DNA from: a virus
Strand: one strand, 5' to 3'
Virus record (IMG/VR): IMGVR_UViG_3300006805_000008
Span: 1-41,579 of that record
DNA length: 41,579 nucleotides
The notes beneath the pieces are model-generated. The model ran no database searches, was not told the DNA's origin, and worked only from the letters and a program-made list of their open reading frames with translations. This document shows, piece by piece, positions 1 through 41,579 of the stretch. Within the stretch, counting starts at the first letter, position 1; the number at the start of each line of letters is the position of its first letter. Both the position numbers and the translations under genes were made by a program.

Positions 1-39
1 GCCGACCAGGCGCTGAGCCGGGTGCAGAGGAGAGGATGA
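1..39 (+). CDS. 3' end of 50-aa early protein (duplicate copy)
   Basis: Last twelve codons and TGA of the small gene whose full copy is at 41343-41495. It is partial only because the window opens inside the assembly overlap. Its stop overlaps the next start as ATGA. Confidence 0.85.
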   Translation, partial: ADQALSRVQRRG

Positions 40-123
40 TGCGAACTGATTTCGACCAGATTGACGATGGTGCGTCGGTGATGCTGATCCCGAACGCCAA
101 CAACCCGCTTCATCGCAGCATGA
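1..123. repeat. Terminal overlap, copy 1
   Basis: Bases 1-123 are identical to 41457-41579. They hold the end of one small gene and the start of the next, so reading continues without interruption from the window end to its beginning. This is what a circular assembly of a circularly permuted or terminally redundant phage genome gives; a true 123-bp packaged terminal repeat is also possible but less likely, because the repeat lies inside coding sequence. Confidence 0.95.
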
Positions 124-239
124 CGAAGGCCGTCTACGCGAACGGATACTTCTATTGCGACGGCAGCAATCCAGTCGATGGCCCCGACTATTACCTTGGC
201 GATGTCGCCCGCTACTGCACTGGCTGGCAGCCCGCCTAA
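36..239 (+). CDS. Conserved small phage protein, 67 aa
   Basis: Begins ATGATG with the strong Shine-Dalgarno run GAGGAGAGG just upstream, a cassette reused before several genes of this operon. The protein is acidic, with a central segment N-P-L-H then G-Y-F-Y-C-D-G and P-D-Y-Y-L. I recall this pattern from small early proteins of phages of GC-rich Gram-negatives, without an assigned function. It overlaps the preceding gene as ATGA. No membrane segment or DNA-binding motif is visible. Confidence 0.8.
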   Translation: MMRTDFDQIDDGASVMLIPNANNPLHRSMTKAVYANGYFYCDGSNPVDGPDYYLGDVARYCTGWQPA

Positions 240-264
240 CCCACCCCACCACAATGAGGAGAGG

Positions 265-705
265 ATGATGACCGAACGGCACGCAGATACCAGCGATGAG
301 CAGTGCGCCATAGTTTGCATGATCGTCAGCAATCCAGGCAACGGCGACAGACCGCACGCATGGCAGAAGCGCGTCAACGACTTGATACGAGCGCTCAGGG
401 ACGAGCGCAACGAACTCAGTTCATTGTTTGACTTGCGCCACAAAGCAGACATGCGCGCCATCAGGCGGTGGCAAGAAGCGCATCCCGGCAAAGACAACGA
501 ATGGCCAGACCGCGCCGATATGGTTGCCTGGTTGCTGGCCGAAGTCGAACGGCTCAGCGCCATCCTACGGCCATGGCAGCGGATTGCCCAGGACTACATT
601 GAAGCGCGAGATGATTGCGATCTGTCGACCGATGATAGCATTGTAAGCATCAAAACATCACTCGCAATGGGAACCCTTCGCGCAACAGCCGCGCTCACCA
701 AGTAA
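265..705 (+). CDS. Hypothetical early protein, 146 aa
   Basis: Start chosen at the ATGATG preceded by GAGGAGAGG at the same spacing as in neighbouring genes; an in-frame start at 178 would overlap the previous gene. Mostly helical and charged (about residues 25-110), with a run E-V-E-R-L typical of a short coiled coil. Family not recognised. It sits in the rightward early operon, so a role in host take-over or regulation is possible but not shown. Confidence 0.75.
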   Translation: MMTERHADTSDEQCAIVCMIVSNPGNGDRPHAWQKRVNDLIRALRDERNELSSLFDLRHKADMRAIRRWQEAHPGKDNEWPDRADMVAWLLAEVERLSAILRPWQRIAQDYIEARDDCDLSTDDSIVSIKTSLAMGTLRATAALTK

Positions 706-734
706 CCCCACCCCCGACCCGAGAGGATGACGAG

Positions 735-1019
735 ATGGACGAGCTGCCGGACTGGGACGATGACGGATACGGCCCCGGTGACGACTACGATGACTGCCCG
801 CATGAAGATTACGAGGCCGACTGGAATGGGCGGGCAATCTGTTTTCGCTGCGGCCATGCATGGTGGCAATCGCCCGAGGAGATGGCGCGCGAGATCGAGC
901 ATCAGCGCCAATACGATGAGTGGTGCCAGCGAGAGCAGCGCCGCGAATGGCTTGCCGAAAGATGGTGGGGCCGCGCGTGGATTGCGGTGACCGCAGCGAT
1001 CCGCGCGAGGCAGCCATGA
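735..1019 (+). CDS. Acidic zinc-ribbon-like early protein, 94 aa
   Basis: Start ATG follows GAGAGG. The first 30 residues are strongly acidic, then C-P-H (about 22-24) and C-F-R-C-G-H (about 37-42) could form a small zinc site. The C-terminal half is helical and rich in E, R and W. Stop overlaps the next start. Function unknown; a small nucleic-acid- or protein-binding factor is a reasonable guess from the cysteine pattern alone. Confidence 0.7.
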   Translation: MDELPDWDDDGYGPGDDYDDCPHEDYEADWNGRAICFRCGHAWWQSPEEMAREIEHQRQYDEWCQREQRREWLAERWWGRAWIAVTAAIRARQP

Positions 1020-1240
1020 TCACGAAAGAGCAGATGAAGTGCCCGCGTTGTTTGACTGGCGACGAGCGCGCCGCCGCATGGGCGGAAATTGCCCGTAGGT
1101 GCGAGGAGGGTCTTGCCGCAATTAAAGCACAGGAGGACGCATTGAAGCCAAGCCCAGTTGATCCGCTCCAATTGGCCCGAGAGCGCGGAGAGGCTGAGAA
1201 CGTTTGTGACGCCGCGCTCGCCAAGGCCAAGGAGGTCTAG
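1016..1240 (+). CDS. Hypothetical early protein, 74 aa
   Basis: ATG overlaps the previous stop (ATGA). Near the N terminus there is one CPRC pair (residues 9-12) and only one later cysteine, so a full zinc site is not evident. The rest is an alanine- and glutamate-rich helix. It ends directly against the next ATG, preceded by GGAGG, so translation is probably coupled. Function unknown. Confidence 0.7.
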   Translation: MITKEQMKCPRCLTGDERAAAWAEIARRCEEGLAAIKAQEDALKPSPVDPLQLARERGEAENVCDAALAKAKEV

Positions 1241-1519
1241 ATGCCCCGCGATCCGCGCGTCGATCCGAGAACCGTGAATTTGACCGGCAAGGAACGGCGA
1301 CTGATTGCCGACTTACTTCAGCAGCGCAGGCGACACGATAGCGGTGGCCGCGCGACGGATCGGTTTAGCGCCACACGTCTTGGGAGCCGCCTTCTGAGCA
1401 AATTGAAGGCCGTCCGCTGGGTGGAACATACGGGTTGGTTCTTGAGCGGAGTCGAGTGTTACCGCCTGTCGGCAACGGGCGTAAGAGCAGCCACCGTCAT
1501 CAAGCAAGCGGAGGGATAG
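1241..1519 (+). CDS. Hypothetical basic protein, 92 aa
   Basis: Starts immediately after the preceding stop, with AAGGAGG inside the end of that gene. The protein is basic; residues 15-65 (L-T-G-K-E-R-R-L then S-R-L-L-S-K-L-K-A, and Y-R-L-S-A-T-G) resemble the helix and wing order of winged-helix folds, where the last motif is common. This suggests a small DNA-binding protein but is weak evidence. Confidence 0.65.
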   Translation: MPRDPRVDPRTVNLTGKERRLIADLLQQRRRHDSGGRATDRFSATRLGSRLLSKLKAVRWVEHTGWFLSGVECYRLSATGVRAATVIKQAEG

Positions 1520-1768
1520 ATGAGCGACAGGGCCTATTACCGCAACAGCCTCAATGCGTGGCGCGACGAGCTGCTAAAGCAGCGCAGGGTGACGGAAGTG
1601 CGTCTGAAGCACATGCGGCAAACGCGGCATCCAGACGCCAACGACCAAGAAATCCTGCTCGCCCACAACGCCGAGATGGTCGAGGTGTGCGAACGAGCGT
1701 TGCGGGTTGCCGATGCTCTTCAGCGCGCGCAGGACTTCGCCACCAACCAAGTCGAAGCGGAGGGATAG
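1520..1768 (+). CDS. Hypothetical helical early protein, 82 aa
   Basis: Starts one base after the previous TAG. Helical and charged throughout, without recognisable domain. Its 5' junction (AAGCGGAGGGATAG then ATGAGCGA) is repeated almost exactly at its 3' end, so the gene is bracketed by near-identical gene junctions. Confidence 0.7.
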   Translation: MSDRAYYRNSLNAWRDELLKQRRVTEVRLKHMRQTRHPDANDQEILLAHNAEMVEVCERALRVADALQRAQDFATNQVEAEG

Positions 1769-1769
1769 G

Positions 1770-2132
1770 ATGAGCGAACACACGCCGAGCCTTATCGAGA
1801 GGCTGACCGCTGCGACGGGGCCGAGCAGGGAGTTGGACCGGCTGATTGGGGACGCGGTCGGCGCGCCAATGGGCTACACCGGCGACGCAATCGGCCTCGG
1901 CTATGCAAGGTTCACGGAATCACTGGACGCTGCGCTTACGCTGGTGCCGGAGGGGTGGCATGCAATCATCGGGGGGCGTGAGAAGGTTGACGGATGGTGG
2001 CATTGCGCTCTGCAAGAGTTTCCACAGCCCTGCCGCCGCGTCCCGCCACAAGAGCCATACGTCATCATGGCAAAGACTGCCGCCCTCGCCCTCTGCATAG
2101 CAGCACTTCGCGCAAGGGAGCAGCAGCCGTGA
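1770..2132 (+). CDS. Phage ABA-sandwich domain protein, 120 aa
   Basis: Start ATG chosen because of GGAGG upstream and lack of overlap. The order D-R-L-I-G-D-A-V-G, S-L-D-A-A-L, G-W-H and the final A-A-L-A-L-C-I-A-A-L-R-A matches the phage ABA-sandwich family as I know it, a small early protein of unknown role found in many phages. Its stop overlaps the GTG start of the next gene, so the two are translationally coupled. Confidence 0.75.
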   Translation: MSEHTPSLIERLTAATGPSRELDRLIGDAVGAPMGYTGDAIGLGYARFTESLDAALTLVPEGWHAIIGGREKVDGWWHCALQEFPQPCRRVPPQEPYVIMAKTAALALCIAALRAREQQP

Positions 2133-2695
2133 GCGACCTGACCCCCACCCGCATCGCAGAGATCAGGTCGCTGGCTGAGAAGGCTACGCCGGGGCCGTGG
2201 GAAAGCGACAGCATAAAGTCCGAAGGCAGCTACGGCGTCGGTGACGAAACTTACGAGGGCTTCAATGCCTTCAAAGTGACCGATGCGAAAGGCAACACTC
2301 TCTTCGACACATTGAACTCAGACAACGGGGAGGTTCACGTCGAGTATGACGAGGATGGCGCAACGGCATGGGACGAGATTGGTCGTCGCAACATCGCCTT
2401 CACCGCCGCCTGCAACCCTCAGACCGTCCTCGCGCTACTCTCCCGGATCGAGGAGCTGGAGGGGGAGCGCACCGAGGCCGCGCGCAAGATGCGGGAGGCG
2501 CTGGGCAAGTATTGCGACGGCCGTGCCGATTGGCTGCTGCGATGCCGCGACGGGCTGGACAGTGACCGCCGAGCACAGCGTATGGCGCTTGAGCGGGCTG
2601 CCAATGAAGTCAAGCTGGTTTCCGAGCATATGCAGGCCCTACCCCTGGAGGCAGAATCCGCACAACCCAGAAAGGCCCCGCGCGATGACGAGTGA
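2129..2695 (+). CDS. Ead/Ea22-like protein, 188 aa
   Basis: GTG start overlaps the previous TGA. Residues about 8-25 (I-R-S-L-A-E-K-A-T-P-G-P-W) are the opening signature of Ead/Ea22-like phage proteins, and N-I-A-F-T-A-A-C-N-P near the middle, followed by L-L-S-R-I-E-E-L, is the other hallmark. The C-terminal third is a helix rich in charged residues. Ea22 is a lambda early protein from the xis-ea region with poorly understood effects on host cell cycle and lysogeny. The gene at 37917 shares the D-A-K-G and N-S-D segments and may be a distant paralogue. Confidence 0.75.
   Translation: MSDLTPTRIAEIRSLAEKATPGPWESDSIKSEGSYGVGDETYEGFNAFKVTDAKGNTLFDTLNSDNGEVHVEYDEDGATAWDEIGRRNIAFTAACNPQTVLALLSRIEELEGERTEAARKMREALGKYCDGRADWLLRCRDGLDSDRRAQRMALERAANEVKLVSEHMQALPLEAESAQPRKAPRDDE
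2679..2695. repeat. 17-bp direct repeat, copy 1
   Basis: CGCGCGATGACGAGTGA covers the start of the gene at 2685 and the stop of the preceding gene. The identical 17 bases recur at 2888-2904. Confidence 0.9.
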
Positions 2696-2897
2696 CACCA
2701 AGTGCTCCGCTTTCTTTGCTGACGGTGATGGGCGGCTTTTGTGCCGCGACGGCTTCCCCACGCACCCGGCTTGCCAGCTTGGCGCTGGCAAGACGCTGTC
2801 TGCTATGCCGTTTTGCTGCCGCGAGGAGTGGTGCGGGAAGACTTTTGAGGACAACGGCGGAAGGCCGGTCCATATGTCGGAACGGAGCGCGCGATGA
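2685..2897 (+). CDS. Cysteine-rich small protein, 70 aa
   Basis: Overlaps the previous stop by eleven bases. Cysteines at about residues 7, 20, 30, 44-45 and 50 (F-C-C-R-E-E-W-C) and several histidines could bind zinc. No family recognised. The gene is bracketed by 17-bp direct repeats that each include a start codon, so it looks like a removable cassette. Confidence 0.65.
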   Translation: MTSDTKCSAFFADGDGRLLCRDGFPTHPACQLGAGKTLSAMPFCCREEWCGKTFEDNGGRPVHMSERSAR

Positions 2898-2904
2898 CGA
2901 GTGA
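2888..2904. repeat. 17-bp direct repeat, copy 2
   Basis: Second copy of the junction repeat, covering the start of the gene at 2894. Recombination between the two copies would remove 209 bp, exactly the gene at 2685, and leave an intact junction. Confidence 0.9.
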
Positions 2905-3481
2905 GATGATGCCGTGTTCCCTGAGCGATTGCCCGCCTGGCCTGTTTTGGTTCAACGGGATGCTCGGCATGAAGACCGAATACCGCACGGAGAGCGTGAG
3001 CCGACCCGGCTGCCTCCAGTGTGACGCTTATGTGGTCGCCAGCGGCGAATACTTCTGGGGCGGAGTTTCAGACCCGCGTGAACGCGAGAAGCTGATGGTC
3101 ACGCCAATTGATAACGAGGCCGCACTGGCCGCGCTCGCCACCCGCCCACCCGCCCCCGCGACCGATCTTGCGAGGCTGGCGGAGCTATTAGACGATCTGG
3201 AGCGCATGTCATACAGCGCGGGATTTGAGAACGCGACCGACGACCATCCCGATCCTGTTACGGCGACGGCTCACCAGAAACGTGCGCGGGCTGCTGTGGA
3301 CACCGCACTCTCCGCACTCCAAGCCGAGGTCAGGGAGGTGACGATTGTTCTGGATAGGATTTGCGACGAAATCCTAACGTCGGATCAAGTCATCTTGCCG
3401 GACGATTTCACTGTCACTGTTGAACTCACGCTCGGCGACCTCCGCCGCGCGTCCGCGTTGCACGAGAAGATGGAGGGTTAG
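2894..3481 (+). CDS. Hypothetical early protein, 195 aa
   Basis: ATG overlaps the previous TGA. Two parts are visible: an N-terminal cysteine-containing part (residues 1-60, C-S-L-S-D-C and C-L-Q-C) and a helical part (about 95-195) that begins L-A-R-L-A-E-L-L and has a coiled-coil look. The first part may be a small zinc fold. No function known to me. A 50-base gap follows before the next gene. Confidence 0.7.
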   Translation: MTSEMMPCSLSDCPPGLFWFNGMLGMKTEYRTESVSRPGCLQCDAYVVASGEYFWGGVSDPREREKLMVTPIDNEAALAALATRPPAPATDLARLAELLDDLERMSYSAGFENATDDHPDPVTATAHQKRARAAVDTALSALQAEVREVTIVLDRICDEILTSDQVILPDDFTVTVELTLGDLRRASALHEKMEG

Positions 3482-3531
3482 GTGATCTGGGCAGGTCTTG
3501 CTGTATACGCTGCGTGGAGAGGGGTGAGGGG

Positions 3532-3819
3532 ATGAGCGGGAAGATGCCGGCGAAGCGCACCGACCACGCAATGTCGGACTTTGACACGTTCTGCTCGGCA
3601 ACGTGGATCAAGATCGAGCTGAGGCTTGACGGTGCCACCGGCTCTTGTCGCGTCGCGGCAATCTATAAGAAGCCGGGCGAGAAACCCGGCGGCTGCGAAT
3701 TTGACCACCCGCTAGACAAGACCAGTCGCATTGCCGACTTCTTGGATTGGATCATGCCGGAGATTTCCCGCGCGCTGCGGTATCGGACCATGAAGAGGCA
3801 TGGCCGCAATCATGACTAG
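3532..3819 (+). CDS. Hypothetical early protein, 95 aa
   Basis: ATG at 3532 is preceded by GTGAGGGG; an in-frame GTG at 3514 is less likely. Contains a beta-rich stretch (I-K-I-E-L-R-L-D-G then C-R-V-A-A-I-Y-K-K) followed by a helix. No family recognised. Overlaps the next gene by about 20 bases. Confidence 0.65.
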   Translation: MSGKMPAKRTDHAMSDFDTFCSATWIKIELRLDGATGSCRVAAIYKKPGEKPGGCEFDHPLDKTSRIADFLDWIMPEISRALRYRTMKRHGRNHD

Positions 3820-4198
3820 ACCGGTCTCCTACAGAAGAAAGCCGCTCAAAGAGCCGAGAAGCGTTCACGGTTGCTGTGCCTACGCCATCGACCTGTTGAA
3901 GCGGATTGGATTCGAGAAGGCGTATGTCAGCATGAAAAGCGAGGCCGTCTATTTCAAGTTCCCCGGCAGGCACGGTGTGTTGCGCGTAGCGACGCATCCC
4001 ACAAAACGAGGTGCCATCGGCTTGGACAACATCGTTGCCAAGCTGACCTTCAGAGGCAACAGCTACGACGACCCGGACATGATGCGCTGCTCCGACGAGA
4101 AGGTTGATTCGATGATCTGGCTTGCCATCGGGCAATACATGGTCAATTCGGCTGTGGAGCGGCCCCGGCAATACACTGGACCGAAGAGCGCAGCATGA
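3800..4198 (+). CDS. Hypothetical early protein, 132 aa
   Basis: Two starts are possible: ATG 3800, with AAGAGG only one base away, and ATG 3812, with the same site about 13 bases away; the later one may be used. The core has a beta-rich segment (A-V-Y-F-K-F-P then G-V-L-R-V-A-T-H) and a helix with I-W-L-A-I-G-Q-Y. Function unknown. Confidence 0.65.
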   Translation: MAAIMTRPVSYRRKPLKEPRSVHGCCAYAIDLLKRIGFEKAYVSMKSEAVYFKFPGRHGVLRVATHPTKRGAIGLDNIVAKLTFRGNSYDDPDMMRCSDEKVDSMIWLAIGQYMVNSAVERPRQYTGPKSAA

Positions 4199-4236
4199 CC
4201 CTCTACACACCCGAAACCCTGGCTGAGAGGTGATGA

Positions 4237-4554
4237 ATGGTAGGAACCGTTGAACAGGCAGTCGAGATGAAGCGAGAGAAGAAGCACTTCGAGGAGATGT
4301 CGGATTGGGAAATGCGGATGCTCCCCAAAGGGCTGCGGCTCGACTTCCCGCTGAAGTCAACACAGCACTGGAAGCGGATTGCGCCCCTCCTCCGGGAGTT
4401 CGCGCTGGCCGTCGAAACGGATCTGATGCGGAAGGATCAGACGCCCGTCCAGGTCATGGAATCCATCTGGCGCAAGGGCCACATCTTGCGTATGAGGGTA
4501 GATGAAATATGCGGCGTATACAGAAAAACCAAGTGGCGCAACAATGATGCGTGA
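4237..4554 (+). CDS. Hypothetical early protein, 105 aa
   Basis: Start ATG follows GAGAGGTG. Basic and helical, with a segment L-L-R-E-F-A-L-A-V-E-T-D and a C-terminal Y-R-K-T-K-W-R. No domain recognised. It is the last gene before an AT-rich patch and an HNH gene. Confidence 0.65.
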   Translation: MVGTVEQAVEMKREKKHFEEMSDWEMRMLPKGLRLDFPLKSTQHWKRIAPLLREFALAVETDLMRKDQTPVQVMESIWRKGHILRMRVDEICGVYRKTKWRNNDA

Positions 4555-4670
4555 ATACTAGATGTTGCGAATACTGCCGACTTAGCTGGATTATACAATA
4601 TGCGACTCGGAATTTATTGCAAAAGCAATTTTATAATTTTGAGACCCCTGGATTATGGGAAGGAAGCCGC
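4555..4670. other. AT-rich intergenic patch upstream of HNH gene
   Basis: This 116-base stretch, especially 4590-4650, is clearly richer in A and T than anything around it (runs such as AATTTATTGC and TTTTATAATTTT). I see no clear promoter pair and no terminator. The composition suggests it arrived with the HNH gene next to it. Confidence 0.5.
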
Positions 4671-5024
4671 GTGAGAAAGCGCCGGACGCCCGCCGAACTC
4701 TATTGGCTCTACGCTATCAAACAGCCCTCCGGCTGCATAGAGTGGAACGGCGCGCGGACCAATGGCGGCTACGGCCTGATCACTTGGCTCGATGGCGACA
4801 AGCGGCGCACAACTACCGCACACAGAAAGGTTTGGGAGATGAAGTTCGGGCCGATCCCGCCCGATACATGCGTCATGCATACGTGTGACAATCCCCCATG
4901 CGTGAACGTCGATCACCTGAAGCTCGGCACGCAGCTGGACAATGTCCGCGACTGCATCAGCAAGGGCCGTGCCAACTTCTGGGGCAAGACTCGCTTGGCA
5001 GCCGGATCTCAGAAAGTGGATTAA
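4671..5024 (+). CDS. HNH homing endonuclease, 117 aa
   Basis: GTG at 4671 is chosen because GGGAAGGA lies six bases upstream; the frame stays open to a GTG at 4551, but that part is AT-rich and does not look coding. The domain is of the phage HNH_3 type: C-I-E-W-N-G (residues 22-27), G-Y-G (34-36), A-H-R (50-52), then M-H-T-C-D-N-P-P-C-V-N-V-D-H-L (69-83) with the metal-binding His and Cys residues, and the usual G-T-x-x-D-N-V-R-D tail. Such proteins nick or cut one DNA site and spread by homing. It is free-standing, at the end of the rightward operon. Confidence 0.85.
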   Translation: MRKRRTPAELYWLYAIKQPSGCIEWNGARTNGGYGLITWLDGDKRRTTTAHRKVWEMKFGPIPPDTCVMHTCDNPPCVNVDHLKLGTQLDNVRDCISKGRANFWGKTRLAAGSQKVD

Positions 5025-5130
5025 CGCTGATCACGTCCTGTTCCCCTGCGCCGAGGTGCCTAGCTATGGTGTACCAGGGGGTCGTTGTGTGCAATAGCCA
5101 TCCGCTGTGTGAAACTGGCTCTGGACGAAG

Positions 5131-5262
5131 CTATTCACCCCACCATCTCCGTGTAGGCGGGAACCAATCCAGGAACGCTTGCCAAGCCCTCTTCCACCAC
5201 GGTCTGTCCCACTTGGGATCTCGCGGGTAGTCGAATTGGGGGATGTGGTCTAGGGGGTTCAT
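5131..5262 (-). CDS. Tryptophan-rich mini-protein, 43 aa, end of lysis cassette
   Basis: ATG overlaps the o-spanin stop as ATGA, which supports translation. Seven of 43 residues are tryptophan (18, 22, 23, 27, 33, 40, 41) and the second half is basic (P-W-W-K-R-A-W-Q and R-R-W-W-G-E). It has no signal peptide. The composition resembles membrane-interface peptides, but a role in lysis is only suggested by its position. I do not know a family for it. Confidence 0.6.
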   Translation of the reverse strand: MNPLDHIPQFDYPRDPKWDRPWWKRAWQAFLDWFPPTRRWWGE

Positions 5263-5483
5263 TGGCAGTCCTGCTCGCAGGCGCAGACGTAATCGCTGTT
5301 GTGCTGCTCGATCTGGGCCACGGTGCCCGGGGTGTCCTGCGGGCTGTAGGTAATGGGCTTGGCAATCAGGCAGTAGTCACTCGGGGCGGCGGAACCTGTC
5401 GCGCAGCCGGTCAGCCCGGCCAGTAGAAGGATCGGCAAGAGCGTCACGAGCGGCCTGTACGCGCCGCAGGGCTTCCAAGACAT
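5259..5483 (-). CDS. o-spanin-like lipoprotein (Rz1-like), 74 aa
   Basis: N-terminal signal with hydrophobic run L-V-T-L-L-P-I-L-L-L-A-G and lipobox L-T-G-C (cysteine at about residue 27), followed by a short periplasmic part with S-D-Y-C-L-I-A-K-P-I and V-C-A-C-E. It would be anchored in the outer membrane and join the i-spanin to fuse inner and outer membranes at lysis. Its 5' end overlaps the i-spanin gene by about 107 bases in another frame, the usual Rz/Rz1 arrangement. The cysteine-rich ending is common in such phage lipoproteins. Confidence 0.8.
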   Translation of the reverse strand: MSWKPCGAYRPLVTLLPILLLAGLTGCATGSAAPSDYCLIAKPITYSPQDTPGTVAQIEQHNSDYVCACEQDCQ

Positions 5484-5604
5484 CCGATTGTCCTTTTGCT
5501 ACGGCCTCCGCTGCCCCGGCATCGATCAGCCGCTTGTTGCCAAGATAGCTCGCCAGGCTTCCAAGGAGACTGACGAGGCCGGTGAGCAGCGAGAGCCAGG
5601 GCAT
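5377..5604 (-). CDS. i-spanin-like membrane protein (Rz-like), 75 aa
   Basis: One N-terminal membrane segment (residues 3-20, L-S-L-L-T-G-L-V-S-L-L-G-S-L-A) and a helical, charged remainder (about 28-75) that would lie in the periplasm. Short for an Rz protein, but the place and the embedded overlapping lipoprotein gene fit a two-component spanin. Start ATG shares bases with the stop of the holin-like gene (TAATG). Expected to act in the final, outer-membrane step of lysis. Confidence 0.7.
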   Translation of the reverse strand: MPWLSLLTGLVSLLGSLASYLGNKRLIDAGAAEAVAKGQSDVLEALRRVQAARDALADPSTGRADRLRDRFRRPE

Positions 5605-5762
5605 TACTTCTTCGCCACGACGTTCTTAACGACATCCTCGATCTTGGCGATCCATTCGTCGTCGGTGGTGGTCGGGGTGAGCTTGGCAAGCACTGCCAGC
5701 AAGGCGAGGAGGTTCACGAGCGCAAGGCTCAGGACTTCCCAATGTTCAGCAATCCACTGCAT
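5604..5762 (-). CDS. Holin-like small membrane protein, 52 aa
   Basis: Start at 5762 is preceded by GGAG six bases away; an ATG at 5774 in frame has a poorer site. One hydrophobic segment (residues 8-28: W-E-V-L-S-L-A-L-V-N-L-L-A-L-L-A-V-L-A) then a short soluble tail with L-T-P-T-T-T-D-D-E-W-I-A-K-I. Small proteins of this shape are common next to phage spanin genes and are often called holins, but one membrane segment does not prove it. Confidence 0.65.
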   Translation of the reverse strand: MQWIAEHWEVLSLALVNLLALLAVLAKLTPTTTDDEWIAKIEDVVKNVVAKK

Positions 5763-5786
5763 TCTTAACTCCATCTTTCTGGTGAA

Positions 5787-5815
5787 ATACTAGCACAGTT
5801 TTCTTTCACGGGGAA
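5787..5815 (-). promoter_or_regulatory. Possible extended -10 promoter of lysis cassette
   Basis: On the minus strand TGC-TAGTAT (the -10 hexamer is + 5787-5792) forms an extended -10 about 25 bases before the holin-like start. The -35 at 17-bp spacing is poor, so this is only a candidate. Confidence 0.35.
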
Positions 5816-5827
5816 TTTCCGTGGGTT

Positions 5828-5853
5828 GGGGCGGCAGCGGAAGCCACCGCCCC
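5828..5853 (-). terminator. Strong hairpin after the Acb2/Tad1-like gene
   Basis: The minus strand can form an 11-bp stem (GGGGCGGTGGC with GCTGCCGCCCC, two G-U pairs) around a TTCC loop, ten bases after the stop of the gene ending at 5863. There is no U tract, so termination would be partial; it may instead protect the upstream message. Confidence 0.45.
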
Positions 5854-5862
5854 AGAGCAGCA

Positions 5863-6222
5863 CTAAGCGGCGTGCGTGCCTTCAACGCCGCGCGACATGC
5901 GGGCGCGGGTGCGATGCAGAAGCCAATGCAGGGCCTCTTCGAGCTTGGTCAGAGCAAGCGCGTTCTCTCGGCAGGCGAATTTGCCGCCCTGAAACGCGCG
6001 AAGCCTGTCAATCACGATGGCGATTAGCGCCTCGTGCGTCAGGCCGTTGACGCCCGCCTCATTAATCGGGCCATTCTGGAACTCGACCCTAGCTGCGGTC
6101 TTGTCGTCAAAGCCGGAAATCTCGTAGACGTGGTTAGCGCCTCCGTGGCTCGGCTCGTCCACAACGGTTATGGTCAGGCGGTCATTCGCAGGATTCACCT
6201 GATGCTCTGTAATCTTACGCAT
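5863..6222 (-). CDS. Acb2/Tad1-family anti-defence protein (cyclic-nucleotide sponge), 119 aa
   Basis: ATG at 6222 has AAAAGGAGT upstream. Residues 11-50 form a beta-rich region (N-D-R-L-T-I-T-V then G-G-A-N-H-V-Y-E-I), followed by F-Q-N-G-P (48-52), G-V-N-G (57-60), a helix L-I-A-I-V-I-D-R-L-R-A-F-Q (66-78), F-A-C-R-E-N-A-L-A (82-90), a second helix L-E-E-A-L-H-W-L (94-101) and the closing R-G-V-E-G-T (111-116). I recognise this order as the Acb2/Tad1 hairpin domain. Known members bind cyclic oligonucleotide or cyclic ADP-ribose signals made by CBASS or Thoeris and so blunt these defences. Which ligand this one binds cannot be read from the sequence. It lies at the head of the lysis cassette. 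Confidence 0.8.
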   Translation of the reverse strand: MRKITEHQVNPANDRLTITVVDEPSHGGANHVYEISGFDDKTAARVEFQNGPINEAGVNGLTHEALIAIVIDRLRAFQGGKFACRENALALTKLEEALHWLLHRTRARMSRGVEGTHAA

Positions 6223-6281
6223 AGTCCGACTCCTTTTGAGTGCGGGTTGCCCGGTACCGCCGGGTGCGGTGGGATCGGCCC

Positions 6282-6310
6282 TTGACAAGAAGTTGCCGCC
6301 ATCCTATATT
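6282..6310 (+). promoter_or_regulatory. Sigma70-type promoter TTGACA-17-TATATT
   Basis: A consensus -35 (6282-6287), an exact 17-base spacer and TATATT (6305-6310) precede the two-gene operon at 6336. The -10 is embedded in the palindrome described separately. Confidence 0.85.
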
Positions 6311-6315
6311 TAGGA
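6302..6315. promoter_or_regulatory. Palindrome over the -10, candidate operator
   Basis: TCCTA-TATT-TAGGA is a perfect 5-bp inverted repeat covering the -10 hexamer. The second gene of the operon encodes a Cro-like HTH protein, which makes autorepression plausible. Confidence 0.5.
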
Positions 6316-6335
6316 CGCCAACAACGGAGGAAACA

Positions 6336-6506
6336 ATGATCTGGTCGGTCAAAAACGAACGCGAGACGCCCATCGGCTATGTCGAGGCCAACGGCAAAAT
6401 GTTTACGGCTTGGCTTGGGCACCGGCTGTTGGGCGATTACCCAACTCTTGACAAGGCGCGCCAAGCTGTTCGCCACGTAAACCGCATCAATGAGGCCACG
6501 CCGTAG
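6336..6506 (+). CDS. Small conserved protein, 56 aa
   Basis: ATG preceded by GGAGG at ideal distance and by a near-consensus promoter. The protein reads W-S-V-K-N, then G-Y-V-E-A-N-G-K-M-F-T-A-W, with a final helix (K-A-R-Q-A-V-R-H-V-N-R-I). Beta hairpin plus helix seems likely; family unknown. Its stop overlaps the GTG of the HTH gene, so both are made together. Confidence 0.75.
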   Translation: MIWSVKNERETPIGYVEANGKMFTAWLGHRLLGDYPTLDKARQAVRHVNRINEATP

Positions 6507-6730
6507 TGCCTAAACTCTCCCGGATCGGAGATGCCCTCTATGGCCCTCGCTGGCAATCCGATCTGGCGAGGGCCTTGGGCGTCTCTGACAGGACAATGCG
6601 GCGGTGGGCTGCCGTTGACGAGATGCCACCGCAATATCAGCCTGCGGTCGGCAAGCTAATCAAACGCCGCATCAAGGCACTGCAATCCACCTATCTCTCT
6701 CTCACCGCCAGAGCAGACCAGATGCCGTGA
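6506..6730 (+). CDS. Cro-like HTH regulator, 74 aa
   Basis: GTG start overlaps the preceding TAG. Residues about 17-40 (Q-S-D-L-A-R-A-L-G-V-S-D-R-T-M-R-R-W) form a clear helix-turn-helix of the XRE/Cro type, followed by the M-P-P-Q-Y-Q ending seen in short phage regulators. It likely binds DNA as a dimer; the palindrome at the operon's own promoter is the obvious candidate site. Its 3' end runs 40 bases into the convergent gene at 6691. Confidence 0.8.
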   Translation: MPKLSRIGDALYGPRWQSDLARALGVSDRTMRRWAAVDEMPPQYQPAVGKLIKRRIKALQSTYLSLTARADQMP

Positions 6731-6804
6731 TACGGTCCTAGGTCAAATATCTTCCACCCTCTGGCTTTGTACCAATCGACTCTCTCAATCGGGACGTACT
6801 TCAC
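6691..6804 (-). CDS. Mini-protein, 37 aa
   Basis: GTG start lies inside the end of the preceding gene with a weak ribosome site. Pattern V-P-I-E-R-V-D-W-Y, G-W-K-I-F-D-L-G-P-Y-H-G-I-W-S-A-L resembles a short phage protein I have seen after structural genes. Expression is uncertain because of the short length and the 40-base convergent overlap with the HTH gene. Confidence 0.45.
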   Translation of the reverse strand: MKYVPIERVDWYKARGWKIFDLGPYHGIWSALAVRER

Positions 6805-6988
6805 AGTCCAGCTCTGGACGGGTTTTAGCTTGGGTGTTCGCGAGGATTGCTTTCGAGAGGTCCGCGACAAGCCTGATAGCCTCCGCATCCGAGATGAACG
6901 TGACGTAGTTGTATGACCCCTCACCCGTCTTGATGATCTCTATGGGAGCGCCGGGATGGGGATGGCGGCAGTAGAGGAGGCTAGTCAT
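6785..6988 (-). CDS. Hypothetical protein, 67 aa
   Basis: ATG lies just inside the end of the previous gene, at its TAG (GATGACTAG). Visible features are a beta stretch (I-E-I-I-K-T and Y-N-Y-V-T-F-I) and a helix (A-I-R-L-V-A-D-L-S-K-A-I-L). No family recognised. Confidence 0.6.
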   Translation of the reverse strand: MTSLLYCRHPHPGAPIEIIKTGEGSYNYVTFISDAEAIRLVADLSKAILANTQAKTRPELDCEVRPD

Positions 6989-7193
6989 CAACCGGCCTCG
7001 GGCCTTTGCCGCGCATGTAGTTCTCGAACTTCTTCGCCAGATCCACAGCCTTGTCGGGGAGTGAGCCGAACAGCCTTGCCATGTCGAGGCACACGTAGCG
7101 GCGCTGCTCTTCAATGCTCAGCTTCTCAAAGAAGGCTTGGTGGATGTTGTCCGGCTCCGGGTCGTCTTCGATGGTGATCGCGTCTTCTGTCAT
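6981..7193 (-). CDS. Hypothetical protein, 70 aa
   Basis: ATG overlaps the stop of the phosphoesterase gene (ATGA). Acidic N terminus, then two helices (A-F-F-E-K-L-S-I-E-E-Q and A-V-D-L-A-K-K-F-E-N-Y). Function unknown; its tight coupling suggests joint expression with the phosphoesterase. Confidence 0.65.
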   Translation of the reverse strand: MTEDAITIEDDPEPDNIHQAFFEKLSIEEQRRYVCLDMARLFGSLPDKAVDLAKKFENYMRGKGPRPVDD

Positions 7194-8299
7194 GACAGCA
7201 TCTCCGGTCGGACGGTCAGCCTTGAACCCTCGCCATGTTCCTTGTGCAGAACGATGACGTGCATACCTCGGGTGGAGCGGTATCCGGCGTTGTGCGCCCA
7301 CGCATCGGCAGGAGGAAGGACCCTCAGGGATTCCACGGTGCACCCGTTGTAATCCTGGATGGCCTTGTGGTGGATATGCCCGGTGAGCCACAGTCGATGC
7401 TCTGTCTGCCCCCAATCCGCAGCTCGGTCGGACGCCATGATCAGGGGAAGCTTGTCGGGCTTGGCTTCGTGGCCGTGATGCGTGCCGACCAGGTTCTTGC
7501 CAAAGCGGTAGTAGTGATAGTGCGACGGCGAGGTATCCACCGTCACCGCAGGATCTTCCTGAAAGATGATTGCCATGGCCTCGCGGAGCATGACGGCGGA
7601 TGATGGATCGTGGTTCCCCAGCTCCACAATCAGGTGCACCTTGGCGTGCTTTCGCTTGGCAGCCTTCACCATGTACCGGAGGCACCGGAACGCCACCCGG
7701 ACCATCTTCGGGTATCGGCTGTCAGAGTCGAGTTGATGCTTTGAAGCCGGGGTTACGCTCTCGTAGGAATCGTAGTGCAGGAAGTCACCGAGAACCGCGA
7801 TCAGGGCTGTCTCGGTTGCTGGGGCTGCGCTGACCAAGTAATCCGTTGCCGAGCATAGAAGCCGCTCCCCGATGGACAGGTCGTAATCCGCACCCGTCTC
7901 TTCATGCCAAGCCAACATTCCAAGATGGTGGTCTCCAACTGGATACACCGCCAGCAGGTCGCCGTTTACGGCCCGTGGGGGCTGTGTGGGCTTGGCCTTG
8001 GGTTGCTCTTCCGCAAACCCCCGGATGGCTTCCCTGAGGGCCTCTTCCTGCTGCTGCTTATCAGCGTCGGTCTTGATCCACTGTAGCTTTGCCTCACCCG
8101 TCACCGCGTCGTACAGGGTGGAGGTTCCCTTGATCCTGAATCCGTCCGGGGGAGTGAGCGTGTCGCTCGCCAGTCGGCTCTTCAAGGTAGAGATCGGTAA
8201 TCCTAGCTCTCGGGCTGCCGCTGCTTTGTTACCGCCGTGTCGGGCTACAGCATCCCGGTAGGTTTGAATGTCGTCGTGAGAAACTGGCTTGGCTGCCAT
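7190..8299 (-). CDS. HTH-calcineurin-like phosphoesterase, 369 aa
   Basis: N-terminal residues 8-45 form a helix-turn-helix (N-K-A-A-A-A-R-E-L-G-L-P-I-S-T-L-K). The rest is a metallophosphoesterase with the full metal set in order: D-H-H (123-125), G-D (171-172), G-N-H-D (228-231), H-H-G-H (274-277) and G-H-I-H (307-310). Such enzymes use two metal ions to split phosphoester bonds in nucleotides, nucleic acids or proteins; the substrate here is not known. The same fusion recurs in many phages next to structural genes. The HTH may bring the enzyme to DNA. Confidence 0.85.
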   Translation of the reverse strand: MAAKPVSHDDIQTYRDAVARHGGNKAAAARELGLPISTLKSRLASDTLTPPDGFRIKGTSTLYDAVTGEAKLQWIKTDADKQQQEEALREAIRGFAEEQPKAKPTQPPRAVNGDLLAVYPVGDHHLGMLAWHEETGADYDLSIGERLLCSATDYLVSAAPATETALIAVLGDFLHYDSYESVTPASKHQLDSDSRYPKMVRVAFRCLRYMVKAAKRKHAKVHLIVELGNHDPSSAVMLREAMAIIFQEDPAVTVDTSPSHYHYYRFGKNLVGTHHGHEAKPDKLPLIMASDRAADWGQTEHRLWLTGHIHHKAIQDYNGCTVESLRVLPPADAWAHNAGYRSTRGMHVIVLHKEHGEGSRLTVRPEMLS

Positions 8300-8317
8300 T
8301 CCCTCGCCTATGGGTCG

Positions 8318-8542
8318 TTAATGGGGAAAGTTCGGGGGAGTTGTCCCGGAGAAGAGCGCAGCAACCTTCCCCCCAAGACCACCGGAGACAGCGGCGAGGG
8401 CCATGTAGATCCCTCGCGCCGTCCACCGGGTTTGCTGGAGAGTCTGAACCGTGCTGTTCAGTGCGTTCACGCTGTTGTTGAGCGTGCGGACTTCTGACCG
8501 GAGGCTTCCGATGGCCTCCGAGATTTCGTCAATCCCGCCCAC
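8318..8542 (-). CDS. Coiled-coil membrane protein, holin candidate, 74 aa
   Basis: GTG starts one base after the protease gene's TAA, with AAGGCAAGGGGG upstream. Residues 5-38 form a coiled coil (I-G-S-L-R-S-E-V-R-T-L-N-N-S-V-N), then one membrane segment (about 44-64, I-Y-M-A-L-A-A-V-S-G-G-L-G-G-K). Proteins of this shape are sometimes listed as phage holins or virion-associated membrane proteins. I favour a membrane role but cannot choose. Confidence 0.65.
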   Translation of the reverse strand: MGGIDEISEAIGSLRSEVRTLNNSVNALNSTVQTLQQTRWTARGIYMALAAVSGGLGGKVAALFSGTTPPNFPH

Positions 8543-8543
8543 G

Positions 8544-9161
8544 TTACGCCCCCTTGCCTTTGCAGGCCGGGAGAACGGTGACGGGCGTGATGAGGGAGTT
8601 GTTTCCGCCCATGCCGCCGAGAACGATGCCGCGCACACGTCCGCGCATGTCAAAGACGCCAGCGCCGGAATCGCCGCCCTCCCAATCAGCACTGACGCTG
8701 ATCGTCGGCTTGACTTCCATCGGCATTCCCGGGGGGAGGAATGCAGCCTGCGAACCAAGGCTGTCAGACCCCGCAACAATCCCCTCAGTCAGCACGAAGC
8801 GAAGCAATCCGGGATTGCCAAGGGTAAACACCCGCTCGCCAAGCTGGAGCGGCTTGCAGTCGATGACCGCAGCGAACTTCGCGGGGCTTTCCAGTCGCAG
8901 GAAAGCCATGTCGCTTTCCTCGTCAATCCACTCAACGGAAGCGACCGCCACATGACCGTCGTAATATTCAATGTCGAAGAGATCGCCGCCGCGCACCACA
9001 TGCGCCGCAGTCAGAATCAGGTCTTTGGAGATGACGGTCCCGGAGCCGTGCCCGGTGTTGTCGGACACCTTGACCGCTGTATCACGCAGATCAACAAATG
9101 ACGGCAAGCCCGCACAGGCAGTCAGCAACGCAAGCAGACAAGCGACAATATAGGCGCGCAT
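8544..9161 (-). CDS. Lipoprotein trypsin-like serine protease, 205 aa
   Basis: Lipoprotein signal (A-C-L-L-A-L-L-T-A-C, lipobox cysteine 16). Then a chymotrypsin-fold protease: G-H-G-S-G-T-V-I (37-44), T-A-A-H-V-V with catalytic His54, S-D-M-A-F-L with Asp84, and G-G-D-S-G with Ser165, all at the expected distances for an S1-type peptidase. Acts outside the cytoplasm, anchored to a membrane. Phage genomes seldom encode such a protease; it may cut envelope proteins at lysis, block superinfection, or change the lysogen's surface. AAGGAA precedes the ATG. Confidence 0.85.
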   Translation of the reverse strand: MRAYIVACLLALLTACAGLPSFVDLRDTAVKVSDNTGHGSGTVISKDLILTAAHVVRGGDLFDIEYYDGHVAVASVEWIDEESDMAFLRLESPAKFAAVIDCKPLQLGERVFTLGNPGLLRFVLTEGIVAGSDSLGSQAAFLPPGMPMEVKPTISVSADWEGGDSGAGVFDMRGRVRGIVLGGMGGNNSLITPVTVLPACKGKGA

Positions 9162-9212
9162 GGGAAGCGTTCCTTGGTTAATACGGTCCGGAGGGCCGTC
9201 ACTCTAAGTTGA

Positions 9213-9239
9213 GGTACGTCAGAAGTGCTGACTTGTACC
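9213..9239. promoter_or_regulatory. Inverted repeat between divergent genes
   Basis: GGTACGTCAG is mirrored by CTGAC-tt-GTACC across an AAGTG centre, in the 105-base gap between the divergent protease and HExxH lipoprotein genes. It could be an operator for both or an RNA hairpin. No convincing -35/-10 pair was seen beside it. Confidence 0.4.
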
Positions 9240-9266
9240 CATGCCGGGCAAGCCCACCTCTGATGC

Positions 9267-9674
9267 GTGAAATCTCTTGTTGTGGCGCTGTGCGCGCTCT
9301 CGATCTCAGGTTGCTCGGAATTGAGTCGTCAGCAGTCCTGTGATATAATGGGCTGCATGGACAAGTTCGTAGAAAACATGTTCCTCCCCAAAGAACCCGC
9401 CACCGAGCCGGGGCGTGACCCGTGGGGCCGTCGCTATCCACCGCAATGCACGCCGGAGGCGCTTGCGGCGGTGAAGATCCCGATTGTCCGCGTCAGCCAG
9501 TCCTTCCTGGACAAGGCCACCAAGTCCAAGAACCGATACGGTGTTTACCTCCCCACCGGGGCGATGGCGGTCAGGAACGATCTGACCGGCGCAATGCTTC
9601 AAGGCGTCATCGACCATGAGGCTTGCCACTACATCATGAAGCAGCTCACCGGCTCGCCCGAGTGGCACAAGTGA
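9267..9674 (+). CDS. HExxH lipoprotein, possible small metallopeptidase, 135 aa
   Basis: GTG at 9267 is chosen because it gives a full lipoprotein signal (L-V-V-A-L-C-A-L-S-I-S-G-C, cysteine 16); the ribosome site is poor. Near the C terminus D-H-E-A-C-H-Y-I (116-123) is the HExxH zinc-protease motif. The protein is short and a third metal ligand is not obvious. It is the only plus-strand gene among late leftward genes, and lies convergent to the fibre gene, divergent from the serine protease. Late lysis factor or accessory gene expressed from a prophage are both possible. Confidence 0.65.
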   Translation: MKSLVVALCALSISGCSELSRQQSCDIMGCMDKFVENMFLPKEPATEPGRDPWGRRYPPQCTPEALAAVKIPIVRVSQSFLDKATKSKNRYGVYLPTGAMAVRNDLTGAMLQGVIDHEACHYIMKQLTGSPEWHK

Positions 9675-9675
9675 T

Positions 9676-10590
9676 CTAGTAGAAGATCGTCACTTGCCCC
9701 GGGTTGCCGGTGTTCCCGGTCGTGGTCGGAGACGTAACAGCCGTGGCCCCGCGCCCTCGATTTGAATAGCGGATGGCGTTTGTGCTGTTGCCCGGCAGGG
9801 TCGAGTCGGAATCCGTACCCAAGAGCCCAGCCGTAATGACGGTATTGGAGCCGGTCACATCGGACCCACCGCCACCACCACCGAATCCACCGTTTACCGA
9901 CGTGTTGTTGCGCCCTGCGCCACCGCCGCCGCCGTATCTGCCGCCACCACCACCACCGCCAGAGCCGCCAGAGGCTCCGCTGACCGTGCCGCTCTCGCCG
10001 CCGCCAGGCGTTCCACCACCCGCACCCGTCCCGGTCGTCGTGCCGCCGTCACCACCCGTCAGAGAGCTTCCATTGCCGCCTGCGGGGGTGTTTGTCGCGG
10101 CCGTGCCACCGGCACCGCCGGCAGAACTGGTGCCCTTCTTGCCCGCCTGTGCGCTTGCGGCTGCGTCATTGTCTCCGCCGCCGCCGTCACTCCCAACGGA
10201 AGAATCCCCAGCCCCCGCGCCCCCACCACCACCCGCAGCAATCAATAGCATCGTGGTGCTTCGATAGAGCGAGGAATACCCGCCGCCAGCCCCGCCTTCC
10301 CGGGCCGATCTGCCGCCGGTCCCACCCGCACCAACAGTAACCTTGAGCGTTTCACCCGGGGTAACAGAAAGCTCCGTGTAGACGTAACTTCCACCGCCAC
10401 CATCGCCGGAGGAATTAGCGCCACTTGCCGAGCCGGCCCCGCTGCCGCCCCCGGCTCCCCATGCATGGACCTTGATCGACGTGCAATCGCGCGGGGCAAC
10501 CCAATTCGTGTCAACCTGCGCGCTGGCGAAGTCGATGCGCCGCTGGCCGATCTGCTCGCTACCGGCGACGAAGGCGAATCCAGGGATCAT
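9676..10590 (-). CDS. Glycine-rich tail adhesin, 304 aa
   Basis: After a short N-terminal part (I-D-F-A-S-A-Q-V-D-T-N-W-V-A-P) and the W-G-A-G-G-G motif, residues 50-260 are a glycine-rich array with G-G-G-G-G, G-A-G-G-T-G-G and G-G-A-G-G-G-Y-S-S-L that is typical of phage receptor-binding proteins built of polyglycine helices (as in T4-like gp38 adhesins). It ends N-P-G-Q-V-T-I-F-Y. It most likely binds a host surface receptor at the tip of the fibre encoded just upstream, whose stop it overlaps. Confidence 0.75.
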   Translation of the reverse strand: MIPGFAFVAGSEQIGQRRIDFASAQVDTNWVAPRDCTSIKVHAWGAGGGSGAGSASGANSSGDGGGGSYVYTELSVTPGETLKVTVGAGGTGGRSAREGGAGGGYSSLYRSTTMLLIAAGGGGGAGAGDSSVGSDGGGGDNDAAASAQAGKKGTSSAGGAGGTAATNTPAGGNGSSLTGGDGGTTTGTGAGGGTPGGGESGTVSGASGGSGGGGGGGRYGGGGGAGRNNTSVNGGFGGGGGGSDVTGSNTVITAGLLGTDSDSTLPGNSTNAIRYSNRGRGATAVTSPTTTGNTGNPGQVTIFY

Positions 10591-11558
10591 GCCACGTCAA
10601 CCGCTGCGTCGGTGGTGAAGAACACCTCAACGCCCATCAGCTTCGCGTCAGCGTTCAGTGTGTCTGACCCGTCGGACGGGTTGCGGAACACGATGATGTT
10701 GACGAAATCATTTGCCGCAGGCGTGCCGGCAACGGTCAGGGCGGAAGTCTCCGGCCCCCTGTGGAGATCGCCCGTCGCGATCAGGGAGTCCGTTGACGTG
10801 ACAGAGCCGGAATGCGCGGCATCCAAGGCGTCATCATTCGAGAAGGCGCGGGCCTGGAAGGTCCAGACAACACCGCCGGAACCGGACGCGGCGGTCCACA
10901 CGGGGACGAAAGTCAACGTGCCCTCATCCCAGCTCGACGGCATGGAGATCGAAAAGCACGCTACTTCTGGATTGGTCTGGTCGAAATCCAGGGATTTGTA
11001 GTTCTGGAGGTTTGCCGTCTCGGTCTGGGCCAAGGCCGCACAGGGGTTCGTCGTCGCCGGGAACATCGCGGAGGCGGGAACCCACATCTTATGCTTGCCA
11101 AGCGTGCCGGACGAAAGCGCCTTGCCGGAGATCTGGGAGTGCAACAGCTCTCGCCAGTTTCCAGAACCCTCATGCTGGAACAGGGACACATCCCCGGCGG
11201 CATAGGTCTTGCTGGCACCGCCCATGAGGATCATGGACGTACCGTTATAGGTTACCGGAGTGGCGGCACCCCAAAGGATGATGCGGATGGGGTTTCCGTC
11301 TGGCGTCCCGAACGCAGTAATCGTAGTTGTTCCGGTGATCTTGGCGGAGATCGATGTTCCGGTGGCGGCAATGTTCGTCGTGCTGGCTGCGGTGATGTCG
11401 GAGCCCCGGTTAGCCAGGCCCTCCTTCAACATCTTGCCGAGGAACCGAAGGGCGTTGTTGATGCCGTTGGGGTTGCAGTTCTCGGCAATGTCGTTCCCGT
11501 TGATGTCAGCATTGGAGCTGGCAGTAGTGGAAAACGACTGGATGTCGTTGATGGGCAT
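10587..11558 (-). CDS. Tail fibre protein, 323 aa
   Basis: N-terminal part (N-D-I-A-E-N-C-N-P-N-G-I-N-N-A-L-R) is the segment found in many phage fibre proteins that assembles on the tail; the middle has T-I-T-A-F-G-T and L-W-G-A-A-T-P-V. The C-terminal domain begins H-K-M-W-V-P-A-S-A-M and includes L-D-F-D-Q-T and T-F-V-P-V-W-T-A-A-S-G, a beta-sandwich domain I know from other phages. It probably forms the fibre stem carrying the glycine-rich adhesin. Confidence 0.75.
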   Translation of the reverse strand: MPINDIQSFSTTASSNADINGNDIAENCNPNGINNALRFLGKMLKEGLANRGSDITAASTTNIAATGTSISAKITGTTTITAFGTPDGNPIRIILWGAATPVTYNGTSMILMGGASKTYAAGDVSLFQHEGSGNWRELLHSQISGKALSSGTLGKHKMWVPASAMFPATTNPCAALAQTETANLQNYKSLDFDQTNPEVACFSISMPSSWDEGTLTFVPVWTAASGSGGVVWTFQARAFSNDDALDAAHSGSVTSTDSLIATGDLHRGPETSALTVAGTPAANDFVNIIVFRNPSDGSDTLNADAKLMGVEVFFTTDAAVDVA

Positions 11559-11570
11559 TCACGTTGCTCC

Positions 11571-11600
11571 AAAAGAAAAACCCCGCTGGATGGGCGGGGC
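11571..11600 (-). terminator. Rho-independent terminator
   Basis: On the minus strand a 6-bp G-C stem (CCCCGC / GCGGGG) with a seven-base loop is followed by TTTTTC. It lies after the ejection-protein gene ending at 11624 and before the fibre genes, so fibre expression depends on read-through or on a promoter I could not identify. Confidence 0.8.
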
Positions 11601-11623
11601 TTGAGGCCGTTTGTTTCGGGCGG

Positions 11624-13096
11624 TTATCGTGCGCCGGTCGGGGCTGTTTCGTTCTCTCGCCCGTAGATCAGTTGCAGGGCGCGAAGCACCATCGCCCGCG
11701 CCTCTGGACGCAGGTTTTCCAGGACCGGGGCGTTCCGCTTGTTCTGCTCATAGAGCGGCGAGCGCATGCGAAGCATCTCGTCAAGATCCTTCGCGGCACG
11801 CTGAGTAATCCCCGCCCCGATCTTCCGGGCGGTCATGCCGATGGCCGCCGGAGCCCCAGCCCCAGCAACGGCACCCGGCATCCCTCCAAGCAAGTATCCG
11901 GCACCCGACCCGAACATGCTCGTCATGGCAGAGCCAAGCCCGCCCCCGCCGCCGAAGAGATTGCCGACATACCGGGCAAGGTTTGCGCCAAAGTCGCCGC
12001 GAACCGCCCGCTCAAGTACGGCTAGTTCTTCCTTGGAATACCCACGGGTGCGCTTGTCGTTCTTGAGGATGGAGTTGAGGAGTTGCCGAGTCCGGTTGTC
12101 GAGGTTAAGCCCGGAGTTTGCGGCTGCTGCGTCAATCTCGGCTTGGGTGATTGCCCCGCTAAGGTCTTCTGACCTCTTTGCTGCGGCGTAGTTTCCCCGA
12201 GCATCATTGATGATGGGCGGGACGGAGGAAGCGGGTCCAGCCACAACACTCTTCGGATCAGCCGCCACCAGAAATTCATCGATGGCAGAAATGACCCTCG
12301 ATGCCGCCGCTTGCTCTGTTGGATTGCTAAAGTCTCCGGCGGCCTTCTGGAGGGACTTTCGGAGGGTGATGAAGTTGTCAAGGCTGGCAACTGACCCCTC
12401 TGGGGGCTGCTTGACCCTGGAAAGTAGGGAAAAAGTTTTGGGAGCGGTTTCGGCAAAGAAGCCTTCGGCTTCGAGGGATCGCGTGATGTCATCCCCAAGA
12501 GACTTAAGCGAGTCCGCCGAATAGTCAACCCCCAGGTTCCTTGCTTGAGTAAACCCGGAAGACGCGGCGGCCTTAAGCTCTTCGATGGTGGGAACCTTTG
12601 GCGTGCCCATTTTCAGGGACTTAAGGCTCCCCGGGACAATCGCTTCCGCCGCCCGCACCCCCGGCCCCATCGGCGTGAAAGTCATGCCCAGCTCAGCCGT
12701 GCGCCTGATACCTTCCGGGCTTTCCGGGTTCAAATTGCCCATAGCCACGTCCCCGGGGGTCATCACGGCCCGCTTGACGGCTCCCAGAAGGCCCGCGTCG
12801 GGGTCGAAGTAATTCTCCCCGGTTGCCTCCACCTTGCTCATGGGAAGCATGGTGCCGCGATGAATGCCCTCCGCCGGCATGGTCTGGCCGCGAGACTGGA
12901 TCTTGGCAATCTCGCCCTGAGACTTCTGCGTCATGCGCAGGCTCCCAAGCCCCAGCCTTCCGGAAGCCACAGACTTGAACTCATCGACCGTCAAGCGCTC
13001 CGACTTCAGATAGTCGTCAATGTCCTGCTCCGGCGCGTTCTGTGCGAGCATCTTCTGGACGTTGCGTTTGATGCGGTCGAAATCGTCAGCCATCAC
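11624..13096 (-). CDS. Ejection or internal virion protein, 490 aa
   Basis: Long helical protein without signal peptide. Residues about 375-425 include a glycine- and alanine-rich hydrophobic stretch (L-F-G-G-G-G-G-L-G-S then Y-L-L-G-G-M-P-G-A-V-A-G-A-G) suited to crossing a membrane. In P22-like phages the genes after head-closure and needle genes encode proteins ejected with the DNA (gp7, gp20, gp16); place and composition fit that role. No lytic transglycosylase motif was seen. Two adjacent ATG codons start it, overlapping the previous stop. Confidence 0.6.
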   Translation of the reverse strand: MMADDFDRIKRNVQKMLAQNAPEQDIDDYLKSERLTVDEFKSVASGRLGLGSLRMTQKSQGEIAKIQSRGQTMPAEGIHRGTMLPMSKVEATGENYFDPDAGLLGAVKRAVMTPGDVAMGNLNPESPEGIRRTAELGMTFTPMGPGVRAAEAIVPGSLKSLKMGTPKVPTIEELKAAASSGFTQARNLGVDYSADSLKSLGDDITRSLEAEGFFAETAPKTFSLLSRVKQPPEGSVASLDNFITLRKSLQKAAGDFSNPTEQAAASRVISAIDEFLVAADPKSVVAGPASSVPPIINDARGNYAAAKRSEDLSGAITQAEIDAAAANSGLNLDNRTRQLLNSILKNDKRTRGYSKEELAVLERAVRGDFGANLARYVGNLFGGGGGLGSAMTSMFGSGAGYLLGGMPGAVAGAGAPAAIGMTARKIGAGITQRAAKDLDEMLRMRSPLYEQNKRNAPVLENLRPEARAMVLRALQLIYGRENETAPTGAR

Positions 13097-14250
13097 TCAA
13101 GCCCATACTTAGATTTGAGATCATTGCCCGGATTGCTGGTCGCGCCCAACTCATAGCGCGGCGGGCCGCCGCCGGGGCCGTGCACAATGTCCATGTAGAT
13201 ATTGGCGAGGCGGCGAAGGTTGAACTCAAACTGCTCCACCGTCTGACTTTGCGCGAGGGAGCCGTAAGCGGCCTGAAGGTTCTTGTTCTCGAAGTCGCTG
13301 ACCGGGCCTAGCGCGCCGCCAGTCGGTGAGTTATCGCGCATCTGCTGAAGGCGGTCGAAACCGATGCTGGACTGAATGCCCAGCAAGAGGTTTTGCATGT
13401 CATTGGCATTGGTTGCCGGAACATCCTTCAGAAGGCTGCCGACACCCGTCGGTGACAGACCCTTGTAGTTTTTGGCAAGGTCAAGCGCGCGACCGATGTC
13501 GGTCAAAACAACATCGCCCTGAACCTGTTTCTGCGCCTCCTTGGCCTGCTCCTTCTGCTGGCCGGCCTGCGCCTCGGTCGCCGCCGGAGAACCGGGGACG
13601 GCCTCCATCATCACGCCCTGCGGAGTTTCAACAAGGCGGAAGCCGGGCGGGATGTTGCCATAGTCCTTGTTGTAAATCGTGGTGCTGGCGTTGGACGCGC
13701 CGGCCTTGCGGAGTTCGTTCTGGTAGTCGAAAAACGTGCCCGGATACCCCTGGCTGACGGCAAACTGATACTCCTGCACGTCAGACGGCATCTCGTTTTG
13801 CTTCGGCTCTTTCGTCGCATAGTCCAGCAGGAACCCAGCCCCCTCTCCCGGAGAGGCATACTGTAGCGCCTGCTGAAGCAGGGCCTTGCGGGTAGGGTCA
13901 AGATCACTGAACAAACCCGGGGTCTGCTCAGTGGGGGCTCCGCCGAACTGTGCTTGAGACATGCCGTTTGCGGGGGCCTGGACTTCCCCACCGAAGAGCT
14001 TCGGCAGGCCGGCTTTCCACTGCGCCTCCATCTCGGTCTTGCGCTGGTTCTCGGCGCGACGTGCTTCCGCCTCTTCCTGGGCAAGCTGAAGGCTCTGCTC
14101 CTGAAGCTGACGCCGGATCTGCGCGTCTTGCATGGACTGGTAGTTCTGCGCGCCCATCTGAGCGCCCTGCGCCCATTGGCCCCTTGGGGCGGCGACGGCT
14201 GAACCAAGAACGGATGCGATGGCGGCCCAATTCGGGGAGAACGACACCAT
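13093..14250 (-). CDS. Ejection or internal virion protein, 385 aa
   Basis: Helical N-terminal third with a glutamine- and glutamate-rich coiled coil (residues 42-75). The C-terminal third has L-L-G-I-Q-S-S-I-G-F-D-R-L-Q and D-N-S-P-T-G-G-A-L-G-P-V-S, a signature seen in large internal virion proteins of many phages. It overlaps the following gene by four bases. A DNA-ejection or tail-channel role is inferred from place. Confidence 0.65.
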   Translation of the reverse strand: MVSFSPNWAAIASVLGSAVAAPRGQWAQGAQMGAQNYQSMQDAQIRRQLQEQSLQLAQEEAEARRAENQRKTEMEAQWKAGLPKLFGGEVQAPANGMSQAQFGGAPTEQTPGLFSDLDPTRKALLQQALQYASPGEGAGFLLDYATKEPKQNEMPSDVQEYQFAVSQGYPGTFFDYQNELRKAGASNASTTIYNKDYGNIPPGFRLVETPQGVMMEAVPGSPAATEAQAGQQKEQAKEAQKQVQGDVVLTDIGRALDLAKNYKGLSPTGVGSLLKDVPATNANDMQNLLLGIQSSIGFDRLQQMRDNSPTGGALGPVSDFENKNLQAAYGSLAQSQTVEQFEFNLRRLANIYMDIVHGPGGGPPRYELGATSNPGNDLKSKYGLE

Positions 14251-14253
14251 GTC

Positions 14254-15000
14254 TTAGACTCCCAGGAAATACGGCGCGACTTGAAGGGCGGTCCCAAGAA
14301 CCTGACCGAAGGGCGAATACCCGCTGCCCTGAACCGGCTGCGTTGCCTTGGTCGTGGCCCCGAGGTTTCCCCCGGCAAGCGACTGAGCAAGGGCGATCGC
14401 GTTCGCCGCCGAGTTCTGATCGAAGTTCCAGCGGTTGATCCCCTCGTTGATCTGGTCCTGAAGCTGGCCCTGGCGCTGCTGTCCGACGTTCAGCAATTGG
14501 TTGGCGTCGTAATAGTCCTGCTGGGCAAGGGCTGGGGCATACCTGGCGGCGGCGTCCTGGTATCCGCGCTCCTGAGCGTAGTTCTGATACCTCAACCCAC
14601 CGAGAGCCTCCGCAACAGCCGCGTCATGCGAGCCGGACCCATACCGCCCCGATGCGGCCTTGTTGGCGTTCACATCGTTCCTGGCCGAGCGAAGGACGGA
14701 ATCAAACCCGGGAGCCTCGGCGTTGACGTATTTGCCGGCGAGGACATCCCCGTAATAGCCCTTGGCCGAGTCAGTGAGCGGCGATCCAGCCTGCGCGCGT
14801 TGAGCGATCATGCTCCACGCGGAACCAGTCTCGGGGGAGACGGGCGCAACGGTTTCGCCGGGGTAGTACTGATAATTCAGACCGCCCGACTTGTACAGGT
14901 TCTCCGCGTCCTTGATGGTGGTATTCAGAAGCGGCTGCGACGGCTTGTAGGGCTCCGACGTGCTGGTCGTCTTCTGCGTCTTCGGCTCGTTATCGTCCAT
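14254..15000 (-). CDS. Ejection or tail-assembly protein, 248 aa
   Basis: N terminus polar; residues 105-165 hold A-A-S-G-R-Y-G-S-G-S-H then V-A-E-A-L-G-G-L-R-Y-Q-N-Y, which I know from podophage and other internal virion proteins. The C-terminal part is hydrophobic (L-A-Q-S-L-A-G-G and L-Q-V-A-P-Y-F-L). It probably belongs to the same ejectosome as the two genes downstream. Confidence 0.65.
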   Translation of the reverse strand: MDDNEPKTQKTTSTSEPYKPSQPLLNTTIKDAENLYKSGGLNYQYYPGETVAPVSPETGSAWSMIAQRAQAGSPLTDSAKGYYGDVLAGKYVNAEAPGFDSVLRSARNDVNANKAASGRYGSGSHDAAVAEALGGLRYQNYAQERGYQDAAARYAPALAQQDYYDANQLLNVGQQRQGQLQDQINEGINRWNFDQNSAANAIALAQSLAGGNLGATTKATQPVQGSGYSPFGQVLGTALQVAPYFLGV

Positions 15001-15400
15001 TTACCAGATCCTTCTCAAGCACCACGGCGCGTTCTTCATAGTCGGGGAAGAGCCGCCTCCAACCCTTCCGACCGACGATGCGCGCCTTGGCGCACCCCTG
15101 CTCAACCGCCCACTGTTCTACGTACCGACGAAAGTCCACCCACGAAGCCAGCTCCATGCCACCGCACAGATACAGCAAGCACACCTTTGCCCTTGGGCTT
15201 TGGGAGACTTCCGTAACCCCCGCCATAACCATCTTGCCTTGATCGTACGCGCACCACAGTTGCATCTGCGCGGACCTTAAGGCGCTGAGGACCGACGCGG
15301 CGGTACAATTCCCGTTTCGGTCTATTGCCTTCTGCAACAATGGTTGAGCTTCGCTCCAGTATCGATCCACCTCTACAGAACGGATGCCTAGGAAGTTCAC
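14990..15400 (-). CDS. GNAT-like protein in the structural operon, 136 aa
   Basis: Secondary-structure order and the segments V-C-L-L-Y-L-C-G-G-M-E (where acetyltransferases bind the CoA pyrophosphate), W-A-V-E-Q-G-C-A-K-A-R-I and G-R-K-G-W-R-R-L-F-P-D-Y match GNAT-fold proteins common between virion genes of phages. Whether it acetylates or only uses the fold structurally is unknown. It overlaps the ejection gene after it by eleven bases. Confidence 0.6.
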   Translation of the reverse strand: MNFLGIRSVEVDRYWSEAQPLLQKAIDRNGNCTAASVLSALRSAQMQLWCAYDQGKMVMAGVTEVSQSPRAKVCLLYLCGGMELASWVDFRRYVEQWAVEQGCAKARIVGRKGWRRLFPDYEERAVVLEKDLVNGR

Positions 15401-16020
15401 TTAACCGGGTTCTCTGTGGCCTTGATCCCGGTCTTCGACCCCCAGCGATAGAACGGGGAGTAAACCCCGTAGCTCGGCAGGCCGGGCGCGTTCACGCCAA
15501 GCCATTTGGTGTCAATCGTCTTCTGCGGGATGTAAGTAGCCGGTGCCGGAGCCTTTGCCGTCGCCGGCTTGGAAATGCTGTCCAGGTAGCTTTGATGCTG
15601 CTGGGCAGTGCCGAACTGACCATAGGGCGGCGGGGGAACCTGCCTGCCGGCGGACATGGCCCCCTGCCCCTGACCAGACATCGCCATGTTCTTGGAGTCG
15701 TAGCTGTAGCCCTTGGTAGTGCCCTGATAGCCGGTGTAGCCCATGCCCATGGCGTCAGACGCCATCGGGCCAAGGCCAATGCCGATCCCGGGAGCGGCGA
15801 GGCCCATCATGCTACCGATGCCGAGCTTGGCTAGGTTGCCCCACGACGCCTCATAGCTGGGCGTGTTGTACCCGGTGTAGCGCGACGACAGCTTGCCCTG
15901 CGGGCCGGTGTCGTTTCCCCCACCCTTCCCGCCGATGCCATACCCGCCACCGACAGCATCGACGTGGCCGCCCATCGGGCCGTCTTTGCCGCCCGAGTAT
16001 CCCCCTGGTTTGCCTGCCAT
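15397..16020 (-). CDS. Glycine-rich virion-operon protein, 207 aa
   Basis: First 40 residues are mostly glycine; the rest is rich in G, Y, P and S, with a hydrophobic patch L-A-A-P-G-I-G-I-G-L-G. No domain recognised. Its place between adaptor and ejection genes and its four-base overlap with the next gene suggest a virion or assembly part. Confidence 0.55.
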   Translation of the reverse strand: MAGKPGGYSGGKDGPMGGHVDAVGGGYGIGGKGGGNDTGPQGKLSSRYTGYNTPSYEASWGNLAKLGIGSMMGLAAPGIGIGLGPMASDAMGMGYTGYQGTTKGYSYDSKNMAMSGQGQGAMSAGRQVPPPPYGQFGTAQQHQSYLDSISKPATAKAPAPATYIPQKTIDTKWLGVNAPGLPSYGVYSPFYRWGSKTGIKATENPVK

Positions 16021-16023
16021 GGC

Positions 16024-16347
16024 CTACCCCTTCACCGTGTATCTGAAAGTCCGGTCAACCTGCGCGTTGTTCGCGTGGTTGATTGTCACAGACCCCTTTG
16101 TCGGGGTGCTGAAATACGTTGTCCCAAGAGCCGCCGCCGCGTTGCTCGTCATGGGCATGTCGAGCGATACAACGCTGTTCGGCGTGATCAGCTCATCCGC
16201 AAGCGTCGTGGTCGCGGAGTTCGCGGTAAGCGTCACTTCTCCGCAGATGTTCTGCTTGCCGAGAAGGGCGTTGTTGATGATCTCGATTGCCTCCTGACCC
16301 CAGGCAATCCCATAGTCGAGGATCGGGAAGATTCTGCGGACGGTCAC
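16024..16347 (-). CDS. Small virion protein, 107 aa
   Basis: Beta-rich protein with A-N-S-A-T-T-T (42-48), V-S-L-D-M-P-M-T-S-N-A-A-A (60-72) and the ending I-N-H-A-N-N-A-Q-V-D-R-T-F-R-Y. This pattern recurs in small phage structural proteins near head-closure genes. Likely a decoration or minor tail protein. Confidence 0.65.
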   Translation of the reverse strand: MTVRRIFPILDYGIAWGQEAIEIINNALLGKQNICGEVTLTANSATTTLADELITPNSVVSLDMPMTSNAAAALGTTYFSTPTKGSVTINHANNAQVDRTFRYTVKG

Positions 16348-17807
16348 AGTATCCCGCTCCGCTCCGCCTCAAGATCCACCCCGAGGCAGTCGGTCCAGGT
16401 AGACCCGGAGGGAACAATGATGCGCGCCCTGTGGAAGCGATAGTTGGACTGCGACGGCGTGGGGCATCTTCCCGAGGAACGCATGGCAACCGCGCTCCCC
16501 CACGTCACCGAATCCTCTATGCGGTTTCTGCCGCCAATCGTGATGGTCGGAGTTCCACCCGTCACATGAGGACGGATAGACCTTACCTTTGCCTTCCTGC
16601 CGGGGATCAACTGACCCTCGATTGTGTCAACCGACGCTTCCAGGTTCGCCCCGTTGAAGAAAGCCAGCTTTTTGTCAGTGTAGAACGCCGCCAGGACTTC
16701 CTTTGGAGATCCGGAGAGAAGATTGCTGTCCAGGGAAATCGGCATTGTGTCGAGGTTGGAATACGGCAGGTTGTCGAGGGTGTAACCGACGTTCGTCCGT
16801 GCCCTGTACAGATAATCGAGCGAGACGGAAGCCCGCGACCATCGCTTGATGTCGAAGTTGTAGAACAGCAACGTATCCGGCGTGCCGTCCGTGCTGTCCG
16901 TCGATGGATAGGCGACGATGTAGAGCTTGCGAACCGGATCAACCACGGCCACGATGCGATAGAGGTAATCCTGGTTCACGTTGTTCCAGAAATACGAATC
17001 CACCTTCTGCGTGCCGATTGGGATGATCGATTCCCCGGCGACCATGTAAAAGCCGTCATAGGCGAGGAAGAAGTTCACCCCTTGCCATGAGGCAATCGAC
17101 CCCTCCGCCGCACACCCACGATCAACCGAGATCGGGCGGAACTTCCAGATGTCTCCGGTGCCGACAAACGTCCCGACATGAATCTGCGTTTCGCAGAACA
17201 CCGTCATGGACGTTCCGATTGCGGACCCGCCCATCACCCGGCCACCGTCCGGGAACTCCTGCTCATCGGACAGGTCAACGCCGACAGTCCAGCCCTCGGT
17301 ATCTCCGATGGCGGACCACTGAATCGTGTTCAGCTTGCTTGCCAGCCTGCCCAAAACCACGAACTCAAGAGCCGTCCAGCAGAACCGCGCGACGGGCGGA
17401 GAGCCGGCAAGGGCGGCAAAGTCGGTGGATGTGCCGATGTCATAGTACTGCACCGCATCGGTTCCGTTCACGGCGATGATGCGATTGCCGTACTGCGTCA
17501 TATCCCACATATCGTCCGATTGGACGCTGTAGTCTCCCCCAGATGCGCGGGTGACGTTCCCCCATGCGGAGACGCCATCCCACTCATACAAGTCGTTCGC
17601 ATCCCCGGCGAAGTTCTTGATGGTGCCGGTGCGGCCACGGAATGACCCCGCCCCCTGGCAGCGAAGGGTCAGGGCGTCCCCCGTGGACACCAAGGCCGGA
17701 AGGGGACCGTAGCTCAGCAGGGACTTCGGGACGACGTTGTTGACATAGGTGGTGACGCCCGATTCCAGCGATGGAAGATCGGGGGCGAACTCCGCTACCT
17801 TCAGCAT
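16344..17807 (-). CDS. P22 gp10-like head-closure/DNA-stabilisation protein, 487 aa
   Basis: All-beta protein with repeated blade-like motifs (Y-G-N-R-I-I-A-V-N-G, F-V-V-L-G-R-L, F-F-L-A-Y-D-G-F-Y, L-Y-I-V-A-Y-P). Length is close to P22 gp10 (472 residues), which forms the hexameric lower ring of the tail hub and closes the head after packaging. It directly follows the gp4-like adaptor gene, as in P22. The stop overlaps the next start. Confidence 0.75.
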   Translation of the reverse strand: MLKVAEFAPDLPSLESGVTTYVNNVVPKSLLSYGPLPALVSTGDALTLRCQGAGSFRGRTGTIKNFAGDANDLYEWDGVSAWGNVTRASGGDYSVQSDDMWDMTQYGNRIIAVNGTDAVQYYDIGTSTDFAALAGSPPVARFCWTALEFVVLGRLASKLNTIQWSAIGDTEGWTVGVDLSDEQEFPDGGRVMGGSAIGTSMTVFCETQIHVGTFVGTGDIWKFRPISVDRGCAAEGSIASWQGVNFFLAYDGFYMVAGESIIPIGTQKVDSYFWNNVNQDYLYRIVAVVDPVRKLYIVAYPSTDSTDGTPDTLLFYNFDIKRWSRASVSLDYLYRARTNVGYTLDNLPYSNLDTMPISLDSNLLSGSPKEVLAAFYTDKKLAFFNGANLEASVDTIEGQLIPGRKAKVRSIRPHVTGGTPTITIGGRNRIEDSVTWGSAVAMRSSGRCPTPSQSNYRFHRARIIVPSGSTWTDCLGVDLEAERSGIL

Positions 17808-18460
17808 CAGTCGTAACGAATGTCGAAGTTAGGGGTGGAGGGGAGATCGACCTTCAGGGTTCGGTTAGAACGGCGGCGGCGGGTTTCGGCTTGAAGCTCG
17901 TTCAGCTCCCGCGACTCAACCAACATCAACCTGTCCGCAAGGTCGTAATTCCAGAGCTTGTGCGTGCAGAGTTCCCACTTGGCGCGGGCGCGGATCAACG
18001 CTTCCGCATCGGTCGTCCATGAATTGCTATCCGCATCCGCAGAAAGCGCGGTCAGGCGATACTGATACGCCATCGTGACTGTGTAGACCTGATCCGGGAT
18101 GGGATAGAGGCGGATCTGAGAATTGAAGTAGGCGAAGTGCTTTGGAAGGCCAGTCACCGAGCCATTCTGACAGGCATCGATCATTTCCATCGTGGCGGAA
18201 TACATCGGGCTTTTGTAACTGCTCTCCGTCACAACCATGCTGTCAATGGTCACGAGGTTCGGAATATCTGAATTGGCAAGCGAGCCGTAGTATTCCTGGT
18301 CCCCCACGGTCGCGAACGTGCCGGTCTTCTCGTTGAACCAGAACCGCTTGCGCTCATAGAACTTGATGGCCGTCTGGATGGCCGCGTTCACGGTCGCGTC
18401 GGACAGGCTTTCGTCAAGCTCATCGTTGATGCGAGTGCGAAGGGTTACGTAGGTGGTCAT
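17807..18460 (-). CDS. P22 gp4-like head-tail adaptor, 217 aa
   Basis: Starts M-T-T-Y-V-T-L-R-T-R-I-N-D-E-L and continues A-I-Q-T-A-I-K-F-Y-E-R-K-R-F-W-F, the usual opening of P22-like tail accessory factors (gp4), which bind the portal ring and recruit gp10. Later L-Y-P-I-P (110s) and E-A-L-I-R-A-R-A-K-W-E are also typical. P22 gp4 itself has muramidase activity reported; I see no clear catalytic motif here. Confidence 0.8.
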   Translation of the reverse strand: MTTYVTLRTRINDELDESLSDATVNAAIQTAIKFYERKRFWFNEKTGTFATVGDQEYYGSLANSDIPNLVTIDSMVVTESSYKSPMYSATMEMIDACQNGSVTGLPKHFAYFNSQIRLYPIPDQVYTVTMAYQYRLTALSADADSNSWTTDAEALIRARAKWELCTHKLWNYDLADRLMLVESRELNELQAETRRRRSNRTLKVDLPSTPNFDIRYD

Positions 18461-18621
18461 GCTGTCCCCTTCGGCGCGGCATAGGTCAGATAGGCGATCG
18501 TCAGGTAGTCGGGCTTCCAGGCGCGGGCTGTTTCGTTGCCCAGCACGTCATAGAGGGGAAACATCTTCGGCGCTTCGTCCGCCTTGGGCTGCTTGCGGAA
18601 TCGGCTTAGCAATGTCTTCAT
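18457..18621 (-). CDS. Small structural-operon protein, 54 aa
   Basis: Linked on both sides by ATGA overlaps, which strongly supports translation. Sequence is basic at the start (L-L-S-R-F-R-K-Q) and ends P-D-Y-L-T-I-A-Y-L-T-Y-A. No family recognised. Confidence 0.7.
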   Translation of the reverse strand: MKTLLSRFRKQPKADEAPKMFPLYDVLGNETARAWKPDYLTIAYLTYAAPKGTA

Positions 18622-19358
18622 TGCTTCCCTGCGTCCATGAGCGCCCGCACATTGTCAGGCGCGTTGTCCCACTCAACCAATTCCCACTCTCCACCGGAGG
18701 CGATCAGCGCCCCCAGCAACCCACCGGAGCAATTCACGTAGACGCCCGGCGTGGTCATGCGGAAGATCGATGACATTTCCTCGGCCTGGATCAGCATTTG
18801 AGGATTTGTGCGGAACGTCTCTCCGTTCGCGCGCACAACCATCAAGTTGGGCTGGGGAATGTCCTCGTTCGCGTGCGTCGTCTCGGCGTAGCAGCTTTCG
18901 CAGCCATACAGCCGGATCTTGGGAAACCCCAGGTAGGCCCCGATCACCATTGCCACGGTCGCGGCGGTCGAACCGAGGTTGCTCTTGTCTTCGTCCAGCA
19001 ACCGCACATCGGCGGATTTCAGCGCATCAAACATCGCCGGATCGCATTGCGAGGCGACGTAAGCCTTCTTGACCCCTCGCGTATATTCCGGGCTTGCAAG
19101 CCTCGGGTTCGGGTCAACCATCATCATGGTTGCCTCTATGCCGTTGTCGCGACACCATGCCCAAGCCGTTCCGCAGGCAAGATTGTGTTCCGAGCCTTGA
19201 AGAAATCGAACGTGACCGGCCACCGAGGGACCGCGACCGATCACGTTCAGTGCCCAGCGCGACACCCCCGGAAGCCCGAGGGTGCGCGCGTGGGAAACAT
19301 TCTCCGCCAACTTCTCGTCCGAAACGCTCGTCCGAGAGATGGTGAAGTCAACCCGCAT
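18618..19358 (-). CDS. DUF115-like Rossmann protein in virion operon, 246 aa
   Basis: Contains N-V-I-G-R-G-P-S (40s), A-C-G-T-A-W-A-W-C, M-M-V-D-P-N-P (79-85), Y-V-A-S-Q-C-D-P-A-M-F-D (100-111) and S-T-A-A-T-V-A-M-V-I-G-A-Y-L-G-F-P-K-I-R-L-Y-G (about 128-150). This order fits DUF115/MptE-like proteins, related to sugar- and pterin-phosphate enzymes. Genes of this type occur in several phages beside coat genes, with no established role. It may modify virion or host glycans; that is speculation. Confidence 0.6.
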   Translation of the reverse strand: MRVDFTISRTSVSDEKLAENVSHARTLGLPGVSRWALNVIGRGPSVAGHVRFLQGSEHNLACGTAWAWCRDNGIEATMMMVDPNPRLASPEYTRGVKKAYVASQCDPAMFDALKSADVRLLDEDKSNLGSTAATVAMVIGAYLGFPKIRLYGCESCYAETTHANEDIPQPNLMVVRANGETFRTNPQMLIQAEEMSSIFRMTTPGVYVNCSGGLLGALIASGGEWELVEWDNAPDNVRALMDAGKQ

Positions 19359-19564
19359 TACGAAGCGGCGCAGAGTCCGATGTTGCGCAGCAGCGTAGTG
19401 ATGGCGTTGATGCGGGTCTTCATCGAAGCCGCAGTGGAGCCGGTCGTGGAAATCACCGCGACCTGGGCAATCGGCGTCTTCCCGTAGAACCCAACGAGGT
19501 CAGAAGCGGACTGACCAAGCTGGGTGCCGTCGGGATTGCCGTCAGAGAGTTGCTTTACAGCCAT
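19358..19564 (-). CDS. Small head-associated protein, 68 aa
   Basis: N-terminal half D-G-N-P-D-G-T-Q-L-G-Q-S-A-S-D-L-V-G-F-Y-G is a motif I know from small proteins encoded right after phage coat genes; the C-terminal half is a helix (I-N-A-I-T-T-L-L-R-N-I-G). AAGGAGAAAC stands before the ATG. Likely a head decoration protein. Confidence 0.7.
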   Translation of the reverse strand: MAVKQLSDGNPDGTQLGQSASDLVGFYGKTPIAQVAVISTTGSTAASMKTRINAITTLLRNIGLCAAS

Positions 19565-19576
19565 TGTCGTTTCTCC

Positions 19577-20713
19577 TTACGCGTCGGTGCGGCTGCAAAC
19601 GCGCACCGCCAGCTCGGGGCGAAGCACCTTGTAGCCGTAGAGGATGTCGATACGCATCGGCATCTGGTCGTTGTTGATGTCGTACTGGCGCACGACACGC
19701 ATCGAAATGCCGTCCACCACCTTGCGGGACTTGAAGTCCACGCCGTCCGGCATGATCAGGTCCGCCGTTGCGAACGTGGCGAAGTCCGGGTGATAAGCCA
19801 GGCCCTCGTCATAGTTCTTGGAGGCGGTGGTGCCCATCGTGATGCTCGCCGTGGCCGACGTGCTGGTGACAGTCACGTTCTGACGCGGGCCGGCCAGGAT
19901 GATGGACGGGCTGATCGACCAGGAGCCAGCACCCGAGGCGGTCGCGGCAGTCACGATGAACTGTTGCAACTCTCCGGTGTTGGCCTTGGTCTCCGGGTTG
20001 ACGCGGTAGACGTTGGCGATGGTGAACACGTCGCCATCCGCCAGCGCGCCCGAGCCCGAGGCCACGGTGATCGAAGTCACCGGGGTCGAGGAGTTCGGCC
20101 ACGCAGAGGTGCGGGTGTCGGTCGTGTACGAACCGTTGCCAGCGCCCTGGGTGTGACGGGTCCAAGTGGCGTTCTCGTAGAAGTCAAAGCCAGCCGTGCG
20201 GCCAACCATGCCTTCCAGATACTGCTCCTTGATCTCCGCCGAGGAGTGGAACAGCGCCTTGCCGTCCTTGATGATGTCCTGGGTCTGACGGGGCTGGAGG
20301 TTGGCCTTCCAGCTACCGCGCGGAACCAGGTTGTCAACGAGGACGCGACGCGCCTTGCCGATGGTTTCCAGGTCCAACGCCGCAGTCGCGGTGCCGGGGA
20401 ACACCTGGTTGTAGATGTCCAGCTTCATGGACATCGCATCGGCTTCGATGTTGGCCGCCAGCACCTTGGCAGCCGGGACGATGTAACGCTCCGAGAAGCG
20501 GTCAATCGAGAGGGTCAGTTCCGAGGAGTCGAACACCATGTCCACACCCTTCTGGGTGCTGACGGTCAGGGTTTCGTACTTCTCGTCCTGGTGCTGAACG
20601 TCCAACACCTTGCCAGTGCGGACGGTGTACTGGTTGGGCTTGCGGATGCGGAGGCTGGAGCCGATCTTGGCACCTTCCTTCGCAAACGAGGGGTCGTACT
20701 GCTTGTTGATGGT
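19577..20713 (-). CDS. Major coat protein, exon 2 (residues 28-405)
   Basis: Begins at 20713 with Thr (T-I-N-K-Q-Y-D), directly after the intron. Then A-K-I-G-S-S-L-R-I-R-K-P-N-Q-Y, D-M-V-F-D-S-S-E-L-T-L-S-I-D-R-F-S and V-P-A-A-K-V-L-A-A-N-I-E-A-D follow the P22-type coat family (HK97 fold with inserted domain). The whole protein is 405 residues, near the usual 400-430. It forms the icosahedral shell around the scaffold. The part from 20608 can be read without splicing from an internal GTG but would lack the first 62 residues of the fold. Confidence 0.9.
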   Translation of the reverse strand, partial: TINKQYDPSFAKEGAKIGSSLRIRKPNQYTVRTGKVLDVQHQDEKYETLTVSTQKGVDMVFDSSELTLSIDRFSERYIVPAAKVLAANIEADAMSMKLDIYNQVFPGTATAALDLETIGKARRVLVDNLVPRGSWKANLQPRQTQDIIKDGKALFHSSAEIKEQYLEGMVGRTAGFDFYENATWTRHTQGAGNGSYTTDTRTSAWPNSSTPVTSITVASGSGALADGDVFTIANVYRVNPETKANTGELQQFIVTAATASGAGSWSISPSIILAGPRQNVTVTSTSATASITMGTTASKNYDEGLAYHPDFATFATADLIMPDGVDFKSRKVVDGISMRVVRQYDINNDQMPMRIDILYGYKVLRPELAVRVCSRTDA

Positions 20714-21545
20714 CCTTGTGTTCGCCGTGGATCGCTAAGCCACGACCGCCCTTGCGGGCTGCTGCACCTCACGATGCAGAGCAGACTATATCATCACCCA
20801 ATATGGGTGCGTTGCGCTTCGGGCCGCTTGGCCCTACTCCCCTGCGGGATAGTCGTTACACCTTCTTTGTGGGGACAAACGCCATTGTTATTGCGCTTGC
20901 CCCATTGGCAGTTCATGCAGAGAACCTGAAACCCACTCGGGAAACCCTCTCGTATCAACCAACGGTGCATCTTCTCGCCCGTCGTGTGACCGTGTGCCCT
21001 ACGGTGCGCAGCACCATCGTTGTTCACATGGTCGATACTGAGAAATCTCCGCTCATCTTCGCCGCAGCAATTGCAACGATAGCCGCCGTAGGCATTGTAG
21101 ACGACATCGCGGACGCTGTTGCGAGCCGCAAGGTTCCTTGCGTTGTCTCGCGCTCGAAAGGCCGCAAGGGCATCCGGGGTCATACGGGCAATTCTAAGAG
21201 CCCGCGCCTTATTGGCGTTCGCGTTGACCAGAGCGCGGTGAGCCCGCCACTCTTCCTCGGTCATCGCTGCCTTCTTCGCCCGAGCGACCTCGCGCTGTCT
21301 CGCGTTTCGGCACTCGTTGCAAGAGTAATCGACCGCCCTTCTCGGGAAGTCGGCTACGGTTTTAGTCACTCCGCATTTTCTGCACGTGGGATTGGCCTGA
21401 AGCCTCTCCCACCTCAAAGCTTGGCTCGGGATTGTCTTGCTCACTGACTACCGCCGGTTGATTCGCCCCGGCAATCAATGTACGAGATTTCCCCCGAATT
21501 CACAACGTTTTCGATGCGCCTTTCGACGCAAAGCGGCTGAGGTTA
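20714..21545 (-). ncRNA. Group I self-splicing intron in the coat gene
   Basis: 832 nt between GGT (Gly27) and ACC (Thr28). Core elements on the minus strand: U-G pair and IGS GCCG (+21534-21537) opposite exon CGGU; P2 hairpin with GAAA loop (21516-21529); P4 strands CGGGGG (21491-21496) and CCCGAG (21425-21430); P7 strands GACUAU (20849-20854) and AUAGUC (20784-20789) in classic R and S contexts (ACGACUAUCCC; GAUGAUAUAGUC); P9-type hairpins with GUGA (20762-20779) and GCAA loops (20748-20759) and a further stem (20726-20744); terminal G at 20714. The start UUAACC and IGS spacing look like T4 td. Most like subgroup IA. It removes itself with a guanosine cofactor to restore the coat frame. Confidence 0.92.
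20794..21444 (-). CDS. Intron-encoded HNH homing endonuclease, 216 aa
   Basis: GTG start lies between the P4 strands and the TGA lies just before S, so the reading frame covers P4 3', P6-like and P7 5' RNA. N-terminal zinc finger (C21-x2-C24, C42-x2-C45), helical linker, then HNH domain: C124-x2-C127, S-I-D-H-V-N-N-D with His139, and L-C-M-N-C (176, 179) W-G-K-R. The C-terminal V-T-T-I-P-Q-G-S is the translation of the P7 R element, an ending known for phage intron nucleases. It would cut intronless coat genes near codon 27 and drive intron homing. Confidence 0.9.
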   Translation of the reverse strand: MSKTIPSQALRWERLQANPTCRKCGVTKTVADFPRRAVDYSCNECRNARQREVARAKKAAMTEEEWRAHRALVNANANKARALRIARMTPDALAAFRARDNARNLAARNSVRDVVYNAYGGYRCNCCGEDERRFLSIDHVNNDGAAHRRAHGHTTGEKMHRWLIREGFPSGFQVLCMNCQWGKRNNNGVCPHKEGVTTIPQGSRAKRPEAQRTHIG

Positions 21546-21626
21546 ACCGATGAAATTGCACTCCTGATGCAGGACGCGCAGGGTTTCAGCGGTCAGCTCA
21601 TCAACAGTGATGAGTGAGTTCGCCAT
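21546..21626 (-). CDS. Major coat protein, exon 1 (residues 1-27)
   Basis: ATG at 21626, then 27 codons: M-A-N-S-L-I-T-V-D-E-L-T, T-L-R-V-L-H-Q, N-F-I-G. This is the normal N terminus of P22-like coat proteins; it ends at GGT in phase 0, followed in the unspliced reading by a TAA at once, so unspliced message makes only a 27-residue peptide. A weak GGAAAC ribosome site precedes the ATG, after the AGTCCCTTAGA motif. Confidence 0.9.
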
Positions 21627-21640
21627 TTTAAGTTTCCATC

Positions 21641-21669
21641 TAAGGGACTAGCGCGCCATCACGGCGGGC
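21641..21669 (-). promoter_or_regulatory. Coat leader: hairpin plus AGTCCCTTAGA motif
   Basis: On the minus strand GCCCGCC-GTGAT-GGCGCGC (hairpin with one C-C mismatch, + 21651-21669) then T and AGTCCCTTA, 15 bases before the coat ATG. The element at 22581-22610 has the same loop, mismatch and motif. Function unknown; processing site, promoter or translational control. Confidence 0.7.
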
Positions 21670-21683
21670 CATGTCGGTTGGGG

Positions 21684-22568
21684 TTAGCGGCCCCGTCTCG
21701 CTGCGAGTTGCTTGTTCCGCATCTCAATCCACTTTTCGGCGTTCTCCTTCGCCAGGGACGCGGTGAGGCGCTCCGGTGGCTTACGGGTGGAAACCGTGGG
21801 TGTCGCGGATGGGACTGGCTCTTCTTGCTGCTTGGCGGTTGCCGCCGCTGCTTTGGCTTTCGCCTGGTGTTCTCGCCACAGCCTTGCTTCGTTGAGTGTC
21901 TTCAGAAAACGCGCGTCCTGAATCGACTGGACTTCTTCAGCCGTGTAGCCGTCGGACGTGGCGTAGTCGTGGATCTTGCTCAACAGGGCCGGGTTGAACC
22001 CCGGAATCATCTTCGCGGCGTTTGCGTCCCTTTCACGAAGGCGGTTGGCGCGTTCGCGCTCCGCCTCCTGCTGGCGCTGTGCCGCTTTCTGCTCCAGGCC
22101 GTATTGAAGGCGGCCCGCAGCGTTGCGCATCTCGTTCAGTTCCCGGTACTTGCTTTGTGCAAGCTGCCAGTTTTGCTGTTCGAGCTGCGCCCAATTGATG
22201 TTTTCGTATTGCTCAATCGCCTTGGTGAGCGCGTGGAGCGCCACCCGCTCTTCCGTGTCGGCGTTGAACTGCTTTTCACGCTCGGCAAGCTGGGCCTGTC
22301 GGGCCTCATACGCCTTGCGCGTCTCGGCAACCTCTTGGGTCTTCCGAGTGTAGTCCGCCTGCATCATCAGTTCTGGCTTGAGCCACTTCGGGATGCGGGC
22401 CTTTTTGCCCTCGCGTTCGATCTCCTCAAGCTCTTCCTCGGTTTGGCCTTCAGGGGCTTCCGATTCCGTGCCTTCGGCTTCGCCGCCGGGCTCTAACACT
22501 TCCTCGCCAGTGTCCACCGTCTCGGTGTCGCCAGCCGCCGGATTGGTGTCGGTATCATCGATGTGCAT
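21684..22568 (-). CDS. Scaffolding protein, 294 aa
   Basis: Directly upstream of the coat gene, as in P22. Very acidic first 50 residues, then I-P-K-W-L-K-P (59-65), a long coiled coil (about 75-185) rich in Q, E, R and A, and a basic C-terminal helix pair (about 262-294) like the coat-binding helix-turn-helix of P22 gp8. Guides procapsid assembly and leaves before DNA packaging. Excellent AAGGAGAG site before the ATG. Confidence 0.85.
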   Translation of the reverse strand: MHIDDTDTNPAAGDTETVDTGEEVLEPGGEAEGTESEAPEGQTEEELEEIEREGKKARIPKWLKPELMMQADYTRKTQEVAETRKAYEARQAQLAEREKQFNADTEERVALHALTKAIEQYENINWAQLEQQNWQLAQSKYRELNEMRNAAGRLQYGLEQKAAQRQQEAERERANRLRERDANAAKMIPGFNPALLSKIHDYATSDGYTAEEVQSIQDARFLKTLNEARLWREHQAKAKAAAATAKQQEEPVPSATPTVSTRKPPERLTASLAKENAEKWIEMRNKQLAARRGR

Positions 22569-22580
22569 GTTCTCTCCTTC

Positions 22581-22610
22581 TAAGGGACTGCGGCGTCATC
22601 ACGACGGCGC
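22581..22610 (-). promoter_or_regulatory. Scaffold leader: hairpin plus AGTCCCTTAGA motif
   Basis: On the minus strand GCGCCGTC-GTGAT-GACGCCGC (8-bp stem with one C-C mismatch, + 22590-22610) followed directly by AGTCCCTTAGA, eleven bases before the start of the scaffold gene with AAGGAG between. Compared with the coat leader the stem shows T-A to C-G compensatory change while loop and mismatch stay the same. Confidence 0.7.
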
Positions 22611-22616
22611 TTGGTC

Positions 22617-23066
22617 CTACATTTCGAGCAACAGCATCGCTATTGCGTCGTCTTCGTCGCGCAACTCCTCCAGAATGCGCGCCTGGATGGCCTGCACCAG
22701 AAACAGCGACAGGCCGCCAATGATTTCCTTGTTGCGGGCCGATATGTCGGCCATGAGCTTGTTGAACTCACTGGCGCGCAATATCTCGGCTTCGATGTCT
22801 ACTGACGGCCGCTCGGCAATGCGCTTGGCAATTGCCTTGGCCGCACGTTCGATCTTGCGTTGTTCCCTCGGGATGATCCCAAGGCGCTCGCGCTCTTTCC
22901 GCTTTTCCTCTTCGGTTTGCGGGCGGCGGAAGACGTGCTGAAGCCGCTCCCAGCCACCTACCGGGCTGACCTCTTCCGCCTCAGGCTCGGGAGCCGCGCC
23001 GACAACCCCACCGAGGAAGCGTGCCGCAAAAGCTTTCGCGCGGAACGCCTCGGCTCTTAGGAACAT
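22617..23066 (-). CDS. Hypothetical virion-operon protein, 149 aa
   Basis: N terminus with A-E-A-F-R-A-K-A-F-A-A-R-F and a small hydrophobic patch, a middle W-E-R-L-Q-H-V-F-R-R-P-Q, then a charged helix (residues 50-88). Similar short proteins lie before scaffold genes in other podophages. Role unknown. Overlaps the previous stop by one base. Confidence 0.6.
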   Translation of the reverse strand: MFLRAEAFRAKAFAARFLGGVVGAAPEPEAEEVSPVGGWERLQHVFRRPQTEEEKRKERERLGIIPREQRKIERAAKAIAKRIAERPSVDIEAEILRASEFNKLMADISARNKEIIGGLSLFLVQAIQARILEELRDEDDAIAMLLLEM

Positions 23067-23767
23067 CAGGTCAGATCCCGGGTCACCGCAGTTCGGTTGC
23101 CGTTGTCATCGACTGTGTAAACGAGCCGGTCCTTGGTGTCGGCCAGGTCGCGCACCGTCTCCGTTCCGGTCCCGGCGCCGCTCAGCTTGCCGCCAAGCGC
23201 GCTGTTTTGCAGGCGCATGGATTGTTCAGCTGTGACAGCTCCATCAACTCCATATTCCCATACCCCTTGCGGGATGCCGTTGAAGCTGCTCACCAGGCTG
23301 CTCACGGTCACAGCCGTATCAGCGACCAACTGACCCGCGCTATCAGTTGTAGTGTGGCCGGTCAGGTCTTCATCCCACACCGCGTCGGCAATGGCCGCAG
23401 CGGTGGGCGGGTCGTCCTGAATGCGGAAGGTGCAGGCAAGAAGCGTAACTGTCTGCCCGTCAATCGTGACCGTCGAGACTACGACCCAATACTGAGCGCC
23501 GGCAGCGTAAAAGCCGCTGTCGGAATTGTCGCTGAGGTCGATAGAAAACCCATGCAGCCCGGTGATGCCATCGAAGTCGATCCCATCCGTGTCGAGCAGC
23601 GTATAGCCGTTGTCGCTCGCCCGCTGGGTGGTCGATCCGTTCTTGTAGATTTCAATGTCCGTGACGGCCAAGCCGGTCAGCGTGACCGACGCGCCCGCGC
23701 TGTTGTACGAGGTGAACGGGATGTAGAGGACCGATCCTGCCGGAACGTTGCCGAAGTGAATGGTCAT
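23066..23767 (-). CDS. Beta-rich virion protein, 233 aa
   Basis: Residues 1-120 form a beta domain with T-I-H-F-G-N-V-P-A-G, I-E-I-Y-K-N-G, D-G-I-D-F-D-G-I-T-G-L-H and D-S-G-F-Y-A-A-G-A-Q-Y; the A-I-A-D-A-V-W-D-E segment (129-137) is a connector I know from phage structural proteins. The remainder is linker. Probably surface-exposed on the capsid or tail. Confidence 0.65.
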   Translation of the reverse strand: MTIHFGNVPAGSVLYIPFTSYNSAGASVTLTGLAVTDIEIYKNGSTTQRASDNGYTLLDTDGIDFDGITGLHGFSIDLSDNSDSGFYAAGAQYWVVVSTVTIDGQTVTLLACTFRIQDDPPTAAAIADAVWDEDLTGHTTTDSAGQLVADTAVTVSSLVSSFNGIPQGVWEYGVDGAVTAEQSMRLQNSALGGKLSGAGTGTETVRDLADTKDRLVYTVDDNGNRTAVTRDLT

Positions 23768-24816
23768 CCGACGAGCCCTCTCAGCAATCCGCCGCCAACG
23801 GCCCCACTCACACCGTCGTCAAGCTGGTCAATCAACAGGTCCATAAGTGCAACGCTCGTGGTCGTGTCGGTCCACGTCCCGCCTGCCCTCGTCGCGTAGT
23901 GGAAGTTCGTTCCGCCCGGCATGGCGGTTCGGTAATCCGCGCTGGAGAGGCCAAAGACGGTTTGGTTGATATTCGTGGCGCTGCTTGGTTCAAGCGCCAT
24001 GCGATACCAAGCCCCCGGACTGAGCGTCACCGGGTTGTCGAAATAAGCCCTGACCTGCGCGCCGGCTGCGGCGTTCTTGTAGTCGCCATCAAAGGCCGTG
24101 CTGCTGCTGGACAGCTCGTTTCCAGAGTCGTCATACAGGACCGCGTTGAAGTCCCCGACCGATGTTCCGGCGATCCATGCAAGGCCAGCCACGCGGCACT
24201 TAAACGGCACCTGGAAGCGATTGCCGCGCGCCGCTGAGCCCAAGTTGTTGAAGATGTTGTTGTTGATCGTGGTGACGGGAATAGCTTGGAACAGGCTGTA
24301 GAACGTGGTTGAGCTTGATCCGAAGCAACAGTTTATGCCGTTCATGCTCGCTTTGGCAGGCGTGCCGGTGTTGCTGATGCGGTAAGGCAAGCCGGCAACC
24401 GAGATGCCGTAGGACGACAACAGGCGGATCGTGAAGCTCGTCCCGGTGTTGTGCAGAAACTTCACCGCGAACAACTGGCCCTTGGTGATCGAAGCGGAGG
24501 CAGTCAGGGCATCCAAGCGCCACGCCGCCGTCATCACGCCAGTAACTACGTTCGTGTTCGTGGCCCAAAGAGTTCCGCTTGGCAGGCCAGTTGCCGCAAC
24601 GGTCTCAATCCGCACATCGCAGGTTGGAGAGCCCGATACGGTGTTTACGCGCCAGCCCACATGGCTGATGGTCATGTCGAACGGGGCGCAGAACACAGCC
24701 CCGTCATACTCACCCGCAGCGTCAATCGTCGCGCCCGCAGCCGTGGTCGGCGCCGTCCCGGTGTTCGGGACCAGGCCAGGCCATTGGATGGCGGCATTGA
24801 GCGATTGCAGAGCCAT
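23764..24816 (-). CDS. Beta-sandwich virion protein, 350 aa
   Basis: Rich in T, S, A, N and G with aromatic beta strands: C-A-P-F-D-M-T-I-S-H-V-G-W-R-V (43-57), C-D-V-R-I-E-T, G-Q-L-F-A-V-K-F (113-120), and a second set around R-F-Q-V-P-F-K-C-R-V-A-G-L-A-W. Two similar jelly-roll-like domains seem present. It ends with a glycine-rich tail. Between portal and scaffold genes, it is most likely a decoration or receptor-contact protein. Confidence 0.65.
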   Translation of the reverse strand: MALQSLNAAIQWPGLVPNTGTAPTTAAGATIDAAGEYDGAVFCAPFDMTISHVGWRVNTVSGSPTCDVRIETVAATGLPSGTLWATNTNVVTGVMTAAWRLDALTASASITKGQLFAVKFLHNTGTSFTIRLLSSYGISVAGLPYRISNTGTPAKASMNGINCCFGSSSTTFYSLFQAIPVTTINNNIFNNLGSAARGNRFQVPFKCRVAGLAWIAGTSVGDFNAVLYDDSGNELSSSSTAFDGDYKNAAAGAQVRAYFDNPVTLSPGAWYRMALEPSSATNINQTVFGLSSADYRTAMPGGTNFHYATRAGGTWTDTTTSVALMDLLIDQLDDGVSGAVGGGLLRGLVG

Positions 24817-24998
24817 TAAAGCGCCAGTCCTCTCGCGGCGATAAACGGCCTCACGCCGTTGATCAGCCAGTCATGGTTATCGGCTACAGGATCGGGGTCG
24901 TCCGACTGCCCGAAGATCGCGACGCTGGAACAGCCAACGTCATAAATCTTGTCAAGCGTGGCGCGGAAGTAATCGCCGCCAATCCAACTCTTCCTCAA
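24816..24998 (-). CDS. Short protein with TTG start, possibly truncated, 60 aa
   Basis: Only TTG is available as start, since a stop lies a few codons upstream, and no good ribosome site is visible. The stop overlaps the next ATG as TAATG, which suggests translation reaches this point. The sequence (S-W-I-G-G-D-Y-F-R, V-A-I-F-G-Q-S-D-D-P-D-P-V) looks like the end of a longer domain. May be the remnant of a gene whose 5' part was lost. Confidence 0.4.
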   Translation of the reverse strand: MRKSWIGGDYFRATLDKIYDVGCSSVAIFGQSDDPDPVADNHDWLINGVRPFIAARGLAL

Positions 24999-25043
24999 TG
25001 ACTTTGATCATTCATATCCTTACCGCCCGCAGAATATTTCGGG

Positions 25044-27254
25044 CTACGCCTGAACCTCCATCGCGTCCAAGACCCAAGAGCCGTCCTTTAGCTTAATAGC
25101 CCGGCCCTGCTTGGTTCTCGGTTGACTGACCTTGACCTGTAGATCAGCGATACCCGCAGACATCGCGGCTGCGGCCTGGGTGAGCATTGCCGCCGCCTGG
25201 GCAAACTCCGTCATGGCGTTGGCGTTGGCGGTCTTCTCACCCGCAGAGGCGTCCGCTTCGGTCGTAATAGCCTTGGCGGAGGCTTGGGCCTGAACGAGCT
25301 GGGTTTGAGCCGTAATAAGCTCAATCTGCTTCTGCACCTCGTCCAGCGGGAGGCGGGCTTGCTCAAGGGCAAGGCGCTGGCGCTCAAGCTCGTTCGATGC
25401 CTGATCGGTCTTGGCCTTCTCGTAATCCGATGCGGCCTTGAGTTCGGAGTTGCGGAGCTGCTCGTTCTCCTTGCTCAGCTTGTCCAGCATCATCTTGCCC
25501 TCTTCGATCTGGGCCTGGACCTCCGGGGGGATCTGCTGTTCGCTGGACGGCTTCAGTCGCTCGGCAATAAGGTCCGCGTCCTTCCAGTCAAGGTTCTTCG
25601 CCAGGATGTCGCCAATCTTCACGGCCACATCGGGGGCGTTCTGGATGAGCGCCATGATCTGCTCGGCAGTCTCAACGCGGCGCGTGGAATAGCTCGGCCC
25701 GCTGTCAACCACCAGGTCATACTTGCCGGCGGCGAGGTCATACACGCCCGCGTAGGTTTTCGGCATACCAGGCTGATTCACGCCCTCTGGGGTGGGCTGG
25801 GCTGGGCCGAGCTTGACGTTCTGGGCCTGGCCGTCTTCACCAAGCACACGGATTACGCGGTCCTGCTTGTAGACCTTCGGAATCAGGTCAATGAGGATGC
25901 GCCCGGTGTGACGAATGGCGCGCGACAGGTTGTCGGTGAAGTTGAAGGTCGCCGTATCGCCTTCCATCTTCCGGCGCTCGATTGCGACACCGGAGGTTTC
26001 ATTCGACCGCGCCCCAAGGGATGCGTCGTAAAGCCCCGTGGTGGCCTTCACGTCATCGGCGGCGGACAGTGCTTCCTGTAGAGCCCCGGCGGGGACTTCC
26101 GAGCCAATGGGCTGGCGCTGGGGAGCCACCGCGCCCTTGTAGGAGATGTAAGCGTAATTGCCGTTGTTGGCGCTCTCCCACTTGGCGGAGTCTTCGCCGT
26201 TGAACGCATCCTCAGGGCCGATATAGGGAACCCTGGGGGCTAACGCGACCAGTTCGGTCGTGACCGTGCGCCAGTAGTTGAACATGCGCTGCGCGTCTTT
26301 GGCGTAGTGAATCGCGGAGACGAAAATCCGCTCCCCGGTGTCGGAATCAAGGATCTCATCGCCATAGACGGGAATGATCGGGATGTATTTGCCAGGCCAG
26401 TTGCCCTTCTCGTCCTTCTCCCCAACAAGGACTTCGCCGCCGTTCACAATCTTCTGATAGACACGCTTCGCCTTGACCTTGCGGGACTGCGTGACCGTCA
26501 CCCCGAGGGCGTCAAGCACGTCCTTTTGCGCCGCATACTCCGCCTCGCCCATCACATGCCCGTCAGACAGACGGACGATGGTCTTCTCGACATCCTTGCG
26601 GCACCAATACTCCGCAACCGTCACGTCCTCGCCGTCGTCGGTCTTCACATCCGGGTTGTCTGCATCCCAGGACGTGGGGTCGGCATCGGGATACCGCTGC
26701 TTGAACACGTCAAGCGCCATGGTTTCCGTGACAAAGGCGTGATTCCAGTCTGAGCTATCGACTTCCGTTGACCAAGGGTCGCCAAGCACGTTCAGCGGGT
26801 TGTTGACGCGCTTGATGAGGATGTCCAGGTCAAACGAGTCGTCATAGGCATGATCGATGACAACGCGGAGGAAGCCAAAGCCACCAGAGGCGGCGTGATC
26901 CAGAGCCGTGTCGTATGCGGCGTCCGCCCCGGAGGTCTGTTCGATGTTCCGAATCAGGCCGGACATCACCTCGGCGGTTTCGGGATCTGCTGTGTCGTCA
27001 GCCGGGCGGACCTTGATGGCGGGTTTGTTCTGTCGCCCGTCGTTGACGATCTGCTTAACGACCGGATTGACCTTGTTGATGGTCAGGCATGGGCGGTTGG
27101 CTTCCTTGCGGGCTTTCTTGTCCGCCTCGTGCCATTGCTCACCAAGGCGGCAGAACCGATAGTCCTCGCGGAAACGATCGTGGTTCTTGGACCAGGCGTT
27201 CTGGCAATCCTTGTAGATCTCCCTGATCTCTGACAGGTCGTCTTTATCGGCCAT
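25044..27254 (-). CDS. Portal protein, P22 gp1 type, 736 aa
   Basis: Long portal with P22-type N terminus (I-R-E-I-Y-K-D-C, D-Y-R-F-C-R-L-G-E-Q-W, L-T-I-N-K-V-N-P-V-V-K-Q), the hallmark D-A-A-Y-D-T-A-L-D-H-A-A-S-G-G-F-G (113-129), and a helical C-terminal barrel region (about 570-720). P22 gp1 has 725 residues. Twelve copies form the ring through which DNA enters and leaves the head and to which the terminase and gp4-like adaptor bind. Overlaps the previous small gene by eleven bases. Confidence 0.92.
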   Translation of the reverse strand: MADKDDLSEIREIYKDCQNAWSKNHDRFREDYRFCRLGEQWHEADKKARKEANRPCLTINKVNPVVKQIVNDGRQNKPAIKVRPADDTADPETAEVMSGLIRNIEQTSGADAAYDTALDHAASGGFGFLRVVIDHAYDDSFDLDILIKRVNNPLNVLGDPWSTEVDSSDWNHAFVTETMALDVFKQRYPDADPTSWDADNPDVKTDDGEDVTVAEYWCRKDVEKTIVRLSDGHVMGEAEYAAQKDVLDALGVTVTQSRKVKAKRVYQKIVNGGEVLVGEKDEKGNWPGKYIPIIPVYGDEILDSDTGERIFVSAIHYAKDAQRMFNYWRTVTTELVALAPRVPYIGPEDAFNGEDSAKWESANNGNYAYISYKGAVAPQRQPIGSEVPAGALQEALSAADDVKATTGLYDASLGARSNETSGVAIERRKMEGDTATFNFTDNLSRAIRHTGRILIDLIPKVYKQDRVIRVLGEDGQAQNVKLGPAQPTPEGVNQPGMPKTYAGVYDLAAGKYDLVVDSGPSYSTRRVETAEQIMALIQNAPDVAVKIGDILAKNLDWKDADLIAERLKPSSEQQIPPEVQAQIEEGKMMLDKLSKENEQLRNSELKAASDYEKAKTDQASNELERQRLALEQARLPLDEVQKQIELITAQTQLVQAQASAKAITTEADASAGEKTANANAMTEFAQAAAMLTQAAAAMSAGIADLQVKVSQPRTKQGRAIKLKDGSWVLDAMEVQA

Positions 27255-27411
27255 TAGCCTCTGCCTCGATAGGGTCCAGCCATGCGCGGCGCGTCACCAA
27301 GCCGGGCTCCGGCGGCGCTTCTGACTGGCTGATCTGCTCTGCAATCCTGATAGGCTCGTCGTCTTCATCGAAGGCCCGCGCCAACAGTGGTCTAGCGCGG
27401 GGAAGACGCAT
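27244..27411 (-). CDS. Small protein between terminase and portal, 55 aa
   Basis: ATG overlaps the terminase stop (TGATG) and its own end overlaps the portal start by eleven bases, so it fills the gap exactly. Polar, with R-A-F-D-E-D-D-E-P-I-R-I-A-E and R-R-A-W-L-D-P-I-E. No family recognised. Confidence 0.65.
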   Translation of the reverse strand: MRLPRARPLLARAFDEDDEPIRIAEQISQSEAPPEPGLVTRRAWLDPIEAEANGR

Positions 27412-28697
27412 CACGACATCCACCCGCCCGCGTGGCGCTGGGGTTTCTTCTTGGTTCGCGGCTCTTCATAGGCGACGCACATCAAGCCGAACGCATCCGC
27501 GCCATGCGAAGACCAGTCATGCTCAGGCCCAAGCCCGATGTTGCGGTCATCCTCGGAGCGTTTCTCGTGATACCAGCCAAGGGCATCGCGCCCGGCTTCC
27601 GTGGTGTCCTTGTTGAACCAGATTGAGGGAAAGAGCCTGCGCGCGGCTTCAATCCGCATCTTCGCGGCACCACGGCCTTGATTGGGAACCACGCTCACCT
27701 CGAAACCCGCCTCCTTCAGCGAACTCTCGTAGGACACGTCGTACACCCTGTCGTGGGTCGAGCCGTCATGCGGCAGGACACAGAGGGCGTTTCCATAGCC
27801 CCTGTCCCTCAGCCAGCCGACATGCGCCGCAAGGGGCTGACCAACCGCCTCGTGGTAATCTAGCACGCGGATTTCCCTGCCCACGAATTGGGCTATCCAG
27901 ATGGCGCAGGCGTCCGCCTTGGCTCCGGTGCCGCCGATGTCCCAAAAGGCCCTGACGGTCATCAGCGGGTCTTTGGCGACGTTCGTAATGCGCTCCTTGG
28001 CTTCACTCAGGCACGAGGCGAAGTAGGCACCCTCAACCACGGTCACGAAATCGCCTTCCCAGATGTGTTCATACTGGTCCGGTCGCTTTGCCTTGTCGGC
28101 CAGGCGCTTCTTGTTGAGGGTGTCGGGAAACCACGGGTTATCCCGCCAGTTCATCTCAACGATTTTGGATTCCGGCGGCGGGTCCAGGCGGAACCGCTTG
28201 TGCGTGGCGCTGTTCTTGCGCTCCGGGTTCCAGGTTACCCAGACCTCTGATCCATCCTCGCGGACGGTGTTGTCTGCCTTGTACCAGGCCGTCTCGCTGA
28301 CGGCCTCGGCCTCATCCACCCACAACAGGCGGATCATGGCCTTGGACTTGATGCTGTCCAGGTTGTGGCGAAGGCCGATGAATGCGTAGTAGATCCGACC
28401 GTCCCGGGTGCGGACGAACTTCTCCCCGACTTCGTAATGAGACGCCAGCCACGGCTCAGACAGAATCGCCGCCTTGACCTCGGCTAGCGAGCTGTCATCC
28501 AGGGAGTTCATGAACTCACGCCCGCAGACGATAACCCCAGGCATGTTGGCTTGGGCGAACCTCACGCCCCATACCGCCGACATCTTGGCGAACGTTCTGG
28601 TCTTTGCCGAACCTCTTCCGCCGTAAGCCCCGCGATATAGCGCCGGCCCCTCGAATACCGGGACCAGCTTGGCCGGCAGATCAACCGCCTGTTTCAT
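27411..28697 (-). CDS. terL: Terminase large subunit, 428 aa
   Basis: ATPase domain with Walker A G-G-R-G-S-A-K-T (26-33) and Walker B L-L-W-V-D-E-A-E (124-131), then an RNase H-like nuclease with F-W-D-I-G (Asp253), L-P-H-D-G (Asp311) and H-G-A-D-A-F (Asp401) as the expected acidic residues. Length is normal for a Terminase_3-type enzyme. It cuts concatemeric DNA and pumps it through the portal. Overlaps the small-subunit gene by 17 bases. Confidence 0.95.
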   Translation of the reverse strand: MKQAVDLPAKLVPVFEGPALYRGAYGGRGSAKTRTFAKMSAVWGVRFAQANMPGVIVCGREFMNSLDDSSLAEVKAAILSEPWLASHYEVGEKFVRTRDGRIYYAFIGLRHNLDSIKSKAMIRLLWVDEAEAVSETAWYKADNTVREDGSEVWVTWNPERKNSATHKRFRLDPPPESKIVEMNWRDNPWFPDTLNKKRLADKAKRPDQYEHIWEGDFVTVVEGAYFASCLSEAKERITNVAKDPLMTVRAFWDIGGTGAKADACAIWIAQFVGREIRVLDYHEAVGQPLAAHVGWLRDRGYGNALCVLPHDGSTHDRVYDVSYESSLKEAGFEVSVVPNQGRGAAKMRIEAARRLFPSIWFNKDTTEAGRDALGWYHEKRSEDDRNIGLGPEHDWSSHGADAFGLMCVAYEEPRTKKKPQRHAGGWMS

Positions 28698-28983
28698 CTT
28701 TCGGGTAAACGGCGCGGAGTTCGATCACCTGGAGCGACACAGGCGCGTCGTCCTCGTCACCACCGATCAGGGCTTGCGGGACCTTGCCGTCCAGACGGTC
28801 GCCAATCTCCTTGAGGGCGGACACGTCCCTTTCGAGCGCGGCCTGAATCAATGCGTCCGCCAGCTCGTCAACCACCTGCATTCCCTCCTTCGAGGAACGC
28901 TTGATGGCGCGCTCAATGGCGTTGCGCCAAACCTTCTCTTTGCGGCGACCACCCGGGTTGCCACTCTGGCCCTTCTGAAACAT
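28681..28983 (-). CDS. terS: Terminase small subunit-like protein (DUF5681 type), 100 aa
   Basis: ATG at 28983 is chosen since the protein then opens with F-Q-K-G-Q-S-G-N-P-G-G-R (2-13), the hallmark of DUF5681-type proteins that accompany terminase genes; a TTG at 28998 is possible. A helical region follows (A-I-E-R-A-I-K-R, V-D-E-L-A-D-A-L-I-Q-A-A). Place upstream of terL supports DNA recognition for packaging. Confidence 0.75.
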   Translation of the reverse strand: MFQKGQSGNPGGRRKEKVWRNAIERAIKRSSKEGMQVVDELADALIQAALERDVSALKEIGDRLDGKVPQALIGGDEDDAPVSLQVIELRAVYPKDETGG

Positions 28984-29020
28984 TGTTCTGTATTTCAACC
29001 TCTTGGCGGGCTTGGTCCTC

Positions 29021-29035
29021 TAAGGGACTGCGGCC
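29021..29035 (-). promoter_or_regulatory. AGTCCCTTAGA motif before terS
   Basis: GGCCGC then AGTCCCTTA (minus strand), followed by GAGG. Same core as before the scaffold and coat genes. Here it follows the intrinsic terminator at 29041-29066 by a few bases, and the terS ATG is some 38 bases further on. Confidence 0.65.
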
Positions 29036-29040
29036 AAATG

Positions 29041-29066
29041 AAAAACCCCGGCTCTATGGCTCGGGG
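29041..29066 (-). terminator. Intrinsic terminator in the late leader
   Basis: On the minus strand CCCCG-A-GC stem with GC-CGGGG (7 bp, one bulged A) and then TTTTT. It lies between the promoter at 29102-29130 and terS, so default transcription would stop here unless altered. Confidence 0.7.
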
Positions 29067-29101
29067 CGGATCGCTCTAGGCGCAATTGTGGTGTCAGGAC
29101 T

Positions 29102-29130
29102 TGCATAGCAAATTTTCGGGAGCGCGTCAA
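29102..29130 (-). promoter_or_regulatory. Candidate late promoter, TTGACG-17-TGC-TATGCA
   Basis: Minus strand: TTGACG (+29125-29130), a 17-base spacer ending in TGC, and TATGCA (+29102-29107), an extended -10 form. Start would be near 29095, giving a leader of roughly 55 nt that contains the terminator. Confidence 0.6.
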
Positions 29131-29157
29131 TAGGATTTTTAAGGCCGCTTAAGATTT

Positions 29158-29640
29158 CTAAAGCCCCCAATGCCGGACCAAAATATCCAGCCCTTGGCGC
29201 AGCCGTGCGTGGTTCACCGGATCGATCTCGTGAATGCAAAGATTAATCACGGCGGATGCGCACTCCGGGGAGGCGGAGGTAAGCTTGCGGAGAATCACCT
29301 TATAAGCCTCAAAGGCCGATGCCTGTTCATCCGTCATTTCCTCGTGTGCCCTGTTAGGTGTGCCGTAGACGGCCATTAAACGCTGCCTGATGCCCGTCTC
29401 CTCATAGAGCAACTGAAGGCGCTGGCCTGCCTCGTGGCGGGCTGCCGCAGTGTCCAGGTCCATTGTGTCGCCCAACAGCAACTGGTCCCGCCAATAACGG
29501 TCCAGCAGGGACGCCCTGAGATCCAGCCGAGCCTTGTGGGTTTCGTCAAACAGCTTGACTTCCACCTGCACTAGCTCTCCGCGCCGCTCCCGCTCCGGGG
29601 TGGGCTCCACCCGATCAGCCTTTTCTACGCGTCGGGTCAT
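29158..29640 (-). CDS. DUF6456-like protein, candidate late-gene regulator, 160 aa
   Basis: ATG overlaps the previous small gene (ATGA). Helical protein; the part from about residue 70 (R-L-Q-L-L-Y-E-E-T-G-I) to the end, with A-Y-K-V-I-L-R-K-L, I-N-L-C-I-H-E and the closing R-Q-G-L-D-I-L-V-R-H-W-G-L, resembles DUF6456/HTH-type domains of alphaproteobacterial and phage proteins, which end L-D-x-L-A-x-H-Y-G-L. It is the last gene before the late promoter, the position of antiterminator Q in lambda. Regulator role is inference from order and fold. Confidence 0.6.
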   Translation of the reverse strand: MTRRVEKADRVEPTPERERRGELVQVEVKLFDETHKARLDLRASLLDRYWRDQLLLGDTMDLDTAAARHEAGQRLQLLYEETGIRQRLMAVYGTPNRAHEEMTDEQASAFEAYKVILRKLTSASPECASAVINLCIHEIDPVNHARLRQGLDILVRHWGL

Positions 29641-29777
29641 TCCCCCTCCTCCGCTGGTATGTCGCGCCATTCCTCGCGCGACGGGTAGGTCAGCGTTACC
29701 TTGCCGCTGGCCGGAAGCATAACCACATCGGTCCAGAACAGCAAGGCTTGCATGCGCATTTGAATCAAACATCTCAC
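29637..29777 (-). CDS. Small conserved protein, 46 aa
   Basis: GTG at 29777 is chosen because it sits behind GAGGAGAGG exactly as ATG does in the early operon; ATG 29759 in the same frame is the alternative. Reads A-L-L-F-W-T-D-V-V-M-L-P-A-S-G-K-V-T-L-T, a beta hairpin. The stop overlaps the next start (ATGA). Known to me only as a short phage protein without function. Confidence 0.6.
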   Translation of the reverse strand: MRCLIQMRMQALLFWTDVVMLPASGKVTLTYPSREEWRDIPAEEGE

Positions 29778-29804
29778 CCTCTCCTCAGTACTGACCGCAG
29801 GGGG

Positions 29805-30596
29805 TCACAGTGAATACCCACGGCGCTCCGCCAGTTCGCGGGGGATGATCCGCTCCCTGACCATGCGCCGGATGTCGTTGTCGCTCGCACTCATGCCCAG
29901 GGATATCCCCTTCTCCAGCATCGCGGCGTAGCTCTTCGCCTTGGCTCTCCAAGCGGCGTCTTCGTCAATGGGCGCGTGTCCGTTGGCAGCCGGCGAAGAT
30001 TGCTCATCTTCCCAGCGACGACCGTTCAGCCACGTCGCAGGGAGCGGGATAAATTGCTTGTCTTCCGGCCAGCGGTATTTCTCGCAGGCGGCAATCACGG
30101 CCTCGGGATCGGCGGTCTTGCAGGCTCGGTCAAAAGCCTTCTCGGCATGGCCCTTGTCCTGCTTCCGAGGATAGGCTTTCCAAAACCGGGAGAACCAAGC
30201 GCGCCGCGCTTCTGTTCTGTTCTGTTCTGAATCTGGTCTGTTCTGTTCTGGGGGCGTTACACTCGCCGTTACATCGCCGTTACGTTCACGCTCCCTATGC
30301 CGTTTCACTCGGCCGGAGCTGTCGTCACTCTCATACTGGCGTAACGTCCAGTTATGGGGGTGCAGGGTTTCGCCCTGGTCAAGAAGCCCAGCATTAAGCA
30401 GAGCGTCGATTGCCTCTCCCACCTTCTCGGGCGTGGTTCGGAGGATAAAGGACAGCTCGTCATAATCAGCTGTGATGTGGCCGCCATTCTTGCTGGCGAC
30501 GCACAGCAGGTTGACCCAAGTCTTAAACAGATCGGCTGGAAGCCGCTGAACCTTGGGATCATCCAAAACTTCGTGATAGAAGCGAAACCACTTCAT
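29805..30596 (-). CDS. Replication initiator-like protein, 263 aa
   Basis: N-terminal winged-helix part (residues 1-90: M-K-W-F-R-F-Y-H-E-V-L-D-D-P-K-V, L-L-C-V-A-S-K-N-G-G-H-I) of the DnaD/O-type replication proteins, a polar linker with two E-Q-N-R repeats (117-127), and a C-terminal part opening W-F-S-R-F-W-K-A-Y-P-R-K, common in phage replication organisers. It would bind the origin and load host helicase. The DNA repeat in the linker may be the origin, as in lambda gene O. No phage polymerase or helicase gene was found, so host enzymes are needed. Confidence 0.75.
   Translation of the reverse strand: MKWFRFYHEVLDDPKVQRLPADLFKTWVNLLCVASKNGGHITADYDELSFILRTTPEKVGEAIDALLNAGLLDQGETLHPHNWTLRQYESDDSSGRVKRHRERERNGDVTASVTPPEQNRPDSEQNRTEARRAWFSRFWKAYPRKQDKGHAEKAFDRACKTADPEAVIAACEKYRWPEDKQFIPLPATWLNGRRWEDEQSSPAANGHAPIDEDAAWRAKAKSYAAMLEKGISLGMSASDNDIRRMVRERIIPRELAERRGYSL
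30210..30250. repeat. TTCTG repeats inside initiator gene, candidate origin
   Basis: Four head-to-tail TTCTG units (30210-30229), an interruption and two more units (30241-30250). On the coding strand they read CAGAA and encode the E-Q-N-R repeats. The place within the initiator gene recalls lambda-type origins. Confidence 0.5.
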
Positions 30597-31381
30597 CAGG
30601 CAAACCGACGATCCATCACAGGCTCATCAATCCATTCACGAAATGCCTTCCTGGCCTCGGCGCATGCCTTGTTCCATGCCCCCTGAAGGCGCTTTAGATC
30701 CTCCTCGGCGGCGTCTACGGCCGTCTTGGGATCAATGCCGGTGTTGAGCATGGATCGGCGCTCAATGGCAGCCACCTGGGCCTGTGGCGTGGATTCTCGG
30801 GCCGCCTCCAGCAAAGCGGAGCGGTTGTCATCCAGCCCCGCCCGTATCGCCGCGTCCTTTGCGTTCTGGGATAGAGAGGCAACCTTGATGGCGCGAAGGG
30901 CATCATTGTGCTGGACGCCCAAGTCGCGTGAAGCCGCGCGGACTCCTCCCTGCGGACGGCCTCTTCCCATTTTTGGTTCAATCTGAACCAAAATTCTCCG
31001 GTCGGCCAATTCAATCCACTTCGCGATGTGCTGGTCTCGCTCCAGTGCCGTCAGTTCCGAGCGGTGGAGGTTCTCTGCAATCTCCCAAAGCTGGGCTTCA
31101 ATGTCGTTGTCGTCCATCTCAAGGCACTGGATGGATTCAATGCCGAGCTTCTTGATGGCCTCCAGCCGATGGAGGCCGGCGACCAATACCGGCACATCGG
31201 TTTCCTTCACCCCGTCAATTTCCATCTCGCGCACGGTGCGGATGGTGATGGGGGTCATAAGCCCGATCTTCTCAATCGAGGAAGCCAAGGCAGCCACGCG
31301 CTCAGGGTCTACCGTCTTGCGCAGGCGTTCTCCGACATAGATGTTTTCGGCAATCAGGTTGATGATTTCGCGTGGCTGCAT
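30596..31381 (-). CDS. ParB-like partition/nuclease-domain protein, 261 aa
   Basis: ATG at 31381 gives the normal ParB-like start: I-I-N-L-I-A-E-N-I, then A-A-L-A-S-S-I-E-K-I-G-L-M-T-P-I (30-45) and V-P-V-L-V-A-G-L-H-R-L-E-A-I (66-80), the G-x-H-R-x-E-A motif that in ParB binds CTP. The rest is helical with an HTH-like region. No ParA is present, so plasmid-type partition is not supported; phages often use such proteins in replication or regulation. Confidence 0.8.
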   Translation of the reverse strand: MQPREIINLIAENIYVGERLRKTVDPERVAALASSIEKIGLMTPITIRTVREMEIDGVKETDVPVLVAGLHRLEAIKKLGIESIQCLEMDDNDIEAQLWEIAENLHRSELTALERDQHIAKWIELADRRILVQIEPKMGRGRPQGGVRAASRDLGVQHNDALRAIKVASLSQNAKDAAIRAGLDDNRSALLEAARESTPQAQVAAIERRSMLNTGIDPKTAVDAAEEDLKRLQGAWNKACAEARKAFREWIDEPVMDRRFA

Positions 31382-31386
31382 TGTGG

Positions 31387-32391
31387 CTACTCCGCTTGGG
31401 GGAAGTCTTCGCCGGGAAGGAACTTCAGGACGCGAATGGGCTGCCCTCGGCGGAAGGCGTTCCATGCCTTGATGACGAACGCGGCGCGCTCGACCTCATT
31501 CAGCTTTTTGCCCTCTTCCAGCCTCTTGTGGAGCTGATACGCGGGGTCGGTCTTGCCCCTGAAACCGAGGCTCGACACCACCGGCTCAAAGAATTTCTCC
31601 GCCGCCGTCACGCCACCGATGTTAGCGCACCACAGGCGAAGGGCCACGTGCAGACCAACGCCGCCGAGCTTGGCCTTCCACGCGCGATGACCATATGCGG
31701 TATCACAAAGGCCGGGGTTTTCCTCGACGGTCTCAAGAATCTGCGGCCAAGTGCAGGCAAACTCGGGTGCACTACTCACCCGACCATGAGTGGCGAGCTG
31801 CCAGTACACCCGCCCAGCATGGCCCAGATTGCTCGAGTCTTTGTAGCCAAGCATCTGCAGCTGCTGGCCGGGGGTGCGGCGAGCCCCCTGGTCAAGCGTT
31901 TCGCGCGACTGACGGGACACGCCGACGACCACGATGGTCTGAAACGAAACGCCGGACTGCACACACGCGGTCAGTCGGGTCTGCCCGTCTTTCAGCTCTC
32001 CGGTATCGGAAATGACGATGGCCTCGCCGTTGAACTCCCACCGCCCGCCGCTCATGTCGGAGGCATACTTGTTGACGGCGATGCGCGAAATCTTCCGGTT
32101 GTCGGGGTTGTGCTTGAGAAGCACTTCAGCCAAGGCCGGGGTAATCGTGACGCCCTCGGCGAATTTCCCATTGCGCATGGCTCGCTTCATCCATGCGTCA
32201 TAGATCGCTTCAGCGCGGCGACGTTCTGCACCGGATGCAGAGAACAACGGCTCTGCACCGGACTCAATCTTGATCTTCTGGCTCGTGTCGACTAACATCA
32301 CTTCCATTCCCTCTTCTGTTGAGACAGCCCCGGAAACCACTTCCGGGGTTTTCATTTGGCCGAAGCCAAAGAACTTGCCGAGCAGGTTCAT
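31387..32391 (-). CDS. ParB/sulfiredoxin-like domain phage protein, 334 aa
   Basis: ATG at 32391 overlaps the preceding stop (ATGA). Core reads I-T-P-A-L-A-E-V-L-L-K-H-N-P-D-N-R, V-N-K-Y-A-S-D-M-S-G-G-R-W, I-V-I-S-D-T-G-E-L-K-D-G-Q-T-R, then T-L-D-Q-G-A-R-R-T-P. This is a widespread phage and plasmid protein with a ParB/Srx-like nuclease fold, the D-G-Q-x-R motif replacing G-x-H-R. Function is not established; replication or DNA maintenance is likely from the neighbours. Confidence 0.75.
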   Translation of the reverse strand: MNLLGKFFGFGQMKTPEVVSGAVSTEEGMEVMLVDTSQKIKIESGAEPLFSASGAERRRAEAIYDAWMKRAMRNGKFAEGVTITPALAEVLLKHNPDNRKISRIAVNKYASDMSGGRWEFNGEAIVISDTGELKDGQTRLTACVQSGVSFQTIVVVGVSRQSRETLDQGARRTPGQQLQMLGYKDSSNLGHAGRVYWQLATHGRVSSAPEFACTWPQILETVEENPGLCDTAYGHRAWKAKLGGVGLHVALRLWCANIGGVTAAEKFFEPVVSSLGFRGKTDPAYQLHKRLEEGKKLNEVERAAFVIKAWNAFRRGQPIRVLKFLPGEDFPQAE

Positions 32392-32624
32392 TCTGCCACC
32401 GCCCATTCACAGTGTTGCCGGTACTTCCTGATCTTCTTCTCCACCATCTCGTCGGTAAGAGTGACGGCGGGGAATTGTGTAGGCAGGCCCATCGCTATCA
32501 GCGCCCGCCGCACGGTCGTCGGATCGCAGCCGTAAATCTTTGCGATGCGCACAGTCCCCATGCGAGCGGCGCGCAGGCGAATGAGATGCTTCCTTTCAAA
32601 GATGTATTTGACAGGCCTGCCCAT
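32388..32624 (-). CDS. Small HTH protein, 78 aa
   Basis: ATG at 32624 gives M-G-R-P-V-K-Y; residues about 20-42 (T-V-R-I-A-K-I-Y-G-C-D-P-T-T-V-R-R-A-L) form a good helix-turn-helix. A basic C-terminal helix follows. Likely a DNA-binding regulator of the leftward operon. Stop overlaps the next start. Confidence 0.7.
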   Translation of the reverse strand: MGRPVKYIFERKHLIRLRAARMGTVRIAKIYGCDPTTVRRALIAMGLPTQFPAVTLTDEMVEKKIRKYRQHCEWAVAE

Positions 32625-32689
32625 CACGCCCTCGCCACCTTGACCACCAACGCCGGGCTGGAGCTGTAACGCTTCCAAATCATCTTCAT
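32624..32689 (-). CDS. Possible 21-aa peptide
   Basis: Starts within the end of the zinc-ribbon gene and ends overlapping the ATG of the HTH gene by one base (TGATG). The overlaps on both sides are the only support. It may simply couple translation of the two neighbours. Confidence 0.3.
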   Translation of the reverse strand: MKMIWKRYSSSPALVVKVARA

Positions 32690-32919
32690 GGCTTTGCCCT
32701 CACATGATCGGCCAACGCGGTCATGACCGTCTCAAACCTAGCGGCGCGCTTCGCCATGTCCTCAAAGCGCTCTTCCGTGATCTCCAGGGTCGTATACCGA
32801 GTGTCGCAGTTGATGCACTGCCGGCGGCGGCGCATAAGCCCCTGGCGCTCGCTCTGGCGCGCCTCGACAACTCTGGACACGTCGCAAAAGCACTTGGGGC
32901 AAGGAGTGGCAGTGCTCAT
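32686..32919 (-). CDS. NrdR-like zinc-ribbon protein, 77 aa
   Basis: ATG at 32919. C-P-K-C (7-10) and C-I-N-C-D-T-R-Y-T-T-L-E (about 36-47) form a zinc ribbon like the N-terminal domain of NrdR, with a helical tail but no ATP-cone. Small proteins of this kind in phages are thought to act as transcription factors. Overlaps the RusA-like gene by four bases. Confidence 0.75.
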   Translation of the reverse strand: MSTATPCPKCFCDVSRVVEARQSERQGLMRRRRQCINCDTRYTTLEITEERFEDMAKRAARFETVMTALADHVRAKP

Positions 32920-33686
32920 GCGGCCACCTTCCTCCGAGCCGAGCTGCAATCCCTGCAATTCCGGCCAACGCCCATCTTGTTGCTCCTGCTCTTGTGGAAC
33001 TCGGTAAGCGGCTGGATGCGCCCGCAGCTAGAGCATGGTTGCGCGTGCGCGTCAGCGTCCTGACCAATGCCGATGTAGATTTGCGGGTCGTTCTTGACGA
33101 TCTGCCAATCGAGGCGACGGATGCTGAACCAGCGGTCATCCACCCCAAGGCCGTCCTTGACGGCATCGCAGATCAGATCCACGAAGTTTGTCGCGTCCCC
33201 TCTGTGGTTCGGCTTCTGCACAAGGATGTCGAGCCACACCTTGTTCTGCACGACAGGCAGGTCGCGCACAGCCGACTTGACCATGAGGGAAATCTGTTGG
33301 CGGTAGCCCTTGCCTTCCTGCCGCAGAAACACATGGCCCTTGGCTCGCAGCGCATAGATGTGATTCTTAGACGCCGCCCAGCTAAATGGGATTGCTATGC
33401 GCGCTAGCCACAATAGGTCTGGCTGGGCTGGAATGTGGGCGATGGACAGCTTCTCCCCGGCGCTTAGTTCCTTGCCGCGCTCAATTATCAGGGGGCGCTC
33501 TTTCCGCGCCCTGGGTTTGCCATTCTCGCGCGCCCATTTGCTTTTGCGCTCCAGGTCGCGCCTTTCCGAGCATGGCCGGCAATACTTCTGCATGGGGCCG
33601 ACGCGCGGGGCTGTCTGCCCGCACGCCTTGCACACCAGGTCAGGAAACGTGGGAGACTTGCGAGTCACGCCGGCCACCCCCCGCAT
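32916..33686 (-). CDS. RusA-like Holliday-junction resolvase with two zinc fingers, 256 aa
   Basis: RusA core at about 90-210: F-L-R-Q-E-G-K-G-Y-R, V-W-L-D-I-L-V-Q-K-P, and the acidic row D164, D170, D174, D183-D184 (R-G-D-A-T-N-F-V-D-L-I-C-D-A-V-K-D-G-L-G-V-D-D) that holds the metal ions. Flanked by an N-terminal (C19, C22, C36, C39) and a C-terminal (C218, C221, C244, C247) zinc finger. E. coli RusA is about 120 residues, so the protein is doubled by these additions. It should resolve branched replication and recombination DNA before packaging. Confidence 0.8.
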   Translation of the reverse strand: MRGVAGVTRKSPTFPDLVCKACGQTAPRVGPMQKYCRPCSERRDLERKSKWARENGKPRARKERPLIIERGKELSAGEKLSIAHIPAQPDLLWLARIAIPFSWAASKNHIYALRAKGHVFLRQEGKGYRQQISLMVKSAVRDLPVVQNKVWLDILVQKPNHRGDATNFVDLICDAVKDGLGVDDRWFSIRRLDWQIVKNDPQIYIGIGQDADAHAQPCSSCGRIQPLTEFHKSRSNKMGVGRNCRDCSSARRKVAA

Positions 33687-33832
33687 CCCCGCAGTCGCAG
33701 GGCTTCTGCACAGGCTCTTGCTTGCGGAAGTTGGGGGGCGAGTACGTTCCCGTTCCTCGGGATGATGTACTTGCCGATCTTCGATACGGTCCAGCCTTCG
33801 CGGGGAAGGTCTTTCATCGTAGCCGTGCCCAT
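33665..33832 (-). CDS. Small hypothetical protein, 55 aa
   Basis: ATG overlaps the previous stop (TGATG) and the gene overlaps the resolvase start by 22 bases. Opens M-K-D-L-P-R-E-G-W-T-V-S-K-I-G-K-Y after five residues. No family recognised; overlaps on both sides support expression. Confidence 0.55.
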   Translation of the reverse strand: MGTATMKDLPREGWTVSKIGKYIIPRNGNVLAPQLPQARACAEALRLRGCGGWPA

Positions 33833-34152
33833 CAGTACCTCCCCGGTGCTTGCGTAGCTATGGCTTCAGCGAAACGACGGGCCATCACGTCAGTCTCGAA
33901 GATGTCCTTGTCCGACTCGTCGCATGAAGGACCAGTCTTGGAGCGCAACATGCTCTTGGAGTGGCGTATCTTCCGCAGCTCAAGCATCCGGTCGCGGTTG
34001 AGGTAGTAGAAGACGCTCTCCGCAGAGATGCCCATCTCTTCCGCCGTTGCCTTCTGCGACAGGCCCCTTGCTTGGCATTCCTTGATGCGCGTCAGAACTG
34101 ACTGATAGTTCGGGCGGGGTTTCGGGACCCTTGCGTTGAGACGGTCGCTCAT
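33832..34152 (-). CDS. HTH protein, 106 aa
   Basis: ATG at 34152 overlaps the previous stop. Residues about 17-47 (V-L-T-R-I-K-E-C-Q-A-R-G-L-S-Q-K-A-T-A-E-E) and M-G-I-S-A-E-S-V-F-Y-Y-L form a homeodomain-like HTH of the resolvase/Fis type, followed by a basic helix. Probably a DNA-binding regulator in the leftward early operon. Confidence 0.7.
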   Translation of the reverse strand: MSDRLNARVPKPRPNYQSVLTRIKECQARGLSQKATAEEMGISAESVFYYLNRDRMLELRKIRHSKSMLRSKTGPSCDESDKDIFETDVMARRFAEAIATQAPGRY

Positions 34153-34316
34153 CCCAGAGCCTCCGCCAATTCCAGATCGCGAAGCGCGGAGCCGACTGCC
34201 GCAAGCGCCTCGTCTATCGTGCGCTCGCTCACCAGCAGGCCGCGCACCTCGGGCGAGGTCACGAACCAAAGGCCGGACTGGCCGCGTTCAATGTTGAGGG
34301 TCAGGTTCTCGGTCAT
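34149..34316 (-). CDS. HicB/DUF1902-like small protein, 55 aa
   Basis: Reads N-L-T-L-N-I-E-R-G-Q-S-G-L-W-F-V-T-S-P-E then a helix T-I-D-E-A-L-A-A-V-G-S-A-L, the order of the HicB/DUF1902 fold. No HicA toxin gene lies beside it, so a toxin-antitoxin role is not supported. Linked on both sides by ATGA overlaps. Confidence 0.65.
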   Translation of the reverse strand: MTENLTLNIERGQSGLWFVTSPEVRGLLVSERTIDEALAAVGSALRDLELAEALG

Positions 34317-34819
34317 CCAAGCATCCGTAGCTCTTCCTGGGATCTTGCGGCCTCGAAGGCAGCGCGGGCTTTTTCTCGGGTTTCATAAAGCCCGAGATAC
34401 TTTTTTCTTTTCACCGGCAAAACTATTTGGGCCATCCATTTGCCGGTCTTCTTATGGAAACACACGCCGGTCGCTTGTTTGTTTTTGTTTCGCTGGTTAG
34501 CTGATGGCGATACATCGCGGAGATTGCAGATTCGATTGTCCGCAGCATCTCGGTTGATGTGGTCAATCTGCTGGGTTGGCCAAGCGCCGTGCGTGACAAG
34601 CCACGCAAGTCGGTGCGCGAGGTGATGCCGACCGCGAATGCCGATCTGGATGTATCCGGTAGAGACTGCCCGCCCCGCTAGAGTGCCTATGGATACTTTC
34701 GGATTGGGACTGATCAGCCAGTGACGTGCGGCTTTCAGGGGAACGGCGATGCAGCGGAGATGTTGATCAGGCGTTGGGCCAGATCCATGCTCGGCTTGGT
34801 GCTGTGCAATATGAAACAT
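34313..34819 (-). CDS. HNH endonuclease with AP2 domain, 168 aa
   Basis: HNH part at about 54-112 (G-Y-I-Q-I, A-H-R-L-A-W, Q-I-D-H-I-N-R-D, N-R-I-C-N-L-R) and AP2 DNA-binding part at about 117-158 (T-G-V-C-F-H-K-K-T-G-K-W, Y-L-G-L-Y-E-T-R-E-K-A-R-A-A). Free-standing homing endonuclease, inserted between the Cro-like gene and the replication genes. It overlaps the next gene by four bases, so it is expressed as part of the operon. Confidence 0.85.
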   Translation of the reverse strand: MFHIAQHQAEHGSGPTPDQHLRCIAVPLKAARHWLISPNPKVSIGTLAGRAVSTGYIQIGIRGRHHLAHRLAWLVTHGAWPTQQIDHINRDAADNRICNLRDVSPSANQRNKNKQATGVCFHKKTGKWMAQIVLPVKRKKYLGLYETREKARAAFEAARSQEELRMLG

Positions 34820-34841
34820 AGCCCCCGCCCCCTGCCCGCTC

Positions 34842-35048
34842 TCAGTGCCGCTGTTCGACCGACACCGGAAAGAGGTCCGGCCTGATTTCGTGCGGCGGCA
34901 GCCCGGTCAAATGCGATATCAGGCCAACGCGCTCAGCGGGGATGACGGCCCACTGCGACACTGCGGAACTGGTGATGCCGGCCTCCCTGCTAACTTTCGC
35001 GGGGCCGCCGGCTTTTCTGATGATGGATTTGGTGTGTTCTGGCGTCAT
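34842..35048 (-). CDS. YdaS/Cro-like regulator, 68 aa
   Basis: ATG at 35048. Contains I-I-R-K-A-G-G-P-A-K-V-S-R-E-A-G-I-T-S-S-A-V-S-Q-W (8-32), the HTH of the YdaS/Cro type, then P-A-E-R-V and I-R-P-D-L-F-P. First gene of the leftward operon, as cro is of its operon. The promoter's expected start point falls at or one base before the ATG and no ribosome site exists, so its mRNA is probably leaderless. Confidence 0.8.
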   Translation of the reverse strand: MTPEHTKSIIRKAGGPAKVSREAGITSSAVSQWAVIPAERVGLISHLTGLPPHEIRPDLFPVSVEQRH

Positions 35049-35055
35049 AAGCGGC

Positions 35056-35084
35056 ACATTAGCACCGCTAACTTTCCCTGTCAA
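35056..35084 (-). promoter_or_regulatory. Leftward early promoter TTGACA-17-TAATGT
   Basis: Minus strand: TTGACA (+35079-35084), 17-base spacer and TAATGT (+35056-35061). The palindrome TTAGC-NNN-GCTAA sits in the spacer and -10, at the same position as in the rightward promoter. Confidence 0.85.
35059..35071. promoter_or_regulatory. Operator, TTAGC-ACC-GCTAA
   Basis: Perfect 5-bp inverted repeat with 3-bp centre, overlapping the leftward -10. One of four related sites around the repressor gene. Confidence 0.8.
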
Positions 35085-35114
35085 CGCCTCTAAGCATGAC
35101 ACTAACGAGGCGTT
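35083..35114. promoter_or_regulatory. 8-bp inverted repeat upstream of repressor gene
   Basis: AACGCCTC and GAGGCGTT flank 16 bases just before the repressor ATG at 35132. Different in sequence from the other operators, so it may bind another regulator or form an RNA hairpin. Within it ATGACA, 17 bases before TAAGCA, is a weak possible promoter that would start the repressor mRNA at its ATG. Confidence 0.5.
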
Positions 35115-35131
35115 CCATTAAGCATTCCGGC

Positions 35132-35629
35132 ATGGGAAAAGCGGTCACTACTGGACAATTGATTCGGGCCAGGCGGCTGGCACTGGACCTGACACAAAAG
35201 CAGGTTGCGAAAGCCTGCGGGCTGACCGCCTCGTCCGTGACCCAGTGGGAGAAGGACGAAACCGCCCCCATGACGAAGAACATCAGGGCGCTGTGCTCCG
35301 TCCTGCGGTGCTCCCCTGCGGATCTGGGATTGGCCGATCAACTCGGTCCGTCCGCCGATGGCGGGCCTAAGGACGCCGCCCCCGACGCCTCCATGGAGGT
35401 GTCATCAGTCCAGCCCATAATCTTGCCGGGGGGTAAACCGGGATTGGCCCTCCTAGGACAACAAGGCCGGACCATTGTCCTTGAAGCAACTGCGAGTTTA
35501 ATTGGAGCGTTAAGAACCGCGCTCGATTCAATCGACGCGCTCTTGCGCCGCTATACCGCATCTTCGGCATTCTGGCCCCCCGACCCGACCCAAGCAGTCA
35601 TTAACGACTCATTAGCACGGCAGACCTAG
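35132..35629 (+). CDS. XRE-family repressor, 165 aa
   Basis: ATG at 35132 is preferred; an in-frame ATG at 35096 lies inside an inverted repeat. Neither has a ribosome site. HTH: I-R-A-R-R-L-A-L-D-L-T-Q-K-Q-V-A-K-A-C-G-L-T-A-S-S-V-T-Q-W-E-K (about 10-40). The C-terminal half has no LexA/CI-type peptidase motif (no serine-lysine pair recognised), but has a helix at the end for oligomers. It lies between both operator regions as cI does in lambda, so it is the likely immunity repressor; induction by RecA cleavage is not expected. Confidence 0.75.
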   Translation: MGKAVTTGQLIRARRLALDLTQKQVAKACGLTASSVTQWEKDETAPMTKNIRALCSVLRCSPADLGLADQLGPSADGGPKDAAPDASMEVSSVQPIILPGGKPGLALLGQQGRTIVLEATASLIGALRTALDSIDALLRRYTASSAFWPPDPTQAVINDSLARQT

Positions 35630-35634
35630 GAAAT

Positions 35635-35647
35635 CTAGCGGCGTTAA
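35635..35647. promoter_or_regulatory. Degenerate operator, CTAGC-GGC-GTTAA
   Basis: Two symmetric deviations from TTAGC-NNN-GCTAA; lies just after the repressor stop. Confidence 0.45.
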
Positions 35648-35679
35648 CCCAGCTAGTCCATTCGGCATATCAGAAAAAG

Positions 35680-35692
35680 TTAGCTCGGCTAA
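35680..35692. promoter_or_regulatory. Operator, TTAGC-TCG-GCTAA
   Basis: Perfect palindrome, 34 bp centre to centre upstream of the operator in the rightward promoter. The spacing is about three helical turns, suited to cooperative binding. Confidence 0.75.
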
Positions 35693-35700
35693 GATTGTGC

Positions 35701-35729
35701 TTGACGTGATGAGTTAGCGGCGCTAATAT
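35701..35729 (+). promoter_or_regulatory. Rightward early promoter TTGACG-17-TAATAT
   Basis: -35 at 35701-35706, 17-base spacer, -10 at 35724-35729. Drives the long rightward operon that continues through the window end into 1-5024. The operator overlaps the -10. Confidence 0.88.
35714..35726. promoter_or_regulatory. Operator, TTAGC-GGC-GCTAA
   Basis: Perfect palindrome within the rightward promoter, seven bases after the -35, the same as in the leftward promoter. Confidence 0.82.
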
Positions 35730-35766
35730 CCTCCCATCGAAGCCCACCGCTCAGATGGAGAGACAG

Positions 35767-35922
35767 ATGACCACCGCGAGCTGGATCATCCGCAACAAGG
35801 AAACCAAGGCCGTTGTCTGCGAGACCTTCAATGCGAAGGCCGTCGCCGCTCTCAACACGGCGAAATATGAGGCGGTGCCCATCCTGACGTATCTCGCGGA
35901 GCTCAATCGTCAGTCCGCCTGA
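35767..35922 (+). CDS. First gene of rightward operon, 51 aa
   Basis: ATG after GGAGAG, about 30 bases from the expected transcript start. Reads S-W-I-I-R-N-K-E-T-K-A-V-V, F-N-A-K-A-V-A-A-L-N, a short beta hairpin plus helix. I recall such proteins at the head of early operons in temperate phages, without known function. Confidence 0.75.
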   Translation: MTTASWIIRNKETKAVVCETFNAKAVAALNTAKYEAVPILTYLAELNRQSA

Positions 35923-35930
35923 CCTCCGCC

Positions 35931-35953
35931 GAGGGCTGCCGCTGGTAGCCCTC
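35931..35953 (+). other. Hairpin between first and second early genes
   Basis: GAGGGCT and AGCCCTC form a 7-bp stem with nine-base loop. No U tract follows. May reduce or stabilise the transcript. Confidence 0.45.
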
Positions 35954-35986
35954 CACTGAGAGCAGCCAAGGCCAAGGAGGCATCGA

Positions 35987-36415
35987 ATGACTGATCCGCA
36001 TCAACACCCTTTGGGCTTTCTGCTGATCTCCACTGTCGCTCGCCGTATTGCCAAGCGAGATAACGGCGAGAGCTATGAGGGCTATGAAAGTCCGGCCGCT
36101 GAAGCGGCCATCGACTACATGACGGCGGTGTTCAACGCGTTGAAAGATGCTAGCTATTCGATCGTTTGCGATGCGGACATTGAAGCGGACAGAGCCGCAA
36201 CATTGCTTAGGGATCTGGTAGCGGCGGTAGATGCTGGCTCGCTTGAAATGAACAGCCCAGAGATTGGGGAACCGGAGATCGGCATTCCGTATCACGCTTG
36301 GCATGACGAGTGGCTACACCATGCGCGCGCCCTTATTGAGTCACTGGCAGATACGCCCCGGCGCGAAGCCCGCCCCGCCACCCCACAGAAGCCGGACACA
36401 CTGAGGAGAGGATGA
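35987..36415 (+). CDS. Hypothetical early protein, 142 aa
   Basis: ATG follows AAGGAGG. Helical, with E-A-A-I-D-Y-M-T-A-V-F-N-A-L (37-50), C-D-A-D-I-E-A-D-R-A-A-T-L-L-R-D (60-75) and Y-H-A-W-H-D-E-W-L-H-H (about 101-111). The histidine-rich part might bind metal. No family recognised. Stop overlaps the next start. Confidence 0.65.
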   Translation: MTDPHQHPLGFLLISTVARRIAKRDNGESYEGYESPAAEAAIDYMTAVFNALKDASYSIVCDADIEADRAATLLRDLVAAVDAGSLEMNSPEIGEPEIGIPYHAWHDEWLHHARALIESLADTPRREARPATPQKPDTLRRG

Positions 36416-37038
36416 TGCTTGGCTACAAAGTCCTGAACGCGGATGGCGCGGCTTTTCACGGCGGCTCTGGTCAGTGGCATTTGCCGCGCGGCTCGAAGCC
36501 CGGCAAGTGGATGCCGAAGATCGATGACATAGAGCCGTGCGAGCGCGGGTATCACTTCTGCCGGAACGAAAGCGATCTGCTGACGTGGCTCGGCCCGACG
36601 ATCTGGGTTGTTGAGGCGTCCGGCAAGATCATCGACTGCGACGACAAGGCCGTGGCGGAGCGTGCGCGGCTGATCAAGCCGGTCACGGCCTGGAATGACC
36701 GGACGGCACGGCTGTTCGCTTGCGCCTGCGCCAAGCGCGCGCTGAAATACGCCGATCCCAAGCACGTCGAAACGCTGCGGAACACAATCAAGGTCGCGGA
36801 AGCGTTCGCGAACGGCAAGGCCACCGATGGGGAAAGGGACGCTGCCAGGGGCGCTGCCTGGGACGCTGCCTGGGCCGCTGTCTGGGACGCTGCCAGTGAC
36901 GCTGCCAGGGGCGCTGCCTGGGCCGCTGCCAGGGCCGCTGCCAGGGACGCTGCCGGGGCCGCTGCCGGGGTCGCTGCCAGCGACGCTGAGCGCAAATGGC
37001 AGGTGCGCAAGCTCAAGCAGTTGTTGGAGGGGGCATAG
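36412..37038 (+). CDS. Protein with alanine-rich repeat tail, Imm5/DUF7666-like, 208 aa
   Basis: Starts at ATGATG after GAGGAGAGG. N-terminal part (residues 1-75) has Y-K-V-L-N-A-D-G, P-C-E-R-G-Y-H-F-C and I-W-V-V-E-A-S-G-K-I; then T-A-R-L-F-A-C-A-C-A-K-R-A-L, as in proteins labelled Imm5-like. Residues about 140-195 are a run of A-A-W-D, A-A-R-G and A-A-R-A units forming a long alanine helix. Such phage proteins occur in early operons; role unknown. Confidence 0.65.
   Translation: MMLGYKVLNADGAAFHGGSGQWHLPRGSKPGKWMPKIDDIEPCERGYHFCRNESDLLTWLGPTIWVVEASGKIIDCDDKAVAERARLIKPVTAWNDRTARLFACACAKRALKYADPKHVETLRNTIKVAEAFANGKATDGERDAARGAAWDAAWAAVWDAASDAARGAAWAAARAAARDAAGAAAGVAASDAERKWQVRKLKQLLEGA
36839..36975 (+). 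repeat. Degenerate GCTGCC tandem repeat in coding sequence
   Basis: Many 12-base units of form GCTGCCNGGGNC. They encode the alanine-rich helix of the gene at 36412. Copy number probably varies among related phages by slippage. Confidence 0.8.
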
Positions 37039-37287
37039 ATGATCCTCCCCTCCCACTGCTTCGGCCCCTACGCCAGTGAGTCGGTATCCCAGGCCCGCAT
37101 CCGAGAACACCAGGAGGCGCTGGACGACGAGTGGAACGCACCGATTGAGACGGCCCGGGGGATCTTGGAGAAGGCGAGAGCAGACGTAGCCCAGCAGCTC
37201 CGGCATCACCCGAAGAAGGACGTAGAAGCCGTGCTTGGGCAGATAGACAACGCCTTGGGGGATTTGCCCCTGTTGAGAGGAGAGTGA
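37039..37287 (+). CDS. Hypothetical early protein, 82 aa
   Basis: ATG directly follows the TAG of the previous gene, with GGAGGGGG in its end. Helical, with A-R-I-R-E-H-Q-E-A-L and A-R-A-D-V-A-Q-Q-L. Function unknown. Confidence 0.65.
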   Translation: MILPSHCFGPYASESVSQARIREHQEALDDEWNAPIETARGILEKARADVAQQLRHHPKKDVEAVLGQIDNALGDLPLLRGE

Positions 37288-37288
37288 C

Positions 37289-37711
37289 GTGACACCGACT
37301 GAGATCAAAGCGGCTCTCAAGGAGCTGGACGGCAGCATCGGCAACCGTGGCATCTGCGGCGTGCGGGTGAGCCTCTATACGAAAGAGCCGTTGGCTGGCT
37401 CGATTTCCTGCAACTCGCTGGGCATCAGCATCGATGTCGAGGCGGATGAATGGGCCGAATTGTTCGCCAAGCTGCGCAGCGCATGGGCCAAAGCGCGCGC
37501 GGATGGCGAAAGGGGCCTCATCAAGAAAATGGCGCTCGCCATCATCCGGCTCACCGAGGAGCGCGGCGAATGCACCGACCAGATGCTGCGCGTCGAGTTT
37601 GGCGCTGGCGACGTGACCGCCTTCATGGACCGCGCAGTGGAGATGGCCGACAAAATGGCCACCAATGGGCCGTTTGCGGTGCGCCGCGTCCTTCAAAGCA
37701 ATGCAGCCTAA
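37289..37711 (+). CDS. Hypothetical early protein, 140 aa
   Basis: GTG start with GAGAGGAGAG upstream. Beta-rich first half (V-R-V-S-L-Y-T, I-S-I-D-V-E-A-D-E-W-A-E-L-F) and a helical second half (M-A-L-A-I-I-R-L-T-E). No domain recognised. Confidence 0.65.
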   Translation: MTPTEIKAALKELDGSIGNRGICGVRVSLYTKEPLAGSISCNSLGISIDVEADEWAELFAKLRSAWAKARADGERGLIKKMALAIIRLTEERGECTDQMLRVEFGAGDVTAFMDRAVEMADKMATNGPFAVRRVLQSNAA

Positions 37712-37722
37712 GGAGGACAACC

Positions 37723-37917
37723 ATGCGTGACATTGACGAGCTTCCCGAGTTCACCCCTGCCGGTCGCGCAAACATCCTGATGAGCGTGGCCCGGCTGAGC
37801 GGCGGGGCCTATATCGAGCCGCCGATTGATAAGCCCACCCTGCCCGTCTTTGTGTGGGGGTTGGTGATCGGGGCTGCTGTGTCTATCCCCGTGGCTTGGG
37901 CGACGTGGGGGGTGTGA
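37723..37917 (+). CDS. Small tail-anchored membrane protein, 64 aa
   Basis: ATG after AAGGAGG. Residues about 41-62 (P-V-F-V-W-G-L-V-I-G-A-A-V-S-I-P-V-A-W) form one membrane segment at the very C terminus; the N terminus is acidic and cytoplasmic. Early-expressed membrane proteins of this size often block superinfection or alter the host envelope; that is only a possibility here. Confidence 0.7.
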   Translation: MRDIDELPEFTPAGRANILMSVARLSGGAYIEPPIDKPTLPVFVWGLVIGAAVSIPVAWATWGV

Positions 37918-38318
37918 TGACTGAGGAGCAGGCGAATCTTCCGTGGTCCGAGGACCTGATCGAAACAGAAGATTCCTACGGCAAATACTATTCGCGCCAC
38001 GTCCTTGATGCGAAGGGCCGCGCCGTTTGCGATATGCAGAACTCGGATGTCGCGGAAATTCACGAGGATTGGGATGAAAACGGATGCGTCCGCACCGATT
38101 TGGTAGCGGCTCAGCACGCCGCCCTGATCGTCAAGGCCGTGAACAGCCACGCAGCCCTGAAAGCTATCATTGACGAGCAAGCCGCCGATGGCGGCCTTTG
38201 GTTCATCCCCAAGAGCGCAGCCGAGGCATACTTGATGCAGGAATTGCGGCGTCTTCATGCGGCGTTTGAAGGCGTTACGCCATACGAAGCCGCCAGCCGC
38301 GCACTACTGGAGGATTGA
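37917..38318 (+). CDS. Ead/Ea22-related hypothetical protein, 133 aa
   Basis: ATG overlaps the previous TGA. Contains Y-G-K-Y-Y-S-R-H-V-L-D-A-K-G-R-A-V-C-D, N-S-D-V-A-E-I-H and A-A-L-I-V-K-A-V-N-S, which parallel V-T-D-A-K-G, N-S-D-N-G-E-V-H and A-F-T-A-A-C-N-P in the gene at 2129. The shared order suggests common descent. Role unknown. Confidence 0.65.
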   Translation: MTEEQANLPWSEDLIETEDSYGKYYSRHVLDAKGRAVCDMQNSDVAEIHEDWDENGCVRTDLVAAQHAALIVKAVNSHAALKAIIDEQAADGGLWFIPKSAAEAYLMQELRRLHAAFEGVTPYEAASRALLED

Positions 38319-38319
38319 A

Positions 38320-38424
38320 GTGCTTTGCTCGCCCTATCTCACCCGCTACGTGCGGTCCCTCACTGAAGCGCAGCTGGACCATATCAAGCGTCGATCGCCA
38401 TGGACTGTGACGTTGAGTCTATGA
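38320..38424 (+). CDS. Small protein, 34 aa
   Basis: GTG start with GGAGG six bases upstream. Reads L-T-R-Y-V-R-S-L-T-E-A-Q-L-D-H-I. Supported mainly by its ribosome site and tight packing. Confidence 0.5.
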   Translation: MLCSPYLTRYVRSLTEAQLDHIKRRSPWTVTLSL

Positions 38425-38555
38425 CCGGGGAGAAGGGGAAATACTGCGGCACACACGTTGATGAGAACGGAAACGTATTCATCATGGTCACCAAAGAGGC
38501 GGGCGGGAAGAGCGAGATGGAATGCCCGGGAATGTGGTCGAGGACATTGCTATGA
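38421..38555 (+). CDS. Small protein, 44 aa
   Basis: ATG overlaps the previous stop (ATGA); ATG 38400 in frame would extend it by seven residues. Reads Y-C-G-T-H-V-D-E-N-G-N-V-F-I-M-V-T-K, a beta hairpin. Overlaps the next start (ATGA). Function unknown. Confidence 0.5.
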   Translation: MTGEKGKYCGTHVDENGNVFIMVTKEAGGKSEMECPGMWSRTLL

Positions 38556-38719
38556 AAGACTTGATAGACGCGCTGCGGGCGGCAGAGGCGGAACTGACGA
38601 ACGTTCTGGACTGGCACCGCGTCGAGGCCATCTCGCTGCGCGAACAAGAGCTGCAAAGCATCCGAAAGACCAGGCTGACGATCCGCGTCGCACTTCGCGC
38701 GGGGACGAAACAGCCATGA
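38552..38719 (+). CDS. Small helical protein, 55 aa
   Basis: ATG overlaps the previous stop. One amphipathic helix region with D-A-L-R-A-A-E-A-E-L-T-N-V-L. No family known. Confidence 0.6.
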   Translation: MKDLIDALRAAEAELTNVLDWHRVEAISLREQELQSIRKTRLTIRVALRAGTKQP

Positions 38720-38877
38720 ACCACATCCCCAACCCCTCAGAGATGCTTGAACTCTCCCTCTGGTCCTTCGCGGAACACGCAAGGGAGCTCATCGGGAAAC
38801 ATAACCAGCTTTCCCAAAAGCAGAGGGAAGAACTGGCGGAGATCGGACGCGAACTCGTGAAGATGGAGGCCGCCTAG
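38716..38877 (+). CDS. Small helical protein, 53 aa
   Basis: ATG overlaps the previous stop. Two charged helices (L-E-L-S-L-W-S-F-A-E-H-A and Q-K-Q-R-E-E-L-A-E-I). The stop overlaps the GTG of the RecB-like nuclease, so it may help couple expression of the recombination genes. Confidence 0.6.
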   Translation: MNHIPNPSEMLELSLWSFAEHARELIGKHNQLSQKQREELAEIGRELVKMEAA

Positions 38878-39599
38878 TGCTTTACGCCAAGTACCGTCAC
38901 AGCGCATCGGGGGGCAACATGTTCATTGAATGCCCGTCCGCGTTCCTGTGGCGCTACGGCTTCGAGCATTGGGGCGAGGACAATGAAAGGACCGCGATGG
39001 GCACCGCCGCAGAATGGGGCGCTTGGCAGGGCATCCTCCACGATATGCCGGAGGCCGAGATCAGGAAGGCCGCGCTGGGCAAGTATGACGAACTCCGCCA
39101 CGGCGAAGTCGGAGAGAGGCGCGATGCGTCCGCCGACATTGCTTGGCAGTTCGTCAAAGCTCTCCGCCCGCTCGGGAAGCCCCTCGCCTATCAGCCCTGG
39201 TCCGGGGTCTACCTGGAAGAGTTGGAGCATCAGATCAGCGTGAAGCCCGATCTGGTCTATCCGGGGTTCTCGGTGGATCTGAAGGCCACCCTTCGCTTGC
39301 CGAGCGACCCATCCCCGTCCCACATCCGCCAGCAAGGGCTTTACAGCGGCGAGCGGCAGGAGCAGGCGCGCATCCTCTACGGCACCCCGAAGAAAACAGC
39401 CTGGTTCACCCTCACCCGCTGCGATGCGGTGAAGGGGGCGATGGAGCTGCTGACCGCCTTCGAGATGATCGAGCGATGGAAGCGGGTTTGCCCCGATCCC
39501 AACCGGGCCATGCGCTACATGCCCCTGAATACCGATTCCTTTTACTGGTCAGACCAGAACGAGGCCGCCAAGGCCGCGATGCAATGGAGTGCAGCATAA
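38877..39599 (+). CDS. RecB/Cas4-like PD-(D/E)XK nuclease, 240 aa
   Basis: GTG overlaps the preceding TAG. Motifs: C-P-S-A-F-L-W-R-Y-G (19-28), M-G-T-A-A-E-W-G (41-48), K-P-D-L-V-Y-P (Asp125), V-D-L-K (Asp134, Lys136) and Q-Q-G-L-Y (152-156), the QxxxY helix of RecB-family exonucleases. It likely degrades one strand of phage DNA ends to give single strands for annealing, paired with the gene directly downstream. Confidence 0.8.
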   Translation: MLYAKYRHSASGGNMFIECPSAFLWRYGFEHWGEDNERTAMGTAAEWGAWQGILHDMPEAEIRKAALGKYDELRHGEVGERRDASADIAWQFVKALRPLGKPLAYQPWSGVYLEELEHQISVKPDLVYPGFSVDLKATLRLPSDPSPSHIRQQGLYSGERQEQARILYGTPKKTAWFTLTRCDAVKGAMELLTAFEMIERWKRVCPDPNRAMRYMPLNTDSFYWSDQNEAAKAAMQWSAA

Positions 39600-40282
39600 T
39601 GGCCAAGCCGCTAGACCCCCGGATCGCTGTGATCCTGAAGAAATACGATCTGGACCCCAAGGAGGCCCTTTGGGACTGCAAGGGGACATGGGTCATGTAT
39701 CACCGATTCTGCGAGCTGATCGCGGCGCAGTCCGGTGTGAAGTTCGATCCGCCACAGGTCATTGAGGCCAACAGCGCGGAAAAGACCGCTGTCCTGTGCG
39801 TCACGGGTCACATGGGCGACCGCTCAGAGTGGTCAATTGGCGAAGCATCGCCCGGCAACTATCGCACCACCGAGAAGATGCAGCCCTACCCCTACGCCAT
39901 GGCAGAGAAGCGCGCCAAGGACCGCGTGATCCTCAAGCTCGTGGGGCTGGCGGGGTTTGTCTACTCGGAAGAGGAGGCGGACGACTTCAAGGAAGCCAAG
40001 CCTGCCAACGATGCCCCGCAGAAGCCCGCAGAGGCCCCGCGTCACGCCCTGTCACTCATCTACCCCGGGACCGGGAGCGGCCCTGTAGCGCCCTCCATGA
40101 CGCGCTGGCTGGACCTTTACGAAGCCGCCGTTGCCGAGTTCGGCCACAAGGCCCTGTGGGATGAGAACGCCACCACCCTTGCCAACATCCAGGCCCGGGC
40201 CGATGAGGCGGGCAAGGACGACATCGTGGACCGCATCAAGAAACTCTACTCAGCCGCACACGCGAAAGGAAAGGCAGCATGA
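39599..40282 (+). CDS. Probable single-strand annealing protein, 227 aa
   Basis: ATG overlaps the nuclease stop. Central part V-L-C-V-T-G-H-M-G (beta), then Y-P-Y-A-M-A-E-K-R-A-K-D-R-V-I-L-K-L (99-116), similar to the helix of Rad52/ERF-type annealing proteins; the C-terminal part is a separate helical piece. Its place between an exonuclease and a DUF736-like protein gives a standard phage recombination set. Family assignment is by place and weak similarity. Confidence 0.6.
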   Translation: MAKPLDPRIAVILKKYDLDPKEALWDCKGTWVMYHRFCELIAAQSGVKFDPPQVIEANSAEKTAVLCVTGHMGDRSEWSIGEASPGNYRTTEKMQPYPYAMAEKRAKDRVILKLVGLAGFVYSEEEADDFKEAKPANDAPQKPAEAPRHALSLIYPGTGSGPVAPSMTRWLDLYEAAVAEFGHKALWDENATTLANIQARADEAGKDDIVDRIKKLYSAAHAKGKAA

Positions 40283-40527
40283 ACAGCGAAGAGAAAGACA
40301 TGACGGGCGTGATGTTCGTCAACGACCGCAAGGAGTCCGACAATCACCCAGACTGGAAGGGCCGCGCCGTGATCGGCGGGCGGAAGGTTTGGGTATCGGC
40401 CTGGAAGAAGGAGGGGCAGAAGGGCAAGTATCTATCCCTATCCTTCCAGGATCGTGATGAGCAGAACCGGAGCAAGCCCAACAATCGGGAGCGCCGGCCT
40501 CAGGAAGATTCGGACATTCCCTGGTGA
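40279..40527 (+). CDS. DUF736-like / ssDNA-binding-like protein, 82 aa
   Basis: ATG overlaps previous stop. V-N-D-R-K-E, N-H-P-D-W-K-G, W-V-S-A-W-K-K and G-K-Y-L-S-L-S-F are the signature of DUF736-type small OB-fold-like proteins, found with phage and plasmid recombination genes. It ends with acidic D-S-D-I-P-W, resembling the acidic tip of SSB (D-D-D-I-P-F) that recruits partner proteins. Confidence 0.75.
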   Translation: MNSEEKDMTGVMFVNDRKESDNHPDWKGRAVIGGRKVWVSAWKKEGQKGKYLSLSFQDRDEQNRSKPNNRERRPQEDSDIPW

Positions 40528-40531
40528 CGCC

Positions 40532-41002
40532 ATGACCGACGCAGCAGCCATTGCCGGCACCTATAGCGACCTGAAGCTGGTCAAGTCCCGCTCGGTTGCC
40601 CAGGTGGTAATTGAGATTCCGATAGAGAAGGCCGAGAGCTTCATCGCGGCCTTTGGGATGCCCATCCCCGGGAAGGAACAGCACGTAGCCTTGGCGCTGC
40701 TCAAGCCATCCTCCACTGACAAGCCGGGCCAGTCGTCACAAGCGGCTGGCCCGGGAAAGGGGCGGAGACGGTTTGATGAACTGCCACGGTCGCAACAGGC
40801 GGCGCTGATGTGTGAGCGGGTGGACTTTCAGAAGTGGTGCGAAGTGACTGACGCGGAGGGGGCCAGACAGGCAATACTGAATATGTGCATGGTCAACAGC
40901 CGAGCCGTTCTTGACCACGACGATGCGTCGGCGCGGCGGTGGGACTACGTGCTGGGCCACTTCCGCCAAGCCACCGGCCAGATGGCGGAGATGCGCTCGT
41001 GA
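40532..41002 (+). CDS. Hypothetical early protein, 156 aa
   Basis: ATG five bases after the previous stop. First half beta-rich (L-K-L-V-K-S-R-S-V-A-Q-V-V-I-E-I-P, 13-29), with G-K-E-Q-H-V-A-L-A-L-L; second half helical with F-D-E-L-P-R-S-Q-Q-A-A and A-I-L-N-M-C. I know this two-part layout from phage recombination loci, but without function. Confidence 0.65.
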   Translation: MTDAAAIAGTYSDLKLVKSRSVAQVVIEIPIEKAESFIAAFGMPIPGKEQHVALALLKPSSTDKPGQSSQAAGPGKGRRRFDELPRSQQAALMCERVDFQKWCEVTDAEGARQAILNMCMVNSRAVLDHDDASARRWDYVLGHFRQATGQMAEMRS

Positions 41003-41346
41003 ACCTCCCCCGCCGCAGGAAATCCCCCAAGCTGGGGGTGAAGGAAGCGCCCCAGATCAGGTGTGCGAGTCATCTCCAGTGGATCAGGGGGCATGAGTGC
41101 AGCGTGGCGGATAGGCGGGCCCCCTGCGATGGGCCGATTGAGGCGGCCCATGTCCGCACCGGCACTGACGGCGGCATGGGCGTTAAGCCGTCAGATTGTT
41201 GGACGATACCCCTCTGTTCGCTACACCACGCACTTCAACATACGTGGGGCGAAGAGCGGTTTGAGAAGGCACACAACATATCCATGCGCTTCATTGCCGA
41301 AAGGCTTTGGCAAGCGTCCCCGCATCGCAGAAAGGTAGAGCAATGA
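40999..41346 (+). CDS. HNH nuclease, 115 aa
   Basis: GTG overlaps the preceding TGA. Contains H-E-C-S-V, C-D-G-P-I-E-A-A-H-V-R (43-53), D-C-W-T-I-P-L-C-S-L-H-H-A-L-Q-H (67-82) and the later helix. The A-A-H-V and C-x2-H-H order fits HNH nucleases of the DUF968-like group in phage recombination regions, in contrast to the homing types elsewhere in this genome. Likely used on phage DNA intermediates. Confidence 0.8.
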   Translation: MNLPRRRKSPKLGVKEAPQIRCASHLQWIRGHECSVADRRAPCDGPIEAAHVRTGTDGGMGVKPSDCWTIPLCSLHHALQHTWGEERFEKAHNISMRFIAERLWQASPHRRKVEQ

Positions 41347-41495
41347 CCCACGAACAGATCCTATTGGCCTACGTATCCAAGCTCCGCCAGTCAGACAACG
41401 GACCAAAGCATGTGCTGGCGGACACAATCGTGAATATCGTGATCCCAGGATTGAAGGCCGACCAGGCGCTGAGCCGGGTGCAGAGGAGAGGATGA
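41343..41495 (+). CDS. Small early protein, 50 aa
   Basis: ATG overlaps the HNH stop. Helical: I-L-L-A-Y-V-S-K-L-R-Q and A-D-T-I-V-N-I-V-I. Ends ATGA with the next gene, whose full copy is at 36-239 after closing the circle. Confidence 0.65.
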   Translation: MTHEQILLAYVSKLRQSDNGPKHVLADTIVNIVIPGLKADQALSRVQRRG

Positions 41496-41579
41496 TGCGA
41501 ACTGATTTCGACCAGATTGACGATGGTGCGTCGGTGATGCTGATCCCGAACGCCAACAACCCGCTTCATCGCAGCATGA
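41457..41579. repeat. Terminal overlap, copy 2
   Basis: Exact second copy of bases 1-123. Removing one copy leaves a 41,456-bp circle in which the rightward early operon is unbroken. Confidence 0.95.
41492..41579 (+). CDS. 5' part of 67-aa protein (duplicate copy)
   Basis: First 29 codons of the gene at 36-239, cut by the window end. Present twice only because of the 123-base overlap. Confidence 0.85.
   Translation, partial: MMRTDFDQIDDGASVMLIPNANNPLHRSM

Follow-up and report, generated by a model that had tools for sequence, protein, structure and literature searches.

A gene on the minus strand at positions 8544-9161 of the window, which here denotes the entire 41,579-nucleotide stretch of virus record IMGVR_UViG_3300006805_000008, almost certainly encodes a single-domain serine protease of HtrA/DegS/MarP fold that is secreted and anchored by a lipid. 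Its sequence points to an apparently intact enzyme of the DegP/DegS/MarP type, with a predicted anchorage at the periplasmic face of a membrane. It is a divergent member of the phage protease family PHROG 9683, which is found chiefly in phages of Alphaproteobacteria. The role favored here, with a probability of about 0.4, is that of an envelope protease that helps lysis.

The protease gene and its product

The features of the gene are as follows.

8544..9161, minus strand: predicted lipid-anchored HtrA/trypsin-fold serine protease, 205 aa, single domain
9114..9161, minus strand: lipoprotein signal peptide MRAYIVACLLALLTAC (rule-based), predicted lipidated Cys16, +2 residue Ala
9000-9002, minus strand: codon of catalytic H54, read in the sequence
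8910-8912, minus strand: codon of catalytic D84, read in the sequence
8667-8669, minus strand: codon of catalytic S165, read in the sequence
8856-8858, minus strand: codon of C102
8562-8564, minus strand: codon of C200

The open reading frame runs uninterrupted from the ATG at 9161 to the TAA at 8544. A previous sequence-only reading had given these coordinates correctly and omitted the strand. The plus-strand frame of the same segment is interrupted by a stop codon, codon usage across it favors the minus frame, and an AAGGA resembling a ribosome-binding site is located ∼10 nt 5' of the ATG. The Pfam profile PF13365 (Trypsin_2) matches residues 39-179 over profile positions 1-144 of 144 with an E-value of 4.9e-21 and a score of 76.4 bits versus a cut-off of 27.6 bits, which rules out a chance open reading frame and places the earlier call of a serine protease far beyond the cut-off. 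The PHROG 9683 "protease" profile likewise matches (E 5.4e-20, 72.9 bits). No PDZ domain was present among the domain matches listed, and the protease domain extends almost to the C-terminus. His54, Asp84, and Ser165 all fall in the triad columns of the family alignment, and the triad proposed by the sequence-only reading is indeed intact. The active serine lies within the motif DSGA.

Other identities for the gene were considered. The virus record, of the IMG/VR type, carries terminase, portal, scaffold, and capsid genes, and phage genes lie on both sides of the protease; contamination with host DNA is thus unsupported, and the assignment to a phage holds. Phage proteases are usually regarded as capsid-maturation enzymes. 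Here a prohead protease is ruled out, as had been surmised, by the signal peptide and by the distance of ∼10 kb from the capsid gene. An anti-phage defense gene was set aside as well, since the PADLOC matches (RT-Protease_XI at 1.2e-8, LmuA at 5.6e-8, and also Avs1b and HamA) cover only the shared trypsin-like region and not the other domains.

For the anchor, a rule combining a lipobox, a hydrophobic stretch, and a basic residue was applied to the 257 open reading frames listed for the window. Only three passed, namely the protease, an Rz1-like spanin, and an unrelated neighbor at 9267-9674. The lipobox of the protease is LTAC16, with cleavage assigned as MRAYIVACLLALLTAC/A, and is intact as originally described. 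Alphaproteobacteria are reported to lack LolB in the portion of PMC10787603 available, and therefore the +2 rule is an unsure guide to the final membrane.

The AlphaFold2 model of the protease, computed with 34 aligned relatives, has a pLDDT of 83.3 and a pTM of 0.78, with values under 50 for residues 136-140 in a loop that is absent from most relatives. Comparison with solved structures gave Z-scores of 24.2 for DegP, 23.9 for DegQ, up to 23.3 for DegS, and 21.8 for MarP. The three E. coli enzymes DegP, DegQ, and DegS thus share its protease-domain fold (Z 22-24, ∼2.0-2.5 Å over ∼170 residues for most chains), its triad, and its predicted periplasmic location. Unlike them, the window protease is without a PDZ domain, shows only ∼20-25% identity, and has a predicted lipid anchor together with the Cys pair of its own family. 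It accordingly falls outside the HtrA/DegP family sensu stricto, which is delimited by the PDZ domain. The best phmmer match in the PDB (E 2.6e-12) was to MarP (Rv3671c) from M. tuberculosis, likewise a single periplasmic protease domain held at the membrane. MarP differs, however, in its four-TM anchor, its role in acid stress, and its identity of 27-28% to the window protease. It is described in the available part of PMC6628586 as cutting the wall hydrolase RipA.

The HtrA-family fold could suggest envelope quality control, whereby a small DegP-like phage enzyme clears misfolded or mislocalized proteins during late expression or eases membrane stress. Such a role is very unlikely given the missing PDZ domain, the membrane anchoring, and the scattered distribution of the protein.

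A protease family of rhizobial phages

A tblastn search of 50,697 named phage records returned 22 matches at E<=0.01, ten of which are Rhizobium or Sinorhizobium records, and some of which are apparently bacterial DegP/DegQ/DegS in records labeled as phage. The count agrees only in part with the earlier statement that such proteases are rare in phages, for as a family they are recurrent in rhizobial phages. An alignment of eight phage proteins, used for a pattern scan, yielded 77 viral loci which, after removal of seven exact duplicates and addition of the window protein, gave 71 unique rows. The triad His is present in 71/71 of these, the Asp in 66/71, and the Ser in 71/71, the last being part of the search pattern and hence not an independent observation. 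The loss of the triad in relatives that the sequence-only reading had set against its proposal was therefore not seen. The exceptions at the Asp column are four Glu and one Gly, all in relatives of the core set defined below, though the intact triad of the window protein rules out a pseudo-protease.

Cys102 occurs in 61/71 unique rows. These 61 were taken as the core and the ten without it were set aside, such that C102 in the core is a matter of selection. A second Cys within the last 30 residues is found in 60 of the 61, the exception (L044) being cut by the contig end, and both cysteines are present in 34/34 rows of an alignment chosen from the C102 rows. Thirty loci came from a scan of genomes. 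Those that are most similar and clearly related belong to Hyphomicrobiales (Metarhizobium, Pseudohoeflea, Rhizobium, Chelativorans, Ensifer, Falsochrobactrum, and Shinella), and the remainder are weaker matches, mostly to longer proteins of Cyanobacteria and other groups. The window protease is therefore no orphan, as its family extends over named rhizobial phages, 77 viral contigs, and Hyphomicrobiales prophages, and the impression of an oddity confined to this one phage is not borne out.

In a quick tree, from which six rows were left out, the window protease forms a long branch outside the core (SH-aLRT 93). Its best identity to any relative is 34%, and no close relatives were found, a pattern search with 11 matches yielding none. 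Residues Asp159 and Asp164 are unique among the 61 core rows, and its specificity may thus differ. Asp159 presumably lies near position 189 in chymotrypsin numbering and, as a guess, could favor Arg or Lys.

The N-terminus is hydrophobic (at least 1.6) in 69/71 unique rows, taking the form of either a lipobox or a signal/anchor helix. Lipoboxes and TM anchors alternate on the tree, with 4 to 5 changes among 54 to 56 rows, the lipobox states having been assigned by reading and 29 named rows having been left out of that tree.

The named members of PHROG 9683 are p036 of Rhizobium phage 16-3, proteins of AP-16-3, RHph_TM3_3_14B, and RHph_X2_25, and gp099 of Sinorhizobium phage phiM9. They share with the window protease the same domain, a similar size, an N-terminal hydrophobic anchor, the triad His and Ser, C102 (window numbering), and a C-terminal Cys. 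Phage 16-3, like the window, keeps a phosphoesterase/exonuclease downstream, in its case several genes away. The window protease is 28-31% identical to these proteins and differs from them in having a lipobox rather than a TM anchor, DSGA rather than (Q/M)SGG at the active serine, and an extra loop of ∼11 residues near 133-145. Proteins of the 16-3 type, in addition, have Glu at the Asp column where the window protease has Asp. The phages that carry them have an ExbB-like gene behind the protease, for which the window gave no match.

The family is already annotated as "protease" or "trypsin-like" in public phages. In the portion of PMC10783043 available, a trypsin-like serine protease is listed, with no function stated, among the genes common to the "cluster N" T4-like rhizobial phages. 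That protein is the phiM9 family member. The accessible parts of PMC11409702, PMC10460002, PMC12429752, and PMC10783043 report no function for the family.

Gene neighborhoods in the window and its relatives

The genes of the window that bear on the protease are as follows.

8318..8542, minus strand: 74-aa coiled-coil and weak transmembrane protein directly downstream of the protease, GTG start one base past the protease stop
7190..8299, minus strand: HTH and metallophosphoesterase "DNA repair exonuclease", PHROG 704, downstream of the protease
9267..9674, plus strand: 135-aa putative lipoprotein, HExxH (HEACH), lipobox ISGC, between the tail-fiber gene and the protease, divergent
5259..5483, minus strand: Rz1-like outer-membrane spanin lipoprotein, PHROG 1275 (E 1.1e-9), 3 kb downstream of the protease on the same strand
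5377..5604, minus strand: i-spanin/holin-like membrane protein overlapping the Rz1 gene, PHROG 7198 "holin" (E 0.097, weak)
5604..5774, minus strand: 56-aa single-TM holin-like open reading frame upstream of the spanins, by eye from its translation

The window is that of a P22-like podophage, with a portal (PHROG 156), an SU10-type adaptor, a DNA ejection protein, a scaffold, and spanins. Likely ejection proteins are encoded at 13093-15000 on the minus strand (PHROG 2534 and 4287, a family of proteins "released from the phage upon host infection" and one of DNA ejection proteins). At 5863-6222 (minus), a protein whose C-terminal part matches the Acb2/Tad1 hairpin (PF24729, E 1.2e-5, slightly short of the cut-off) is possibly a sponge-type counter-defense protein, and the protein at 1994-2695 (plus) is Ead/Ea22-like (PF13935, E 5.1e-7).

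The protease gene is on the same strand as the structural genes and the spanins, and no separate promoter was found on that strand in the window, the single site being on the other strand. No lysis gene lies directly upstream of the protease; the spanins are situated downstream, past the exonuclease, and no endolysin of the GH24, GH19, GH108, or Amidase_2 type was found anywhere in the window. The exonuclease has an N-terminal Fis-type HTH (PF02954) followed by the metallophosphoesterase-like domain. It has 46 relatives in viral contigs, and the protease was present in only one of the 21 of those records tested. The divergent lipoprotein at 9267-9674 is possibly a small zinc peptidase. No relatives of it were found in phages, viral contigs, or Pfam; a match in 1/43 records (E 0.004 over 55 residues, inside an 885-codon frame) was taken as chance. 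Its link to the protease is positional only.

The protease gene is accessory. It is present in 1/22 contigs related to the window phage through the terminase (66-100% identity in that protein), several of which are fragments. These 22 are the longer contigs among 80 terminase loci, just as the 21 exonuclease records tested are the longer ones among 46. L163, whose terminase is 100% identical, is the nearest relative; it is a fragment of 27.8 kb and, from its length, probably stops short of the protease region. With no match in 21/22 terminase relatives, lysis does not seem to need the protease. In the one that bears it, the order is tail fiber, endolysin-like, holin-like, coiled-coil/TM, protease, and adjoining exonuclease, where the endolysin, holins, and coiled-coil/TM protein were named by eye and the protease and exonuclease were not. 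In the window, by contrast, the gap between tail fiber and protease holds the opposite-strand HExxH lipoprotein. The protease of this relative is distant (54 bits; blastp at E 0.01 does not link it to the window protein); it keeps the H, D, and S, by eye, and is without a lipobox.

An accessory distribution and a long branch are what a gene in decay, or one that benefits the host (lysogenic conversion) and plays no part in the phage cycle, might show. Either is highly improbable, however, for the triad, signal, and Cys pair are kept on that long branch, and the family is present in T4-like phages. Accessory distribution combined with a membrane anchor would also fit a moron for superinfection exclusion or receptor trimming, in which the anchored protease cleaves an envelope protein needed by incoming phages and so shields the infected or lysogenic cell. 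Several relatives do reside in Rhizobium, Ensifer, Shinella, Chelativorans, and other genomes. Against this rather unlikely role are the position of the window gene among late genes with no separate promoter found on its strand, and the occurrence of the family in the T4-like phages phiM9 and RHph_N34. This occurrence implies that the protease is not only a lysogeny gene.

Across the family, the protease tends to adjoin a lysis cassette and the PHROG-704 phosphoesterase, and in phages other than this one endolysin or spanin genes are often found upstream of it. Lysis genes are upstream in 37 of the 61 core loci, and small coiled-coil/TM genes and ExbB-like genes are found in 39 and 14, respectively. 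The phosphoesterase/exonuclease is downstream in 40/61 and upstream in 3. With HMMs, lysis genes were detected upstream on the same strand in 35/53 core loci having at least 5 kb of upstream DNA, as compared to 4/28 exonuclease-anchored control loci (Fisher p 8e-6); the HMMs were built from protease loci, which biases the control low, the loci are linked by common descent, and duplicates were kept among the exonuclease loci. Representatives of the lysis clusters match endolysin PHROGs 7 and 181 and, weakly, an Rz-like spanin (E 0.0011); that of the o-spanin-like cluster 11 gave no match and was named by eye. In phiM9 and RHph_N34 the protease gene stands alone near head genes, on the strand opposite them. 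The sequence-only reading had suggested that the enzyme might degrade colicin-like factors or surface receptors. These targets are unsupported, and the neighborhoods of relatives point rather to the lysis region, though not in those two phages.

In 14/61 core loci the protease is followed on the same strand by genes for an ExbB-like protein, a TM/β-sandwich protein, a third one-TM protein (cl9), and the exonuclease. One further core locus has the ExbB-like and TM/β-sandwich genes without cl9 or exonuclease, and another has the TM/β-sandwich protein and exonuclease only. The module loci are L071:6588-8698, L018, L026, L027, L036, L037, L046, L048, L051, L053, L058, L066, L068, L070, L073, and, by eye, L244; the order behind the protease is ExbB/MotA-like, single-TM/periplasmic β-sandwich, third one-TM protein. 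Of the 13 ExbB-like rows, ten reach E<=0.1 against PF01618, the best value being 2.3e-5; the fully listed row is under the curated cut-off. Against PDB profiles their alignment found, besides MotA (E 0.73), only two designed repeat proteins with a stretch that failed. The TM/β-sandwich protein, modeled as one helix plus β strands, has an invariant Asp at the helix start; no sure structural match to it was found (best E 5e-3), and PPC appeared in 1/13 rows. Neither alignment matched the window, in a search run without a positive control. No discussion of such a module beside the rhizobial phage protease was found in the accessible portions of the literature. The ExbB-like protein is weakly ZorA-like in PADLOC (best E 3.4e-5), which lends something to superinfection exclusion in that part of the family.

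The same loci bear on the proposal that the enzyme is a partner-specific regulatory protease akin to DegS or MarP, activated by, or cutting, a neighboring small membrane protein and thus acting as a trigger rather than a degrader. It would be in keeping with a fold nearest DegS/DegP/MarP without a PDZ domain, with the 14 module loci, and with the presence of a small membrane protein behind the protease, in the window as in many relatives. The partner, however, is not one family, and in L019, L031, L043, L047, and L064 the exonuclease directly follows the protease, so we consider this role somewhat improbable.

A decidedly unlikely proposal is that phages encode an envelope machine of which the family supplies the proteolytic part. 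As built in rhizobial phages, this machine would comprise the protease, the ExbB/MotA-like channel, the single-TM/periplasmic β-sandwich protein, whose invariant Asp would occupy the ExbD/MotB position, and the further one-TM protein. Proton-driven motion reaching the wall or outer membrane could then bring or gate the tethered protease, for lysis or as an anti-superinfection sensor. The window phage would have a stripped form consisting of the lipid-anchored protease and its coiled-coil/TM partner, and perhaps the HExxH lipoprotein too.

A possible role in opening the host envelope

According to the favored reading, help in lysis, the protease would be expressed together with the late genes of the minus strand, leave the cytoplasm through Sec, receive its lipid at Cys16, and stay attached to a membrane on the periplasmic side. 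We infer that it is catalytically active there and cuts one or a few host envelope proteins, such that the outer membrane would be loosened or a wall hydrolase freed, and the cleavage would aid the spanins and endolysin in completing lysis. If the host belongs to the Hyphomicrobiales, candidate substrates would be the N-terminal stretches that link outer-membrane barrels to peptidoglycan. Rhizobiales, as described in the available part of PMC10787603, are without Lpp and have outer-membrane barrels linked to peptidoglycan instead.

Of these results, the neighborhood statistics and the ExbB-like module most deserve to be taken further. A recurrent family of anchored envelope proteases near lysis genes would imply that proteolysis serves some phages to dismantle or guard the diderm envelope. 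Should the enzyme act in lysis, it would allow one to test directly how phages breach envelopes from which Braun's lipoprotein is missing and in which the outer membrane is tied to the wall by barrel proteins.
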